Shown in pieces: positions 1-64,000 of a stretch of DNA of 64,000 nt (within the stretch, counting starts at the first letter, position 1; every line of letters starts with the position of its first letter). The notes below the pieces were generated by a model. It saw only the letters and a list, made by a program, of their open reading frames with translations. It was not told the DNA's origin and did not search any database. The translations under genes were made by a program, and so were the position numbers. This stretch comes from Candidatus Thermoplasmatota archaeon (GTDB lineage Archaea > Thermoplasmatota > SW-10-69-26 > JACQPN01 > JAJPHT01): positions 1 through 64,000 of the forward strand of contig DATLGO010000087.1 in NCBI GenBank assembly GCA_035540375.1, in the 5' to 3' direction.

Positions 1-111
1 CCTCACCCCCGCGCGGACACAACAAGGCCGCCCCCAAAACTATCAAAGCGTCCCTCTTCCTTGCCGCATCGCCGGCGTTCTTCGTCGTGGAAGCCGCCTG
101 TTGCCCCTGGG

Positions 112-1485
112 GTGACCCGAATCCGATCGTCGCGCTTACGAAGCTCATCGGCTGCATCCTCGCGGCGGCCCCGCCCTGTTAACGTCGCGCTGCTCGTCTT
201 CGCGATGCTCGCGGTCCTGCCCCCCGCGGCCGCCCAGCTCGAGCCGGGCCCCCCGGGAACCATCACGGTGAGCACGTCGCCCGCGATCGACACGCCGCTG
301 CTGAAGACGCCCGGGGTCCGCATCGCCCAGGACGCCAGCATCCCCGCGCTCATCATTCCGGAGCCCGTGTACGGCCCCGTCGCGGGCCTGCGCGTGGACC
401 ACCCGCCCTTCGTGCAGTTCTGGCTCACGTACCACGGCTGGAACATCAACGTGCTGGACCTCTGGTTCAGCAACAACTACTCGAACGAATACCTCCAGAA
501 CGGCAACCGCTTCACGGTCGCCGGCTGGCAGTCCTTCGACGGCGAGACGCACTGGCATTCCCGTTGGGCGATCGAGATCGCGGCGCGAGTGCAGGAATAC
601 CACACCGGGACGCGGGGCGCGCCCAACATGACGCCCTATTGGCATCCGATCGCCTATCGGGTCCACGACGAGACGCCGAACATCCATTACTCGGTTCACG
701 CCCGCGAGGCGGGCGTCGCGGTGAATGATTTCGTTCCCGTCGTCGAAAGCGAGCACGCGCCGTTGCGGGCGATCACGCCCGCGCGCGCATCCGACTCGCA
801 CGCCGCCGGCAATCTCGAGAGCGCCGTGCAGCCGTTGGAGGCCGCGGCGCTCGCGCCGGCCCCGGCGCCCCCCCGACCTGCGGACGCGCCCCTGGAGGCG
901 ACGCCGGTCCCGAAAGAGGAAGCGACGATCGCCTCGTTCGCCGATCCCGCCTCAATTCTTTCAAGCCCCACGGCCTTGGCGCTCGTCGCTGCGGGCGCAA
1001 TCGTCGTCGGCTGGCTTGTCGGCCTCCTCGCAAGCAGCCGGCTGGTCCGCCATCGGATCCTCCAGCAGCGGACGCGAGCGGCGATCTTCGAGGCCATCGA
1101 CGGCCGACCGGGCCTGACGCTCGCGGAACTCGTTCCCATCGTGGGCGTCCGGCGCCAGACCGTGGCGTACCACCTGCGCGTCCTCGTCCAGCAGAAGTAC
1201 GTGGTCACCCGACGATGGGGCGAGCGCACCCTGCACTTCGCAAGCGATGCGAGCGAGGCCCGCGAGCCGTTCACGCGGGTCGTGGTCGGGCGCGCGGATC
1301 GCGCGCGCCAGATCCTGGAGACCGTCCGCGCCGAGCCGGGCATCACGTCCACGCGCCTCACGGAGCGGCTCGGACTCGGGCGCTCGACGGTGCGATGGCA
1401 CCTCTCGCGGCTCGAGGCGTTGAGGCTCATCGAGACGCGGCGGGCGGGCGGGGTCATCGAGTTGCGGGCGGCCGGCGTCCGCTGA
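112..1485 (+). CDS. Membrane-anchored tandem winged-helix regulator
   Basis: Likely a membrane-tethered transcription regulator that senses something outside the cell. An arginine-rich N-terminus leads into a hydrophobic stretch ending in PPAAAQ (signal peptide or first membrane segment). About 240 residues of extracytoplasmic domain follow, then a Pro/Ala-rich linker and one transmembrane helix near residues 285-306. The cytoplasmic tail holds two winged helix-turn-helix domains (about 323-381 and 396-456; recognition helices around VRRQTVAYHLRVL and LGRSTVRWHLSRL). Two wHTH domains behind a membrane helix are common in Thermoplasmata-type archaea (family knowledge). The start is uncertain: the frame is open to the window edge, TTG at 61 and ATG at 205 are alternatives, and GTG at 112 gives the best signal-peptide n-region. 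It ends 71 nt before a gene whose promoter carries a palindrome, so it may regulate that gene (inference). Confidence 0.7.
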   Translation: MTRIRSSRLRSSSAASSRRPRPVNVALLVFAMLAVLPPAAAQLEPGPPGTITVSTSPAIDTPLLKTPGVRIAQDASIPALIIPEPVYGPVAGLRVDHPPFVQFWLTYHGWNINVLDLWFSNNYSNEYLQNGNRFTVAGWQSFDGETHWHSRWAIEIAARVQEYHTGTRGAPNMTPYWHPIAYRVHDETPNIHYSVHAREAGVAVNDFVPVVESEHAPLRAITPARASDSHAAGNLESAVQPLEAAALAPAPAPPRPADAPLEATPVPKEEATIASFADPASILSSPTALALVAAGAIVVGWLVGLLASSRLVRHRILQQRTRAAIFEAIDGRPGLTLAELVPIVGVRRQTVAYHLRVLVQQKYVVTRRWGERTLHFASDASEAREPFTRVVVGRADRARQILETVRAEPGITSTRLTERLGLGRSTVRWHLSRLEALRLIETRRAGGVIELRAAGVR

Positions 1486-1519
1486 CGGCGTCCGTCATTT
1501 CAGTGAGCGTGCCGAATCG

Positions 1520-1549
1520 AAAATTAAAATAGTGACATTGACATGTCAC
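1520..1549 (+). promoter_or_regulatory. TATA-like box plus perfect palindrome before the kelch gene
   Basis: AAAATTAAAATA at 1520-1531 is the most AT-rich stretch around. It sits about 31 nt upstream of the GTG at 1557, the spacing expected when an archaeal TATA box drives a leaderless transcript beginning at the start codon. It is abutted by a perfect inverted repeat, GTGACAT-TGAC-ATGTCAC (1532-1549), lying between the TATA box and the predicted transcription start. That is a classic position for an archaeal repressor site. The regulator is unknown; the wHTH protein just upstream is one candidate. Confidence 0.55.
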
Positions 1550-1556
1550 CCCTTGG

Positions 1557-4500
1557 GTGGGGCGTCTGGTTTCATTCCGGGGAAAGGAGGCGATTCAATC
1601 GGCAGGCTTCGCGGTCATCCTTCTGGTCCTCGTCCCGACGGCTTCGGCTGGAACCGTCGAAGTCCACCCTCAAACGCTGCCCGGTCCGAAGGCCTTCGCC
1701 GCAGCGGTATGGACCGGCGAGGCTGTGTACCTCTTTGGCGGCACCAACACTGCCGGGGGATTCACGCGCGACATCATCAGGTTCGACCCTGCGGGAACCG
1801 CGACTCTCCTTGCAGCTATGCTGCCTGAAGCCGTCATCGAGTCAGCCGTTGCGTGGGATGGCACGCACGCATATATCATCGGAGGGAAAACGGCGACGGG
1901 CTATTCGGATAAGATCACGCGATTCACACCCTCCACCGGCACGGTCGCGGTCCTCGCTTCTAAGCTTCCATCGCCGCGCGGCGGGTCTGCCGCGTTTTGG
2001 GATGATCGAGACCTTCCCGCCAGAGGATGTCCCGGCGGTTGCGTTTATGTCCTCGGGGGAAGAATTGGGTCTTACAACGACATCGATGCGATCGTGAAGT
2101 TCAACCCAGGCGATGGAAGCGTTACGACACTTCCTGAGGTACTGCCACGTCGCTCTTCTAGCCATTCAGTCGCCTGGACGGGCGACAAGGCTTATGTCGT
2201 CGGCATTTACGAGGGCAATCAGGGCTACCTCGATCCAAGCATCGTCGAATATACGCCAACTTCAGGCGCCGTGAGGACAAAGTCCGTTGCTCTGCCTTTT
2301 GGTCGGCAAAGTCCCGCGGCTGTTTGGAACGGCTTCAACGTCCTCGTCATGGGCGGTTACAACAATGGCGCGACGTCTCAGATATTGCGCTACGACCCCG
2401 TGCGCGATCAAATCGTAAATTTCGCGGTCAATCTGCCGACAGGCCGTTATGCGAGTGCAGCCGTATACCAGGGCGCGCTGCAAACTCTCGTCTTCGGCGG
2501 CTACTCAAGCGCTGGCCAAACCTCTCAAATTCTCCGGGTCTTCGGCGATGCGCCGCCCAGCGGGCCTGTGGACACGACCGCGACAGCCGGTCCCGCGCGC
2601 GGGCAGGTGACTGTGACGTGGGCCCCCTCCTCGAGCAACGGCGGGGACCCCATCACTGGGTATCGCGTCTATCGCGGAATCGCGCCCGATAACGTCGTCC
2701 ATCTCGCGACAGTGATCAGCGGAACAAACTATGCCGATACCGGTCACGGAGACGGCTTGGCGCTGTACTATCAAATCTCAGCCGAGAATTCTATTGGCGA
2801 ATCGGTTCGGTCGGAGGTCGTCAGCGCGAGGACGTTCTCAGTGCCTGGCGTCCCCCAAGCGCTCATTGGCGAGAGCGGCCCAAGGAGAGGCTCGATCACC
2901 CTAACTTGGGCAGCGCCGGCGATAGACGGTGGCAAGCCAGTCACGAGCTACCGTATCCAGATCGAGTCCGAGGAACGTGGACCGATGCCCACAATGTCGG
3001 TCGGAACGTCCACGAATATCGCGATCGAGAATTTGCTGGACGGTGAGCAGGTCTCAATCCGCGCCGCCGCGGTCAATGAACTAGGAGAGGGACCTGCAAC
3101 TTCGAGTATCCGCGTTCGGGCGCCTCATGGCCCCCTGTCGGAAATCAAAACCGCCCCTTCAATGTTGACGATGCGCATAGGTGAAAGCGCCCCCTTCTCC
3201 GCGAAGGGATTCGATGCGCGCGGGAACGAAATCCCTATCCAATTGACCTGGAGCGCGACATGTGGGGCCGTAGACGCAACTGGGTTCTACGTAGCGCCAC
3301 GAGAAGTTGGCAGCTGTGTCATTGCTGCAACGGCGGAATCTATCCAAGGCCGAGCGAGTGTCGAAGTTCTCCCGGGCCCTCTCGCGTCCATCGAGATCCT
3401 CGCCTTTCCGGTCGAGGTGGGCGAGCGCGTCGAGTTTGCGCTCATCGGCTTCGACCGCTACGCCAACCGCGTGCCGATTGACCCCTCCGTCCTCGTTTTC
3501 GAGGCTCCCACACGAGCGGGCGAGATACGCCTCTGTCATTCTCAAAATGAAATCGAGGTCTGCGCATCGGTCATGGTTCAGCCGGGACCTGTTGCCCGCG
3601 TCGCGGTCGAATTGCCGGATGGGCCCATCGTCGCGGGACAATCCTATCCGGTGGTCGCGAAGGCCTTCGATCGTTTCGAGAACGAGGTCGCCACGTCCAT
3701 TGCACTCATCGCTCACCGCGGACAAGCGGATGACGGCATCTACGCTGCGCCCGAGGTCGCCGGATACGATCAGATCGACGCCCACGTTGACGGCGTGGCA
3801 GTCTCTCTCTTCGTCGAAGTCGTCGCCGGGCCCCTTGCGACGCTGCGGGTGCTACCGGAGGCGATCACCCTATCGGCGGGTGAATATCTAATGATCGTGG
3901 TCGTGGGCTTCGACGCGTTCGGCAATGCGGTCGCGATTGAACCCGAACTGACGGCTTCGTGTGGGTCCGTCACGGGCAGCAGCTACCTAGCCCCGACAAT
4001 GGCGGATCAGGCCTGCACGATCGAGGCCCGCTTGGGCGCCATCGCCGGCTATTCGCTGATCGATGTGGTGGCGGGACCCTTGGATCTCCTCCTCCTGTCC
4101 GGCCCTGAGAGCGTCGAGGCAGGATCCGTGATGACGCTCCGCTTCGATGGCTATGATTTCCACCGTAACCTCATCCACCGTGCCACCGGATCGTTCGAAG
4201 AGGCGGTTCCAACCCAGGCGGGCACGGCGAAAACTTGCATCGAAATCGATGGCATTGAAGCCTGCTGGAATTACAGCGTGGTTCCGGGGCCCATCAACGG
4301 TTTCGAGTTGCGATTCGAGGAATCGCCTCTCGTGGTGGGGAGCATCTATGCCTTGATCGTTGAGGCCTTCGACCGATACCGCAACCCGGTCATGGCTGAC
4401 CCGCTCGTCACCGCCGAGCGAGGTTTCATGGAAGGCCTGCAATACAGAGCCCCCACGCTTGCGGGTCACGACACGGTCGTCGCTCGGGAGGGCGGTGTGG

Positions 4501-5351
4501 AGGCCTCGCTCTCGTTTGTCGTCATTCCGGGCCCCTTGGCCCGCCTTGCTGTGACGGGGTCAACGGCGGTCGAGGTCGGCAGCGAAATCAAGTTCGACGC
4601 ATTCGGTTTCGACGCATTCGACAATTCCGTTCTCTTCACGCCAACTTGGACCGCGAGCAGGGGAGTGATCCAAGCGGATGGGCGCTACGCCGCGCCGACA
4701 GTTCCGGTCACGGCTGAGATCCAGGTCCACGCTGACGGCGTCGCGAGTCCGGTTCACGTCGTCCAGGTGCACGCCGGGCCACTCGCGCAGATCACCGTCG
4801 TATCGCCGGCGGCGGTCGCCAATGTGTGGCGCCCGTTGACGGTGGGCGCGATTGGTCACGACCGCTTCGGGAACGATGTGCCCGCGTCCGGTCTCGAATG
4901 GTCGACCGACCTCGGTCAGATCAGCACCACGGGCAAGTTCCTATCGACCCGGACCGGCAACGCGACGATCCTCGCGACGGTCGGCGAGATCGTCGGGGCG
5001 CTCGCGCTGCCCGTGGTCGATCGGCTCGGAGTTGAGATCGAGATCAACGACGCCGCTGGCTCCATGAGCGGTCTCCTGCGAGGAGACGGCGAGGGCAAGG
5101 TCAACGTCACCTTCGCCGACGGAAGTCCCGTGGCGCAGGCGCCCGTGGCCGTGGATCTGCATTACGTCGACGTGCTGGGCCGGCCTCGCTCCGAGCGCCT
5201 TGCGTCGGGCGTCACCGGGCCTACGGGCGAAGTTGAATTCGAGTTCCCCGCCAAGCTCTATCCCCCCGGTTCCTACGCTATCGTCGTGTCAACGTCGTGG
5301 TGGCAAAACCAAGGCATGGCCTCACGACCGCACACGGTTGCGGCTCCATGA
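1557..5351 (+). CDS. Secreted kelch / fibronectin III / Ig-repeat surface protein
   Basis: A 1264-aa exported protein. After a hydrophobic signal (AGFAVILLVLVPTASA) comes a kelch beta-propeller of about six blades (residues 35-330; repeated YLFGG, YIIGGK, YVLGGR, LVMGGY, LVFGGY). Two fibronectin type III domains follow (about 335-425 and 430-525). Then come about eight Ig-like modules of 75-90 residues, each opened by a [P/A/H]GP(L/V/I) linker and containing a GFD-x-(Y/F)-x-N core. A C-terminal domain (about 1150-1264) ends in STSWWQNQ. No membrane anchor or sorting tail is visible. GTG at 1557 suits a leaderless mRNA; a GGAGG at 1584-1589 has no conventional start codon after it. Codon third positions are visibly less GC-rich over about 1650-4700 than in the neighbours, hinting at acquisition by transfer. 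Probably adhesion or glycan binding (inference). Confidence 0.85.
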   Translation: MGRLVSFRGKEAIQSAGFAVILLVLVPTASAGTVEVHPQTLPGPKAFAAAVWTGEAVYLFGGTNTAGGFTRDIIRFDPAGTATLLAAMLPEAVIESAVAWDGTHAYIIGGKTATGYSDKITRFTPSTGTVAVLASKLPSPRGGSAAFWDDRDLPARGCPGGCVYVLGGRIGSYNDIDAIVKFNPGDGSVTTLPEVLPRRSSSHSVAWTGDKAYVVGIYEGNQGYLDPSIVEYTPTSGAVRTKSVALPFGRQSPAAVWNGFNVLVMGGYNNGATSQILRYDPVRDQIVNFAVNLPTGRYASAAVYQGALQTLVFGGYSSAGQTSQILRVFGDAPPSGPVDTTATAGPARGQVTVTWAPSSSNGGDPITGYRVYRGIAPDNVVHLATVISGTNYADTGHGDGLALYYQISAENSIGESVRSEVVSARTFSVPGVPQALIGESGPRRGSITLTWAAPAIDGGKPVTSYRIQIESEERGPMPTMSVGTSTNIAIENLLDGEQVSIRAAAVNELGEGPATSSIRVRAPHGPLSEIKTAPSMLTMRIGESAPFSAKGFDARGNEIPIQLTWSATCGAVDATGFYVAPREVGSCVIAATAESIQGRASVEVLPGPLASIEILAFPVEVGERVEFALIGFDRYANRVPIDPSVLVFEAPTRAGEIRLCHSQNEIEVCASVMVQPGPVARVAVELPDGPIVAGQSYPVVAKAFDRFENEVATSIALIAHRGQADDGIYAAPEVAGYDQIDAHVDGVAVSLFVEVVAGPLATLRVLPEAITLSAGEYLMIVVVGFDAFGNAVAIEPELTASCGSVTGSSYLAPTMADQACTIEARLGAIAGYSLIDVVAGPLDLLLLSGPESVEAGSVMTLRFDGYDFHRNLIHRATGSFEEAVPTQAGTAKTCIEIDGIEACWNYSVVPGPINGFELRFEESPLVVGSIYALIVEAFDRYRNPVMADPLVTAERGFMEGLQYRAPTLAGHDTVVAREGGVEASLSFVVIPGPLARLAVTGSTAVEVGSEIKFDAFGFDAFDNSVLFTPTWTASRGVIQADGRYAAPTVPVTAEIQVHADGVASPVHVVQVHAGPLAQITVVSPAAVANVWRPLTVGAIGHDRFGNDVPASGLEWSTDLGQISTTGKFLSTRTGNATILATVGEIVGALALPVVDRLGVEIEINDAAGSMSGLLRGDGEGKVNVTFADGSPVAQAPVAVDLHYVDVLGRPRSERLASGVTGPTGEVEFEFPAKLYPPGSYAIVVSTSWWQNQGMASRPHTVAAP

Positions 5352-5544
5352 CGGTGATTCGAGTCAAGAAAACGGAGGGTGGCCCCCGTCCTCGAGCGGG
5401 CCCCGCGGGAGGGCGATACATCTCCCGTGGCTGGCGAGCGTCGAGGACGGAGGACCGGGGACGCAAAGCGAGCCTTGCGCCAAACCTCTCGACCATGGAG
5501 AATACGCGGCGGGAGATAAGTTGGTTCTGCCTTTTCTAGCCGGC
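5186..5544 (+). repeat. Copy 1 of a 359-bp direct repeat (kelch 3' end plus flank)
   Basis: This block recurs in the same orientation at 8621-8977. It covers the last 55 codons of the kelch gene and about 190 nt beyond its stop. The only length differences I see are two single-base deletions in copy 2, one in the coding part and one in a C-run after the stop. The post-stop part is better conserved than the coding part: about 60 nt around 5400-5460 and about 28 nt around 5495-5520 are identical. An invariant hairpin, CGCGGGAG-10 nt-CTCCCGTG, lies at 5404-5429 (8837-8862 in copy 2). Confidence 0.85.
5348..5539 (+). CDS. Possible 63-aa ORF overlapping the kelch stop codon
   Basis: An ATG at 5348 overlaps the kelch stop (ATGA), the translational-coupling arrangement used throughout this window. 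The product would be 63 residues, basic, beginning MTVIRVKKTEGG and ending MENTRREISWFCLF, with no recognisable domain. The frame and stop are kept in the second half of the repeat copy at 8.9 kb, but a one-base deletion there breaks the first half. Differences between copies do not favour silent positions clearly, so the conservation may reflect an RNA or DNA element instead of a protein. Confidence 0.3.
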   Translation: MTVIRVKKTEGGPRPRAGPAGGRYISRGWRASRTEDRGRKASLAPNLSTMENTRREISWFCLF

Positions 5545-5643
5545 CGGGTTCGCCCGCCGCGCTGCGCCCCGCGTGGTTGGACGATGAACGGGCACCGGGA
5601 GTCGGGGGGATTCGAACCTGTTCGGAGGCCAGCCCCCGGGTGT

Positions 5644-6411
5644 TCACGCAGGTTCCTTGTGACCGGCCTCGCGCCAGCGCCGGGCCTTCGGGTGGTCGCC
5701 CTTGCTGAGGATGAGCTCCTGAACGGCGGCCTTGGTGGACGTCGGGAAATCCTGGTTCGACATCCACTGCAGGTACCCGGGATCCGTATGGGCGACGATC
5801 TGGCCCTGATAGCGCCCGAAGTTGTAGACGACGCGGCCCTCGTCGTTGATCACGAACTTGCCCGCGCGGTCGATCTCGTTGTCGGGTCGCGTGAGCTTCA
5901 CGCTCGACGCCTCGTCGAGGCCCGCCGCCTTGCACATCGCGCGCCACACGTCGAGCGTCATCTCCACGTCGGCCTTCGCGTCATGGGCTTTCGCGTGCTC
6001 GACGCCGAGCCATCGCAGGGCCGCGCCCGCGAGGGTGCGCGGCTCGAGCGCGTGCCACATTCGGTAGACGTCGATCTCCTGCACCGTCGCGAGGTCGATG
6101 CCGCGCTCTCCCGCGCGCCGCAGCTCGCGGTCGAGAATCAGCGTGTCGAAGCCCCTGGAATTGTATCCGAGGAGCGTGGCGTCCGCGATGAGGCCCTGCA
6201 CCTCCGCGGCCACCGCGGCAAAGGGCGGCGCCTCCGAGACGTCGGCGTCCGTGATGCCGTGCACCGCGGTCGCGGCTTCCGGGATCGGGACGCCGGGATT
6301 CACGCGGAACGTGCGCGCGGACCCGCCGATCGGCAGCAGGGTGATCTCGACGATGCGGTCCTTCTCGGGATCGGTCCCTGTCGTCTCCGTGTCGAAGGCC
6401 ACGATGCGCAT
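5644..6411 (-). CDS. DEDDh 3'-5' exonuclease (DnaQ/ExoX-like)
   Basis: A 255-aa exonuclease that would remove nucleotides from 3' ends of DNA or RNA. Motif Exo I is FDTETTG (D6, E8), Exo II is YNSRGFDTLILDREL, and Exo III is HDAKADVEMT, the H-x4-D form of the DEDDh class. The C-terminal 60 residues (FGRYQGQIV, then YLQWMSNQDFP) resemble the small tail domain of ExoX-like exonucleases. Start ATG at 6411 puts the first strand (MRIVAFDTETTG) at the N-terminus as in homologues; the upstream frame is low-complexity Arg/Ser. It lies 73 nt downstream of the protoglobin gene on the same strand and may be cotranscribed with it. Substrate is unknown. Confidence 0.9.
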   Translation of the reverse strand: MRIVAFDTETTGTDPEKDRIVEITLLPIGGSARTFRVNPGVPIPEAATAVHGITDADVSEAPPFAAVAAEVQGLIADATLLGYNSRGFDTLILDRELRRAGERGIDLATVQEIDVYRMWHALEPRTLAGAALRWLGVEHAKAHDAKADVEMTLDVWRAMCKAAGLDEASSVKLTRPDNEIDRAGKFVINDEGRVVYNFGRYQGQIVAHTDPGYLQWMSNQDFPTSTKAAVQELILSKGDHPKARRWREAGHKEPA

Positions 6412-6484
6412 GAAGGTCCTTTTCACGAGCGCTTCGGGGGCTTGTAGCCCTTGCCGTGGCCTGTTTGCCCGCGCTTCGAACGAT

Positions 6485-7066
6485 CTACCAATCGCCGTCG
6501 CGTGCGTAGGGTCTCGACCAGAGCGCGACCTGGATCGTGAGCGACTTTCCCCACGCGGCGTGCATGGCGTCGACCTCCTCCGGCGTGTGGCCGCCGAGCG
6601 CAAGGAACTTGCGGATGTCACTCATCGGGTGAACCATCGCGACGATGAAGCGAAGCGGCACGACGTCGGTGGACTCGACGCCGTCCGTCCGGTTCTTCTT
6701 GCTGCGATGGTGCCGGAGGGCGATCTCGTTTTGGTAATCGAGCCACGCTTGGTCCATCGGACGCTCGAGCGTGTCCTTCAGCCACATGACGAGGCGGCCG
6801 TGCGCGGCCTGGAGGTAGCGGTCGATGGGCTGGCCGTCCTTGCCGACGAATCCGGAAACGAAGATGCGTCCGAAGACGCCTTGCCATTGACCGAGCATCG
6901 CGTCGAGGTGCTGCGGCAGGAACGTCGCGGCCTTCCGGAGCGCCGCCTCGTCTCGCGGGGTCCACCCGACGCATTCCTGGAGGTCGGCGAGGTCCTTCAT
7001 CGTGACCGGGGAGCGTGCGACGGCGGCCGTGCCGTACGTGTAGCCGGCGGTGTGCATGGGATCCAT
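6485..7066 (-). CDS. pgb: Protoglobin (globin-fold heme protein)
   Basis: A 193-aa single-domain protoglobin, matching the roughly 195-aa length of Methanosarcina acetivorans Pgb as I recall it. Family landmarks include GYTYGT near the start, WLDYQNEIALRHHRSKKN (the region carrying the proximal heme histidine), the TDGVES loop, GHTPEEVDAMHAAW, and QVALWSRPYARDGDW at the C-terminus. Protoglobins bind O2, CO and NO; the physiological role in archaea is open. ATG at 7066 fits family length, but an in-frame ATG at 7120 would add 18 residues. It is divergent from an Lrp-type regulator, which suggests control from the shared intergenic region. Confidence 0.93.
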   Translation of the reverse strand: MDPMHTAGYTYGTAAVARSPVTMKDLADLQECVGWTPRDEAALRKAATFLPQHLDAMLGQWQGVFGRIFVSGFVGKDGQPIDRYLQAAHGRLVMWLKDTLERPMDQAWLDYQNEIALRHHRSKKNRTDGVESTDVVPLRFIVAMVHPMSDIRKFLALGGHTPEEVDAMHAAWGKSLTIQVALWSRPYARDGDW

Positions 7067-7206
7067 CGGGGAGATTCCATGCCGGAGAAAAGGGCGTGGA
7101 TCGAGGGCCCGACGGTTCATGCTCCGCCGTCGCCGCGGGTTCCGTTTCGTTCGGGGGCGCGCCCGCTTTCGGAAAGGGCTATGTCGCGCGCCGACCGTCC
7201 GCGGCC
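7067..7206. promoter_or_regulatory. Divergent promoter region, protoglobin / Lrp-type regulator
   Basis: About 140 nt between divergently transcribed genes. It holds an interrupted palindrome, CTTTC-G-GAAAG (7166-7176), and a TTCCGTTTCGTTCGG tract (7140-7154). No convincing TATA box is visible in either direction. The palindrome is a candidate site for the regulator starting at 7207. Confidence 0.3.
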
Positions 7207-8154
7207 GTGGACGCGACGGACATCGCCATCATGCGGGAGGTCTTCCGCGAGCGTGTCTTCTTCTGGGGGAACCTCGACCCGCGTCTCTCGCTTGAGACCA
7301 TCGCGCGCCGCGTCGGCCTCGCCCGCACCACGGTCCGCGCGCGGATCCAGCGCTGGTCCAAGGACGGGTTCATCGAGCGCTACGAGGTCATGCCCAACCC
7401 CTCTCTCTTCGGCGCGCGGCTCGGCGCGTGCGGGGTCCGCATCGAGGACCCTCGCGCGAAGGCGCGCTTCCTCGACGAGCTGGACCTCGTCGACGGCGTC
7501 GTCGTGGCGCTCGATCACCTCGGGCCTTGGGTCGTCGTGGATCTCGTGATCGACGAGCCGCGCCTCCTGGAGCGCCGGCGCAGGCTCATGGCGCGCCTCC
7601 CCGGCGTCAACGAGGTCGAGGAATGTCTTCCGATCGAGACCCCGCGCGCGACCGCCGACTTGACGGATCTCGACTGGCGCATCGTGAAGGCGCTCCGCGA
7701 GGCGCCGCTTGCGACGATCGACGCGACGGCGCGGAAGGTGGGCGTGAGCGCGAAGACGCTCGCGCGGCGCTACGAGCGCCTCGTCGCGTCGAACGCCGTG
7801 TGGTTCGTCCCGGTGCTCGACTTCGGCGGCTACACGGGCGGGAGCGTGGGGCGACTCATCGTCACCCTCGCGAAGGACGCGGACCCGCGCAAGGTCGCGA
7901 AAGGCCTGCGCGCGCTTCCGGGTGCCCTCGTCGTGGCGGACCTGCACCCCGTGCACCCGGGCCCCGTCCCGGGGCCCTTCGACGTGCTCTGCCACCTCGA
8001 CGCCGTCCCGCACGCGGAAGCGGTGCAGCGAGCGGCGCTCGACGTGACGGGCGTCGCGGGCGTCGAGGTCATCTTTCCCCGAAGCCTGCGCGTATACAAC
8101 GGATGGTTCGAGGCGCAGATGGGGAAGCTCGACGGCGCGTCGCCGCGGCGCTAA
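7207..8154 (+). CDS. Lrp/AsnC-type transcription regulator with two HTH domains
   Basis: A 315-aa DNA-binding protein built as two Lrp-like halves. The first HTH is near residues 3-60 (LETIARRVGLARTTVRARIQ) and is followed by a ferredoxin-like region rich in short beta strands. A second HTH is near 150-205 (IDATARKVGVSAKTLARRYE), followed by another ligand-domain-like region (SVGRLIVTLAKDADPRKVAKG). Lrp-type regulators usually bind amino acids or related metabolites. GTG at 7207 opens directly into the first HTH (VDATDIAIMREVF); the longer frame upstream overlaps the protoglobin start and reads as low-complexity. Its natural candidate target is the divergent protoglobin gene, or itself (inference). 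Confidence 0.85.
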   Translation: MDATDIAIMREVFRERVFFWGNLDPRLSLETIARRVGLARTTVRARIQRWSKDGFIERYEVMPNPSLFGARLGACGVRIEDPRAKARFLDELDLVDGVVVALDHLGPWVVVDLVIDEPRLLERRRRLMARLPGVNEVEECLPIETPRATADLTDLDWRIVKALREAPLATIDATARKVGVSAKTLARRYERLVASNAVWFVPVLDFGGYTGGSVGRLIVTLAKDADPRKVAKGLRALPGALVVADLHPVHPGPVPGPFDVLCHLDAVPHAEAVQRAALDVTGVAGVEVIFPRSLRVYNGWFEAQMGKLDGASPRR

Positions 8155-8351
8155 CGCTTCGGGACGTCCCGGATCGGCGTCATGGGCGGGGCACCGTCCG
8201 TGGACCCTCGCGCGCTCGCCACCAGAGCCTCGTCCTGCAGTCGATCGACGCGGATCGCGAGATTCCGGCGCATCGTTCCGTGGCGGTCGAGGTGGTCGGC
8301 GTCGCCCTCGTTGAGGATGGGGATCTCGTGATCCGTGCGCGGGATCGGCAC
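8151..8351 (-). CDS. Hypothetical 66-aa protein
   Basis: A short frame with a GTG start, ending tail-to-tail with the Lrp-type regulator (4-nt overlap of stop codons). The product is hydrophilic and charged (HEIPILNEGDADHLDRHGTMRRN) with no domain I recognise. It sits beside the duplication scar, so it may be a leftover of the duplicated segment. Confidence 0.3.
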   Translation of the reverse strand: MPIPRTDHEIPILNEGDADHLDRHGTMRRNLAIRVDRLQDEALVASARGSTDGAPPMTPIRDVPKR

Positions 8352-8415
8352 CCTCGCCCCTGTCGGCCGCGACGTGTAGAGTGTACGCGGCCATGTGGCC
8401 CGTCCGCGGTCCCTA

Positions 8416-8621
8416 TCAGATCTCCACCACGACCTCGCCCTTCGCCGCGTTCGCGTACGTCCGTCCCTTGAACGTCCGCATGTCGCCCGCGAGGCCCGCG
8501 AAGCGATCGAGGCTTTTCTCCTGCGTGTGGATGGGGACGAGCATCCCGGGCGAGGCGTTGCGGATGAGCTTCAGGATGTCCTGCGCGCCGCCGTGGCCGC
8601 TGACGTGCGTCGTGCCCGTCT
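8416..8621 (-). pseudogene. 3'-end remnant of the RNase J gene
   Basis: Positions 8414-8621 match 13704-13911, the 3' end of the intact RNase J gene, in the same orientation with no gaps and about six mismatches. The fragment would encode the last 67-68 residues (HVSGHGG motif through VVVEI) followed by a stop, but has no start or N-terminal catalytic part. Similarity stops within two bases of the stop codon on one side and at 8621 on the other. There the sequence switches abruptly to a copy of the kelch gene's 3' end. Confidence 0.85.
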
Positions 8622-8785
8622 CGCTCCGAGCGTCTTCCGTCTGGCGTCACGGGTTCCACAACGAAGTTGAGTTCGCGTTCCCGAGCAAACTCTACCTCCC
8701 CGGTTCCTACTGGAAGGGTGCGTCAACGTCGTGGTGGCAAAACCAGGGCACGGCGTCCCGGCCGCACTCGATCGCGGCTCCATGA
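8621..8785 (+). pseudogene. 3'-end remnant of the kelch/FN3/Ig protein gene
   Basis: The terminal 55 codons of the gene ending at 5351 recur here, ending in STSWWQNQ and a stop at 8783-8785. A one-base deletion near 8655 breaks the original frame, and nothing upstream belongs to the gene: the sequence passes directly from the RNase J fragment into this one at 8621. It is a truncated pseudogene fragment, not an independent gene. Confidence 0.85.
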
Positions 8786-8977
8786 TGGTGGTCAGAGTCA
8801 AGAAAGCGAAGGGTGGCCCCGTCCTCGAGCAGGCCCCGCGGGAGGGCGATACATCTCCCGTGGCTGGCGAGCGTCGAGGACGGAGGACCGGGGGCGCAAA
8901 GCAGGCTTCGCGCCGAACCCCTCGTCCATGGAGAATACGCGGCGGGAGATAAGCTGGTTCTGCCTTCTCTAGCCGGC
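8621..8977 (+). repeat. Copy 2 of the direct repeat at 5186-5544
   Basis: Same content and orientation as copy 1, with the kelch 3' end followed by about 190 nt of non-coding flank. The hairpin CGCGGGAG-10 nt-CTCCCGTG is unchanged at 8837-8862. Similarity ends at about 8977 (TAGCCGGC) and flanks beyond it are unrelated to those of copy 1. Confidence 0.85.
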
Positions 8978-9210
8978 AGGTTTTCGCCTGTTTTTCGTAC
9001 GGGGCCGTTCCCGTCAGGTTTTCCGCGGCCTTTTCTCCTCCAGAAGTTGAATCGATCCCAACCCATGTCACCAAGTCAGTTGACCACGCGGGCCTTGCGC
9101 TCCATTTCCCACGCTGTGCGAGACCTCGAATTCACGCCGTCGCCCCGCGGCCGTCGACCGGCTTGTACAAGAATCGCCCAGGATCGCGCGATCGGCTCTT
9201 CGGCCAAGGC
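8786..9210. other. Non-coding stretch: repeat copy, then unassigned sequence
   Basis: The first 190 nt are the flank part of repeat copy 2. From about 8978 to 9210, between the repeat and the 3' end of the small wHTH gene, I see no gene, RNA or clear terminator. Frames on both strands here are short and lack start signals. Confidence 0.5.
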
Positions 9211-9492
9211 TCAAAACCGTTCGTCGCCCACGAATTCCCGAAGGGTGCCGACGAAGGCATCGTAGGTCCGCATGCCTTTCGGGGTCATGGCGATCCTTTC
9301 GACTCCTTCCGCGTCTCGCGAGACCGCAATGAGGTCCTTGGAAATCATCCAATCAAGATACTTCTTGTAGACGCGATAGTTGAGCCGGACCGCCAACTGG
9401 AGGTCCGTCTTCCGGTAGACGCGCTGGTCACGCCAGAGCCGTTCGAGAAACCGGGCCACGACATACAGGTCGGGACGTTCGAGGTCGGCCAT
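9211..9492 (-). CDS. Small winged-helix protein, last gene of the ABC operon
   Basis: A 93-aa protein that is essentially one winged helix. Helices run through VVARFLERLWRDQRVYRKTDLQLAVRLNYRVYKKYLDWM, followed by a wing and MTPKG (strand and turn typical of archaeal single-domain wHTH proteins). ATG at 9492 (MADLERPDLY) is 12 nt after the stop of the membrane protein upstream, so it is probably cotranscribed. It may autoregulate the exporter-like operon; this is inferred from position only. Confidence 0.75.
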   Translation of the reverse strand: MADLERPDLYVVARFLERLWRDQRVYRKTDLQLAVRLNYRVYKKYLDWMISKDLIAVSRDAEGVERIAMTPKGMRTYDAFVGTLREFVGDERF

Positions 9493-9503
9493 CGGTGTCC
9501 GCC

Positions 9504-10526
9504 TCAGGACTCGATCTGCGCCATGAGCTCCTCTTCTCGACGGCGCAGTCGGGCCACTCGTTTTCTCCAATCGCTGAGCTCGCGGTCCAGGGCGCGGAAT
9601 TCACGCAGCCAGATGCCCGTGAGGCCGAGGAGGAGGACGGCGGCACCCGCGACGAAGGCCCATCGCGCCCACGGCGCTCCGCCGACGGTGTCTCCCACTT
9701 GCCACGCCCAGGGAAGCAAGAGGGGGTACCAGAGGAAGATCCCGAGGAACCCCGCCATGAGGAGATATCGGCGCGTCCGGACGAGCCACGCCTCCGTGCG
9801 GATCGCGAAATGGTAGAGGGCTTCGGCCGTGGTCTCCTCAGGGGTCACCACGGATGGCTCGCGAGCTCGTCGCTCCTTCGTCCAAAGGGTGAAGCCGATG
9901 AAAGCGACGATCGCGCCGAGGGCCGCGAGGGCGGGCAGCACGGCGGAAAAGGGCGAATCGAAGAGCGCGCTCGAAACGAATTGCGCGCGCGCCTCCGGTC
10001 GGTTGGCGCGCCAGTCTCCCGAAGCAGGCCATTCGAAGACGGCGTAGAGACCGGGGCATCGCGGGTCCGCGTAAAAGGAATCGACGGCCTCCCCGGCAAG
10101 GAGGCGCGCGGGGGGATTGATGATGTCCTCGACGGGTGCGCGGAACTCGTGTTCGCGCATGCCGCGGATGACCGGCGCTTCCGGGCTCACGGGCCGACCC
10201 TGGACAAGGTCGAGGTAGGCCCAGCAATCGAGGAAATACGCGTCGCCCGGGCTCACGGGGAAGCGGTACGTGGCCTCGACGTAGCTGTCGTGGGGGATCG
10301 AGTAATGGCCCACGAGGCCGAGGGTGACACGCGCCGTTTCATTGACGACGGTCTCGTTCCCGATCGACTCGAAGGGCATCTCGCGCGCGGAGCTGGCGAG
10401 GAGGCCCAAGAGGAACAGGCTGGTCCCCAAAAGGACCAGGCCAGCAAGAGCGATCGGCGCGGCAGTGCCCTGATGGACCGCAGTCGATGAATCTCCTCGA
10501 AGTTGCGTCAAGGGATCACGGGACAT
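9504..10526 (-). CDS. Membrane protein with ectodomain and coiled-coil tail
   Basis: 340 residues, family not recognised. One transmembrane helix lies near residues 24-47 and an extracytoplasmic domain of about 150 residues follows, then a helix near 195-215, a cytoplasmic stretch and two more hydrophobic segments near 255-310. A charged heptad-like tail (DRELSDWRKRVARLRRREEEL) ends the protein. The ectodomain pattern (YRFP-x4-GD-Y-L-C, later SPEAPVIRG, later a C and GDWRANRP) is shared with the product of 10625-11242, so the two are paralogous in this part. Gene order after an ABC ATPase and permease suggests an accessory subunit of that transporter. Confidence 0.75.
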   Translation of the reverse strand: MSRDPLTQLRGDSSTAVHQGTAAPIALAGLVLLGTSLFLLGLLASSAREMPFESIGNETVVNETARVTLGLVGHYSIPHDSYVEATYRFPVSPGDAYFLDCWAYLDLVQGRPVSPEAPVIRGMREHEFRAPVEDIINPPARLLAGEAVDSFYADPRCPGLYAVFEWPASGDWRANRPEARAQFVSSALFDSPFSAVLPALAALGAIVAFIGFTLWTKERRAREPSVVTPEETTAEALYHFAIRTEAWLVRTRRYLLMAGFLGIFLWYPLLLPWAWQVGDTVGGAPWARWAFVAGAAVLLLGLTGIWLREFRALDRELSDWRKRVARLRRREEELMAQIES

Positions 10527-10624
10527 GCTTGCGCGGAAAGCGACCGCGGCGTCATTTCAGCTTTTCGAACCCTACCACGGCCGATGGCTCGGCCATCCCC
10601 GGACGAAACGCCCGTCGTCACGTG
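10527..10624. other. Intergenic gap with a small hairpin inside the ABC operon
   Basis: The only sizeable gap in this gene string. It contains a perfect inverted repeat GATGGC-TCG-GCCATC at 10583-10597 and, nearer the downstream gene, an A-rich stretch (minus-strand CGAAAAGCTGAAATG). It could hold an internal promoter or an attenuating hairpin; the sequence does not decide. Confidence 0.3.
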
Positions 10625-11242
10625 TTACCGTCCCGAAGGGCCGCGGCGTTCGCGCCGTTGGATCATCAAGCCCGAGAGCGCGGCGAGGATTCCCGTGGTC
10701 CCGACAGAAATGAGGACCATCGGAAGCCACCCCTCCATTTCGGGGTTCTGGACGAGTTCGGTCACGGCGCTCGGCGGATTCGATCGCCAGTCGCCTCGGT
10801 CGCTCCAAGTCAGGATGACGTAGACGTCACTCGCGCAATGTCCGTCGGATGCGCGCGATGGGAGCGTGCCGGCCTTGACGTGGAACATCCCTTCCGTGAC
10901 GCCGCGCAAGACTGTCGCGCTCGGACTGAGGGGCGTCCCGGCGAGGAAGCGCTGGTGGTCGTCGCATCCGAGAACGTAGACGTCTCCCGAGCGGTTCGGG
11001 AACCGGTACATCCCCATGATGGTGCCGCTGTCGAGGACGTCGATGCCGTGTGGGACGGCGTACGTCCGCGACGCCGTTCCGTCGCGCGCCGTCGGGGCGC
11101 CCACGGGGACGAAGTCGTTCCGGTCGACGTCGGCGCTCGCAAGGGCATACGAGAAGCCGCTGATCGCGAGCAGGACGACGCCGACCATGAGGACGTGTCG
11201 TCCGCGCGCCGAGGGTTTGACTGGGCTGAGATGAGCTTTCAT
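10625..11242 (-). CDS. Membrane protein with single ectodomain, ABC-linked
   Basis: 205 residues. One N-terminal transmembrane helix (VLMVGVVLLAISGFSYALA), an extracytoplasmic domain of about 125 residues, and a C-terminal helix (LPMVLISVGTTGILAALSGLM) with a short basic tail. The ectodomain resembles that of the next gene: YRFPNRSGDVYVLGC, then LSPSATVLRG, then a second Cys and GDWRSNPPSA. The two conserved cysteines could form a disulfide. Its ATG overlaps the ABC ATPase stop by 4 nt. Function is unknown; a substrate-capture or stabilising subunit is plausible. Confidence 0.75.
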   Translation of the reverse strand: MKAHLSPVKPSARGRHVLMVGVVLLAISGFSYALASADVDRNDFVPVGAPTARDGTASRTYAVPHGIDVLDSGTIMGMYRFPNRSGDVYVLGCDDHQRFLAGTPLSPSATVLRGVTEGMFHVKAGTLPSRASDGHCASDVYVILTWSDRGDWRSNPPSAVTELVQNPEMEGWLPMVLISVGTTGILAALSGLMIQRRERRGPSGR

Positions 11243-12006
11243 GCGTTTTCCTCCTGACGGGTCGGTTGTGGAGTTTCAGATCCGGTGCCTTCGAGAAGCT
11301 TGATGAGGGCGGCCTCGAACGCGCGCGGGTCGCTCCCGAGCGTCGCGGCCGGGCCGCTGTAGGTGAGGCGACCCCGCGCGACGATGGCGATGTTCGCGCA
11401 GAGTTCGTGGACTTCGGTCGCGTCGTGGCTCGACAGGAAGACGGTCACATCCTGCTCCCGCGCGAGCCGCCGAAGAAGCTCCCAGGTTTCGCGCTTGGAG
11501 GGCAGATCGAGTCCCCGCGTGGGCTCGTCGAGGAACAGGACTCGAGGGCGGGAGAGCAGGGCGCGCGCGAGATCGACCCGCCGCTTCATGCCCGTGCTGT
11601 AGGAGGCGATGGCGCGATGGCGGAAGCGGGGGTCGAGCCGCACCGCGTCGAGAGCCTCGCGAACGGCGTCCTCCGCGCGAGGCATGCCGCGGATGCGGGC
11701 GAAGTATCCGAGATATTCCCGGCCGGTCCACGACGGCCGGCTGTCGGCCCCTTCGTCGCCCACGAGTCCGATGATCTCGCGGATGGCGAGCGGCTCGCTG
11801 ACAATGTCGTGACCCGCGACCGTCGCGTGGCCCGCGGTGGGGCGGATGAGGGTCGTGAGCATTTTGATGGTCGTGCTCTTCCCGGCTCCGTTCAGCCCGA
11901 GATAGCCGTAGATCGTGCCGGTGGGAACCGCGAGGTTCACGCCGTCGACGGCGACGAATTCGCCGTATCGGCGCGTCAGGTTCTGTGTTTCGATGGCGTA
12001 TTTCAT
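11239..12006 (-). CDS. ABC transporter ATP-binding protein
   Basis: A 255-aa nucleotide-binding subunit that would couple ATP hydrolysis to the neighbouring permease at the cytoplasmic membrane face. Walker A is GLNGAGKST (37-45), the signature is the less common YSTGM (136-140), Walker B is VLFLDE (156-161) with the D-loop at RGLD, and the H-loop is SSHD. Full family length. The closest class is the CcmA/NatA-type exporter ATPase (multidrug, sodium or polysaccharide exporters). It lies 9 nt downstream of the permease gene and overlaps the following gene. Confidence 0.93.
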   Translation of the reverse strand: MKYAIETQNLTRRYGEFVAVDGVNLAVPTGTIYGYLGLNGAGKSTTIKMLTTLIRPTAGHATVAGHDIVSEPLAIREIIGLVGDEGADSRPSWTGREYLGYFARIRGMPRAEDAVREALDAVRLDPRFRHRAIASYSTGMKRRVDLARALLSRPRVLFLDEPTRGLDLPSKRETWELLRRLAREQDVTVFLSSHDATEVHELCANIAIVARGRLTYSGPAATLGSDPRAFEAALIKLLEGTGSETPQPTRQEENA

Positions 12007-12015
12007 GGGATCATC

Positions 12016-13512
12016 TCACGAGATGCGTAGGCGTCGGACGAAGGCGAAGGCGGCCAACGCGAGGGGCGCGGGCAAGGAGGCGATGAGCAAATGCTCGGAC
12101 GCATCCGAGACCGCGGCGTGGATCGGGATTTCGGCGTGCGCATGACGCGTCTTGTTCTCGCCGGCGACATCGTACTTCGCGTGGATGTGGGCGACGTAGA
12201 AGTTCTTGGAAAATCCGTGCGGGTCGCCCGGATTCACCGTCAGGGGGAGGCGCAAGACGACGCCTTCGATGGGGCCGTTCACGATGGCGCCAGGGAGCGG
12301 TGCCGTCTCGTTGCGCGCGACCTGCTCAAACGTGAAGTTCCGCGACAGGTACGTTCCGTTGTCCCGTCCCGCGGGAATCGTGATCTCCACGGTGAGGTTC
12401 GTGACCGGAATGGATGGATCGACGGGAAGCAGGAGGACGAGGTGACGCTCGTTGTCCTCGTTGACCGCGAGGGGATCATCGGCCGTCTCGAGGTGGGGGT
12501 TCAGGAAATCCAGCTCGAGAGGGCTCGCTCCGGGTTCCCCGAGGGAAGCGAGGATGTTCACGGGACGCGCCCCGGGGATGTGGACCTGGGGCGCGCTCGG
12601 CTCCGCGATTCGGTACTCGTCGTTGGCGGCGGCCGCGGGAGCGAGGACGATCGCGGCGACGACCAGGGTTGTCAACCCTTTGTGGCGCGGCGATGCCTCC
12701 CAATCTTCGGGACCTTGACCGCGAAGGTAGACCCATGCCGAGAGGAGGGTGAAGCCGAGGGTGGTGACGGCGAGGGCGACGATGGCCTTCGCGGGGTCGA
12801 CCGGTGCTAGGCCTCCGCTGGCCTCGCTCGATACGGCGTCAAGGAGGTTGGGGTGGGGGAAGAGGTGCAGGATCGCAAGGAGCGTTCGGTTCGGGGCCGG
12901 ATCCTGGAGCACCTGAGCCATGAAGACACCGCTCATCACCGACACGACCGCAATCGAAACCGCGAGGCCGACGGGCGCGGCGAGCGAGCGTCCGGTGAAG
13001 ACGATGCCGAGGAACGTGCCGATGGCGGTGTAGGCGAGGATGAGCCCGATCGCGATGGGGACGAAGTCCTGGAAGATCTCCCCGCCCGCGCCGAGATGCC
13101 AAGCGATGACGGCAAGAATGGGCGCCGTCGTGACGAGGTACAAGACCCCGACGCTCGCCGTCACCAGAATGTTGGCCGCGAACCATCGGGATTGGGTGAT
13201 CGGCGCCGTATAGAGGCTGTGCGTGAGGCGGGACGCGCGCGGAGCCGACATGCGGGCGGCGGCGAAGGGCGCGACGAAGGCCGGGACGACGAGAAACGCG
13301 ACGACGCCGAAAGCGCGCAGCAGTTCGGGTGCGATGGCGACGGCGAGGAATCCGATGAAGGCCGTGGCCGCGGCGGCCCCCGCGAGCGCGAATCGTCCCC
13401 GGGGGAGGCCCCGCATCTCCTCTCGGTAGATCCTCCAAACGGTCGCCCTCGCGGATCGAGGCGATTGCCATGACGGGCGGGGGCTCGCGCGCAAGTTCGG
13501 CGGCGGTGTCAT
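12016..13512 (-). CDS. ABC transporter permease with C-terminal ectodomain
   Basis: A 498-aa membrane subunit. About six hydrophobic helices occupy residues 35-290 (for example FGVVAFLVVPAFVAPFAAA and IAIGLILAYTAIGTFLGIVF). A further hydrophobic segment at about 285-300 ends in LAPAAAA, an extracytoplasmic domain of about 160 residues with NETA/NGT glycosylation-like sites follows, and a final helix sits at the C-terminus. The N-terminal half fits ABC-2-type exporter permeases. ATG at 13512 is preferred; an in-frame start at 13539 adds 9 residues. It is the first gene of a five-gene minus-strand string. Confidence 0.85.
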   Translation of the reverse strand: MTPPPNLRASPRPSWQSPRSARATVWRIYREEMRGLPRGRFALAGAAAATAFIGFLAVAIAPELLRAFGVVAFLVVPAFVAPFAAARMSAPRASRLTHSLYTAPITQSRWFAANILVTASVGVLYLVTTAPILAVIAWHLGAGGEIFQDFVPIAIGLILAYTAIGTFLGIVFTGRSLAAPVGLAVSIAVVSVMSGVFMAQVLQDPAPNRTLLAILHLFPHPNLLDAVSSEASGGLAPVDPAKAIVALAVTTLGFTLLSAWVYLRGQGPEDWEASPRHKGLTTLVVAAIVLAPAAAANDEYRIAEPSAPQVHIPGARPVNILASLGEPGASPLELDFLNPHLETADDPLAVNEDNERHLVLLLPVDPSIPVTNLTVEITIPAGRDNGTYLSRNFTFEQVARNETAPLPGAIVNGPIEGVVLRLPLTVNPGDPHGFSKNFYVAHIHAKYDVAGENKTRHAHAEIPIHAAVSDASEHLLIASLPAPLALAAFAFVRRLRIS

Positions 13513-13556
13513 CGAGACGTCATGGCGCGACGTGGGCAACAGGGTAACGCCACAGC

Positions 13557-13576
13557 GATACGTACCGAGGATACGT
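13557..13576 (-). promoter_or_regulatory. Direct repeat GATACGT x2 upstream of the ABC operon
   Basis: GATACGT occurs twice, at 13557-13563 and 13570-13576 (13-nt period), 45-65 nt upstream of the permease start. Tandem heptamers near the expected TATA/BRE position suggest a regulator site. No clear TATA box is visible, so the promoter itself is not located. Confidence 0.3.
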
Positions 13577-13705
13577 CGAATCCGCCCCGTCCAGCTTGCG
13601 GGCGAGTACCACCGGGTTTGCCTCCGCCGGGCCCGTCATGCGAGGGTCCGCCGCGTGGCCACGCCCTCGCGCAGCCGCCCGCCGCGGCACGACGCCGGTC
13701 GCGTA

Positions 13706-15367
13706 TCAGACCTCGACCACGACTTCGCCCTTCGCCGCGTTCGCGTACGTCCGCCCCTTGAACGTCCGCACGTCGCCCGCGAGGCCCGCGAAACGATCGA
13801 GGCTTTTCTCCTGCGTGTGGATGGGGACGAGCATCCCGGGCGAGGCGTTGCGGATGAGCTTCAGGATGTCCTGCGCGCCGCCGTGGCCGCTGACGTGCGT
13901 CGTGCCCGTCTTCGCGACGAGGACGTCGGCGTCGGCCTTCGAGGCCTTCACGTTGTGCTCCATCCCGAAGCGCGCGAGCCAGTTGCGCTGCCGCGCGAGA
14001 TCCATCGCCATCTCGTCCGAGTAGGGCTCGGTCGAGCAGCGGATCCAGCGCGATCCCGCGGGCGGCGCGAGGTCGAAGAGCTCGTTCGAGGCCCAGAACG
14101 AGAGGTGCACGATGTAGCGGTCGGGGTTGTCGAGCACGTCGAAGGCGCGCTTCGCGTTCAAGAAGTGGTGGAGGCCGAGCGAGAGGTAGCCTTCGTCGCG
14201 GTCCTTCCACGCCTTCTTCATGTCGGCGCTGCGGTCGCCCCAGTCCGCGAGGTAGCCGGCCTCGTGCTTCTCGTAGTCGCCGGGCTCGTCAAGCATCGAC
14301 TTCTTGCGGCGAAGGTACACGCCGACGTTGTCGTAATTCTCGACGCTTCGCGAGGGGAATCCTGGCACTGTTTCGAGACGCTTCAGGAGATACGCGGTGC
14401 GCGGGTCCACGAGGAGTTGGCGCCCCGTCGCGCTCGCGACGCGCTGGAGCGTGTCGAAGCGGGTCGTATCCTTCCATGCGAACTCCGCGACGACGAGTCC
14501 CTTCGCCTCCTGCGCGAGCTCCGTCACGCCGCGCTCGACGCCTTCCTCGTTGTCGGCTGCGTCGTGGTCGATGCGCGTGCCTTCGCAGAGCATCACGTCC
14601 GGCTCGAGGCTCTCGGTGGCCTTGAGGAGCGCGCTCGTGCGGTCCATCAGGCGGCCATGGAAGCGGATGTCGCCGCTGTAGAAAATGCGCTTCCCCGAAG
14701 GGGTCTTGACGAAGAAGGCACACGCACCGGGGACGGAGTGGTCGACGGGGATCGGGACGACGCTGAAAGGACCGACGTGGTGGACCTCCTGCTCGGCGAG
14801 CGTGCGGATGTCGCGGACCCCGTCAGTCGTGTCGACCGTCGGTCGATCGGGGAACGTCGCGCCCTTCCCGCTCGTGCCGAGCTCGCGCCGGCGAACGGTG
14901 GAGATCTCGCTCTCGATGTCCGTCCCGTTCACGTCCTGGATGGCGTCGATCATGCCCTTCGTGACGGGCGAGCAGTAGACGGGGATCTGCGGGTCGACGA
15001 ACGAGAGGTCCTGGAAGTGGTCGACGTGCGCGTGCGTCACGAGGATGCCGTGCACGAAGTTGCGCCCGCCGTTGCGGCGGCGCCACGCGTCGGCGCTCTC
15101 GGGGAGGTCCTTGTCGGTCGCGGCGCGCGCGACCGTGAGCATGTCCTCGCGGTAGATCCCGTCGACGTCGGGGAGGAGATCGAGGCGCAGAAGGTCGCGG
15201 AGGATCGCGTTCGCGCGGGGCCTGAGGAACTCCTCGAAGTAGTTCCCGCGCGCGCCGATGCTCATGCCGAAGTCGAGCAGGATCCGGTCGTCGCCCTCCT
15301 CGACGAGGAATTTGTTGCCGCCAATCTCGTTGACGCCGCCGTAGAGCGTGATGCGCGTCTTCGTCAT
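13706..15367 (-). CDS. rnj: RNase J-family metallo-beta-lactamase/beta-CASP ribonuclease
   Basis: A 553-aa zinc-dependent RNase. The N-terminus TLYGGVNEIGGNKFLVE is the typical RNase J opening. Metal ligands include THAHVDH (111-117), H210 in VDHSVPG and D233 in SGDIRFHG. The beta-CASP part runs through the middle and the C-terminus has HVSGHGG (491-497) and IHTQ (H517). Archaeal RNase J enzymes are 5'-3' exoribonucleases or endonucleases acting in RNA turnover. Its ATG overlaps the HAD phosphatase stop (ATGA), placing it at the end of the CARF/PIN operon. A fragment of its 3' end is duplicated at 8414-8621. Confidence 0.92.
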   Translation of the reverse strand: MTKTRITLYGGVNEIGGNKFLVEEGDDRILLDFGMSIGARGNYFEEFLRPRANAILRDLLRLDLLPDVDGIYREDMLTVARAATDKDLPESADAWRRRNGGRNFVHGILVTHAHVDHFQDLSFVDPQIPVYCSPVTKGMIDAIQDVNGTDIESEISTVRRRELGTSGKGATFPDRPTVDTTDGVRDIRTLAEQEVHHVGPFSVVPIPVDHSVPGACAFFVKTPSGKRIFYSGDIRFHGRLMDRTSALLKATESLEPDVMLCEGTRIDHDAADNEEGVERGVTELAQEAKGLVVAEFAWKDTTRFDTLQRVASATGRQLLVDPRTAYLLKRLETVPGFPSRSVENYDNVGVYLRRKKSMLDEPGDYEKHEAGYLADWGDRSADMKKAWKDRDEGYLSLGLHHFLNAKRAFDVLDNPDRYIVHLSFWASNELFDLAPPAGSRWIRCSTEPYSDEMAMDLARQRNWLARFGMEHNVKASKADADVLVAKTGTTHVSGHGGAQDILKLIRNASPGMLVPIHTQEKSLDRFAGLAGDVRTFKGRTYANAAKGEVVVEV

Positions 15368-16209
15368 GGTGCTTCCCCCGGGGTCGTCGGGGCCGTCGCG
15401 GCGGCCACGGGCAGAGCGACGCCACCGGACCGTAAATCCATTTGCCTTCGCGGGACCCGATCAGGGACGAGCGCGAGGAGGTCGTCGAGCTGACGGATCT
15501 CGCGATCCGCCCGGTGCGCGGGGTGATCGCTCGCGAAATCGGGCTGAAGACCGTACGTTGCGAGGGCCGTGCGGCAGCCGAGCGCCTTCGCGGGCCCGAC
15601 GTCGCGGCGCGGGTTGTCGCCGACCATGAGAAGCGCGCTCGCCGGGAGGTTGAGGCGCGCGAGGGCTCGTTCGAAGGGGCGGCTGTCGACCTTGCCGCGG
15701 GGCGTGTCCTCGACGGTGATGACGTCCTCGAAGAAGGCGCGCAGCCGCGACGCCTGGAGGCGCTTGAGCGCGCGGTGGCGCGGCGCGTCGGTGATGAGCG
15801 CGAGCCGGTAACCGCGTCGGCTCAATTCGAGAAGCGTGCGATGCGCGCGCGGATACGGCCGGGCCTCGGCCTCCTCGGCCGCGTCGAACGCATGCCTTCC
15901 CAGGATGACGAGCGACGGGTCGACGGTCCCGTAGGCGTCGAGGAGGAACAGGTCCACGACGTCGTCGCGGTCGATGCCCTGCTCGAGGGCCAGCCGCATC
16001 ATCGTCCGCGCCGCGACGGGAGGGTCGAGGTCGAGTCCAGCGTCGGCGAGCGCCCACGCGGCCGCTTCGCAGGCGCGTTCCTTGAGGCGGAGGATGTCGA
16101 CGAGCGTGCAGTCGAGGTCGAACGCGACGGCCTCGACCCCGTCGAAGGGCGCGGCGCCTCGCGGCTTCCAGGCGTCGTCGAGGTCGTCGTCGGCGAGGGT
16201 GGATCCCAT
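15364..16209 (-). CDS. HAD-superfamily phosphatase
   Basis: A 281-aa hydrolase with all four HAD motifs: I FDLDCTLVD (nucleophile and acid aspartates), II LITDAP (Thr), III the Lys in TPRGKVDSRPF, and IV GDNPRRD. A helical cap lies between motifs I and II. The last 40 residues (from RQMDLRSGG) look disordered. ATG at 16209 is preceded by a GGGGTG ribosome-site-like sequence; the longer frame overlaps the PIN gene. Substrate unknown. It lies 58 nt after the PIN gene and overlaps RNase J, so it might process phosphorylated RNA ends or nucleotide products (inference). Confidence 0.85.
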   Translation of the reverse strand: MGSTLADDDLDDAWKPRGAAPFDGVEAVAFDLDCTLVDILRLKERACEAAAWALADAGLDLDPPVAARTMMRLALEQGIDRDDVVDLFLLDAYGTVDPSLVILGRHAFDAAEEAEARPYPRAHRTLLELSRRGYRLALITDAPRHRALKRLQASRLRAFFEDVITVEDTPRGKVDSRPFERALARLNLPASALLMVGDNPRRDVGPAKALGCRTALATYGLQPDFASDHPAHRADREIRQLDDLLALVPDRVPRRQMDLRSGGVALPVAAATAPTTPGEAP

Positions 16210-16267
16210 CACACCCCGATTGGAGCCCGAACGGGATCGGCCCTCTTTCAGATCGTTCGATGCCGAC

Positions 16268-17350
16268 TCAAACGACCGATCGGGCGCGGAGGATGGCCCG
16301 CGAGGCCTCGACGTCCCGCGCGAAGGTCTCCATGACCGGGCCGCCCCCATGATCGACGCGCAGCATCTCGGCCGCGCCGTGCGCCGGCGTCTTCGCGCTC
16401 CAGTCGCCCCAGAGCCGCGCGTTCAACCCGCTCAGGTGGACGACCCCGAAGGCGACCGCTAGGTCATGGACGAAGCGCGCGAGCGTCCGTTCGTCGACGA
16501 AACCCTGCGGGATGGCCGTTTCCCGCGGGAGCTGGAGGTGGAGGCTCTTGACCCCCGCCGCCTGGGCGTGCCGCGTCATGTCGCCGTCGGACGTGAGGAG
16601 GAGCAGGTCCGCATGGTGCGCGCGCCGGAACGCGCCGTAGCTCTGCGCGATGAGGCGATCGTTCGTCTCCTTGTCGGTGGCGAGCGGCTCGCAGCTTGCG
16701 CGCATCGCGCGAGTGTGTTTCGTGAAGGCCTCGACCGCGTCGTATCCGAGCTTCGCCCTGCGGCCTTTCTTGAACGAGCGCCCGCGGAGCCATGACGCGG
16801 AGCGCCCCTCGTGCAGCTTGGCCGCGAGCGACGTCACGTCCGCCTCGCTGTACTTGTCGGCGATGGCGCGGTCGAGTTCCGCGAGGACGCCCTCGCTCAC
16901 GACGTAGCGGAACGACCCCATGCGGCCCGTGAGGAGGTCGAGCGGCAGCCCGCGGTCGGGGAGCCGGTTGTAGAGCGCGTTCGTGTCGAAGGCGAGGAAC
17001 GTCGGATTCGGGTTCGACGGATTCGCGGCGTTCGCGGCCTCCCGCTCGAGCGTCGCTGCCGCCTCGTCGTGGTTCGCGTATCGGAGCAATCCCGCCGAGA
17101 GCATCGCGTCGCGCAGGTCGCTCCACGCAGGCTGATCGTCCGCGAGCTTCGGCTTCGCGGGGGTGTATTTCTCGCGCGCGGCATCGAGCGCTTCCTCCGA
17201 AACGCCGTGCGTGATGGCGCCGCTTCGCGGGTCGTACTCGAAAAGCGCGAGATTGAAGTACGGATAGCGGACGACGAGTCGTTCCCGCCGGTCGTGGAGC
17301 GCGTTGAGGAGCGCGACGAACTCGTGCGAGGCGACGACGAGATCAGTCAT
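16268..17350 (-). CDS. PIN-like domain nuclease linked to CARF genes
   Basis: A 360-aa protein. The first 110 residues form an unassigned domain. From about residue 115 it reads as a PIN-type RNase: FLAFDTNALYN (D122), VVSEGVLAELD (E153/E158), a central Lys-rich helix, TNDRLIAQSYGA (D231), then LLLLTSDGDM (D255, D257). These acidic residues are the metal-binding set expected of an active PIN nuclease. It is longer than VapC toxins and no antitoxin is adjacent. Its start overlaps the CARF-like gene by 8 nt. By context it may be the effector that the CARF proteins control (inference). Confidence 0.75.
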   Translation of the reverse strand: MTDLVVASHEFVALLNALHDRRERLVVRYPYFNLALFEYDPRSGAITHGVSEEALDAAREKYTPAKPKLADDQPAWSDLRDAMLSAGLLRYANHDEAAATLEREAANAANPSNPNPTFLAFDTNALYNRLPDRGLPLDLLTGRMGSFRYVVSEGVLAELDRAIADKYSEADVTSLAAKLHEGRSASWLRGRSFKKGRRAKLGYDAVEAFTKHTRAMRASCEPLATDKETNDRLIAQSYGAFRRAHHADLLLLTSDGDMTRHAQAAGVKSLHLQLPRETAIPQGFVDERTLARFVHDLAVAFGVVHLSGLNARLWGDWSAKTPAHGAAEMLRVDHGGGPVMETFARDVEASRAILRARSVV

Positions 17351-17825
17351 CGGCGAGGCCCTCCTCGGACAGATCGCGGGCGCGTTGGATGCGCGCCGGG
17401 ACGAGCGGATACGGGAGGTCGCGGTAGTCGTACCCCGCGACGTCGAGGTAGAACACGTGATCGGGTCTGCCGCTTCGGGCCGCGTCGAAGAGCGCGAGCT
17501 TCGCGACGGTGCGGCCCGGGGTGACGTCCACGGCCACCTTCCTCGCCTCCATCTGGGCCTTCTTGATGAGACGCAGGGCCTCGTTGCGGATCGCCGCGAA
17601 ATCGTCGATCTTCACGGGCACGAGATGGATGACGGGTTTCTCGACGCCGAGCGCCTGCAGCGCGACGCCGATTTGGTCGACGAGCCGCCGCGCGCGGTCC
17701 GTCGTCGCGTCGGGCGTGAAGACGTGCACGTCCTTGGGGACGAAGCGCCGCTGGCGCGCGGCCGCCCAGAGGCTGTTGAGCGTCGCGAATTCGGACGCAT
17801 ACTCCTGCGTGATGAGGACGGTCAC
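17343..17825 (-). CDS. Stand-alone CARF-like domain protein
   Basis: 160 residues with a Rossmann-like pattern: strand MTVLITQEYA, strand VHVFTPDA, then KVAVDVTPGRTVAKLALFDA (97-116). That last segment corresponds to the (T/D)xTGGT nucleotide-binding loop of CARF proteins but reads DVTPGRT instead of TGGT. No HTH or nuclease domain is attached. CARF domains bind cyclic oligoadenylates in type III CRISPR signalling; this one may be a sensor subunit or a ring-nuclease-like protein. It overlaps the upstream CARF-wHTH stop (ATGA) and the PIN gene. Confidence 0.65.
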   Translation of the reverse strand: MTVLITQEYASEFATLNSLWAAARQRRFVPKDVHVFTPDATTDRARRLVDQIGVALQALGVEKPVIHLVPVKIDDFAAIRNEALRLIKKAQMEARKVAVDVTPGRTVAKLALFDAARSGRPDHVFYLDVAGYDYRDLPYPLVPARIQRARDLSEEGLADD

Positions 17826-18436
17826 GCCGACCCCCCCGCGGCGACGAAGTGCGACCGATAGTAGTGGCCTGCCGCGGTGAGCGACGCGGTCAGGTGGTCG
17901 GCGCGGACGAGGCCGGCCTTGCGCAGGCGGAGAAGCGCTCCCTTGAGTGTCGCGGGCGCGAGGCCCGAGGTCGCCGAAAGCGCCGCCTGCGTGGCCTCGC
18001 CCTTCACCGGAAGCGCGAGGAGCACGCCGCGGTCCGTTTCGAGGATGCGGTCCGCGAGCTTCACCGAGACGGCGACCGGGAGCCGGGACACGCCGCGGGC
18101 GTGGCAGAAGAAGGCCTCGACGCCCTCCTCGAAGGCGGCAAGCATGAGCGCGGTCGTGACGAGGTTCGGCCCGCCGCCGACGTGCACCCGCACCCCGCCC
18201 TTGCGATGGGCCTGGATCGCGGCGCGCGCCGCGGCGAGCGTCCCGAGGAGGTCGGCGGCGTCCACGCCCACGACGTCGACGTCGACCCCGGTGAGACGCT
18301 CGTTTTCGCGCACCGCGTCCATCTCGACGCTCTTGGGGTCGGCCGTGACGACAACGAGCCGCGATCGCCCGACGAGCCGTCGCGCGGCGTCGAAGGCTTC
18401 GCGGTCGAGGCCGTGCCCGGTCAGAAGCGTCGCCAT
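17822..18436 (-). CDS. CARF-like wHTH protein (second of pair)
   Basis: 204 residues. The N-terminal part starts MATLLTGHGLD, the CARF strand-plus-glycine opening, and carries VHVGGGPNLVTTALMLA (85-100) where CARF proteins have the TGGT loop. The C-terminal 60 residues form a winged helix (GEATQAALSATSGLAPATLKGALLRLRKAGLV). It is similar in plan to Csa3-type regulators. It begins 2 nt after the stop of the first CARF-wHTH gene. Its ligand loop is altered (GGGPN), so its ligand may differ from that of its neighbour. Confidence 0.75.
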   Translation of the reverse strand: MATLLTGHGLDREAFDAARRLVGRSRLVVVTADPKSVEMDAVRENERLTGVDVDVVGVDAADLLGTLAAARAAIQAHRKGGVRVHVGGGPNLVTTALMLAAFEEGVEAFFCHARGVSRLPVAVSVKLADRILETDRGVLLALPVKGEATQAALSATSGLAPATLKGALLRLRKAGLVRADHLTASLTAAGHYYRSHFVAAGGSA

Positions 18437-18438
18437 GC

Positions 18439-19068
18439 TCACGGCCCCATGAGGAGGAGCGCGGCGGATTCGCGCACGCGCAGCGTCTCGCGGCGGGCGT
18501 CCTTCGGGTCGGCCTCGCTCGAGAGGAGCTGCTTCGCCTTCAGGTTCGTGACGTGGTGGCTCACCGTGCCGCGACTGAGCTTGAGCGCGCGCATGATCTC
18601 GGCCTGGTCGCATCCCTTCGCGCCCTTCTCGGAAACGAAGCGCAGGACGCGGCGCTGGGGCTCGTTCAGGATCTCTTCGTAGCGAAGGCTCAGAAGCGGG
18701 AGCCGGACCTCCTTCTGGCTGCGCTCGTCGATGTACACCGCGCGCACGCCTTCGAGGATGCACGCGAGCGTCGCCGCGGCGCTGATGACGGGCGTCCCGC
18801 CCGTGATGTTGAACACGACGTTCTCCGCGCCTTCCTTGCGAAGGTCCGCGCGCATCGCCTTCGCGCACTGGATGATGTCGAACGCGTCGAGCGCGATGGC
18901 CTTCGCCGCGAGGCCGCGCTCGCGGCAGAATGCGCGAACCTGCTCCGCGGCCTCCCGGCTCTTCGCCGCGTGGTCGTGGTAGAAGACGAGCTTGGTCACG
19001 TCGTCGTAGGCCGTGACCGTCGGGAGCAGTTTGCCCGGCGTGAAGCCGAGGGTGCCAAAGACGATGAT
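18439..19068 (-). CDS. CARF-wHTH protein (Csa3-like), probable AUC start
   Basis: A ligand-controlled regulator: a CARF domain with the canonical NITGGTPVIS loop, then a winged helix (DQAEIMRALKLSRGTVSHHVTNLKAKQLL). The first conventional start is GTG at 18999 (186 aa), but that would lose the first strand of the fold. The reading frame upstream encodes IIVFGTLGFTPGKLLP, a good CARF first strand with the LGF turn. No ATG, GTG or TTG occurs between that and an in-frame TAA at the promoter. A strong GGGGAGGT (19075-19082) sits 6 nt before ATC at 19066-19068, so initiation at AUC is proposed (209 aa). It is the first gene of a six-gene minus-strand operon. Confidence 0.75.
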   Translation of the reverse strand: MIVFGTLGFTPGKLLPTVTAYDDVTKLVFYHDHAAKSREAAEQVRAFCRERGLAAKAIALDAFDIIQCAKAMRADLRKEGAENVVFNITGGTPVISAAATLACILEGVRAVYIDERSQKEVRLPLLSLRYEEILNEPQRRVLRFVSEKGAKGCDQAEIMRALKLSRGTVSHHVTNLKAKQLLSSEADPKDARRETLRVRESAALLLMGP

Positions 19069-19074
19069 GTTGAG

Positions 19075-19139
19075 ACCTCCCCGTTCGAGCGGCCGTGAAA
19101 TATTCGACCGGGGCGGATAGATGGTGTTGGATTATTTAA
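19075..19139 (-). promoter_or_regulatory. Promoter and ribosome site of the CARF operon
   Basis: On the minus strand TTAAATAAT (19139-19131) is a good archaeal TATA-like element. Transcription would start near 19105-19110. GGGGAGGT at 19082-19075 is a near-perfect Shine-Dalgarno sequence, 6 nt upstream of the proposed AUC start. A second AT-rich patch, AATATTT (19104-19098), lies between them. Confidence 0.5.
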
Positions 19140-19151
19140 CGAATCGTAGAA

Positions 19152-19179
19152 CGAGCGGGGCCGGACCCGGCCCCGCTCG
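19152..19179 (-). terminator. Perfect 13-bp GC hairpin between two minus-strand operons
   Basis: Arms at 19152-19164 and 19167-19179 are perfectly complementary (CGAGCGGGGCCGG and its reverse complement) around two bases. It begins 8 nt after the stop of the gene ending at 19188 and lies just upstream of the CARF promoter. On the minus strand it is followed by a moderately T-rich stretch. Most simply it ends the upstream transcript, although archaeal termination relies mainly on T-runs. Confidence 0.5.
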
Positions 19180-19187
19180 GGTCGCGC

Positions 19188-20249
19188 CTACGCCGTCCGG
19201 TCGAGCATGCGCCGGGCGGCGAAGGCGAGGAAGGCCGCGACGAAGGCGCCGACGACGATGGCGAGGAACGTCGGGCTCATGACGAGCGCGAGCGTCGCGC
19301 TCACCCACGAGGCGGCGCGCGGCGCGGGCTCTCCCGCCGTCTCCGTCGCGACCGTCTCCTGGGGCGCCCCTTCCTCGATCCGCGTCTCGGCAGGCGCGGT
19401 CGCGCCGGGCGTGCCCATCGTGAAGAACACGCGCGGCCCGTCGGTCTCCTTCGCGCTCCCCGCCACCGTCTGGAGGAGGATGCTCGAGCCGATGTCGTGC
19501 TGCACGAGGTGGGGCACGCGGTCGACGCTGCCCGTGACGTGCTCCACGACGGCGGGGTCGAATTCTCCGTTCGCGCTTACGCCGTTGAGCTTCGTGAAGG
19601 AGTACGTCCCGCTCGCGCGCGCGACGACGCGACCGGCGCCGTCCGTCACCGTGAAGAGATACGGCACGCTCGGCGCGGCGCGCGCGAGCGACACCGTCGC
19701 GCGCACCTCGCGTCCGACCGCGCGGACCGTCTGGGACTCCGCCGCGCTGATCTCGCCATCAGCGTCGGCATCGATGCCGAGCGTCGCGCTGCAGCAGTCC
19801 GGCGTCCGCAGGTGGCCGACGAGCGCGACGGTCGCGCTCACGTGCCCCTTCACGACGCGCAGGCTCGTCGTGTCGCGCGGGAGGTCGAGGCGACCGGAAT
19901 CCACCTCGCTTCCGAGGATGCGGATGCCCTCCGCGGAGAGCTCGCCGCCCACGCGGAGAAGTCGAACCCCGGCGAGCGTGGCAAGCTCCACCGACCAGGA
20001 CCCCGCGCCGCCTTCGACGGGCAGGGAAAGGCTTCCCGCGAGGGCGTCGCCCGCGCGCGCCGCGAGCGTCGTCTCGGCCGTCGCGTTCGCGAAGGTCGCG
20101 CGGAACGTCCCCTGGAAGGGGGCGCGCGCGACCACGTCGCCCAGCTCGAAGGTGACGAACAGGAAGGAATCCCCGGCCGGAGCGGCGGGGGCCGTCGGCA
20201 CGAGGGCGGTCGCGAGAACGAGCGCGGCGATGGAAAGCGTGGTGCGCAT
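19188..20249 (-). CDS. Secreted or surface protein with C-terminal membrane anchor
   Basis: 353 residues, function unknown. Signal peptide MRTTLSIAALVLATALVPTAPAAPA, a beta-rich exterior with an acidic loop DADADGEISAAES (EF-hand-like, possible Ca2+ site), a Pro/Glu-rich linker (ETVATETAGEPAP) and a C-terminal helix (SPTFLAIVVGAFVAAFLAFAARRM) followed by a short basic tail. It is the last of three closely spaced minus-strand genes, 5 nt after the preceding stop, so probably works with them at the envelope. Confidence 0.8.
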   Translation of the reverse strand: MRTTLSIAALVLATALVPTAPAAPAGDSFLFVTFELGDVVARAPFQGTFRATFANATAETTLAARAGDALAGSLSLPVEGGAGSWSVELATLAGVRLLRVGGELSAEGIRILGSEVDSGRLDLPRDTTSLRVVKGHVSATVALVGHLRTPDCCSATLGIDADADGEISAAESQTVRAVGREVRATVSLARAAPSVPYLFTVTDGAGRVVARASGTYSFTKLNGVSANGEFDPAVVEHVTGSVDRVPHLVQHDIGSSILLQTVAGSAKETDGPRVFFTMGTPGATAPAETRIEEGAPQETVATETAGEPAPRAASWVSATLALVMSPTFLAIVVGAFVAAFLAFAARRMLDRTA

Positions 20250-20254
20250 GTGTT

Positions 20255-20971
20255 TCACCCGTGGATGATCCCCGTCTGGGGCGTGAGATTCGCGAGGGCG
20301 CGGTCCGAGCGCTCGACGTACTGGGCGTAGCCGGGCTCGGTGCGGAGCGTCGGGAAGACGGCGTCGATCTCGGCGTCGGAGAGCTGGACGAGGATCGCCC
20401 AGTGGAGGTCCTCGCCCGGCCGCTCGTGATGGCTCCACATGTGGCGGTGCGGCCGGTACGTCGTGTCCATCTGGCGGTAGAGCGACTCCCCCTGGCGCGT
20501 GTCGCCGGCCGAGATGAGCCACATCATGGGCGAGCCGTGTCCCTCGGCGGGCGCCGTGAGCGGACGCGGGCCGTACGTGTCGACGCCTTCGAGCAGGCGC
20601 TCGATCGCGTCCTGGATGCCATACTCGCCGATCGACGTCTGGACCGCGGTGGGCGTCATGAAGATGCCTGGCATCAGCTCCTTCGCGAACGTGCCGGGCT
20701 CGCGGCCGTGCGTCGTCCGGAGGACGACGAGGTCGAAGAGGTCGAGCACGTTCTGGAGCGCCAGGTCCGTCTCGGTGCGGGCGCCCTTGTTGACGACGAC
20801 GAGGTTGAGCTCCGACGGGCCGAAGCGCGCGAGGTGATCCGCAAGCAGGCCGTCGTTCGTGACGCCCTTCGACCCGCTCGTCGCGGATCGGGCGACGCGC
20901 TGGACGACCTCGAGCGGCGCGATGCGGCGGCTTCCCGGCAGGCTCGATCCCCTGAATCCGTTGGTGTGCAT
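20255..20971 (-). CDS. Conserved-looking cytoplasmic protein, unknown function
   Basis: 238 residues, no signal peptide or membrane segment. It has alternating strands and helices (LNLVVVNKGA, LFDLVVLRTTHG, GSPMMWLISAGD), a His-rich patch (YRPHRHMWSHHERPGEDLHW) and an aromatic C-terminus. VVVNKG and FDLVVLRTT recall Rossmann-like strands, but no Walker or other nucleotide motif is complete, so I assign no family. It lies 9 nt after a membrane protein gene and 5 nt before a secreted-protein gene, in one operon. Confidence 0.7.
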   Translation of the reverse strand: MHTNGFRGSSLPGSRRIAPLEVVQRVARSATSGSKGVTNDGLLADHLARFGPSELNLVVVNKGARTETDLALQNVLDLFDLVVLRTTHGREPGTFAKELMPGIFMTPTAVQTSIGEYGIQDAIERLLEGVDTYGPRPLTAPAEGHGSPMMWLISAGDTRQGESLYRQMDTTYRPHRHMWSHHERPGEDLHWAILVQLSDAEIDAVFPTLRTEPGYAQYVERSDRALANLTPQTGIIHG

Positions 20972-20980
20972 GCGGTTTCC

Positions 20981-21745
20981 TCACAGGACCTTGACGCTCT
21001 CGACGACGGGCTCGACGGGCGTCTCCGCGGTGAGCGGCTGCGCGGCGTCGGTCACGAAGCAGTTCATCCGGAGCTTCGCGGGCGTTCGCGCGAAGTCCTC
21101 CCTCAGGGCGTGCGCGCGCGTGAGGCTCGTGTAACCCTTGCCGACGCCGACCACGACGCGCAGCAGCGAAAGCTGGGACGCGTCGCGCTTCAGGCGCTCG
21201 AGCGCCTTCGCGTGTTTCACGCGCTCCCGGCTTGCGAGCTGCAGGGCCGGCTGGACCTTCGAGTCGCCGGCCCGCGTCGGCTCCAGGAAGAGCACGGGCT
21301 CGCCCCACACGCGCTTCGAGAAGCCCCACGCGTCCTTCGGCCGGACGACGTACTTCCGGCGGTGGCTTGCGACGAATCGCCGTTCGGTCGCCGGCAGCGC
21401 TTCGCCTTCGGCGAGCGCGGCCGCGGTGACGCTTCCGGCCGAGAACTCGAGGATCGGGGCGGTTTCACGCGCGCGGGCCGCGGCGCGGCGCCGACCGATC
21501 ACGTCGCGCAGAAGGAGCGTGACGCTTGCGAACGTCAGCGCGAGGAACACGAGGACGCCTCCGAGGAGGAGCAGCTCGCGGACCTCGAGCGGGATGCGTT
21601 CCCAGACGGCCACTACGTGTCCGCCGAACAGGCCCCATGCCAGGTACGCCGTCATGCCGCCGACGACGAGGCCGAGCGACACGACGCCGATGAGCTTCAG
21701 CGTGCGGGCCGCGCCCTTGACCTCGCGCCACAGGTTCGCGATCAT
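20981..21745 (-). CDS. Two-helix membrane protein, unknown function
   Basis: 254 residues. Two transmembrane helices lie near residues 17-40 (LIGVVSLGLVVGGMTAYLAW) and 55-80 (ELLLLGGVLVFLALTFASVT). A cytoplasmic domain of about 170 residues rich in Arg and Lys follows (RRFVASHRRKYVVRPKDAWGF). No known domain recognised. It is the first gene of a three-gene operon with an unknown soluble protein and an anchored exterior protein, and is divergent from the gene at 21838. Confidence 0.75.
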   Translation of the reverse strand: MIANLWREVKGAARTLKLIGVVSLGLVVGGMTAYLAWGLFGGHVVAVWERIPLEVRELLLLGGVLVFLALTFASVTLLLRDVIGRRRAAARARETAPILEFSAGSVTAAALAEGEALPATERRFVASHRRKYVVRPKDAWGFSKRVWGEPVLFLEPTRAGDSKVQPALQLASRERVKHAKALERLKRDASQLSLLRVVVGVGKGYTSLTRAHALREDFARTPAKLRMNCFVTDAAQPLTAETPVEPVVESVKVL

Positions 21746-21783
21746 CGGGGCCGCCGACGACAGCCCGGCGGAGAATTCCTGCG

Positions 21784-21796
21784 TCGAAACGTTCGA
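21784..21796. promoter_or_regulatory. Palindrome in a divergent intergenic region
   Basis: TCGAA-ACG-TTCGA, perfect 5-bp arms, lies in the 92-nt gap between divergent genes at 21745 (minus) and 21838 (plus), about 39 nt from the minus-strand start. GAATTC occurs on both sides of it. Candidate operator for either gene. Confidence 0.3.
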
Positions 21797-21837
21797 ATTC
21801 CCTCAGGACACGCGCGCCATTCGATGCCCGATCGAAC

Positions 21838-22437
21838 GTGACGAAGGGATTCCTTTCCGCCGCCGCGTCGAGGCGGGGTCGGAGGCCTTTCTTGGAGATC
21901 CATCCCCATCCCACGTCCCCCGAGGCGCCGCGCGCGAACGCCCATCCCCTCGGTCTTCGGGACGCGTTCCGGCCCCCCACCGTGCTCGACGTGACGAGCG
22001 TCGCGGCCGCGCGGGGTTTCGTCGCGCGCGTCGGCGTGAGCCGAGTCGTCGAGGAGCGCGTGCTGCGCGTCCACAGTCAGTGCCTCTGCCCGCACTGCGA
22101 AAGCGTCGCCGCCGCGGAGATGCGCGACCGGCTCGAGCGCCTTCTCGGCGCGCTCGAAAGCGCCATCGCGGCCGCGGAGGACGGCGCGCAGGAGGTCCCT
22201 TTCCTGCTCGACATCCCGGTGCGTTGGCCGGGGCCCCCCGGACGCCGGTTCGCGGGCCTCAGGGCGCGGCTGGTCCCGCTCGACGATGGACCGATCCTCC
22301 TCATCACGATGGGCGACGAGGTGCACGAGGCGCCGTTCGCCTTCCGTCTCGGCTCCGCCAGCCCTGGCTACGGTCCGGCCTTCTTCCTTGCGACCGCTGA
22401 CGGCGACGCCGTCCGGGGGGAACGCTCGCATCCATGA
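21838..22437 (+). CDS. Hypothetical protein with CxCxxC motif
   Basis: 199 residues from GTG at 21838; a later GTG at 21982 (151 aa) is also possible and would remove a Pro/Arg-rich leader. The third codon positions are strongly GC-rich in this frame, supporting a real gene over the opposite-strand frame. One cysteine cluster (QCLCPHCES) could bind metal or be redox active. It is followed by a helix (AEMRDRLERLLGALESAIAAAEDG) and a beta-rich C-terminus. Family not recognised. Confidence 0.6.
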   Translation: MTKGFLSAAASRRGRRPFLEIHPHPTSPEAPRANAHPLGLRDAFRPPTVLDVTSVAAARGFVARVGVSRVVEERVLRVHSQCLCPHCESVAAAEMRDRLERLLGALESAIAAAEDGAQEVPFLLDIPVRWPGPPGRRFAGLRARLVPLDDGPILLITMGDEVHEAPFAFRLGSASPGYGPAFFLATADGDAVRGERSHP

Positions 22438-22523
22438 GTTTCCGGGCATCCGTCACAATCGTTTGATCACGGCCCAAACGATCTCACGCCAGTCTTTCGC
22501 CCGCCGCGGTCCTCGTCCGTCTC

Positions 22524-22664
22524 ATGAGCGCGACGTGCGCATGCTGCGGCGGCATCCTCGGGGCCGATTCCTGGTCCTTGACCATCTGCGACGAGGCCTG
22601 CCTCGATGCCGCCGCGGCCGCGTTCACGGCGGCGCCTTCCCGCGTCGGCTTCGCCGAAGCCTGA
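22524..22664 (+). CDS. 46-aa zinc-knuckle-like mini-protein
   Basis: Short frame from ATG at 22524 to TGA at 22662. The product begins MSATCACCGGILG and continues TICDEACLDAAAAA. Five cysteines in two clusters (CxCC, then CxxxC) within 23 residues are what a small zinc ribbon or knuckle needs, and codons have the local GC-rich third positions. It stands alone between the gene ending at 22437 and the pilin operon. Partners unknown. Confidence 0.5.
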   Translation: MSATCACCGGILGADSWSLTICDEACLDAAAAAFTAAPSRVGFAEA

Positions 22665-22690
22665 CGTGGTCACGTCCACCGATCATCGCG

Positions 22691-22760
22691 AAAGATTAAG
22701 CGGAGCGCGCGCCCCCGCGGCGCGTCGGGCGAGGTCCGGGACGCACGTCCCGTCCTCGCC
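22691..22760 (+). promoter_or_regulatory. TATA-like box and leader hairpin of the pilin operon
   Basis: AAAGATTAAG at 22691-22700 is the AT-rich element nearest the operon. With usual archaeal spacing, transcription would start near 22725, so the hairpin at 22728-22760 would lie in the leader. Its stem is GGCGAGG / CCTCGCC outside and CGGGACG / CGTCCCG inside around CA, with a small bulge. It ends 20 nt before the ATG at 22781. It could instead end the transcript of the mini-gene at 22664. Confidence 0.4.
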
Positions 22761-22780
22761 GGCTGCGTCGAGGATGTATC

Positions 22781-24082
22781 ATGATGCCGCGCTCCGCCCA
22801 TGGTCGCGACCGCTTCGCCGAACGCCGCCCGAGGCGCGCCCTCGGGGACGATGCCCTCTCGGACGTCGTCGCCACGATGCTCCTCGTGGGCGTCACGGCC
22901 TCTCTCGTGGCGGGCGCGTCGCTCGGCCTCGTTTCGACGAGCGGCGCCCCCTTGCCTCCCTCCGGCCTCGCTCTCGCGGCCGCGGCGCTCGAGGGGTCGG
23001 ATCACGTCACGCTTGTCCACGCGGGCGGTGAGACGTTCAGCGGCGGCTCGCTCCGCGTCGTCGTCACGGTGGACGGACGGAAGGCGCACGATGCCCCGCT
23101 TGCGGCCGAGCGATTCGGGCTCGGGGACGCCGTCGCCGTGCCGGTCGCGCAAACCCTCGCGCTCGGAGGCGCCGTGTCGGTCGCCGTCATCGACGTCGCG
23201 CGAGGCCACACGCTCGCGACGGCGGAGCTCGACGTATCGGGCGCGGTCGTCCCCCGCGTCGATCCTCCTCCCGCCTTCACCATGAGGCTGCGCGTCCTCG
23301 GGGCCGGGTCGCCCATCGTCCTCGCCCCGCCCGCCGAGATCCTCGTCGAGGCCGACGTGTCCCACGAGGCCGGCCGCAAGAACGTGCGCCACGTCTACGT
23401 CGATCTCACGTCGATGAAGGGCCCCGCGTGGGCGGCCCTGCGCGACGACGGCGCGGGCGGAGACCGCCTCGCGGGCGACGGCGTCTGGGGCGCGCTCGTG
23501 CTCGTGCCGCGCGACGTCTCGGGGGGCTCGAAGACGCTCGATGCGACGGCCATCGATTTCGACGGACGGCGCGCGACGGCCTCCGTCGTCGTCGAGCTCG
23601 TCCGACGCCTCGAGGCGACGGAGGAGTCCGCGAACCCGACGAGCACCCCGATGCCGGACGCGCGGACCTGTCCCGGGGGAACCGGAGCCGTCGCGGGCTA
23701 CCGTTACGGGATCTCGGGCGCGGCCGCGGCCGATCTCGGCGGCGCCGTGAGGCCGGGGGACCACGTGACCGCCTACGTGACGATCGCGCCCGGGTGCGCG
23801 AACGTGACCGTCTCGCTCGTGACGTACCGGGCGCCCTCGGCCGCGTTCTCATGGGAGACGGCCGGCGGGCAGACCCTGTTCGACAGCGCGACCGCGGTCC
23901 TGGGGCCTGGCGAGCATGCGCTCGAGGTCGACGTGCCGGACTGCCATTTCCAGGTCAGTCTCGTCCTCGGCTTGCCCATCGTCGCGCAGGGTCCCGAGCA
24001 CACGAACAACTTCTATTCCAGGCAGAACCGGCTCCTCGACGCCGACAACGGCGGCGACCGGTCCTGCGTTTCGGAGGCTTGA
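22781..24082 (+). CDS. Archaeal type IV pilin-like protein with large head
   Basis: 433 residues. A basic leader (RRPRRALGDDALSD) is followed by the hydrophobic helix VVATMLLVGVTASLVAGASLGLV, the arrangement of archaeal class III (pilin) signal sequences cut by a prepilin peptidase. The remainder is a beta-rich head, including RRDG-type repeats around LRDDGAGGDRLAGDGVWGA, a pattern seen in choice-of-anchor and Ig-like domains. At more than 400 residues it is much larger than ordinary pilins. It is the first of three consecutive pilin-like genes, the next starting after 1 nt. Confidence 0.8.
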   Translation: MMPRSAHGRDRFAERRPRRALGDDALSDVVATMLLVGVTASLVAGASLGLVSTSGAPLPPSGLALAAAALEGSDHVTLVHAGGETFSGGSLRVVVTVDGRKAHDAPLAAERFGLGDAVAVPVAQTLALGGAVSVAVIDVARGHTLATAELDVSGAVVPRVDPPPAFTMRLRVLGAGSPIVLAPPAEILVEADVSHEAGRKNVRHVYVDLTSMKGPAWAALRDDGAGGDRLAGDGVWGALVLVPRDVSGGSKTLDATAIDFDGRRATASVVVELVRRLEATEESANPTSTPMPDARTCPGGTGAVAGYRYGISGAAAADLGGAVRPGDHVTAYVTIAPGCANVTVSLVTYRAPSAAFSWETAGGQTLFDSATAVLGPGEHALEVDVPDCHFQVSLVLGLPIVAQGPEHTNNFYSRQNRLLDADNGGDRSCVSEA

Positions 24083-24083
24083 G

Positions 24084-25031
24084 ATGGAACGAAGAAACTT
24101 CTCCGACGACAGGGCTGTGGCCGGGGCCGTGGGGATCATCCTGATGATGGCCCTCGCGGTCACCGTATACGCGAACGCCGTCCGAAGCGACATCCCGGTG
24201 TACGGGATGGACGCGGAAAGCGCGTGGGACGCCGAGATCGCGGGCGCGCTGCGCCAGCTTTCCCGCTCCACGGGTCAGGGTCTCGCGGAGGGCGCTCCTG
24301 TCACGGTGCTCCTTCCGCCGCCGCCCCCCGCGCGCGCGGTCGAAATGCCCTTCATCGGCGGCGCCGTGCCGTTCAGCCCTTCCGGAACCGTGTTCTTCGA
24401 TCCCCGGTGCGGCTCCTTCGGGGCGACGCACGTTGCGGGCGACGGTTCCGCAGTCACGGACCTCGTCTCGGGTTCGACCGGTTGCCTGGCCTTCGACGCT
24501 CAACCCGTGTACTCCAAGGCGTTCGGATACCGCATGGAGTACGGCGGCCTCGTGCGCGTGCAGGGCGACCGCGCGATCGTCGTCTCCGGTCCGCCGCTTG
24601 AGGTCGAGGCCGTCTCGCCCGGCGAATACCGGGCGAGCCTTGGTCTCCCCGGCCTCCGCGGCCACGCGATCTCGGCCTCGAACGACGCGGGAAGCGTGCG
24701 CGTCGACCTCGTGCCCGGACCCGCCGCGCGCGAGATCGAGGACGCCGCGAACGCGAGGAACGCGACGTGGACGCTCGTCACGGAGCACCCGGCCGCCTGG
24801 AAATCGTGGTTCGAGTCCCGATTCGCGCAGGCCGGTTTCACGGCCTCGCGGACGGCGCCGCTTCCGGGACAATCCGCCGCCGACTACACCCTGCGGTGCA
24901 TGCCCGTCGACTGCTCCGTCGGGGCGTCGGGCAAGGGAACGCTCGTCGTGACGCTCGAAGGTCCCCGGACGGACGTCGCCGACCTCCGCCTCTCCTTCAG
25001 CTACGGGGTGTACGATGTCAACGTCCAGTAA
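24084..25031 (+). CDS. Pilin-like protein, second gene of the cluster
   Basis: 315 residues. The N-terminus MERRNFSDDRAVAGAVG leads to a hydrophobic helix (AVGIILMMALAVTVYANAV), a pilin-like signal without a long leader. A proline run (LLPPPPPARA) and a beta-rich head with four cysteines follow. ATG at 24084 comes 1 nt after the previous stop with GGAGG 6-10 nt upstream. It likely contributes a minor subunit or adaptor to a surface filament. Confidence 0.75.
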   Translation: MERRNFSDDRAVAGAVGIILMMALAVTVYANAVRSDIPVYGMDAESAWDAEIAGALRQLSRSTGQGLAEGAPVTVLLPPPPPARAVEMPFIGGAVPFSPSGTVFFDPRCGSFGATHVAGDGSAVTDLVSGSTGCLAFDAQPVYSKAFGYRMEYGGLVRVQGDRAIVVSGPPLEVEAVSPGEYRASLGLPGLRGHAISASNDAGSVRVDLVPGPAAREIEDAANARNATWTLVTEHPAAWKSWFESRFAQAGFTASRTAPLPGQSAADYTLRCMPVDCSVGASGKGTLVVTLEGPRTDVADLRLSFSYGVYDVNVQ

Positions 25032-26376
25032 GCGGACCCTTCGCGCCGATCGTGGCGTCTCGGACGTCGTCAGCACGGCGATGAGCCTCGGGACGATCGT
25101 GACGCTCGTCGCCGTCCTCGCCCTCCATCAGGGGCCGTCCCCCGTCGTCGAGCGCTACGATCCGCTGCCGCTCACCGTCTCGGCCGAGACGCACGTCGGC
25201 GCGCAGCATCTGGTCCTCGTGCACACGGGCGGCGCGGACGTCGACATGGCTTCCGTACGCGTCCACGTCGCGGCGGGACTCACCACGTTGTTCGACGGGC
25301 CCGTGGGCGCGGCGGGCCTTGTATGGCATCACGGCGAATTCGCCACCCTCCTGCTTGCGTCTCCCGTACCGCCGGGCGCCCCGCTGTCCGTGCTCGTCGT
25401 GCACGAAGTCGCGGGCGTTTCCGCGCACGGTGCGGCGACGGTGAACGTCGACCCCGTGGCGCCTCCGCCGGAGCTCGAGGGCCTCGCCGCCTCCGTCTTC
25501 TTCGGCAACGGCGCGGACCGCATCGTGGCGAACGGCACCGAAACGGTCGTCATCGAGCTTCTCGTCGACCACCCGTCGGGGCGCAAGCTCGTCGCGAGCG
25601 TCACGGGACGCCTCGCGGGCGTCCAGGTGCCTCCCGTGGAGTTCCACGACGACGGGACGCGCGGCGACGCGGTCGCGCGCGACGGCCTTTACGTCGGGAC
25701 CTTACAGCTTCCGCTCGACGTCGCGCCCGGCCTCTATCCGACCACGGTGACGGTGGTGGACCTCAATGGCGCGCGCTCGTACATCACGGGTCTCGTCGAG
25801 GTGCTTCCGCCGGTCGTGATCCCGCCCGATCCGCTGCGGCCCATGATCCCCCCGTTCGAGATCCTCCCGACGGGCGGCGTCCGTCCGCGCTGCGCCGGGC
25901 CGCTCGTGCTCGAAGTCGTGGGCGTCGACATCACGTACGGGGCCACAGGTCCTCGCATCCCCGTGTACGCATGGTCCACACGCAACGGCGGCGCGACGTT
26001 CTCGCCCCTTTACGGCGGGGTGCCGGTCGCGCGCGGCATGCAGGAGAGCTTCGTCGTCGGACCGGGCGACATCGTGGGCGTGCGCGGGCAGGCCAACGGC
26101 TTCGGGTTCGTCTCGACGTGGAACTCCTGGTCCGCTGATCCGCACGTCCGCGTGCTGCGCGACGGCGACCTGCCGCCGGACGTCCCCGCGTTCGGCACGC
26201 TCCAGACCGACATCGCCGTCTATCTTGCGCCCTACATCGAGAACGGACGGATCGCGCTCGCCGAACACGAGGTCATCGTGCTGTTCGAGTTCAACCCGGA
26301 CCTCGCCTCGACGGCCGCGGACTTCCAGGACCTCGTGATCCTGTACGACTTCATCGCGGGCAATTGTCCCGGGTGA
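25015..26376 (+). CDS. Pilin-like protein, third gene of the cluster
   Basis: 453 residues, overlapping the preceding gene by 17 nt. Basic N-terminus (SSKRTLRADRG) and helix VSDVVSTAMSLGTIVTLVAVLAL, similar in plan to the first pilin of the cluster (both have SDVV at the start of the helix). The head repeats the first protein's FHDDGTRGDAVARDGLYVGTL pattern, so they are related. Its length and the absence of assembly ATPase genes nearby mean the machinery must be elsewhere. Confidence 0.78.
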   Translation: MSTSSKRTLRADRGVSDVVSTAMSLGTIVTLVAVLALHQGPSPVVERYDPLPLTVSAETHVGAQHLVLVHTGGADVDMASVRVHVAAGLTTLFDGPVGAAGLVWHHGEFATLLLASPVPPGAPLSVLVVHEVAGVSAHGAATVNVDPVAPPPELEGLAASVFFGNGADRIVANGTETVVIELLVDHPSGRKLVASVTGRLAGVQVPPVEFHDDGTRGDAVARDGLYVGTLQLPLDVAPGLYPTTVTVVDLNGARSYITGLVEVLPPVVIPPDPLRPMIPPFEILPTGGVRPRCAGPLVLEVVGVDITYGATGPRIPVYAWSTRNGGATFSPLYGGVPVARGMQESFVVGPGDIVGVRGQANGFGFVSTWNSWSADPHVRVLRDGDLPPDVPAFGTLQTDIAVYLAPYIENGRIALAEHEVIVLFEFNPDLASTAADFQDLVILYDFIAGNCPG

Positions 26377-26453
26377 AGCCGTCACGCGGGCCGGTCGCCG
26401 GGCCTGCCCGCCGCCGCGGGTCGATCGGGGCGGGGTGGCCCCTTCGCCGCGAC

Positions 26454-26503
26454 CCAGGGACTTCCCTCCGATGATGTTGGCCGCGGAGGCGTCGGGTCCC
26501 TGG
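26454..26503 (+). terminator. Nested inverted repeats after the pilin operon
   Basis: CCAGGGAC (26454-26461) pairs with GTCCCTGG (26496-26503), and inside it CTCCG pairs with CGGAG. The structure lies 78 nt after the last pilin stop and about 60 nt before the lipoprotein gene. It may stop transcription of the pilin operon or be a leader structure for the lipoprotein; no T-run decides. Confidence 0.35.
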
Positions 26504-26565
26504 CCCCGACATGAGCGGCGATCGGACTGACGAGGAGGGGAAACGGTGAAGACGCGAGTCGCAAG

Positions 26566-28308
26566 GTGATGGCGCGGAGGCTCCTCCGGATGGATTATCG
26601 TCCGCTCCTGCTCATCGCGCCCGCGCTTCTCGCAGCCGGTTGCGTCACGAACTTCTCCGTCGACGAAACAGGGGAGATGGAGGAGCCGAACGGCCTCCGG
26701 CTCGAGGACCTCGGCCAGAAGACCTGCGTCGAGGCCGCGCGGCACGGCGAAGCCTCCGCGGCATGTCCGAGGGTTCCCACGCGCTTCGAGGCGCCGCAGA
26801 CGGGAATCGAGATCCTCGACAGCTTCTTTGCCGTCTACGGTTCCCCGCCTCCGCTCGGCGACGAGGTGGAGCAGGCTTTCGCTTTCGTTTCCGGCGAAAG
26901 CGCCCAACCCCCGACGGGCGCCCTGGGCTCGCTCAAGCGGGGGACCAATCCGTCGCGCGCGAGCGGAGGCGCGATCGGCGACGTGATCGCGCCGGGGGGC
27001 GGATTCTTCATCGCCCTCTGGGGGAAATGGGACAACGTGAACGGCGACGCCATGGTGGACGTCCGCTACGTCGATCCCCAGAGCTTCAGCCACGCGATGG
27101 ACAACGAATGGGCCATCGACATCACCGGTGATCCGCTGCTGGGGTACGTGGAGCCGGGGAGCCATCCGACGCTCCTCAGCGCGTCCCGGTTCCAGGAGGA
27201 CATGCCCGATTTCGTCTACAAGGCCCAAGCCGACGTGTTCGTCTCCTCGGGTGACGCAGCCCAGTCCGAGGTCCCCGTGACCTCCCATATCCTCTTCACC
27301 GACGGCAGCCTCTTCCGCCACGTCCGCGTCACGACTGTGTCGCGACCGTTGCTCGCGCCCGACCCCGATGGACGCTTCCCCTTCACGCCGCGGCCCGGCA
27401 GCCTCGTCGACATCGACGATTACTCCGCGCTCGCGCCCGGCCCTGTCGCAGCGCTCTACGGCGTGCTCCTGGGCGAGGCGGTCGAGTCCGTCGGGAGCCC
27501 CAACCTCGGGATCTGCCCCCGCCGGTGCGCCCCCGACCCCGCGATCCTTGCGGACACCCCGCTTGCGCCCGTCGCACGCGAAGGGTGGAGCCCCTATCCG
27601 CAGGAATGGCGTGTCGACAGCGGATCGAGCCGGGCGGGCCGATGGGAGGAGCACAAGGCGGCCTACGCCCCCTGGATCGATCTCCTCGCGCTCGCGCGCG
27701 TCAATCCGACCGGCGGCGTCGCGTCCCAGCTCGAATCACGGGACGGCCCGCTCATGGGACGGCGCGCCGACGGCGCCCAGACGAGCGCACCGGGGCTCGT
27801 CACGTTCGAGGCGTGGACCGGATTGTGGCGCGACCTCGACGCGGATGGCTTCGTGGGTCGCGCGGGCGACGAGCCCTACGGGCAGGGAGCCCGACCCCAG
27901 CCCGACGATTATTACGCAAGCGGCGGGGAATACCTGAGCCTCCGACCGCTCCAGGAGTTCACGGTGACGCTCACGCCCCACGATACCTGGGGCGACGGCG
28001 TGATCGTGGTCGCGGGGTATCCGGGATCCGTCCTCGCGGAAACGCCCTGGCCCGTTGTGGCCATCCTCGCCTCGCTCGAACGCGGCGCGTCCGATCCGAT
28101 CGTCCTGCCGATGCGGTATGCCCACGCCGAGGACGGCGTCTTCCCGGGACACTACCTGACCCCCTATTCGGTCCTCCTCCCCGCCGGGTCGCCCGGGTTC
28201 GACGTGTGCACGGAAACCCTTCCGTTGCGCTACGAGGTCGGAGGCGACGCGGGCGAGACGGTCCTCTACGACTGTGACGTCATCGCGCCTTGGGAAGGCG
28301 CGCCGTAA
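26566..28308 (+). CDS. Large secreted lipoprotein, unknown function
   Basis: 580 residues. The N-terminus MDYRPLLLIAPALLAAGC is a lipoprotein signal with lipobox LAAGC. The mature protein is acidic and beta-rich with four or more cysteines (CPRRCAPDP among them) and a motif DLDADGFVGRAGDEP resembling a Ca2+-binding loop. The start could be GTG 26566 or ATG 26590; the second follows a GGAGG that is itself in a GGAGG-CT-CCTCC palindrome. It follows the pilin cluster and converges with the MoxR operon, 117 nt apart with nothing recognisable between. Confidence 0.75.
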   Translation: MMARRLLRMDYRPLLLIAPALLAAGCVTNFSVDETGEMEEPNGLRLEDLGQKTCVEAARHGEASAACPRVPTRFEAPQTGIEILDSFFAVYGSPPPLGDEVEQAFAFVSGESAQPPTGALGSLKRGTNPSRASGGAIGDVIAPGGGFFIALWGKWDNVNGDAMVDVRYVDPQSFSHAMDNEWAIDITGDPLLGYVEPGSHPTLLSASRFQEDMPDFVYKAQADVFVSSGDAAQSEVPVTSHILFTDGSLFRHVRVTTVSRPLLAPDPDGRFPFTPRPGSLVDIDDYSALAPGPVAALYGVLLGEAVESVGSPNLGICPRRCAPDPAILADTPLAPVAREGWSPYPQEWRVDSGSSRAGRWEEHKAAYAPWIDLLALARVNPTGGVASQLESRDGPLMGRRADGAQTSAPGLVTFEAWTGLWRDLDADGFVGRAGDEPYGQGARPQPDDYYASGGEYLSLRPLQEFTVTLTPHDTWGDGVIVVAGYPGSVLAETPWPVVAILASLERGASDPIVLPMRYAHAEDGVFPGHYLTPYSVLLPAGSPGFDVCTETLPLRYEVGGDAGETVLYDCDVIAPWEGAP

Positions 28309-28425
28309 AGGACGCAGGGCTCGCGGCCTCGGCGCAGAGTGCGCGCACCCCGCCGCGCGCGAGCGCGACGTCAGGGGCGCTCCCGCGTGCGGCCGCGCGC
28401 GACCGGAGCGAGCGCCCTGGCGCGA

Positions 28426-29426
<1,001 letters not shown>

Positions 29427-29430
<4 letters not shown>

Positions 29431-32400
29431 CGGGGTGGCTCCTGGCTTCTGCGGGATCGGAACGTGACAGCCGCCCAAGCGACCGCGGCGATGATGAAGA
29501 TGACGGGCGCGAAAGGCACGTTCGCGCGACCGGAGATCTCGGCGTCGACGAGCGTCGGTGTCGCTCCGTACGCGAGGGGACGGTCGACAACGACCCGGGC
29601 GGCGCCGCCCTGGCCCGCGAGCACGGCATAGACCTCCTCTCCCGCCGGGACGCGACGCAGAGTCAGGTGGTCGCGCACGCGACCGTCCTGCTCCAGCTCG
29701 ACGACGACGTCGTAGGCATCGCCCGTGCCGGCGTTGCGGATCTTGACGGCGGTGGTCCCGGGTTCGGAGGGCGCCGGGGTCGCGCTGAGGACGACGCTTC
29801 GCGCTTCCCAGGGCACGGCGGCGCCGCGGGCCCACGCCGGGTCCGGCGCGATCAGGGCGCGTCCCGGCTTCACGTCGGGCGCGAGGGTGACCTCCGCCGA
29901 GAGGATGGCGCGCTCGCCGGGTTCGAGCGTGGGTTTCGGCGAAGCGAAGTCGAAGCGCCATCCCTCCGGTCCGAGCAGACGCGGCGGAAGCGGGAGGGGG
30001 ACGTTGCCGTCGTTTATCACCGCGAGCTTCGTCGGCCGCGTGCGTCCCACGAGGGAAACCGCGGGTTCGACCGGGTCGAGGGTCACCACCTGGCGCTCGG
30101 GGACGGTGAGGTTCCATTCGAGCTCCCACGCCGAGGCGTCGTCCGCGACGAGGCGGTAGGCGAGCGCCGTCGTGCGCGGCGGCGCGTGCAGGGGAAGCGC
30201 GAGGTCGGTCTCGATCTCGAGGATCTGTCCGACGGGCACCGAGACGGGCGGGGGGAGGCTCACGACCGATCCGGGGAGGAGCGAGCGCGGAATGATCCGC
30301 AACGTCTCGCCGCCGTTGCCGTTGTTCTCGATGACGAAGCGCGCCCTCGCCCGTCCCGATTCGTCCATGACGAGGGACGGGGTCGGGATCTCGATCGCGA
30401 GATCGTGACGCCTCGCGGCGAGGACCTTGAGGTCGACCGAATCGGAGATGGGGACGTCGCCGACGAACTGCGGAATGGTCTCGACGCGGACGCGGAAGGC
30501 GAACGTCTCGCCGCGCGAGGCGTTGGCCCCGACGAGGATGGTGGCGTTCAGGTGGACCTTCGAACCCGGGGCGATGCCGGCGAGGTTGGAGATGGCGTGC
30601 GACCCGACTTCGATGGCCGGCGAGCCCCAGCCGGGAAGCTCCACGCCCGTCACGTTGAACCGGACGCTGATGGTCTGCTTCCCCTGGTTCGTGATGGTGA
30701 GCGGCATGCGCGCCATGCTTCCGGGCGCCGTTTCGACAAGCGTCTGCTTCGCTTCGAGGTCGAGCCGGATCTGCGGCTTGATGCGGAGGTTGGCGAGGAT
30801 CTTGTCCACGGCGCCGAGGTTCGACGTCGACGTGGCGGTCAGCTCGAGCATCGACTGCGACCCTCCGGAGACGTCGGGCGCGGTCGTTTCCAGCACGAGC
30901 GTTCGGATCTCCCCCGCGTCCATGTCGAGCTCGACGATGCGGCCCGGCGGCGATTCGAACGTCGCCGACCAATCGTTGCCGAGGACCTCGGCCGCGACGA
31001 AGATGCGGTCGGGCACGGAAGCCTTGTTCCGGATCACGACGGGAATGCGGTTCTTCTCGGCGGGGCGGGACAGGAGATTCTCGGCCTTGGGTCCCCCCTC
31101 CGTGTGGAACCAGATCTCGACGCCGTAGGTGGCCCGGACGAGCGTCAGGGTGTTGATCCTGTCCGATTGCCGCGGATTGCCTTCCGAGACGGCGGTCACG
31201 GCGAGCGAGAGCCGGGACCCTTCCGGGGTGGCCGCGTCGGGCGTCACGCTGACCTTGATCGTCTTCGAGCCTCCCGGGGGAAGATCGACGACCTCGTCGG
31301 AGACGGTTGCGGTCCATCCGAGGGGCGTGGGGGGCAGGGTGATCCGCGCGCGGTCTGCGACGGGATTTCCGCGGTGGTCCTTGGCGAGATTGCGCACGAC
31401 GAGCTCAAAAGTGGCCGTGTGGCCGGCGCCCGCAAGGGCCACGACGGGTTCGCTGCCGTCGCCGGCGGGCGCGATGTCGAGCAGGTAGCCTCGATAGTCG
31501 GGGTTGGGAAGCAGGCGCGTCTTCAGCGTCTCGTCGAGGCCGACGAAATACGCGTTCGCGGTCGGACCGAGGACCGCGAGCGGCTTGTTGGAGCGCACGA
31601 CGACCGGCGCCGCGGCCGTGGCCGCCACGTTGGCGAGCTCGCCCGCCGTCAGCCCGATCTCCGTGACGCTTCCCTGGGCATCGGTGATCGCGATCTCGGT
31701 TCCGACGTGGAAGGCGATGACGCTCGCGGGCCAGTAGAGGTTGAACGTGCGTGCATCGCGACCCCCGATCGCGGTGAGGGGAACCCCGTTCGGGAAACCT
31801 CCGAAGGCCGAGATGGCCTTCGTCGCGTCGATCCGTTCCGAGGCGACGGATTCCACGGCGTCCCACCGGGTGAAGCACTGATCGCGGACCGCCATCGCGA
31901 ACGGGCGGCCGAGGATCACTTCGGCCGCGTCGCTTCGATCCCCGACGCGGGACGGGATCTGGTAGTTGGCGGAAAGCATGTGGCGACCGCGGATCCAGTT
32001 CGTGCCGTCGAAGCCCGTGACCGAGAAGACGCCGGTCGCGCCGCGCGTGAGCGCGATGCCCTGCGGCCCCGCCAGGGTCGAGACGAATCCATACGTACAA
32101 GGCCTCACGGACGGGCAATCGGGTCCGTTGCCGTTCGGAGTCGTCCCGAGGGGATCGCAGATCCTGAGGGTCTGCCCGATCGCGAGGATGGAGGACGAAG
32201 CGGGGGCGCCCCAGGGCGAGACGCCCTGGACGATGCCGACCGCGTCGCGGTTCAGATTGGGCAGCGCCCAGACCATGATGGGCGCGTCGCTCGTGATGTG
32301 GACCGGAGCGGCGACCTCGTCCCCGACGGGTATGATGCGCCAGGGATTGGAGGGTTCGAGAACGTGCGTCTGGACGCCCTCCTCGACGCGGGCGGTTCCT

Positions 32401-33368
32401 TCGGGGGCGAGGAGGATGTAGCCGTTCTTCACGAGAGGAAGGACGAACTCGCGTCCGACAAGGTTCCCATCCGCGCTCGGAACGGGCCCCGCCTGGGTCG
32501 ACAGCGTCACGACGGTCCCGCTCGACAGCCGCTGCGTGGACGGAGGGGGCAGGCCGACCGCCACGACGGGCTTGCTGGCCGTGATCCGGATCGGCGTCGG
32601 GGTGGTCCCGATCTGGATGAGCCTCGTTTCGCCGTCCGTGGTCGTGTAGGGATTATCGTTCCCGTTCTGCGACGAATACTGGATGGGGCGGGCGCGGCCG
32701 CCCGCGAACCCCTCGATCGTCACCTTCGTGTCGGGTTCGAGCGTCGTGATCATGAGACGCTGGGCCATGCCGTACAATGTGGTTCCCCGAGAGATCCAGT
32801 AGCGGCCGCCGAAGCGATCCTGATCGGGCGCGCCGAGCACGTTCGCGGCCTTCGGTCCGTTGGCCATGCCGTCCAGGTAGATCATGAAATAGCGCGTGGA
32901 GCCCGGGGCCGTCTCCCCCGGAAGCGCCCATTCCACGTGGAGGAACGGCGACTTCGTCGCGTCGAAGGCCGCGTTTCCGACGACGCCGCCGAGCCACGCG
33001 CGCGCCGGCACCTCGCCGAGCACGAAGCCGTCGAAGGCCGAGTCCGTGCCGAGGCCGCGGTACTCGACGACGCGGACGGAGGCCGGATCGAATTCGAAGC
33101 CCTGGAGCTCGGGGCCCGAGGCGGATCGCGAAAAGCTCCACCCCGCCGCGGCGAGCGCGGCTCGCACGTCGACGTCCCGCGCGACGGTCGCGTCCCGCAG
33201 CGTGAGCGAGGAGGGGTTGTCGACGGCGACCGGGATGCGGACATGCCAGCCTTCCGTCATGCCCGTCGGTCCCCACCACAAGGGCCGCGGCGGCTCGCCC
33301 GCTCCGACGACGGCGACGTCCGCCACGAGAAGGGCGAGGACGACGAGGAGCGGGAAGCGGAGCCTCAT
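29427..33368 (-). CDS. 1313-aa exoprotein with C-terminal membrane anchor
   Basis: Signal peptide MRLRFPLLVVLALLVADVAVVGA, then a domain resembling DUF2341 (WHVRIPVAVDNPSSLTLRDA). A region with recurring ITASKPVVAVG, ITSDAPIMVWALP and SNKPLAVLG phrases follows, as in IgGFc-binding-like domains. Several NEW3/CARDB-like beta-sandwich domains occupy roughly residues 640-1250 (repeated LPPGGSKTIKVSV-type strands). The last 30 residues are a transmembrane helix (FAPVIFIIAAVAWAAVTF) and a basic tail. The long frame upstream of 33368 is a shadow within the preceding gene. Start and stop overlap neighbours by 4 nt. Probably a surface or adhesion protein. Confidence 0.85.
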
Positions 33369-36300
33369 CGACCGGCCCTCCGCCGGGCGGCGAACGCGAG
33401 GGCGAGCACCGCGAGCGCGAAGAGGGGACCCGCGTTCGGGATGCTCTTGGGGATCTCGACGAGGGCGGCTTTCACTTCGACGGATTCCGCGAACGCGGGC
33501 GGCGACGCCGACGCGGGGTCGCTCACGAGGATCGCGACGGCGTGGGCGCCGGCCTTGGCGCGCCATTCCAGGGTGACGCGGTCCTCGATGCCGGCGCCGA
33601 TCGCCGGTACGACCTTGTGGTCGACGAGGAGCCCGTCGACGAAGAGCCGCACGCTGACGTTCCGGGCCTCCGCGTCGCCGGTGTTGCGGATCGAGGCGTG
33701 GTACGTGACCATCTCGTTCGCGGCGACATCCACGCTCCCGCGCTCGGCCGACTTCAGCTGCAGGTTCGGGTTGCGGTTGTCCATCAGGACCTCGACGAGA
33801 TCGGTCGTCTCGATCGCGGGCGCCGTCCCGGCCGGGTCGATGAGGGCCACCTGGAGGGCCCGGAGGCCCGTCGCGGGGGCCGACGCCGGCGTCACGGTGA
33901 GCAGGATCCTCTCGCTCCTGCCGGGCGCGAGGTCCACGATCGAACGGTTGAAGCGTCCGTCGCCCGCGGCGAGGCCGTAGAGCGCGAGCGAACGCGTCGA
34001 GGGCGCGTTGCCCTCGTAGGCGAGGTCGAGCGCGTATCGGCGAGCGCCGCGCTCGTCGCGCCCCTCTTCCACGACCTGTCCGCGGACGCGACCCCATGCG
34101 GCGACCTCGATCGAGACCGGTCCGCGGGCGCGCTCCAACTTCCCGTCGAGGACGATGAGCTCGCCCTCGATCGTCCCGGGCGGCGTGCCGGGGGGAAGCT
34201 TCCAGGTCAGGCTTCCGAGGCGCGACGAGCCGGGCGCGAGGCGAGGCGAATCGGAGCGCGCAAGCTCGGCGCCGTCGCGGGCCCTCAGGACGACGACGGG
34301 CTCGATCGCGACGTTCCCGACGTTGACCGCGTCGTACTGGATCTTGGCGACGGTCGTCGCCTGGGCCGGATGCACGGTCACCGCGAGCGCCGGGTTGGCT
34401 TCAGACTCGACCGGGAAGGTCCGGACGGCCTTGAAGCCGGGTCCCGTAGCGAGGACCCGGACAAGGTGGAGGCCCGGCGCGAGATCGCTCCGCGTCGCGA
34501 TGGACAGCTCGACGGAGCGCTTCTCGCCCGGCGCCAGCGCGAGTCGCGCCGGGTTGAGCAGGACGGAGCCGCCTTCGAGCGTGCCCGAGAGGTTGAGGAG
34601 GAGCGGGAACGGGCCCGCGTTCTCGAACTCCGACACGATCGACGCGGGCTGACCCGGTCTCAGCGGATGCGGCTTCGAGGACCGCGGCACGACGAGCTCG
34701 GGCGGATAAATCGGCACCTCGACGTCGATCTGGTTGTTTTCGCTGCGGCCTTCGAGATCCTGCGTCGTGACGAGGAACCGGTAGGTGCTCGGCTCGGCGG
34801 GCGCGAACTGGGTGAGCGACAGCGTGAAGGAGCGACCCGGCTCGACGATGTCCCACGTCTCCTGACCGAGGATGGTGCTGCCGGAGATGATGCTCAGCGT
34901 CACCGCGCGGGCGCTCGAGAGACCGAGGTTCCGCCCCGTCGCCTGCACGCGGATGAGCTCGCCGGGCGCGGCTTCGAACAGGGGGTCGCCCGCGAGGGTC
35001 GTGAAGGCCACGTCCTGCGGCGCGATCGAGAGATCCGGGCGGATGATGGGCACGACCTCGAGGGGGATCGAGATGCGGTTGTTCGAGCGGTCCACGTCGG
35101 GCGTCGAGCGATCCGGGTCGACCACGACCGTCAGAGTCCGGTTGCCGCGGCTTCCGAAGGCGGGCTTCCAGGAGACGCTGACCACCGTGCTCTCCTCGGA
35201 TTGCGTGATCGGGGGCAAACCTTCGACGTCGCCCCTCGCTTCCCAGACGACCTCCTTGGATTCATCCGAGGAGACCTGGAACAGGATGGGGAGCGTCGGC
35301 GTCGAGGCGTCGCCGCGGTTGCGGATGATCGCGGTCAATTCGTGCGGCATGGCCTCCTCGACCGCGATGCGCACCGACGGGGCGCGGCCGTCCACGAGCG
35401 CGCTCACGGAGAGATCCGCGCGGGGCCGGGGGTCGAACGTCAGGTCGGCGCGGAACGTCCGCGAAACCTCAGGGATGTCCGTGTTGAAGTAGCGGACGAT
35501 CGGGATGAGGCGTCCGAGGACGTTGTCGCGGCTCGCGGGCGTCCGCACGTGCATGTTGACGATCCCGTGGCTTCGCGGTTCGATCTCGAGGATCGCGGGC
35601 TCGAAGGTGAACCACCCGAGCTGGTCGGGCAGGAGCCCCGAGCGCTCGCGATCGAGTTCGAAGGCGACCCGGATCCTGGAAGCGCCCGGGTTGTCGACGC
35701 GGTAGGCATAGACCTTGTGCGCCTCGTCCGTGATGCGCGCGACCCACGTGGGCGGCGTCGCGGTCGGGACCGAAGCCATGACTGCGACGTCGTCCAGCCG
35801 CCATCCCTGGTCGTTCCCCGCGACCACGAAGCGCACGAGCACGACGCGGCCGACGAGGGACGTGGGGCCTCCGCAGAACGGATTGGCGGTGGAGAGGTCC
35901 ATCAATACCGATTGCCAGTCCGAGAGGCGTCCCGTCGTGGTCATGCCGGGAGGCAGGGCGGCGAGCGTCGACCACGAATTGCAACCCTGGACCGTGGCCT
36001 GCACGAGGACGATGCCGTTTCCGAGCATGGGCAGATGCTTGAACGCGAGCATCGGCCGGTTGCCGAGGCCGCGCAGGTCGATCGGGGGCGTGACGATCGT
36101 CACGGTCTGCGGGAACGTGGCGCCTCCGAGGCGCGAGCCGCTCGCGTACTCGGCGTCGGTCGCACCGTAGAGGAGGCTCCAGCGTCCCGAGGCCGCGCGA
36201 CCGTCGTCACGTCGAACGCCGTTCGCGAGCATCCAGCCGTCCGTTCCGTCTTCGAAGAAGGACGTCCATCGGACCTCGTTCGTCGAGACCTTGACCAGAT

Positions 36301-39300
36301 GGTCGGGCGCGACGTGGAGCGTGGTCGTCGCAAGCGGCGTGATCCGAAGGACGCTCACGCGGACGATGTAGTTGCCCGGTTCCGTCACGGTCACGTTGGG
36401 CGTCACGAAGGCGCGCGTCGTGCGCGGCATCGTGCTTGCGGTGGGCAGGGTGAACCGCGCGATCTCGAGGGGCGGGGTCGTTCCCGCCTTCTCGACGCGG
36501 ACCTGGATGGCCGCGTGGGCGGTCGTCGTGCCGCGGTTCTCGAGCACGCCCGAGACGGTGAAGTTCCCCGGCTCCTGGACCAGGGTCGGGGCGTTCGCCA
36601 GGTTCGTGATCACGACGTTGGTGATGTCCGCCGTCGGCAGCTCCACCACGCGCAGCGCCCTGTGCGGAACGTCGTCGCGCGCGGGGGCGTAGGCCAGGCC
36701 GTTCGGCGTCAGGTAGCCGTCGAGGACCTCGAAGGCGAGCCGGTGGAGATTCTGCCCGGATCTCGGATAGATGAGGAACTCGAAATCAGCCGTCGATCCC
36801 GCCTCGCCCGCGGGGGCCAGCCGGAAGGGACCGGCCACCGCGCGATAACCCGTCGCCTGCGTGATGGGCGCCGCGACCACGTTGATCTGGGACGGAGGCT
36901 CGGATCGCACTTCCCGGACGCCCACGGCGACGAAGCGTCGCTCGTCCGCGCCGTGGTTGCGGATCGCGACCCGGACCGCGGCCGGGTCCGTGGACCCGAT
37001 GGCGGCGGGCGCGTCCAGCGTGAGCGCCACGCTCCGATCGTACGGGTGCCCGAGGACCTCGAACTGGTCGATCTCGAGGGAACCCTCGCGTCCGGTCGCG
37101 TCCGTGCCGAGGCGGAAGCGCAGCTTGGTGTCGGGACCGCTCAGCGCTTCTCCGACCACCCGGATGTCCGCGATTTCCCAGAAGCGGTTCGCCGGGCCCG
37201 GCTCGCCGCCGCCCCACTGTCCTCCGGACCAGCCGTGGAACGCGAAGCGGACCTGCTCGCCGATGTACGGGGTCAGGTCGAACCTCGCGGGGACCCACGT
37301 CTGGCCGTTCCCCGCGGAGTTGCCCGAGAACACGAAGGAGGTCGGGACTTCGAACGCGTCGAAGGCGATGATCGTGGCGCGTCCGTAGCGCTGCGTCAGG
37401 TTGCGGACGAACCGGTCGAAGGTGTCGCCGGCGTCCGGGAGGGTTGCCGTGTAAGGGGCGCCCGCGGGTTCGCCCGTGGCGACGCGGAACGGCGCCGGCC
37501 GACGCGCCTGCGACGGTCCCTCGGAATCCGCGAAGAGCTGCTTCCACGCATCCCATCGCTGCGTGGAGCGGTTGTACAACGACACTTCCACCACGCCGGC
37601 CTGGTAGGCGCGGTTCGTGGTCCAATTGGGCGTCGTCCTCGCGATGGTGTTGTCGAAGAGCGGCGCGGCGGCTCCGTCGAGGAACAGGAGCTGGTGGCGG
37701 TGGAGGATGTCGAGCGAGGCGCGAGTCCCCTGCACGGAGGTCAGGTTGACGACCGGCGTGACGAGCCTCGTATCCACGTTCAGCCGCGTGGCGGGATTCA
37801 GCCCGAACGTCCAGGCCGGGATCGGGACGCCGTCCGGCCCGGCGCGGACCGTCGAGGACCACGTCGCGGGCCGCGACGCGATGCCGACGGCGCGCTGCCA
37901 CTGTCCGGTCGTCGTCCAGGCGGCGATCTCGGCGGCGGAATCGTCGGCGCCGATGAAGCTCTGCACCACGACCGGCCGCCCGTCCCGGTTCACGACGGCG
38001 TTGACGGTCACGTTCTCGACGGCCCACCCGAGATCGTTGATGGCCGTCTGATGACGCTGGGCGACGAAATTGAGCACGAACGTCTGCGCCGGATTGTAGC
38101 CTTCGAAGGTCCGCGTGAGCGTGTGCCACTGGCCGTCCTCCGAAACCTCGAGAAGGCGGATCGGGGTCGCCGCGAGATTCGCGGTCGGGACGTTGTTGAT
38201 CAGCTGGAAGGCGGTGACGTCGACCGACATGCCCACGCCCGTCCACCATTCCCCGGTCCGGCCGGCGCGCCAGTCGCGCCACGTGACGGAAAGGGTCGCG
38301 TTCGCGGGAATCGAGCTGATGTCGATCTGCCGGGACAACGTTTCCGTCGAGCGGATGATGCCGGCGGGCGGCGCCGCGCTCCGCCCCGTCCACCAGAACG
38401 CGTCACCGTTCGTCCGCCTCATCGTCTCCGTCAAGTTGAGGATCTCCCAACGGTCCTCGGAAGAGGCGTTCGCGAGCGAGCGCGGGACGTAGACTTCGCG
38501 ACCCGCGGGAAGGATGGGCTCGCCCGCGAGGCTCGGGATCTCGACGTTCATGAGCGTGACCGTTTCGGTCAGCTCGGGTACGTGGCTGAGGTCGAAGGAT
38601 ACCGGCGTCCAGCCGTCGAGGTTGAATTCCGAGGCGCGCGAATTGCCGGAGAATGCCGGCAGCCATCGCTCGGGCGAGGTGGACCGCGAGATCGGGTTCG
38701 ACCCGACGATCTGCGAGGGGTACGCCCCCAGAGCGCCGTCGCGCCGGGCCGGGGCGATGGAGACCCAACCGTTCTCCCCGAGATACTCGGCCGTGACGCC
38801 GTCGTAAGCGTCCTCGAGGTCGTATCGCGCGAGGAAGTTGATCTTGGCCTCGCGGAGGTTCGCGAGGGGAATCGTGGGCGATTCGATCCAGCCGTGGGCG
38901 TCCGCCTTGACGAGTCCGCCGGAGGCGTTGCCGCCGACGAGCGCCCGTCCGCCGCGGAATCCGTCGCCGCTCGACCACAGCGCGTCCCCGTTCGTCGTCC
39001 ACGCGGCCAATCCCGATTCGAAGTCGTCGGCGATGATGGCTTCCGTGGCTGTGAGGAACGAGCGATGGAGGTTGTCGTCGGGGTTGTGGTCGCGGTACTC
39101 GGGAGGCAGCACGACTTCGAAGGTGACGACGAAGTTGCCGGGCTCGCCGGGGGTGAAGAAAGCCACGTCCTCGGCGAGCGGAGATTTCAGCAGTCGCGCG
39201 AGGGTGACGGACGTGGGATCCGCCACGATGGCGTCCTCGAGCTTCCAGACGTGCTCCGAAACCAGGACGGCGCCCCGATCCGTGATGCGCTCGATGCGCT

Positions 39301-42300
39301 GCCGTAGCTCCGCATCCGGAACCGCGATGTTGCCCAGGTTGCGGATGCCGGTCGAGAGGACGCGCGGCAGGGTCGTCCTTCCGTCCGTCGGGAACACGCC
39401 GTTCCACGCGTTGAGGTCGATGCGCGTCTTGGCGAACAGCGAGCCGTCGCGCCCGATCGCCACGACGTCGTTCCACGCGTTCTCGTCCCGGGCCGCCGTC
39501 CCGTTGGACGGCAGCGCCGTGACCACGATCTCGTAGAGGATGTCCTCGCCGTGCGGGATCTGCGCGCGGACGACGATGTTCCTGGATTCGCCGGGCAGCA
39601 GCTCGCCGGCCCGGGACTCGAATTCGGCCACGGTTTCGCCGCCGAGTCGGCGGACTTCGATGCGGGCGGTGAAGTCCTCCCGGAACAATCCGACGTTCGC
39701 GAGCGTCACGTTGATCGGAATGACGCTTCCGGGGCCGAGCCCGAGGAGGCGCCAGTCGTACGCCACGGGGATGTCGACGTTGGTGATGGCGGCGTCGACC
39801 GCGAAGGTGGAGACGGGGTCGACCTGGACGCTTCCGATCCTCCAGAGGCTCGTGTCGGTGCGATCCAGTGGAAGGAATTCGCGGGCGGAGATGTGGAACG
39901 CGAAGCGCACTTCGAGCCCCTCGAGATCGATTTCGGACAGCGCAGGTTGGTCCCTCAAGCGGAACATGGCCGGCTCGCGCCGGGACGTCGGCAGGTCCCA
40001 GAGGTAGGGATTGCCGTCGGGGCCGAGGAGGGTCTGCGAGACGGTGTTGGTGCACCATGCCGTGGGGAACGTGCACGGTCCGGGCCAGAAGTACCCGTCA
40101 CCGCCGCGGAAGAAGGTGCCCGCTCCATGCGTGGCCGGCTCTCGCCGCATGCCGTTCGCGGTGGTTTCGAAGTAATGCGGATAGTTGCCCACCGGCTCGA
40201 GCCTGATCCAGCTCGACCACTGGCCGTCGGACCGCTTGTAGGAAAGGTCCACGGTCGAGGTCCGGTGCATGAAATATCTCGGCGCGGCCGCGAGGTCGTC
40301 GATCGCGCCCTGGAATCCGTACTCGTGCTCGAACCTGAGCACGGGATCGACGGCGCCCTGCAGGACGAGGGAAGGCGAGATGAGGCGCGTCGCATTTTGC
40401 GATATCTGGATGTTGCGCGTGTCCAACGGATGCCTCGAGTTGTCGAAGAAGAAGCCCTGCCAGAGGACGGGCGCGTTGTCGAAGCCCGTGAAGCGGTGCG
40501 GCTGGCCGAGGTTGGTCCGGTTCGTCCACTGGATGACGGCGAAGCCCTGTTCGGAGGCCTGCTTCGCCATGGTGGCGTTGACGAGGTACCAGCCATCCCG
40601 GTATCCGACGTCGCGCATCGCGCCGACCGTGTAGGTCTGCGTGCGAGGGGGGTAGATGAGGTCGCTCTCGTCGCCCGTCAGCCGGAACAGCTCCACCCGG
40701 TCCTTCTCCAGGCCGCCTTCGGGGACGCCCGTCACGCGAAGGTCGTCGATGAAGACGTCGCCCGAGAGCAGCACCTGCTTGATGCGCAGCTCGTAGAGCG
40801 AGGGATTCCAGAGGTTGAAGTAACCACGACCCGCCTCCGGCATGATGTCGGTCGAGAAGTAGTGCCACGTCCGGTCCTCCTCGATGAGGCGGCGCGCGCT
40901 CGCTTCCGGCGTGTCGACGTACCGGATCTCCTGCCAGACCGCGCGTCCGCGCGGCGAAACGGGGCCGGAGGACCAGACGACGAGCGGTTCGTTGGCCGCG
41001 TCGCCGTAGAGCGTCTCGCGAGGTCCGACCGAGATGGCGCCTCTCGGCGCGAAATCGACGACGATCGCCGACCGATCGGTCATGTACCGCATCGTGAGCT
41101 TGAGGTCCTGGTAACGGGGGTACGTCAGCGGGAGCGGGAGCACGTGGAATGACGTTTGGGCCTGGTTGTTGGCGGGCCCCTTCCCCCAGTAGCCGCCGTC
41201 GAACACCTCGGGTGCGCTGCCTTCGACCGGCAGCCAGCCGGGATCGGGAACGCGGTCCAGGTCCGCGAACAGGGGCGGAGGCGACGAGCGCACGTAATAA
41301 TGGGCGACGTCGCGCGCGACGAGGCCCGCGCTTGCCGCCGTGAAGGTCACGTTGTGCTGGCCCCGATCGGCCGATCGCAGCGTCCACTTCCAATCCGCCG
41401 ACGTCCCCGGCTTGAGCACGATCACGCCGGTCGCGGCCTCGATCGTTTTCGGGGTCGACGTGTCGGTGATCCGCCACGTCAGGATTTCGGCGCTGTTTCC
41501 GCGGTTGTGGAGAACGCCGCTCGCTTCGACCGGTTCGTCCTCGTCCACCATCGCCGACGAGGGGGGGATCGAGAGGTCGGCGACGATGTTACGGATGGTG
41601 GAAACGACGTATTCCTGCACCTTCGCGTTGTTCTCGGGCGTGGGGTCGGTCATGGCGCCGCCCCCCTTCGCGAGGGTTTCGGCCTTCACCGTCACGCTGA
41701 CTTTTGCCCCTTCGGCGGCGGGCGTGCGGAGGGCAAGGCTCGGCGTCCAGACCGCGCCGGGCGCGAGGGTGGCCTCCTGGCTCGCGGTGAGGTCGCCCCC
41801 GGACAGGCCGGTCACGGTGAACGTGACGCGCAGCCGCTGCTCGAGCGAGGCCGCGTTCAGGACGGTCGCGGTGACGTTGATCGGCTCGTCGCGCGCGATG
41901 TACTCGGTTACGTCGTCGCCCTTCCGCATCGAGGGGACGTCGATCGCGTGCACCTTCGCGTCGTTCTGGAGCGCCGGACCCAGGATTTCGAGATCGTCGA
42001 TGGTCCAGCCGAAATCCGTCGGCCGGTCGAAGGTGGGCGTCCGGAAATACGAGGGCCCCTCCGAATCCGCGCGCTGGGAAGCGACGAATCGGAAGCCGAG
42101 ATGGATCTTCTGGCCCGCGTAGGGCGTGATGTCGAAGACGAGCGTCTCCCAATCGCGCGCGCCCGTGAATCCAGGCTGGTTCATGAGACCCGCGACCTGC
42201 GGCGTGTAGCTCGAGCCGTTCAGCGGAACGAGCAGCTTCCCGGCGCGGTAGATGTTCGCGAGGGGCATGCCGGAGTTGAGCTTGTCGACGGGGTCGAACG

Positions 42301-43060
42301 GGAAGCCCCAGATCTGGGCGCCGTCGATGTCGCGGGCGATGTTGAAGCGGTGCTTGAGGATGAGGTTGACCTGGTCGTCGATGGCGCCGAGCCGGAGCGC
42401 GTCGGCGTGACGGAGGTCCGCGGCCTCGAGACAGGCGCGAAGCGGGATGCCGCCGGTCGGGTCGCCCGCCTGCGGGCGCGAGGGGGCGTAGAGCCTGCCC
42501 CAGACGAGCACGTAGGCGACGCAGGCGGAGTTGAGAGGAATGTCCGAGATGTCGGCGCAGAGGAAGGGCGTCCCGCAGATGGCGAGCGGATACGCGGAGA
42601 GGTCGATCGCGGGCGAGACGAGGAGACGCTCCCCGCCGGCGTAGCCCGCCGCGTCGGGACCGGAGACGGCGCGACCGGCCGAGCCGTTCCAGCCCGCGCC
42701 TTCGGCCACGATCCAGCTGCGGCGGCCGATCTCCGCGTAATCGCCGTATCCTCCTTGTCGGGTCCCGGGATCCATCCCGTCCACGAAGACCGGGCTCGGC
42801 AGCGGAGGCGGCAGGGCGAGCTCGATGCCGGCCTGCCCCGCGAGGCGTCCGATCTCGCGCGCCGATTCGTCGAGCGCCGCGAGCGCGTCGCGCCGGACCT
42901 GCTCGACCGTCGAAGGGACCGGGAGCGGCGTTTCCGGCGCTTCCGACGATCCATCGGCGATCTTCTCGCGCTCGTGGTATCCCGAGGCGAGCGGGACGGC
43001 GATGTCGGCGGCAAGAAGGATCAGCAAGCAAACGACGACGAGATTCTGACGGGATCTCAT
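33365..43060 (-). CDS. 3231-aa giant surface protein (MAM-like and CARDB-like domains)
   Basis: Signal peptide MRSRQNLVVVCLLILLAADIAVPLA. The body contains many copies of a module in which an opening like FEDGTDGWM or FESGLAAWTTNGDALW leads to an ending like WRLDDVAVM or WTIDDLEIL. This is the layout of MAM/immune-inhibitor-A-type jelly-roll domains. Between and after them come CARDB-type domains (ADLSIPPSSAMVDEDEPV, NNRISIPLEVVP). The C-terminus is PNAGPLFALAVLALAFAARRR, a short Pro/Gly motif, hydrophobic helix and Arg cluster like an archaeal sorting tail. No catalytic motif seen. Very long single frame (9.7 kb) with no break; overlaps both neighbours by 4 nt. Confidence 0.87.
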   Translation of the reverse strand: MRSRQNLVVVCLLILLAADIAVPLASGYHEREKIADGSSEAPETPLPVPSTVEQVRRDALAALDESAREIGRLAGQAGIELALPPPLPSPVFVDGMDPGTRQGGYGDYAEIGRRSWIVAEGAGWNGSAGRAVSGPDAAGYAGGERLLVSPAIDLSAYPLAICGTPFLCADISDIPLNSACVAYVLVWGRLYAPSRPQAGDPTGGIPLRACLEAADLRHADALRLGAIDDQVNLILKHRFNIARDIDGAQIWGFPFDPVDKLNSGMPLANIYRAGKLLVPLNGSSYTPQVAGLMNQPGFTGARDWETLVFDITPYAGQKIHLGFRFVASQRADSEGPSYFRTPTFDRPTDFGWTIDDLEILGPALQNDAKVHAIDVPSMRKGDDVTEYIARDEPINVTATVLNAASLEQRLRVTFTVTGLSGGDLTASQEATLAPGAVWTPSLALRTPAAEGAKVSVTVKAETLAKGGGAMTDPTPENNAKVQEYVVSTIRNIVADLSIPPSSAMVDEDEPVEASGVLHNRGNSAEILTWRITDTSTPKTIEAATGVIVLKPGTSADWKWTLRSADRGQHNVTFTAASAGLVARDVAHYYVRSSPPPLFADLDRVPDPGWLPVEGSAPEVFDGGYWGKGPANNQAQTSFHVLPLPLTYPRYQDLKLTMRYMTDRSAIVVDFAPRGAISVGPRETLYGDAANEPLVVWSSGPVSPRGRAVWQEIRYVDTPEASARRLIEEDRTWHYFSTDIMPEAGRGYFNLWNPSLYELRIKQVLLSGDVFIDDLRVTGVPEGGLEKDRVELFRLTGDESDLIYPPRTQTYTVGAMRDVGYRDGWYLVNATMAKQASEQGFAVIQWTNRTNLGQPHRFTGFDNAPVLWQGFFFDNSRHPLDTRNIQISQNATRLISPSLVLQGAVDPVLRFEHEYGFQGAIDDLAAAPRYFMHRTSTVDLSYKRSDGQWSSWIRLEPVGNYPHYFETTANGMRREPATHGAGTFFRGGDGYFWPGPCTFPTAWCTNTVSQTLLGPDGNPYLWDLPTSRREPAMFRLRDQPALSEIDLEGLEVRFAFHISAREFLPLDRTDTSLWRIGSVQVDPVSTFAVDAAITNVDIPVAYDWRLLGLGPGSVIPINVTLANVGLFREDFTARIEVRRLGGETVAEFESRAGELLPGESRNIVVRAQIPHGEDILYEIVVTALPSNGTAARDENAWNDVVAIGRDGSLFAKTRIDLNAWNGVFPTDGRTTLPRVLSTGIRNLGNIAVPDAELRQRIERITDRGAVLVSEHVWKLEDAIVADPTSVTLARLLKSPLAEDVAFFTPGEPGNFVVTFEVVLPPEYRDHNPDDNLHRSFLTATEAIIADDFESGLAAWTTNGDALWSSGDGFRGGRALVGGNASGGLVKADAHGWIESPTIPLANLREAKINFLARYDLEDAYDGVTAEYLGENGWVSIAPARRDGALGAYPSQIVGSNPISRSTSPERWLPAFSGNSRASEFNLDGWTPVSFDLSHVPELTETVTLMNVEIPSLAGEPILPAGREVYVPRSLANASSEDRWEILNLTETMRRTNGDAFWWTGRSAAPPAGIIRSTETLSRQIDISSIPANATLSVTWRDWRAGRTGEWWTGVGMSVDVTAFQLINNVPTANLAATPIRLLEVSEDGQWHTLTRTFEGYNPAQTFVLNFVAQRHQTAINDLGWAVENVTVNAVVNRDGRPVVVQSFIGADDSAAEIAAWTTTGQWQRAVGIASRPATWSSTVRAGPDGVPIPAWTFGLNPATRLNVDTRLVTPVVNLTSVQGTRASLDILHRHQLLFLDGAAAPLFDNTIARTTPNWTTNRAYQAGVVEVSLYNRSTQRWDAWKQLFADSEGPSQARRPAPFRVATGEPAGAPYTATLPDAGDTFDRFVRNLTQRYGRATIIAFDAFEVPTSFVFSGNSAGNGQTWVPARFDLTPYIGEQVRFAFHGWSGGQWGGGEPGPANRFWEIADIRVVGEALSGPDTKLRFRLGTDATGREGSLEIDQFEVLGHPYDRSVALTLDAPAAIGSTDPAAVRVAIRNHGADERRFVAVGVREVRSEPPSQINVVAAPITQATGYRAVAGPFRLAPAGEAGSTADFEFLIYPRSGQNLHRLAFEVLDGYLTPNGLAYAPARDDVPHRALRVVELPTADITNVVITNLANAPTLVQEPGNFTVSGVLENRGTTTAHAAIQVRVEKAGTTPPLEIARFTLPTASTMPRTTRAFVTPNVTVTEPGNYIVRVSVLRITPLATTTLHVAPDHLVKVSTNEVRWTSFFEDGTDGWMLANGVRRDDGRAASGRWSLLYGATDAEYASGSRLGGATFPQTVTIVTPPIDLRGLGNRPMLAFKHLPMLGNGIVLVQATVQGCNSWSTLAALPPGMTTTGRLSDWQSVLMDLSTANPFCGGPTSLVGRVVLVRFVVAGNDQGWRLDDVAVMASVPTATPPTWVARITDEAHKVYAYRVDNPGASRIRVAFELDRERSGLLPDQLGWFTFEPAILEIEPRSHGIVNMHVRTPASRDNVLGRLIPIVRYFNTDIPEVSRTFRADLTFDPRPRADLSVSALVDGRAPSVRIAVEEAMPHELTAIIRNRGDASTPTLPILFQVSSDESKEVVWEARGDVEGLPPITQSEESTVVSVSWKPAFGSRGNRTLTVVVDPDRSTPDVDRSNNRISIPLEVVPIIRPDLSIAPQDVAFTTLAGDPLFEAAPGELIRVQATGRNLGLSSARAVTLSIISGSTILGQETWDIVEPGRSFTLSLTQFAPAEPSTYRFLVTTQDLEGRSENNQIDVEVPIYPPELVVPRSSKPHPLRPGQPASIVSEFENAGPFPLLLNLSGTLEGGSVLLNPARLALAPGEKRSVELSIATRSDLAPGLHLVRVLATGPGFKAVRTFPVESEANPALAVTVHPAQATTVAKIQYDAVNVGNVAIEPVVVLRARDGAELARSDSPRLAPGSSRLGSLTWKLPPGTPPGTIEGELIVLDGKLERARGPVSIEVAAWGRVRGQVVEEGRDERGARRYALDLAYEGNAPSTRSLALYGLAAGDGRFNRSIVDLAPGRSERILLTVTPASAPATGLRALQVALIDPAGTAPAIETTDLVEVLMDNRNPNLQLKSAERGSVDVAANEMVTYHASIRNTGDAEARNVSVRLFVDGLLVDHKVVPAIGAGIEDRVTLEWRAKAGAHAVAILVSDPASASPPAFAESVEVKAALVEIPKSIPNAGPLFALAVLALAFAARRRAGR

Positions 43061-46000
43061 GGACGGGTCCTCCTTCGGTCGAGGATGAGGGCGATCCAGG
43101 CGGAGATCGCCCAAGCGATCGGGACGAGGAAAGGCAGGGGGGTCGTGGCGCTCGTGGCGGACGCGAGCGTGGCGAACGAAGCCGGCGGAAGCCCCGCCAC
43201 GACGACGGGTCCGGCGAGCGTTTCAGACGCGGCCTCGGCCTGGCCGAGGCGCGCGGAGAACGCGAAGCGGTGGGGCCCGGAGTTGAGCGTCTCGACGCCG
43301 ACCTCGACGATGGATTCGTACCAGCAGCCGTCGTCGCAGTGCTCCGCGCGCGTGCGCATCGGGAACTTGATCCCATCCACGGCGACCGCGACGGCGAGAT
43401 CCGGATTCCAGGGTCCGGGCGCGAAGACGCGGAACCGGAACGGCCCCGGGCCGGCGATCGCGGGCTCCACCGTTCCGCGCTCGAGCGCGATGGTCGCGAT
43501 CGGGACGACGGACGCGGTCGTCGCCGGTCCGACGTTGCCGGTCGCGTCGACCGCGCGAACCTCGTACAGGACCTCCTTCGATCCTTCGACGCGATCCACC
43601 AGGGACCGCTGCGCGTGGTCGCCATCCACCGTCGAGCGGCTTCCATCGACGATGCGCGTCACCTGATGGCGCTCGACGCCGACGTCGTCGGTGGCGGCTT
43701 CCCATCGGACGAGGATGCGGCCGTCGCCGAGGGCCAGGGCCTCGAGGCGCGACACCGCGGTCGGCGCCTCGCGGTCGGGCTCCGTGACGACCGTGAGCGC
43801 GAGGACGCTCGCGCGCCCGCTGCGATCGATCACGTCCACCGTGAGCGAGGTGGACGAGGCGGGCGCCAAGCCCGCGATCCGCAGCGTGGATCGCGTATCG
43901 TAATACTCCGTGGAGAACGAGCGACCGCCGGCCCTCGAGACGAGACGCACCGGCTCGTCCGCGACGACCTCGATGTCGGCGGTGGCGACGCCCGGCTTGA
44001 CCGTCGAAGCGAGGACGACCGGGGCCGCGAGGTCGACGACGCCCTCGAGGTCGATCGAGGTCGTGGCCCCGGAGGCGGACACCGCCGTCAGGGTCGCCTG
44101 CAAACGCTGCGATCGATAGGTCTCCGGCACCGGCCAATAGCCGGTCCACTGGGCGCCGTCGCGGCTCGCGAGGAGCGGCCAGCGCGCGGGGCCTCCGGAG
44201 GCGCTCAGGTCCGCGGTGACCGTCCGGGCCGGGCTTCCCGAGACCCAGGCCACGATGAGGGCGCGTCCGCCATTCCGGATGTGGGGGTCGCTCTCGCCGA
44301 CGAGGCGCGCCTCGACGAAGGCCGCGACCGCGCTGTCGAGCCGGACGGCCTGCTCGAAGACCGCGACGTTGCCGGCCTTGTCGCCGATCTCGATGCGAAG
44401 ATCGACGTGGGTCGTCTTCAGGTGATCCGGGATGCGGCAGCTGAGGGTTCCGTCGCGCCACGTGGCCGCGCAGTCAACCTTGCCGAACGTCCACCGGATC
44501 GAATCGAGCGCGATGCCGCTGCCCCGCTCCTCGACGCCGAGGGCCAGGATGCCGCCCGGCGCGCCGACGAGCTTCGCGGGCGCGACCACGAACGGCGCCA
44601 CGCGGTCGAGCGTGAAGGGAAGCGCGACGCTTTCGCCGCGGCCGTCCGGGGAGCGCGCGCGGGCGACGATCTCGTAGTCGCCGTCGCGGACGTCGGGGAT
44701 CGCGAGGCTCACGGCGCCCGGTCGGGCTCCCTCGACCTCGGCGACGGTTCGAGTCGGGCCCCGCTTGGGCACGAGAAGCACCTCGATGGACGGAGCGCCC
44801 CGGGCGGGCGCGCCGAGGTGGTCGAGCACGCGCAGGAGCACGGCGGCGCCGCCGTTCGAGGCCGGGAAGCCCTGCAGGGGCTCGAGGTCGACCTTGAGGG
44901 CGAGCCCGGTCCTGAAGGTGAAGAACTCGGAGGGGGTCTCGATCCCGGATCGCGTGACCGAGAAGGCGCGGGCCACGTATTCGGTTTCGGGACGCAGGCC
45001 GGTGACGTTCACTTCGTGCGTCCGGCCTTCGCCGCCGAGCGGCGTTCGAAGCCGCTGCTCGGCCCGCAGGCCGTATTCGACGGTGCCGCGCGCGGTCGCG
45101 TCCGTCGTCCACCGGATCACGGCCCAGTCGGGACCGGTTGCGACGACTTCCGCGGGCGTGGCGCGGATGGGCGCGCCGTCCACGACGACCTCGAGGTGAT
45201 GCACCCGGACGTTGCCGGCGGGGTCCGTGAGCTGGATGGGCACGACGGCCGTCCCGTCGGGGATGCGGTCGACGACGAACTCGGCGGAGGCGTAGACGCC
45301 GCGGAGGCGGTCGTACGGGAGCTTCGCCGTCGTCGCGGACGTCAGGTTCGACAGGTCCGCGACCACCGCGAGGCTGTCGGGCCTCGAGTAGTCGTCCGTC
45401 GCGCGCACGACGAGGCGCCCCTTGGCGCCCGGGCGGGCGGCCGCGGCGCCGCTTGCGAATTCGACGGCCGCTTGGGCGACGGTGGGCGGTTCCGCGTCGA
45501 CGGTCACGAGACCTGCGTTGAGGGTGGCCTCGTTGCCCGCGCGGTCGCGGGCGCGGACGACGACGAGGTGCTGGCCCGGCTCGCCCGCCGTCCAGACGCC
45601 CACGCGGTCGGGTCCGCCGTCGGACACGAGCGGAACCGGCGCCCCGATGCCGATCTCCGCGCGGATGAATTCGAGCCCGCTTCCGGATTCGGACACGCGG
45701 ATGGCGAGCGGCAGCGTCTCGCCGGGCCGCAGGGTGGCCTCGACGACCGGTCCCGAGAGGACCGGCGCGCGCAGGTCGATCTGGTAGCGCTGGACGCCGT
45801 GGGCGGCGATCGCGAAGGGAATGCCGTCGGAGGCGTGTCGGGCGCCGCCCGACCACGGCAGCGGACGGTCGGCGTGCTCGACGTTCCCGACCCGGTCCAT
45901 CGAGGCTACGGCCACTTCGATCGTGTCCATGTGGTTGGCGCCGAGGACGATCGCCTGGCCATAGAGGACGTCGTTGCGTTGGGCCGGATTGACGACGATG

Positions 46001-49000
46001 TCGGGGCCGAACGTCCAGGGCTGGTCGTTCACGCGGAAGGACGTCGTCGTCTCGAGGATGCCCGTGCCGTCGTCGCGGGTCACGAAGGGCACGGCGACGC
46101 CGAAGTCGGTCGCGTGGTCGAGGTTCAGCCACGCGCTCACGTTCCAGACCGTGCGCGGCGCGGTGCCGTCGACGACGACCGGCGTCCAGGCGGTCGCGAC
46201 GCGGTCCTGGCCGTCCCGTGTTTCGGCGACGAGCCGGTACGTCCCGTCCTTCACCGGGTACCGGCCGGCGTCCCACGCGAGGACGTGATCCGTCCGGCCC
46301 GAAAGCGGGATCGACTTCTGGATGGTCGTCGTTCCGGTCGCGTTCTGCAGCGAGAGGTTCACGCGGTGGCCCGGAGCGGCGCGCGCGAGGATCGTCTCGG
46401 AAGCGACCTGCGAGGCGCGGCCGGATTCGTCGATCGGGATGACGCGGTACCGGTAGCGCTGGTCCAGGACGGGCGTGACGTCGAGGAAGGTCGTTCCGTT
46501 GGAGGTCCCCACGACGGCGAACGCCTGGGGCGTCGCGTCCGGCGCCCGCTCGATCCTGTAGCTCGCCGCGCCGTCGGCCGCGCGCCACGCGAGCAGCACG
46601 CGGTTCGCCTCGCCTGCGTGCCGGAGTCCCGAGGCGGGCCCGGGGCCCTGCTCTTCGCCGACACCTACGACATCGGATCGGGCGTAGCTCACGCCGGTCG
46701 TCTCGATGTAGATCGCGTCGACGGTGAATGCCGTGGCATCCGCGGGTTCGTCGAGGCGGTACCGCGTTGGCGCCCGCGCGTCCACGAAGGCGATGCGCTC
46801 GGATTCGACGTCCCCGATCTTCACGATGTCGTAGCCCACCACGAGACGCCCGGGCGGGACGGCGGGCGGATCCCACGAGATGTACACGCGTCCGCCCGCG
46901 CGGATCACCGTCGGCGCGACGGACGGACATTGGCCGATGCAGGAGCTGTCTTCTTCTTGATAGGGAAGCCGCGGCGTGGAGAGGTTCGCCCAGGGATCCG
47001 GTCCAGCGTCGAGCGTGACGTTGCAGACCCTGCAGACGGAACGCTCGAGGTCGCGATCGACGCGCAGGACGAACGGCACGGTCCCCGGGGCGCCCGACAC
47101 GTTGGCCGCGATGGCGGGCGCGCGCGCAATAGGCGGGCTGTCGACCGCGACGTTCGGCATGGACAGGGTGATGGGCATCGTGTCCACGGCAACGCGCCGA
47201 CCGGTCCCGTCCGCGCCCGTCGGCGTTCCCGAGCGGAAATGGACCGCGGCCGCGAAGTTGCGGAAGCCGTCGTCGTGGACGGGCCAGCCGTCGGCTCCGG
47301 TGACGCTGGGCGACCACGCGTAGTTGTGGCCGCCGGCGCTGCGGACGCCCGTGCCGACGCTCCGGTTGTCGATGTAGAAGACGACCCGGTCGACGAGCGT
47401 GTCCGCGAGGCTCGCGACCTGCGCGTTCGTCGACGCGCTCGCGACCACCCGGAGCACGACCGTGGAGGCGATCGGCAGCGTCGCGGGCGCGCCCGCGGGC
47501 GAGAGGATGCGGAAGGTGGGCGCGAGCCCGCCCGTCCCCAGGACGTTCACGAGCGGGTTCGTGGCCTGGTTCCAGGAGGATTCGGCGTCCTCGCTGTCCC
47601 ACCCGATCGAGGGCGGACCGGAGGCCCAGCGAAGCCGGTTTCTCGCGGGCGTCGAAGCCTCGTAGACGTCCTGCCCACCGAGATCGACGAAGGCCCCGAG
47701 AACGGCGGGACCCGCGGGGCCGCGGCCGTGACCGAGGGCCGTGGAACGCAGGCGGTACGTGTCGTTGCCGTTGCGATCGTAGAGGAGCGCGATGCCGCTT
47801 GCGGCCGGGGCCCAGCCCTGCGCGCTGCCCGCGGCGTCGTAGCGATCGTCTCCGCCGAAATCGAGGAGGATACCGCTTCCGACGTTCATCGCCCCCTGCG
47901 TGAGGTCCGCCACGCCGTTGTAATAAGAGCCGTAGAAGTCGTCGCCGCGGTTGTCGACGAGGAGCCCGACGCCGTTCGCGACCCCGAAACCCTGGCCCTG
48001 GCCGGGGCGGTTGGTCCCCGCCAGGACGCGCCGGTCGTCGCCCTCCATGTCGATGAGGATACCCGTCGATCCCGCGGCGCCATGGCCCTGCGCGTCGCTT
48101 TCGGCGCCGAGGTCGTCGTTCCCGGGTCCGGCGAAGACGAGGATCCCGGAACCGGTGATCCCGTTCACGGCGAAACCCGCGCCCTGCGCCGACCGGTTCG
48201 CGCGAAGCACGTTGTCGCCGCCCGCGTCGACGAGGATGCCCACGCCGCCGAGGCCGAAACCCTGGCCGGAGGCGCGGGCGTTCGCGTCCACGTTCTTGGT
48301 TTCGAGGAGATACTCGTCCGCGCCGATGCCGTCGCTCGCGAGGAGCCCATACCCGAGGACACCGGCCCCTTGCGCGTGCGTCCAGGCGCTCGGGACGATC
48401 GTCGTGGCCGGATCCACGGGCTCGAGCGGACCCGCGCGGGCCGTGAAGTTCGCGCGACCGGTGGTCGACAGGATGCCGACGCCGAGGAGTCCGGCGCCCT
48501 GGAAGACGCCGTAGATGGGCGGCAGCAAGTTGCAGCCGTTGCAGGCGGAGGAGGTCACCCGGGCGTGGAAGACGTCGCGCCCGCCGCCGTCGCGGAGGAC
48601 GCCGATGCCGAGAACGCCCGCGCCGTGGGCCGATCCCACGAACGATTCGCAGTAGCTGTTTCCGCAGAGAGGCGCGGACGGCGGCGCGGGGTTCACGGCG
48701 CCGGCGGGAGCGCCGCTGAGCGGGCGCCACCGGCTGAGCTCGGTGCCGCCCTCGTAGAGGTATTCGTCCGATCCGCCGACGTCGACGTGGAGCGACGTCG
48801 ACCAGGCGGGCGATGTCGCGCCGATGCGGCCCGTGTAGCGATCGTTCCCGCCGAGGTCGATCGAGAGGGCGTAATCCTGGCCGTGGTTCCAGACCGACGC
48901 CGTGTCGTCGCCGACGGCGACGCCGAAGCGCGGGAGGCGCAGGAGGAAGCCGGGGGATTGGACGGGCCCGTCGGAGCCGGCCCCGGGATCGGTGTCCGCG

Positions 49001-52000
49001 AGGGCCTCGACGAGATCGGCGTCCGTGGGCGACGTCCCGTCCTTGTTGCTGCCAGCCTCGGTGTCGATGAACGTGCCCAGGATTCCGTTGTTCGAGGATT
49101 CGATCGATCGGAAGCGGATGGCGTCGTCCTTCGCGAACCGCGCGGCGTCGCGCTGGCCGCGGACCGCGTCCCACTCGGTGTAGGTGTCGCGGCCTCCGAG
49201 GTCGAGGAAGGTCGGGACGACCGGCGCGGCCGGCGCGGGCGCGGTGCCGGAGGCGTGACCGCGGGCGAGATGAGGCGCCACCTGGAAGTCGCGAATCGTG
49301 CCGACGTCGTAGACATCGTCGCCCTCGCGATCCAGGAAGATCGCCTGCGACCCGCCTCCCCCGAAGTGGAACACGTGACCCTGGGTCGGCGCCACGTAGC
49401 GGTCGGCGCCCGCGAGATCGACGAAGGCGGCCTGGCCTCCCGCGATCGCGAACCCGAGCGCGCCGCCATAGGGGTATTCGTAGCGGTCGTCGCCCGCCAC
49501 GTCCACCATGATCGCGAGGGACCCGACGCCCGCGGCCGCGGCGAGGCCGAAACCGTGCGCTCGGTAGCGGTCGTCGCCGCCGTAGTCCACGAGGAGGGCC
49601 ACGGAGGGGCCCGTCGCCGAGGCGAGGCTCCCGTTGCGGTTCGAAGGGGTGTAGGCGTCGTCGCCGCCGAAGTCGAGGCCGATGCTGACCGGGAACGTCC
49701 GGCGCAGATTGCGGAAGGCGTTTTCGCCGCCCGCCACGTTCGTGACCGACGCGGGGACGTTGGACGCCGCGGAGGCGACGTCGCCGCGATAATCGTCGGC
49801 GTCGTCGAGGCCGAGGTCGATCGAGATCCGGTAGGTCGACTCGAAGCGGCTCGGGACCCCGGCGGCGCCGATCGCCAGGATGCCGGGAAGATCGACGAGG
49901 AGGCCCGAGGAGGATCCCTCGGGCGACGTCGCGTCGATGGGCCGGCTCGATGCGTCATCCGGCGACGTGCCCAGGAGGGACTCGATCTCGTCGGGGACGC
50001 CGTCGCCGTCCGTGTCGTCGGGGTTCGATCGGCGTTCGGGCGACGGGTCGTACTGGTCGTAGAGCCCGTCGCCGTCGCCGTCGGCGAGGTTCACGCCGAC
50101 CCCGTTCGTGATCACGGCATACGATCGATCGGGATCGGGGTACATGTAGCCCGTGGGGGGAGGCGGCGGCCCGCCTTCCGTGGTCGCGCGGTTGAAACCG
50201 GCGACGACCTCGGCGGCGGACGAGCCGGCGTTGCCTCCCAGCGGTCCGTTGTTCGGGTCGCCGGGACGGGGATACTTCGTGGGATGGTTGACGCCCAGGT
50301 CCGCGAAGACCACCGTTCCGGTCAAGCTTCCGCCCTCCCTCGGCCGCGGCGACGCGAAGCAGGAGATCGCGGGGTTGTTTGAACAAACGCCCGTGTAATT
50401 GTTCATGCCGCCCCCGTCGACGAAAAGGGCCGTCGTGGAGCGCGCGGTCGCGGTCGCGGCGAGGCTCGCGAAGCCCGAGCCGCTCGTGTAATTGTCGTTG
50501 CCGAGCCGGTCGGCGAAGATGCCGATCCCCACGTCGCCCGGTTTTGTCGTGGAGGCGGAACCGAGGCCGCGCGAGGCGACCTGGAACCGGTCGTTGCCGC
50601 TGAGGTCGAACGCGAAGCCGAATCCGTCCCAGCCCACGCCGAGGGCCGGACCGGCGAGCGCGTAGACGTCGTCGCCCGAGGCGTCGAGGAAGAGCGCGAA
50701 GGCCGGCGCGCCGCCGGCGCCGCGCGCCGCGCCGAGCACCCACGGCTGGTCCGTCTCGTAGCGGTCGTCGCCCCCGAGGTCGAGCGCGATCGAGACGCGC
50801 GCGAGGCGCGACGGGTGGCCCGAGTCGAGGTCGGGATCTCCGGCATCGACGCCGCCGATCGGGGCCGCGTACCGGTCGTTGCCTCCAAGGTCGACGAGAA
50901 GGACGGGCGCCTTGTGGAAATCCTGCAACGTGTGCTCGGACGATCCCGCGCCCGTGATCACCACGAAGCTGTCCCTGTAGATCACGTCGTCTCCGCCCGC
51001 GGTCGTGCTCGCGGACGTCCGCATCCCGCCGGTGGGCGTCGCGGCGCGCACGTGCTCGACGGCGTCGACGATCGTCATGACCGCCCCCGCAAGCGACTCG
51101 CGGTGGCGGAGCTCGGTCCTCACGGCGTCCCGCAGGCGCGCGAAGTCCGCGCCCGACCGGACGCCGTCCTCGAGGAGCTCGCGCGCGGTCGCGCGGGCGG
51201 ACTCGAGCGCGCGGATCTCGGCCGATTCGGCCCCGAAATCGCGCTCGTAGGTCGCGATGGCGAGAAGCAGCGTCCCGAGGGCGGCATCCATCGTCAAGTC
51301 GAGCTCGGGGACTTCGCCCGGCGCAGTGCCGCGGTTCGCGTGGAGCGCGGCCAGGCCGTCGCCGAACGACGCGACGCGGACGGGACCGGGGACGGGCGCG
51401 GCGAGGGCGTCGGCCAGGGCGGGGCCGACGACGGACGCGGGCGAGGCGACGGAGACGGTGCCGATCGCGCGCGGAAGTCCGAGGGACTCGCGCGCGCGGC
51501 CGGGGGTTTCGGTCGACGCGCGGTAGGCTTCGGCGGCGAGACGCTGCTCGAGGCGCACGAAGGCGCCGAGCGCGCCCCGGGCCTCCTCGGGGTCGTCGAC
51601 GAGCGCGGCCGAGAGAAGCTCCGCGATCGGGCCACGCAGCGACGCGGGCGTCGCGGCCGCGGCCGCGAAGGCCTCGCGATCGCTCGCGCCGGCGCGGACG
51701 AGCGTCGAGACGAGGTCGCCGCCCGGCCGTCGGGGCTCCGCGGCGAACGGCGCGACCAGTTCCGCGACCGAGGGCTCGCGCGCCGTCACGTCGGGCCATC
51801 CCGTCTCCCGCTGGACGGCGGCGAGGCCGTCGCGGCGGGCGGCGAGCTCGAGCGCCCTCGCGGCGTCGAGCCGGGCGGCTTCGGCGAGACGCGCGGGCGC
51901 ATCCTGCGCGGCCCGCGCGAGGAGCGCGCCGGCCCGGCCGAGCAGCTCGAGGTCGAGCTTGGCGATGAGCGCCATGTCCGAGGGCGCGAGCGCGTCCTCC

Positions 52001-52461
52001 CGCGCGAGCGCGGCGGCGAGGCCGGGCAGACGCGCGCGTTCCGCCGGATCGAGAACGTCGAAGACGCTCGCGCGGAGCGTCTCGGCGACGGCCACGCTCG
52101 CGGCGAGGCGGCCGACTTCCCGCGCGACGTTCGGATGCTCCTTCTCGAAGGCCGCGAGGGCGCGGGCTTCGGAAGGGTCGAGGTCGAGGCCGAACGCGCG
52201 GCGATAGGCGAGCCACGGCTCCGCGACGTCCGCGAGATCCGGCCCGGCCGCAAGGCGGGTCCAGAATTCGAAGGCCGCGTCGGCGCGCGTGGGCACGGCG
52301 TCGAGGTCGACGCCGCCGTTCTGGATCCAGCGCGCGAGCACGGCGGCCAGCATCGGGTCGATCGCGACCGGTGCCTCCGCCTCCGCGCCGGACCTCAGGG
52401 CCGCGAGCGAGGGCGTCATGAGAAGGATGAGCATGGCCGATGCGATGGCGCGTCGTGACAT
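43057..52461 (-). CDS. 3134-aa giant exoprotein with GGDDRY-type repeats
   Basis: Signal peptide MSRRAIASAMLILLMTPSLAA. Residues about 30-500 are Ala/Arg-rich and helical. From about 525 to 1600 some two dozen motifs of the form (G/A/S)G-x-D-x-(Y/F), such as GGNDRYAAP, GGDDRYETD, SGDDVYALA and GGQDVYEAS, recur every 30-50 residues, each after a hydrophobic strand. Within this zone a thrombospondin type 3-like Ca2+ segment (DGDGDGLYDQYDPSPE) sits near residue 800. FN3-like domains (about 1840-2050 and later) and Ig-like modules follow, with a C-terminal membrane helix and RRR tail. ATG at 52461 is chosen because it directly precedes the signal peptide. First gene of its operon. Confidence 0.85.
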   Translation of the reverse strand: MSRRAIASAMLILLMTPSLAALRSGAEAEAPVAIDPMLAAVLARWIQNGGVDLDAVPTRADAAFEFWTRLAAGPDLADVAEPWLAYRRAFGLDLDPSEARALAAFEKEHPNVAREVGRLAASVAVAETLRASVFDVLDPAERARLPGLAAALAREDALAPSDMALIAKLDLELLGRAGALLARAAQDAPARLAEAARLDAARALELAARRDGLAAVQRETGWPDVTAREPSVAELVAPFAAEPRRPGGDLVSTLVRAGASDREAFAAAAATPASLRGPIAELLSAALVDDPEEARGALGAFVRLEQRLAAEAYRASTETPGRARESLGLPRAIGTVSVASPASVVGPALADALAAPVPGPVRVASFGDGLAALHANRGTAPGEVPELDLTMDAALGTLLLAIATYERDFGAESAEIRALESARATARELLEDGVRSGADFARLRDAVRTELRHRESLAGAVMTIVDAVEHVRAATPTGGMRTSASTTAGGDDVIYRDSFVVITGAGSSEHTLQDFHKAPVLLVDLGGNDRYAAPIGGVDAGDPDLDSGHPSRLARVSIALDLGGDDRYETDQPWVLGAARGAGGAPAFALFLDASGDDVYALAGPALGVGWDGFGFAFDLSGNDRFQVASRGLGSASTTKPGDVGIGIFADRLGNDNYTSGSGFASLAATATARSTTALFVDGGGMNNYTGVCSNNPAISCFASPRPREGGSLTGTVVFADLGVNHPTKYPRPGDPNNGPLGGNAGSSAAEVVAGFNRATTEGGPPPPPTGYMYPDPDRSYAVITNGVGVNLADGDGDGLYDQYDPSPERRSNPDDTDGDGVPDEIESLLGTSPDDASSRPIDATSPEGSSSGLLVDLPGILAIGAAGVPSRFESTYRISIDLGLDDADDYRGDVASAASNVPASVTNVAGGENAFRNLRRTFPVSIGLDFGGDDAYTPSNRNGSLASATGPSVALLVDYGGDDRYRAHGFGLAAAAGVGSLAIMVDVAGDDRYEYPYGGALGFAIAGGQAAFVDLAGADRYVAPTQGHVFHFGGGGSQAIFLDREGDDVYDVGTIRDFQVAPHLARGHASGTAPAPAAPVVPTFLDLGGRDTYTEWDAVRGQRDAARFAKDDAIRFRSIESSNNGILGTFIDTEAGSNKDGTSPTDADLVEALADTDPGAGSDGPVQSPGFLLRLPRFGVAVGDDTASVWNHGQDYALSIDLGGNDRYTGRIGATSPAWSTSLHVDVGGSDEYLYEGGTELSRWRPLSGAPAGAVNPAPPSAPLCGNSYCESFVGSAHGAGVLGIGVLRDGGGRDVFHARVTSSACNGCNLLPPIYGVFQGAGLLGVGILSTTGRANFTARAGPLEPVDPATTIVPSAWTHAQGAGVLGYGLLASDGIGADEYLLETKNVDANARASGQGFGLGGVGILVDAGGDNVLRANRSAQGAGFAVNGITGSGILVFAGPGNDDLGAESDAQGHGAAGSTGILIDMEGDDRRVLAGTNRPGQGQGFGVANGVGLLVDNRGDDFYGSYYNGVADLTQGAMNVGSGILLDFGGDDRYDAAGSAQGWAPAASGIALLYDRNGNDTYRLRSTALGHGRGPAGPAVLGAFVDLGGQDVYEASTPARNRLRWASGPPSIGWDSEDAESSWNQATNPLVNVLGTGGLAPTFRILSPAGAPATLPIASTVVLRVVASASTNAQVASLADTLVDRVVFYIDNRSVGTGVRSAGGHNYAWSPSVTGADGWPVHDDGFRNFAAAVHFRSGTPTGADGTGRRVAVDTMPITLSMPNVAVDSPPIARAPAIAANVSGAPGTVPFVLRVDRDLERSVCRVCNVTLDAGPDPWANLSTPRLPYQEEDSSCIGQCPSVAPTVIRAGGRVYISWDPPAVPPGRLVVGYDIVKIGDVESERIAFVDARAPTRYRLDEPADATAFTVDAIYIETTGVSYARSDVVGVGEEQGPGPASGLRHAGEANRVLLAWRAADGAASYRIERAPDATPQAFAVVGTSNGTTFLDVTPVLDQRYRYRVIPIDESGRASQVASETILARAAPGHRVNLSLQNATGTTTIQKSIPLSGRTDHVLAWDAGRYPVKDGTYRLVAETRDGQDRVATAWTPVVVDGTAPRTVWNVSAWLNLDHATDFGVAVPFVTRDDGTGILETTTSFRVNDQPWTFGPDIVVNPAQRNDVLYGQAIVLGANHMDTIEVAVASMDRVGNVEHADRPLPWSGGARHASDGIPFAIAAHGVQRYQIDLRAPVLSGPVVEATLRPGETLPLAIRVSESGSGLEFIRAEIGIGAPVPLVSDGGPDRVGVWTAGEPGQHLVVVRARDRAGNEATLNAGLVTVDAEPPTVAQAAVEFASGAAAARPGAKGRLVVRATDDYSRPDSLAVVADLSNLTSATTAKLPYDRLRGVYASAEFVVDRIPDGTAVVPIQLTDPAGNVRVHHLEVVVDGAPIRATPAEVVATGPDWAVIRWTTDATARGTVEYGLRAEQRLRTPLGGEGRTHEVNVTGLRPETEYVARAFSVTRSGIETPSEFFTFRTGLALKVDLEPLQGFPASNGGAAVLLRVLDHLGAPARGAPSIEVLLVPKRGPTRTVAEVEGARPGAVSLAIPDVRDGDYEIVARARSPDGRGESVALPFTLDRVAPFVVAPAKLVGAPGGILALGVEERGSGIALDSIRWTFGKVDCAATWRDGTLSCRIPDHLKTTHVDLRIEIGDKAGNVAVFEQAVRLDSAVAAFVEARLVGESDPHIRNGGRALIVAWVSGSPARTVTADLSASGGPARWPLLASRDGAQWTGYWPVPETYRSQRLQATLTAVSASGATTSIDLEGVVDLAAPVVLASTVKPGVATADIEVVADEPVRLVSRAGGRSFSTEYYDTRSTLRIAGLAPASSTSLTVDVIDRSGRASVLALTVVTEPDREAPTAVSRLEALALGDGRILVRWEAATDDVGVERHQVTRIVDGSRSTVDGDHAQRSLVDRVEGSKEVLYEVRAVDATGNVGPATTASVVPIATIALERGTVEPAIAGPGPFRFRVFAPGPWNPDLAVAVAVDGIKFPMRTRAEHCDDGCWYESIVEVGVETLNSGPHRFAFSARLGQAEAASETLAGPVVVAGLPPASFATLASATSATTPLPFLVPIAWAISAWIALILDRRRTRP

Positions 52462-52495
52462 CACTTTCGCCTGTGCCTCCTCCGCCGGGCGGCGA

Positions 52496-52538
52496 GTCAC
52501 AGTGTGACAGTATCAACCTTTCGACGGACGTTGAAAGG
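52496..52538. promoter_or_regulatory. Palindromes between the two giant divergent operons
   Basis: Two inverted repeats lie in the 210-nt gap between divergent operons. GTCACA-G-TGTGAC (52496-52508) is perfect and lies 35-47 nt before the minus-strand start, near its expected TATA position. CCTTTC (52517-52522) pairs with GAAAGG (52533-52538). The GTGACA half also occurs in the kelch promoter palindrome (1532-1549), though with different arm orientation. Farther right, GAAATAAG (52583-52590) is a possible TATA-like element for the plus operon. Confidence 0.4.
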
Positions 52539-52655
52539 AGAAGTTCACAGCGTCCCCGATCAAGAGCGGGAAAAAACACCGCGAAATAAGCGCATGGAGG
52601 GCATCGATGTGTAGGATCGAGTCTCTAATCAAGCGGAAACTACATGACGGGGTGA

Positions 52656-52671
52656 GGCTCCTCGGGGAGCC
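52656..52671 (+). promoter_or_regulatory. Hairpin abutting the plus-operon start codon
   Basis: GGCTCC-TCGG-GGAGCC is a perfect 6-bp stem with a TCGG tetraloop, ending one base before GTG at 52672. Its 3' arm contains the only Shine-Dalgarno-like sequence (GGGGAG), so folding would hide the ribosome site if the mRNA has a leader. Confidence 0.45.
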
Positions 52672-55600
52672 GTGAGGGAAGGCCACTTCCAGGATGCGCG
52701 CCGCCGCTTCCGGCGCCGGGCCCTCGCGCGCAGGATCGGGCTTCTCGCCGCAGCCGCGGCCCTGGTCGTCGCGGTCGGCTTTCTCGCCCTCCTCGCGCGG
52801 CCCACGGTGCAGGGCCTCCACGTCGCGGGAGCGTCCTCCCTCGACGACAATCGCAACGGCGTTCCCGACATCTACGAGAACGCCGTGTTCGGCCTCGGGC
52901 CCGAAGCCCAGCGCCCTTCGGGGGCGCTTCCCCTCGCCTGGATCCAGAAACATGGGCTCGACGTGGCGGATCCCGCGCTCGCGAACCGGACGGCCGCCGT
53001 TCCTGCGCCGTCGCTCGTCCCGGCCGTTTACGGCCGCGCGGGCTATCCCGCCGAGTTCTCGCTGACCCTCGCCCAGGTCTACGCGCACGGTCGGCCCGCC
53101 ACCTGGTCCGAGGCCCAACAGGGCGCCTGGGACAGCGGCCTCGATCCCCGCGCCTGGGACGTCGCGGGCTCCGGCGTCCCCTACGGCTGGCTTCTCTACT
53201 ATGGGCTCGACCCCCTCGATCCCTCCCTCCTCGACCGGGCATCGAGCGAGGTGTCCTGGACCCCCCGGGAGGCGTGGCGTCGCGGCCTGAGCCCCCTTTC
53301 CCCGGACCAGGACGCCGACGGGCTCCCCGACCTCGACGAGATCGAGCGGCACGGCACGAACCCCCGCGCGGCCTCGACGGCCTCGACCGGCATCCACGAC
53401 GGATGGCTCGTCGCGCATGGGCTCGACCCGCTCGATCCCGCCGTCGCCTACCAGGATCCCGATCTCGACGGGCTCGACAACCTCGAGGAATTCGAGGCGT
53501 CGAGACGCCTGTTCGGCGCCGCGAGCATCGGGTCGGGGCTCGATCCCCTGCGCTTCTCGACGGGCGGCAGCGGACTTCCGGACGGGTGGCTCGTGGCCCA
53601 CGGACTCCCCCTCCTCGATCCGACCGTGGGCCAGCTCGTGACCGAGCGCGTGTTCTTCCCGAACGGGACGCTCCGCGGGATCCTCACGGCCGGTGACGAG
53701 TACCGCGTGAACCGGCCCCCGAGCTGGAACGAGTCCATCCATGGCGCCTGGTTCGGCGGCACGGACCCCAACGCTCCGGATACGGACGGCGACGGTTTGA
53801 GCGACGCCGACGAGATCCTGGGTTGGGCGATCGAGAGCGGGGGTCGCGCCAAAATGGTGTTCTCGGATCCGACGAAACGCGACACCGACGGCGACGGCCT
53901 CACCGACTTCGAGGAGCGCGAAGGGCGCTGGGGGACGCGCGTGTTCCCCGTCACCGATCCGACCGCGCCCGACACCGACTTCGACGGCCTCCTCGACGGC
54001 GAGGAGGTGGGCGCGCATCTCTACCGGGGCATCGCGCTCGAAGGCCTGGATCCGACCAACCCCGACACCGACGGCGACGGGCTCTTCGATGGCCGCGAAG
54101 CGGCCTACTGGATGGCCCGCCGCGCCGCGTGCCTCGCGGGCCTTCCGTACGAATGGGGGCGCGCCCCGCGCCCGACGCTGCAGGACGTCCTCGGCGGCGG
54201 GCCCTCGGCCTGCGACAGGCTGCTGCCGACTGCGGATCTGGAAGGGGACGGCCGCGCCTCCATCCTCGATCCCGACAGCGACGGCGACGGGCTCTTCGAC
54301 GGGTGGGAAGTGGACCCCGACCTCTACCAGACCTCGTCCTATGCCTCGGCCCGTCGGCGGTCCGAGACCGACCCCGCGAACCTCGACACCGACGGGGACC
54401 GGCTTCCGGACGGATGGGAGACGCGGTACGCGGTGTTCGACGAGACGGCGGGTCGATGGAACCTCGACGCCGCGAAATGGAGCAGCGCCGAGAACGGGAT
54501 CGGGGACGGAGACCAGGACCTCGACGACGACGGCGCGGTGTGGTACGCCTTCGTGCGCGACGGCGCGCGCCTCGTCCCGGAGCGCCGCACGTTCGTCGCT
54601 TCGAACTTCGTCGAGTTCGAGGCGGGCTCGGATCCGAACCGGCGGTCGTCGAGCCCCGACGGGATCCCCGACGGCTGGAAGATCTTCTGGGGCACGACCT
54701 ACCTCGGCCTCCTCGACGAGGAGCGGGGCGTCCTCTATCCCGGCGCCCCGGGACCCCTCGTCCTTCCGCCGGACCGTCCCGTCCCGCGCCTCGGGAACGA
54801 CGACAACACGCCCCGGCAAACGCAGTCCTACGTCCGTTTCGCCGAGGCCGCCTCGGGCCGGCTCATGCCCTGGGAGAAGCTCACGTCCGTGCCGGGGACG
54901 CCCTCCACGCTGCGGGCGATCGCCGGCCAATACAACGAGACCTACGGGTCGAAGGTCGGCCACGGCACGAACCCCTACCTGGAGGACACCGACGGGGACG
55001 GCGTCTCGGATCTCTGGGAATCCATCTGGGCGCCCCTCGGGCCGGCCGGCTCGCGGGTGAGCCCCGTGCAGCCCGACGCCCACTTCGACGTCGACGGCGA
55101 CGGGCTGACGTGGCTCGAGGAATCCCGCCTGCGATCGGACCCCTACCGCGCCGACTCGGACGGAGGCGGCGCGGACGACCGGCTCGAATCCAAGATCGGC
55201 CTGAACCTCCTCGACCCGCGCGACGACGCGCGCGCCCTCGACGAGTCGGCGGACACGGACGGCGACGGGGTCTCCGATCGCTCGGAGGTCGTCGGTTGGA
55301 TCTCCCCCACCTCGTCGCAGCAGTACGTCACGGACCCCTTGGACCCGGACACCGACCGCGACGGGCTCCTCGACGGGAAATCCCTGAGCAGGATCCTGGG
55401 CCGCGTGCTCCGCCTGAGCGACCCTGACGACCTCGCGATCATCGAGCGCTACGAGGCGCGCGGGCTCCTCGCGGTCCCCTTCGGCGGCGACACCGTGGAC
55501 ATCCTCGGCGAAAGCGGGCTCGGATCCGATCCCACGTCGCTCGCAAGCGCCGGGGACGGCATTCCCGACGGTTGGCTCGTGCTCCACGGCCTTCCCGTCG

Positions 55601-58600
55601 GCGAGGGGAGCGGGCGCTTCGAGGACTACGTCTACGGGAGGCCCGCGTGGTGGAACGAGACGAAGCACGGCGTCTGGCGGTGGGGCCGCGCGCCGGGCGT
55701 CGCCACGACGAGCGATCACGACGGCGACGGGCTCGACGATCGCAACGGGGAGGATCCGCTTCCCTTCGCGGGCCCGGGTCTGCGACCCCGGCGGGGAGAC
55801 CCCCGCGAGGACGGTCTCGACCCGCTCGAGGTCCTGAAGCGGGCCCAGGCGTGGGGGCGCCCCCCGCGCGAGGCGCGCGCCCCGATCCCGGCGCGCGAGC
55901 GCGTCGTCGTGGTCCTGGACCCGTTGCCGTCGCCGCTCGCGCTCGATGCCGCCACGCGATTCTCGGGACGCGTCACGACCGCGAGCGGCGAGCCGGTGGT
56001 CGACGCCGTCGCGCTCTTCTCGCTCCAACGGCGGGATCTTGTCCTCGGCGTCGCCACGACGAACGAAACGGGCCATTTCTCGGGGTATTTGCAGCCGGGC
56101 GGAACAACCGCGGCCTCGGCCGAGATGCGCGACCGCGTCGTCTTCTCCTCGCTGAACGGCGACGGAACGCACGTGAACGACCCGCGGCTCGTCTCCCGTC
56201 TGGACCTCGCGCGACCGATCGAGGCGTTCGTCTGGGTCTACAACACGTCGTCCGCCTCGCCCGAATCGCAGAGGGGTCCTTCGGGCCACGGCTTCCTCGG
56301 CGCCGATTCGGCGTCCCGCAGCGTCCGCCTGAACCTGCCGACGACGCTGCTCGTGGATCGCCCCGCGCGCGTGGGCGCGGGTGAGTACGGCGTCCTCAAC
56401 GCGACCCTGCGGGACGCCTTCGGCCGCCCGGTCGTCGCGGCCGAGGTCGCGCACGCTCCCTCCGGGGCGACGGCCACGACGGACGTCGACGGCCGCGTCT
56501 CCTTCCGCGTGCTCGCCACGCGCGATCCCGGCCTGACGGCGCACACCGTCTCCTTCGGCGGCCGCGAGCCCGCGCTCCTTCCTTCCGAGAGCCGGTTCGA
56601 CTGGCAGGTGTTCCTCAGGCCCCGCATCGACCTGCAGATTCTCAGCGATGCCGTGCGTCCGGGCGGCGTCGTGTTCTTGGCGGGTCGCATCGAGGCGGGC
56701 GGGCGGCCCGTCGCGGATGCGCTGAAGATCTCGGCGTTCGGAACCGACGTGAAGATCGAAACGGACGCGCACGGCGAGTTCCACGTGAGCCTGCCGGTGC
56801 CCGTCAGCGCGCCCCTCGGCGCGCAGACCCTCGAGGCCCGATACGCCGGCAACGAGGAGCTGGGTCCCGCCTACGCGGCCGTGGCCTTCGAGCTGCTCGG
56901 CGTCCCCGGCTTCGAAATCCCGGCATGGCGGGGCGAGGTGGGGGCCGTGGGCCATTTCCGCGCGCGGCTCGTCGACGCCGTGGGCGCCGGCCTCCCCCGG
57001 TCCCGGGTCGAGGTCGATGGCCCCGACATCGAAAAGGCGCAGAACGTGACGGACGCGGAGGGCTACGTGACCTTCGCGATCGATCTCCGTCGCGCGGAAC
57101 CGGGCGATCGCATCGTGTTCCTCCGCTACGACGGCGGAGCAAAAGGCGTCGCGCGCCAGCCCCATACGCTCGTCGCCACGAGCGCGACCGCGATCCGGCT
57201 CGATCCCGTGGACGCCATCCGGGGACGGTCGGTCGAGATCGCCGGGACGCTCGTCGACGCGCGCGGCGTCGGCGTGGCGCGGCAGCTCGTCGTGGTCGCC
57301 TTCGGCACGGAGACGGGCGAGACCATCACGGACCTCGCGGGCCGCTTCGCGATCTCGTTCGTCCCGGGCGAAGCGACCGGTCTCGGACCGATCCGGGTCG
57401 CGGCAAGCTACGCGGGATCGAAGGGCGGGGCCCTCGCGGCAAGCGAAGGGGTGCGCATCGCGCAGGTCCGCGACGCCGCGCGATTGACCGGCTTCCCGGC
57501 TTCGACCCACTTCGCTTCCCCCACGCTCGAAGCGCAGGTGACCACGCTGCTCGGGCGCGCGGTCGTCTCGCGCAACGTCGAGGTCGAGGGACCGTGGGGC
57601 CAGGTCCGCGGCACGACGGACGCAAGCGGCCGCTTCCGCGTGTCGCTCCCGCTTCCCGCCGACGCCGCGCTCGGACCGATGTCCCTCGTCCTGCGGGTGC
57701 GCGACGAGCCCCAGCTCGTCGGGTTCGAGCTCGAGCGCGTCCTGGAGCTGCGCGACCGCGGCCGCCTCGAGGTCGAGCTTCCGGACGCCGCCTTCGAGCG
57801 CACGACGCTGACGGTGCCCTTCTCGCTCAAGGACTCCGTCGGCCGCGAGGTGACCGTCGAGAGTCTCAACGTCTCGGTGGACGGCCGCGCGCGGACCCTC
57901 CTCGTGCGTGACCGCTCGTTCAGCCTCCCCCTCGGCCCGGAGATCGCTCCCGGGTTCGTCACGATCGAGGTGGCGGCCCCCAACAGGCTCGTGGACGCGG
58001 CGCCGTTCAAGGGCATCCTCGGCGTCCACCGGTTGACCGAGATCACGGTCGAGACGTTGCCCGGCCACGCGCCCGGCGAGCCCGCGTTCCTCGTCGTGAA
58101 GCTCGCCGCGGGCGACGATCCCGTGGCCAACGCGACGCTGCACGTGCTCGGGGTCGGCGACACGGCCCTTGCCATCCGGACCGGCGCCGACGGTCGCGCC
58201 GTCGTCCCGATCCCGCAGACCGCCCTCGTGCGCTCCGAATACGCCGTGGTCTACCGGGGCGGCGAGGGCACGGCGCCGACGTTGGCGGGATTCGTGCTCG
58301 AGCCCGCCCTCGTCGCGTCGGAGGCCCCCCCGCAGACGGACGTCCTCGCGGTCGCGGCCGGGATCGCGGCGGTGTTCGCCATCATTTGGGCGCTCGTCCG
58401 CCGCGGGCGCGCCGCAAGCGACGTGCTCGCCTCGACCTCGCGAAGGCTGCTCAAGGATCCCAAGCTGGAATCGCTCTACCGATCGTACCTCGAGCTGCTC
58501 GCCATCGCGGGCCTCGACGAGGAGCGCGCGGAGACCGCGACCTTCGGCGACGTGGCGGCGCGCTTCGTCCGCAACGATCCGAGCGCGCGTCCCGACCTCG

Positions 58601-58728
58601 ATCTCCTGACGGAGGTCTTCAACCTCGGCGTGTACGCGCCCGAGCTGCTCGAGCCCGAACGCATCCGCGAAGCCGGCTTCGCGCTCGGTCGCCTCGCGGC
58701 CCTTTCGCGGACCCCGGAGGCCGCATGA
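52672..58728 (+). CDS. 2018-aa exoprotein ending in membrane helix and DUF4129-like domain
   Basis: A short basic cytoplasmic N-terminus precedes a transmembrane/signal helix near residues 18-40 ([20 protein letters not shown]). The exterior has YGLDPLDP / HGLDPLDP phrases and about eleven TSP3-like Ca2+ loops ([24 protein letters not shown] and variants) to about residue 1030. About nine Ig-like, carboxypeptidase-regulatory-type modules (GRPVADA, GVARQLV) follow to about 1870. A second helix (about 1890-1910) leads to a cytoplasmic tail with [15 protein letters not shown] and TFGDVAARF, resembling the DUF4129 domain found next to MoxR/DUF58 genes. First gene of the plus operon; its stop overlaps the next start (ATGA). 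Confidence 0.85.
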
Positions 58729-59651
58729 AGCCCGCGCGCTGGCTGGCGGCGCTCGCCGCCGGCGGGCTCCTCGCCGCCAGCCTGGCGGCGGTCGCGGCCG
58801 AGCTCATCGAGGCCACGCGGGCGGAGAGCGCGCCGGAGGCGTGGCTCGGACGCGAGGGATTCGCGCCTCGCCGGGCGCTTTCGGGCCCCGCCGCGGCGCT
58901 GGCCTGGGGCGAGATCGAGCCGGGTCTCGTCGTGATCCTCGGACAGCTGCCGCTGCTTGCCGCCGACGAGGCCGCGCTTCTCGACTTCGCGAAGCGGGGG
59001 GGCGACGTCTGGGTCTTCTCCCACGCGCCGCGCGCCATGCTCCCTTCAATCGCTCCCGAGACGCTCGAAGGACCTCTACACGGGTGGGACGGGGGGGACG
59101 TCGAGGTCCGGTACGGCTCGACCGTCCTCCGCCTTCCCGGTCTCCTCGCCTTCGACGTCGACCGGCGCGACATGACGATCGTGACGTCGGAGGACACCTT
59201 CCGCGACACCAACCTGAACGGGCGCCTGGACGTCGGCGAACCCGCCGGCGCCTTCGGAGTGGGCCTCGCGCGATCCCACGGCGACGGACGCGTGGTGTTC
59301 ATCGCGAGCGCCGATCCCGAGAGGGCGTTCGGCGAGCTCGCGTCGCCGCTCGCCCGGGCCCTCGAGGCCCGCGGGCCGTCCATCCTTCTCGAAGGGGACG
59401 CGACGACGCTGCGCGAGACCGCGCCGCGCGTCACCCTCGCGTCTGCCGCCCTTCCGTCCCAGGATCTTGCGGCGGCCATCCTCGTCGTGATCCTCGCCGG
59501 CGGGCTCGTTCTCGCGTCCCTGCGGACCGACCCCGAAGCGATGGCGGCCCTCCACGACGAGACGCTGGATGGCATCGCGGAAGCCATGAAGCGACGGAAC
59601 GACGACCGCATCCGGGTCTGGATCGACCGTCTCGAGGAGGCCCGGCGATGA
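58725..59651 (+). CDS. DUF4350-like membrane protein
   Basis: 308 residues. The N-terminal helix ([19 protein letters not shown]) is followed by a GATase1-like extracytoplasmic domain. [35 protein letters not shown] (about 66-100) is the recognisable DUF4350 core, with no catalytic Cys visible. A C-terminal helix ([19 protein letters not shown], about 245-265) and a charged tail close it. [13 protein letters not shown] loop may bind Ca2+. DUF4350 proteins recur in MoxR/DUF58 neighbourhoods with undetermined function. ATG at 58725 overlaps the stop before it and its own stop overlaps the DUF58 start. Confidence 0.8.
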
Positions 59652-60859
59652 AGCTCACCGCCCTCGGACTCCGCGTTTCGCGCGCGGCGGCCGTGCTCGT
59701 GGGCGGGGGCCTCGTGCTCGGCGTTTCCGCCGCGCTCTGGGCGGGCATGGCCCTGCTCCTCCTGCTCGGCGTCTCGGCGCTCGCGCTCCCGCGCGCGCGG
59801 ATCGCCGTCGAGCGCAAGCTCGACCGCGAGCAGCTCGTCGAGGGCGAGGGGCTCAAGGAGCGCCTCGAGGTCACGCTCAAGGGGCGCCGGACCGTGAGGC
59901 TCCGGCTCCGCGAAAGCGCGGGCGACGGCCTCGCAAGCGAGGCGGCCGCCTGGACGACGCGGCTTTCCCCGAAGGCTCCGCACGCGCGCGAGATCGAATG
60001 GACGGCCTCCTCGTGGGGACGCAAATCGATCGGTCCGCTCGAGGCCTGGGCGGGCGACGCCTTCGGCCTCCTCGAGGAAAGGGTCGAGGGCGATGAAGGG
60101 CACGCGGTCCTCGTCCTGCCGCGCGCGCTGCCGCTCGGCAAGCATCGGCCGAAAGCGTCGATCCCCCAGCCCGCGATCGGCGTCCACAACGTTCCGCGGC
60201 CCGGCGACGGTTTCGAGTTCTTCGCCCTCCGGGACTATCAGCCGGGGGACAGCATCCGGCGCATCAATTGGAAGGCGAGCGCGCGCTACAACAAGACGGT
60301 CGTGAACCAGGTCACGCGCGAAAGCTTCGCCCGCGTCACGATTCTCCTCGACCTGCGCGCGAAGGAGATCCTGGGCGACCCCCGTCCGTGGGTCCTGAAC
60401 GGACGGGCCGCGGCCTCGATCCTCGAGCATCACGACCGCATGCGCGACCACCTCACCGTGATCGTCCTCGGGGACGTCGCCGAGAAGCTCGTGGAGGCCG
60501 CCAACCCGAGGTCCGCGGATCTCGTGAAGGCCATGGTCGAGCGGCCCCCGCGCGGCCACGTCGCGACGACCGATGCGGTCCGCGGCCACCTGCCCTCCTT
60601 CCGGCGGAAGTCGCCGACCTACGTCGTTACGAGCGCCGTCTTCGATCCAGACCTCATCGAGTCGATCGAGATCCTGCGCGCTCTCGAGGCCGACGTCCAC
60701 CTCGTGAGCCCTCGCGCGGACCACGAGCCCGTCGGACCCGCCGGGCGCCTCCTCGCCGAATCCAGGAACGAAGCGCTCGCCGCCGCGCGCGCGCTCGGGG
60801 TCAAGGTCACGGACTGGAGCGGGTCGTCGTCCCTCGAGGTGGCGTTCATTGAATCCTGA
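59648..60859 (+). CDS. DUF58 (VWA-like) protein, MoxR partner
   Basis: 403 residues. Two N-terminal helices (about 10-45), a beta-rich segment, then the DUF58 signature FALRDYQPGDSIRRINWKAS (about 192-211) followed by a VWA-like fold. The strand that normally carries the MIDAS DxSxS reads ILLDLRAKE, keeping the first Asp but losing the serines, so metal binding is probably lost. DUF58 proteins are the usual partners of MoxR ATPases; here MoxR lies 30 kb away in the divergent operon. Overlaps by 4 nt with the gene before and 11 nt with the gene after. Confidence 0.92.
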   Translation: MKLTALGLRVSRAAAVLVGGGLVLGVSAALWAGMALLLLLGVSALALPRARIAVERKLDREQLVEGEGLKERLEVTLKGRRTVRLRLRESAGDGLASEAAAWTTRLSPKAPHAREIEWTASSWGRKSIGPLEAWAGDAFGLLEERVEGDEGHAVLVLPRALPLGKHRPKASIPQPAIGVHNVPRPGDGFEFFALRDYQPGDSIRRINWKASARYNKTVVNQVTRESFARVTILLDLRAKEILGDPRPWVLNGRAAASILEHHDRMRDHLTVIVLGDVAEKLVEAANPRSADLVKAMVERPPRGHVATTDAVRGHLPSFRRKSPTYVVTSAVFDPDLIESIEILRALEADVHLVSPRADHEPVGPAGRLLAESRNEALAAARALGVKVTDWSGSSSLEVAFIES

Positions 60860-61328
60860 ATCCGATCGCCCGCTGCGCGTCGCGGGCTCCGCAAGCGCGG
60901 TCCTCGCCGGACTCCTCGTGCTCGCCGCCGGCGCGGATCCCGGCCGCGCGATGCTGGCCGCGGGCGGATACCTTGTCGCCGCCGTGTGGCCTTGGACATC
61001 CTTCGGTCGACGGTTTCCGGCCTACGGGGCCGCGCTCGCCGTCGGCAGCCTGCTCGCCGGGCCCGCGCTGTCGTCGGCGCTCGCCTCGGCGCTCCTCGCG
61101 GTCCTCGCGATCGGCACGCTGCTCGCCTTCTTCGCGTCGAGCCGCGACGCGTTCCTCGCGGGGACCGGGGCCGTGGCGCTCCTGCTCGCCGTCGCGGTGG
61201 TCGCGCCGCACGCCCTCGCCGGGGTCTCGCTCGACCCCGTCCTTCCCGGACACGCGCTTCTTCTCGCGATCGCGGGCGCCGCCCTCCTTGCGATCGGTCT
61301 TCTGATCCGTCCCGAGGTGTCACCATGA
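60849..61328 (+). CDS. Small polytopic membrane protein
   Basis: 159 residues, almost entirely hydrophobic: four or five predicted helices (VLAGLLVLAAGA, MLAAGGYLVAAVWPW, LLAVLAIGTLLAFFA, AVALLLAVAVVAPHAL, LLLAIAGAALLAIGLLI). The TTG start at 60849 overlaps the DUF58 end by 11 nt and the stop overlaps the next ATG, so it is translationally tied to both. No family recognised; a membrane anchor or scaffold for the MoxR/DUF58 complex is a guess from position. Confidence 0.75.
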   Translation: MNPESDRPLRVAGSASAVLAGLLVLAAGADPGRAMLAAGGYLVAAVWPWTSFGRRFPAYGAALAVGSLLAGPALSSALASALLAVLAIGTLLAFFASSRDAFLAGTGAVALLLAVAVVAPHALAGVSLDPVLPGHALLLAIAGAALLAIGLLIRPEVSP

Positions 61329-63985
61329 GATGGTCCGCGATTCTCTTCGTCCTGCTCCTTGTCCTCCCGACGGCGGTCCAGGGTCAGGCGACGGATGGCC
61401 CCGACGTCCAGCTCGCCGACCTCCGCGCGCACGGCGAGCCGCTCGTCGAGACCGCGACGAAGGTCTCGGCCACGATCAACAACCCCTCGAGCGTCGACGC
61501 CATCGTGGACGTGCGCGCGACGTTCGCCGACGGCTCCACCGCGAATCCGCACGACACCCTCGGGTTCCAGGTGCGCGTTCCCGCGCAAGGCAAGAAGGTC
61601 GTGGATCTCTCGATCTTCTCGCCCGCGTCGAAGCGTGGACAGCAGACGCTGACCGTGCGCGTCGACAGCCCGCGCGATCCCCGTCCGGACGACAACGCCA
61701 AGACGATCGGGTGGTTCGTCCGCGATCCGCGGCTCAAGGTGACGGCGGAGGTGGTCAAGGCGCCGGAGGTTCCCGTCTCGGGCGTCGGCTTCGTCCGCTT
61801 CCGGGTCACGAACGAAGGGAACATCGCGGACGCGCCGATCTACCACGCCGCCGTGAAGTCTCCCTGGCGCGCGGACATCAAGCCGGCGCACGCCGCGATC
61901 GACCCCGGGCAGTCGCAGGACGTCCTGCTCCTCCTCCGCCCGAACTCGGAGGATGCCGCGGCCGAGACCGACGTCGTGTTCTCCGCGCGGTCGATCCACA
62001 GCAAAGCCATGAACGTGAGCGCGATCGTCGAGCGCGTCGTCGCGAACGCCTCCCACCTGCGCGCCGCCCACCGCACCGCGATCGAAGGCCTTCCCGCCTC
62101 CCTCCAGGTGATCGAAAACGAATCGGCGCGCATTCCCTTCGCGATCGCGAACCGCGGCGCGACGCCCGACGTCCTCGAGGTCGCCCTCGGGCCGGTCACG
62201 AACGCCACGGGATGGGCGTTCGGCCTGTTGAGGGACAACCGCTCGGTCGCGAACGTCCTCGTCGGCCTCGCGCCCGGACGGTCGCTGAACCTCACGCTGC
62301 TCGTCACGCGCCTCGCCGCCGACGTCTCCCCCGCGACCGTCACCCTTCGCGCGGGATCGCTCAACGCCGGCCTCTTCGGGACCACGGGAGCCGAGGTCAA
62401 CGTCACGCGTCTCCTGAACGTGACGCGCGCCGAGCCTGTCATCAGGATCGCGACGCTCGACGCGCCGACGCTCGTCTATCGCGGAGAGCGCGTCACGGCG
62501 AAGCTCGACATCGAAAACGTCGGCCGGATCGCGGCTCCCGCGGTCGCGGTCCGCTGGGAGCTGCGCGAGCTGGGGCGCCTCATCGCCTCGGCCGAGGAAT
62601 CGATCGAAGCGCCGCCGGGCCCGGCGCGCGCGGTCTGGTCCTTCACGATGGACCGCATGGAAGGCGAGTATCTCGTCTCCGCCGAGATCCTCTCCGGCGT
62701 CCTCGTCAAGGGGCCCTCGAAGATTTCGAAGTCCCTCACGCTCCATCTGCCCCGCCTCGAGATCGTGGCGCCCGCGACGATCGAGCTGAACCCGGGAACG
62801 CGCGTGAACCTCGTGACCTCCGAGGGCGGCTTCGCCGTGCGAAACCTCGGGAAGGTCGACGAACGGATCACGGCGACGCTGACTTCGAGCGCGTCGTGGC
62901 TCGCGCGGTCGTGGGAGGTCGTGGTTCCGGCGCGCGGCCAGATGGTCCTGCCCTTCAGCGGGGACGTGCCCGCCATGCCGGGCGCGCCCGCGTTCAAGGC
63001 CGAGCTCGAGGCGCGCCTCGCCGGCCGCGAGTTCGCCCCGATCGCCGCGAATCTGACCTTCCTCGTCCGCGACCAGAGCCCGCCCGAGGTCCGCCTCGTC
63101 GCCCCCGCGGGCGAGATGCCGCACACGAAGTCGGTCGCCATCGACGTCGAGGCGCGCGACCCGATCGGCGTACGGGACGTCGAGGCGCTCGTGGTCGGGC
63201 CCGACGGAGAGCGGGATCTGATCCGGCTCGCGGCCGCCGGGGGAGACCGGTACAAAGGCACGTTCGCCGTGCGGCTCGCGGGTCTCCACGTGCTCGAGAT
63301 CCGGGCGCGCGACCGCGCGGAGCCTCCGCACGTGCGAACGCTCTCGAACGCCACGTTCATCGTGCTCGCGCCGCCCTACGCCGGCGTCGTGCCGCGCGGA
63401 TGGGGCAATCATACGACCATCCACGCGCGGGTGCTCGCGTTCGACGAGGTCGAAGAGGGAACGACGCGGAACCTGACCGTGGACGTCGGATTCGGGCCGC
63501 GGCTCGTGCCCTATCCTTACCGTCTCGAGGTTCCGGGATGGGACGATGGCGTCCACACGGTCGTTGTCCGCGCCGTCGGTCACGGAGGCGGCGTGCGCGA
63601 AAGCCGGTACACGGTGACGCTCGATTCGCGCGCCCCCGCGCTGAGCGACGCGAGCGTGCAGACGACCGAGGACGGGGGGATCGCGCTCGCCGTCCGAGCG
63701 GAGCGGGCCACGAGCGTGAAAGCGCGTCTGGTGTCGCCGTCCGGGACGTTCGAGGTGATCCTCGAGAAGGATGGAGACCTGTACACCGCCCGCGCCGCGG
63801 CGCCCTCGGCCTGGTCCGAGGTGACCTTCATCGCGGAAAGCGGCGCCGGCACCGAGTCGGTGAGCGTCGCGCATCGCGACCCTGGCGCCTCGCGGACCCC
63901 GCACCCTGGATTCGCGGCGCTCCTCGCGGCCGCGGGGCTGGGGGCGCGCCTGCGACGGCGGAGCGCGATCGAAACTTCACTTTAG
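61325..63985 (+). CDS. 886-aa secreted protein with PGF-CTERM-like sorting tail
   Basis: Signal peptide MRWSAILFVLLLVLPTAVQG, then a series of CARDB/NEW3-like beta-sandwich domains (DVQLADLRAHGEP at the start, VRFRVTNEGNIADAPIY, VTAKLDIENVGRIAAPAV) and Ig-like modules near the end. The C-terminus is HPGFAALLAAAGLGARLRRR: a PGF motif, a hydrophobic run and an Arg cluster, the layout of PGF-CTERM signals processed by archaeosortase A and lipid-attached at the cell surface. Last gene of the plus operon; overlaps the previous stop (ATGA). Related in plan to the C-terminal parts of the 3231-aa protein. Confidence 0.85.
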   Translation: MRWSAILFVLLLVLPTAVQGQATDGPDVQLADLRAHGEPLVETATKVSATINNPSSVDAIVDVRATFADGSTANPHDTLGFQVRVPAQGKKVVDLSIFSPASKRGQQTLTVRVDSPRDPRPDDNAKTIGWFVRDPRLKVTAEVVKAPEVPVSGVGFVRFRVTNEGNIADAPIYHAAVKSPWRADIKPAHAAIDPGQSQDVLLLLRPNSEDAAAETDVVFSARSIHSKAMNVSAIVERVVANASHLRAAHRTAIEGLPASLQVIENESARIPFAIANRGATPDVLEVALGPVTNATGWAFGLLRDNRSVANVLVGLAPGRSLNLTLLVTRLAADVSPATVTLRAGSLNAGLFGTTGAEVNVTRLLNVTRAEPVIRIATLDAPTLVYRGERVTAKLDIENVGRIAAPAVAVRWELRELGRLIASAEESIEAPPGPARAVWSFTMDRMEGEYLVSAEILSGVLVKGPSKISKSLTLHLPRLEIVAPATIELNPGTRVNLVTSEGGFAVRNLGKVDERITATLTSSASWLARSWEVVVPARGQMVLPFSGDVPAMPGAPAFKAELEARLAGREFAPIAANLTFLVRDQSPPEVRLVAPAGEMPHTKSVAIDVEARDPIGVRDVEALVVGPDGERDLIRLAAAGGDRYKGTFAVRLAGLHVLEIRARDRAEPPHVRTLSNATFIVLAPPYAGVVPRGWGNHTTIHARVLAFDEVEEGTTRNLTVDVGFGPRLVPYPYRLEVPGWDDGVHTVVVRAVGHGGGVRESRYTVTLDSRAPALSDASVQTTEDGGIALAVRAERATSVKARLVSPSGTFEVILEKDGDLYTARAAAPSAWSEVTFIAESGAGTESVSVAHRDPGASRTPHPGFAALLAAAGLGARLRRRSAIETSL

Positions 63986-64000
63986 CGGGTTCGCCGCGTC

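Follow-up and report, generated by a model that had tools for sequence, protein, structure and literature searches.

A split CARF-PIN ribonuclease pair as the predicted core of a six-gene archaeal operon

Six minus-strand genes of a Candidatus Thermoplasmatota archaeon, at 13706-19068 of the window (the whole stretch of 64,000 nucleotides that was analysed), form an operon in the order CARF-wHTH, CARF-wHTH, CARF-only, PIN, HAD and beta-CASP nuclease, and its core is taken to be the pair of CARF-only (CARF_m1) and PIN proteins, which structure models mark as a split CARF-PIN. The reading that we moderately favour is that the operon combines this split ribonuclease with regulators and helpers in a nucleotide-gated RNA-degradation or dormancy module. 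The first-pass annotation had described the six genes as nearly all overlapping, and the coordinates confirm this; neighbouring genes touch or overlap with the single exception of a 58-nt gap between PIN and HAD. Upstream, the preceding gene ends at a GC-rich hairpin followed by TTCT (19152..19179, minus strand), which is likely the operon boundary, and a putative TATA-like element, TTAAATAAT (19131..19139, minus strand), is situated ~65 nt 5' of the first gene; both elements were read from the sequence.

The two members of the core pair are encoded by separate genes on the minus strand, CARF_m1 at 17343-17825 (overlapping the preceding CARF2 gene by 4 nt) and the PIN nuclease at 16268-17350, with an 8-nt overlap between them. 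PADLOC assigned CARF_m1 to PDLC01972 (1.4e-19) and the PIN protein to the PIN half of CARF_m1--CARF_PIN (PDLC01973, 1.3e-16), so that the two proteins fall in two halves of one fused family. The AF2 model of CARF_m1 (pLDDT 92.4) retrieved only CARF proteins among the matches listed, the best of them (TM 0.69) being SiRe_0806 with cA4, and its profile search also led to the SiRe_0806 chain (2.3e-7); the CARF assignment of this protein thus stands in structure comparison. Matches of the same profile to TAL effectors were dismissed as repeat or composition matches. The PIN protein model (pLDDT 92) retrieved PIN folds, and its best five matches were all SiRe_0806, over ~290-370 aligned columns. 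Since the structure models of both halves point to the fused SiRe_0806, CARF_m1 and PIN are interpreted as a split CARF-PIN. SiRe_0806 of Sulfolobus islandicus (PDB 9jxw, 9jxx with cA4) and PDLC01973 combine CARF and PIN as the window pair does, and SiRe_0806 is the closest solved structure for both window halves by TM-score or rank. However, it is a single chain, whereas the window has two overlapping genes whose products share a low identity of 12-17% with it across the aligned structures.

The active site of the nuclease half is intact, as had been proposed earlier: the acidic residues D122, E158, D231 and D255 are present, and they are invariant or nearly so across 33 homologues. The family consensus of the CARF_m1 loop is D-h-T-x-G/A-R-K, the final motif residue being Lys or Arg in 67 of the 69 sequences, and its (G/A)RK motif resembles motif II of Crn1, which binds cA4 (PMC10018336). 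In the window protein the loop reads DVTPGRT; unlike in SiRe_0806, the family Lys of motif II is replaced by Thr, a substitution found otherwise in G005 alone, and motif I in its usual form is missing as well. Binding of the cA4 type is therefore doubtful in this particular protein.

The small protein encoded first, the PIN nuclease encoded second and the overlap of their genes are reminiscent of a toxin-antitoxin pair, in which CARF_m1 would be a mere antitoxin of a VapC-like PIN toxin and its ligand binding would be vestigial; VapC is indeed present among the weaker fold matches of the PIN protein. We regard this explanation as quite unlikely. No DNA-binding domain was recognised in CARF_m1 by Pfam, the nuclease is more than a plain PIN domain in that ~110 aa at its N-terminus form an additional conserved region, the CARF loop residues are kept across the family, and neither the virus scan nor the plasmid search found the PIN protein on viruses or plasmids.

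The distribution of the pair speaks for vertical inheritance. Overlapping genes for CARF_m1 and PIN are present in 38 of the 390 genomes of the phylum Thermoplasmatota, and the separation of sensor and nuclease into two proteins, suggested by the first reading of the window, was seen at all 31 named loci measured, with an overlap of 4 nt at 24 of them. The PIN tree tracks the archaeal host families and requires no more than the minimal number of changes, and the pair retains the acidic residues of PIN as well as the loop of CARF_m1. In two lineages the pair resides in constant chromosomal surroundings, which is less typical of defence. The conservation of the larger cluster is only partial: the order CARF-CARF-CARF_m1-PIN recurs at L101, L102 and L103, in three distant MAG species, but no genome other than this one was seen to have all six genes together, and the idea of a conserved six-gene unit was consequently rejected. 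In G005 the same parts are spread over three separate loci.

The genome searches revealed no obvious signal source. No Cas10 was found in the host genome, which is ~97% complete and was covered by searches and in a few stretches, by a search with PF22335, the check that the first-pass annotation had proposed, and no match to the RAMP family was obtained there. Nor was any cas gene found in the window; this part of the claim that CRISPR genes are lacking held, but the same genome encodes a type I-E CRISPR-Cas locus on another contig, and the notion of an organism without CRISPR had to be abandoned. Among the 35 genomes searched for other cyclases, mCpol gave no match above cut-off and SMODS gave two.

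An ordinary type III CRISPR accessory, responding to cyclic oligoadenylate from a Cas10 located elsewhere in the cell, encoded in sequence that the assembly lacks, or lost not long ago, would nevertheless fit some of the data. PIN RNases are listed among the cOA-activated type III effectors (PMC12669027), three pair-bearing genomes (G036, G176, G226) do encode Cas10, and the incompleteness of the host assembly means that the gene could be missing from it. Against this, 35 of the 38 pair-bearing genomes have no Cas10 (Fisher p = 0.08), the Cas10 genes of the three exceptions are on other contigs or ~400 kb away from the pair, and no CRISPR array was detected near CARF_m1-PIN at any scanned locus. 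As vertical inheritance and intact catalytic residues also argue against relics, we consider such an accessory role decidedly improbable.

The first two genes of the operon encode putative regulators. CARF1 (18439-19068, minus strand) belongs to the PADLOC CARF3 family PDLC01853 (2.7e-70), and its Csa3_N and MarR matches, both above the Pfam cut-off, indicate a CARF domain followed by a winged helix; its loop reads ITGGTP. None of the ATG, GTG or TTG codons would retain strand beta1, and translation probably starts at an ATC at 19068, because orthologues and the Shine-Dalgarno sequence GGAGGT (19075-19080, minus strand) that precedes it point there. CARF2 (17822-18436, minus strand), separated from CARF1 by a 2-nt gap, was assigned to the CARF family PDLC01856 (1.1e-26) and has an HTH_24 match above the Pfam cut-off. 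Together with CARF_m1, these assignments bear out the earlier description of two CARF-wHTH proteins and one CARF-only protein. The accompanying remark on differing loops proved half right: TPGRT of CARF_m1 departs from (G/A)RK, and the CARF2 loop is a degenerate GGGPN in place of the GGT of the orthologues, which read SGGT at L101-L103; such differences might reflect distinct ligands or a degrading function. CARF1 and CARF2 share the combination of CARF and winged helix with the Csa3/CARF3 regulators, and CARF1 also their TGGT loop. In contrast to Csa3, the window genes lie in tandem and away from a cas locus, the CARF2 loop is degenerate, and the score of 47.9 bits remains under the NCBIfam Csa3 cut-off of 60.2.

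The HAD gene (15364-16209, minus strand) encodes a phosphatase-like protein that matches HAD families only (Pfam HAD, 4.8e-22), in agreement with its initial assignment, and its motifs DLDCT, ITDAPR and GDNPRRD are intact. Similar genes adjoin CARF1-type or CARF_m1-PIN genes at several other loci (L021, L022, L023, L025, L079 and L101-L103). A HAD phosphatase is also linked to CARF in the Chp CARF-HAD effectors, although these are single proteins of a type III-A locus that unite HAD with membrane helices and CARF, whereas the window HAD is a separate gene (PMC12715507).

The last gene (13706-15367, minus strand; 4-nt overlap with HAD) encodes a metallo-nuclease with PF12706 (beta-lactamase) and PF07521 (RMMBL) matches above the Pfam cut-off, an HxHxDH motif and a C-terminal RMMBL region, and it is the sole intact copy in the genome. 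It shares the metallo-beta-lactamase, beta-CASP and RMMBL architecture with RNase J and EF2904. The name RNase J given to it at first was nevertheless too specific, as the protein is only RNase J-like: it scores 64.9 bits against the RnjA cut-off of 820 and 60 against the TIGR00649 cut-off of 400, its closest solved structure is EF2904, which is not an RNase J, and its family is patchy, being present in 17 of 60 relatives. Genes of this type adjoin CARF genes in the window and at L024, L076 and L112. The copies linked to CARF occupy separate, scattered branches of the tree, so a single inherited CARF-linked subfamily was rejected and separate linkages are indicated. HAD and beta-CASP proteins both belong to common families, and some members of the operon could therefore be bystanders.

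The presence of enzymes acting on RNA ends (PIN, beta-CASP exonuclease-like, HAD phosphatase-like), together with the general scarcity of Cas10, mCpol and SMODS, raises another explanation, namely that the ligands of CARF_m1 and of the CARF-wHTH proteins are RNA ends, for instance those of fragments terminating in 2',3'-cyclic phosphate, and that the operon serves RNA surveillance or turnover with no cyclic oligonucleotide involved. The precedent is RtcR, whose CARF domain binds tRNA halves with a cyclic phosphate end and, as a sensor outside CRISPR, controls RNA-end enzymes (PMC7790460). The window operon resembles the RNA repair operon in this respect; however, it has no counterpart of the RtcR fusion of CARF with AAA+ and HTH, none of its six genes encodes RtcA, RtcB, an AAA+ activator or a ligase, and nucleases take the place of the ligase. 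The GRK-type loop retained by the CARF_m1 family, like motif II of Crn1 (PMC10018336), and the crystallisation of the closest solved relative with cA4 also speak against RNA-end sensing, which we judge unlikely.

If the favoured reading of a nucleotide-gated RNA-degradation or dormancy module is correct, the operon may work as follows. In fused CARF-PIN effectors the CARF half is thought to switch the PIN half. CARF_m1, probably as a dimer, would bind a small nucleotide or an RNA-end ligand, and the bound form would switch PIN on, or release it, in trans. As none of the known sources of cyclic oligoadenylate was recognised in the host, the ligand would come from an unrecognised enzyme or be an RNA fragment. 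PIN/VapC chemistry generally leaves 5'-phosphate ends on cleaved RNA, and such products would suit a beta-CASP 5'-3' exonuclease like that of the last gene. The HAD enzyme may dephosphorylate nucleotides, RNA ends or the signal. CARF1 and CARF2 could adjust expression of the operon on sensing the CARF_m1 ligand or one related to it. Together, these activities would bring about a controlled decay of RNA, in effect dormancy or abortive defence.

The component families have been classified previously, and the operon represents a variant of this known type in which sensor and nuclease are split and Cas10 is lacking. Neither SiRe_0806 nor CARF-PIN is mentioned by name in the literature searched, a set that excludes the main classification paper. 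The usual view of CARF domains is that they receive the cyclic oligoadenylate that Cas10 makes. The intact CARF-nuclease pair described here is kept across archaeal families, mostly in genomes without Cas10 and nearly without other known cyclases. We tentatively suggest, at somewhat less than even confidence, a Cas10-independent archaeal CARF pathway, in which a vertically inherited split CARF_m1-PIN would be switched either by RNA fragments or by a nucleotide that an unrecognised enzyme makes; in this lineage, the pair would have become part of an RNA-decay operon that also contains a phosphatase, a beta-CASP exonuclease and two CARF regulators. In the split pair the sensor is already separated from the nuclease by nature, which is useful for biochemistry, and the question of what signals CARF effectors receive outside CRISPR becomes testable with small proteins.

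The six-gene operon of the window (19068 to 13706, minus strand) encodes two CARF-wHTH proteins (CARF1 and CARF2), a CARF-only protein (CARF_m1) and PIN, HAD and beta-CASP proteins, in genes that touch or overlap with the sole exception of 58 nt between PIN and HAD. The preceding gene closes with a GC-rich hairpin and then TTCT (19179-19152, minus strand), and a TATA-like TTAAATAAT (19139-19131, minus strand) lies 5' of CARF1. Judging from sequence, therefore, the operon is probably transcribed from a promoter of its own. No usual start codon of CARF1 in the window retains its first strand. The gene seems to start at an ATC at 19068, six bases behind a good Shine-Dalgarno sequence (GGAGGT) and roughly where its orthologues in two relatives' loci (L102 and L023) begin; the ATC reflects a rare start codon or else a mistake in the assembly. 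A 208-nt direct repeat (8414-8621 and 13704-13911, 97% identical) takes in the final 69 codons of the beta-CASP gene, which recur in truncated form 5.3 kb from it, the interval holding ABC-transporter genes. Elsewhere in the window, three giant minus-strand genes (29427-50985) encode likely surface proteins of 1198, 3231 and 2642 aa, which carry CARDB, NPCBM-associated, Ig-like and fn3 domains.

CARF1 passed the Pfam cut-offs for Csa3_N, Cas_APE2256, Card1-CARF and MarR; CARF2 was matched by PADLOC (1.1e-26), and its L102 orthologue exceeds the Pfam CARF cut-offs. The third gene gave no significant match in the Pfam search and was assigned by PADLOC to CARF_m1 (1.4e-19). The structure predicted for it (pLDDT 92.4) shows a CARF domain with a Rossmann-like fold, and the best 50 PDB matches listed were CARF proteins, including Cam1, Csm6, Crn1/Sis0455, Can2, Card1, Csa3 and SiRe_0806. 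The PIN protein aligns to positions 219-454 of the fused CARF_m1--CARF_PIN profile of PADLOC, and the top five structural matches of its model (pLDDT 92.2) were SiRe_0806, then PIN domains. SiRe_0806 of Sulfolobus islandicus, deposited as a PIN domain-containing protein, was solved with cA4. Because of the fused-profile match and the resemblance of both models to SiRe_0806, the two genes correspond to the halves of one known fused protein, although CARF and PIN are joined in SiRe_0806 and separate in the window.

The fused profile matched 40 of the 390 phylum genomes searched, and discounting two weak matches (G025 and G233) left 38 with the pair. The named scan returned 34 loci, mainly from Thermoplasmata, Methanomassiliicoccales, DHVE2 and Aciduliprofundum, the outliers being one Helarchaeota and one Thermoprotei. 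The two genes overlap in all 31 loci measured, by 4 nt in 24; a toxin-antitoxin pair is one alternative reading of such an arrangement. Among 33 PIN homologues the acidic residues D122, D231 and D255 are invariant, and E158 is present in 30. The PIN tree clusters by host family with the minimum possible number of changes, a pattern expected of vertical inheritance more than of roaming, and the virus scan and plasmid collection yielded no relatives. At L063, L065 and L066, the gene after CARF_m1 encodes a far more diverged PIN-like protein, which in the tree stands away from almost all the rest. In several genomes (L062, L077, L083-L089) the pair is preceded by a constant amino-acid-pathway cluster of homoserine dehydrogenase-, citramalate/isopropylmalate synthase- and HPr kinase-C-like genes.

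The module could alternatively be a Cas10-dependent accessory. No Cas10 palm or RAMP match was found in the host's own genome, which carries a type I-E CRISPR-Cas locus on contig C75 (L135, 4643-15208) with Cas1e, Cas6e, Cas7e, Cse1, Cas3 and about 35 repeats; type I-E systems are not known to make cyclic oligoadenylate. Cas10 exceeded its cut-off in 11 of the 390 genomes and in 3 of the 38 bearing the pair (Fisher p = 0.08), and in these three it lies on a different contig from the pair or about 400 kb away. Among 35 pair-bearing genomes tested, mCpol passed its cut-off in none and SMODS in two. Every absence reported here, that of Cas10 included, is bounded by incomplete assemblies, although completeness reaches 90% or more in 30 of the 35. 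The fetched stretches of the pair's loci that were scanned held no CRISPR array; a three-copy match at the edge of L082 was rejected as low-complexity. At L029 (G020), two convergent CARF-wHTH genes (6818-8188 and 10894-12149) lie a few kb from a 20-copy CRISPR-like array.

The usual CARF_m1 loop in 69 sequences is D-h-T-x-(G/A)-(R/T)-K, ending in Lys in 65 and Arg in two; Thr is confined to the window and G005, a genome of the host's class. In Crn1/Sso2081, G104-R105-K106 bind cA4 and G9-T10-S11 serve catalysis (PMC10018336). Set beside this binding motif, the loop consensus suggests that a cyclic or phosphate-rich ligand could be bound by the family. Judging from the alignment, the window's clade has kept the arginine but lost the lysine, now Thr, and a GRS-like motif I, which suggests a changed ligand or lost ring cleavage. 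An RNA-end sensor like RtcR (PMC7790460) is a further alternative.

The wider neighbourhood varies. L101, L102 and L103 show CARF-CARF-CARF_m1-PIN in the window's order plus a divergent HAD gene, and HAD adjoins CARF1-type or CARF_m1-PIN genes also at L021, L022, L023, L025 and L079. Beta-CASP adjoins CARF genes in the window, L024, L076 and L112, and lies near them at L073 and L077. On a tree built from 20 beta-CASP proteins, five changes are needed to place the five CARF-linked rows tested, equal to the scatter of shuffled labels; the linkage thus arose repeatedly and separately, which argues for function. The probability that chance alone gives four such tight linkages is close to 4e-7, a rough, after-the-fact figure with assumed gene densities (0.3 copies per 2-Mb genome, 50 loci), and HAD adjacency is similarly unlikely on the same terms. 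The complete six-gene set was found only in the window among the loci compared, and in G005 its parts are spread over three loci. A prokaryotic viperin (L026, 11348-12310; PADLOC pVip 2.4e-79) and a helicase-like gene adjoin CARF-wHTH, CARF_m1 and PIN, and a viperin recognized by sequence resemblance only (L100, 15367-16161) likewise adjoins CARF-wHTH and helicase-like genes; both genomes have CARF_m1-PIN nearby.

As families, PIN nucleases typically leave 5'-phosphates and beta-CASP enzymes include 5'-3' exonucleases. Most likely, a ligand would bind CARF_m1 and control PIN through contact between the two proteins, by analogy with events within the fused enzyme; the resulting 5'-phosphate ends would supply beta-CASP, and CARF1 and CARF2 would couple transcription to the same signal. 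HAD could strip phosphate from nucleotides, from the signal or from the ends of RNA; HAD effectors linked to CARF act as phosphatases on ATP and IMP (PMC12715507). PADLOC (2023) already lists CARF_m1, CARF3 and CARF-PIN as families, and a literature search, with the main classification paper outside its reach, returned nothing on CARF with RNase J, CARF-PIN by name or SiRe_0806. The split form is therefore judged a variant: the component families and one solved fused relative were known, and what seems to be new is a split, mostly Cas10-free CARF-PIN module, whose operon in this archaeon is unusual.
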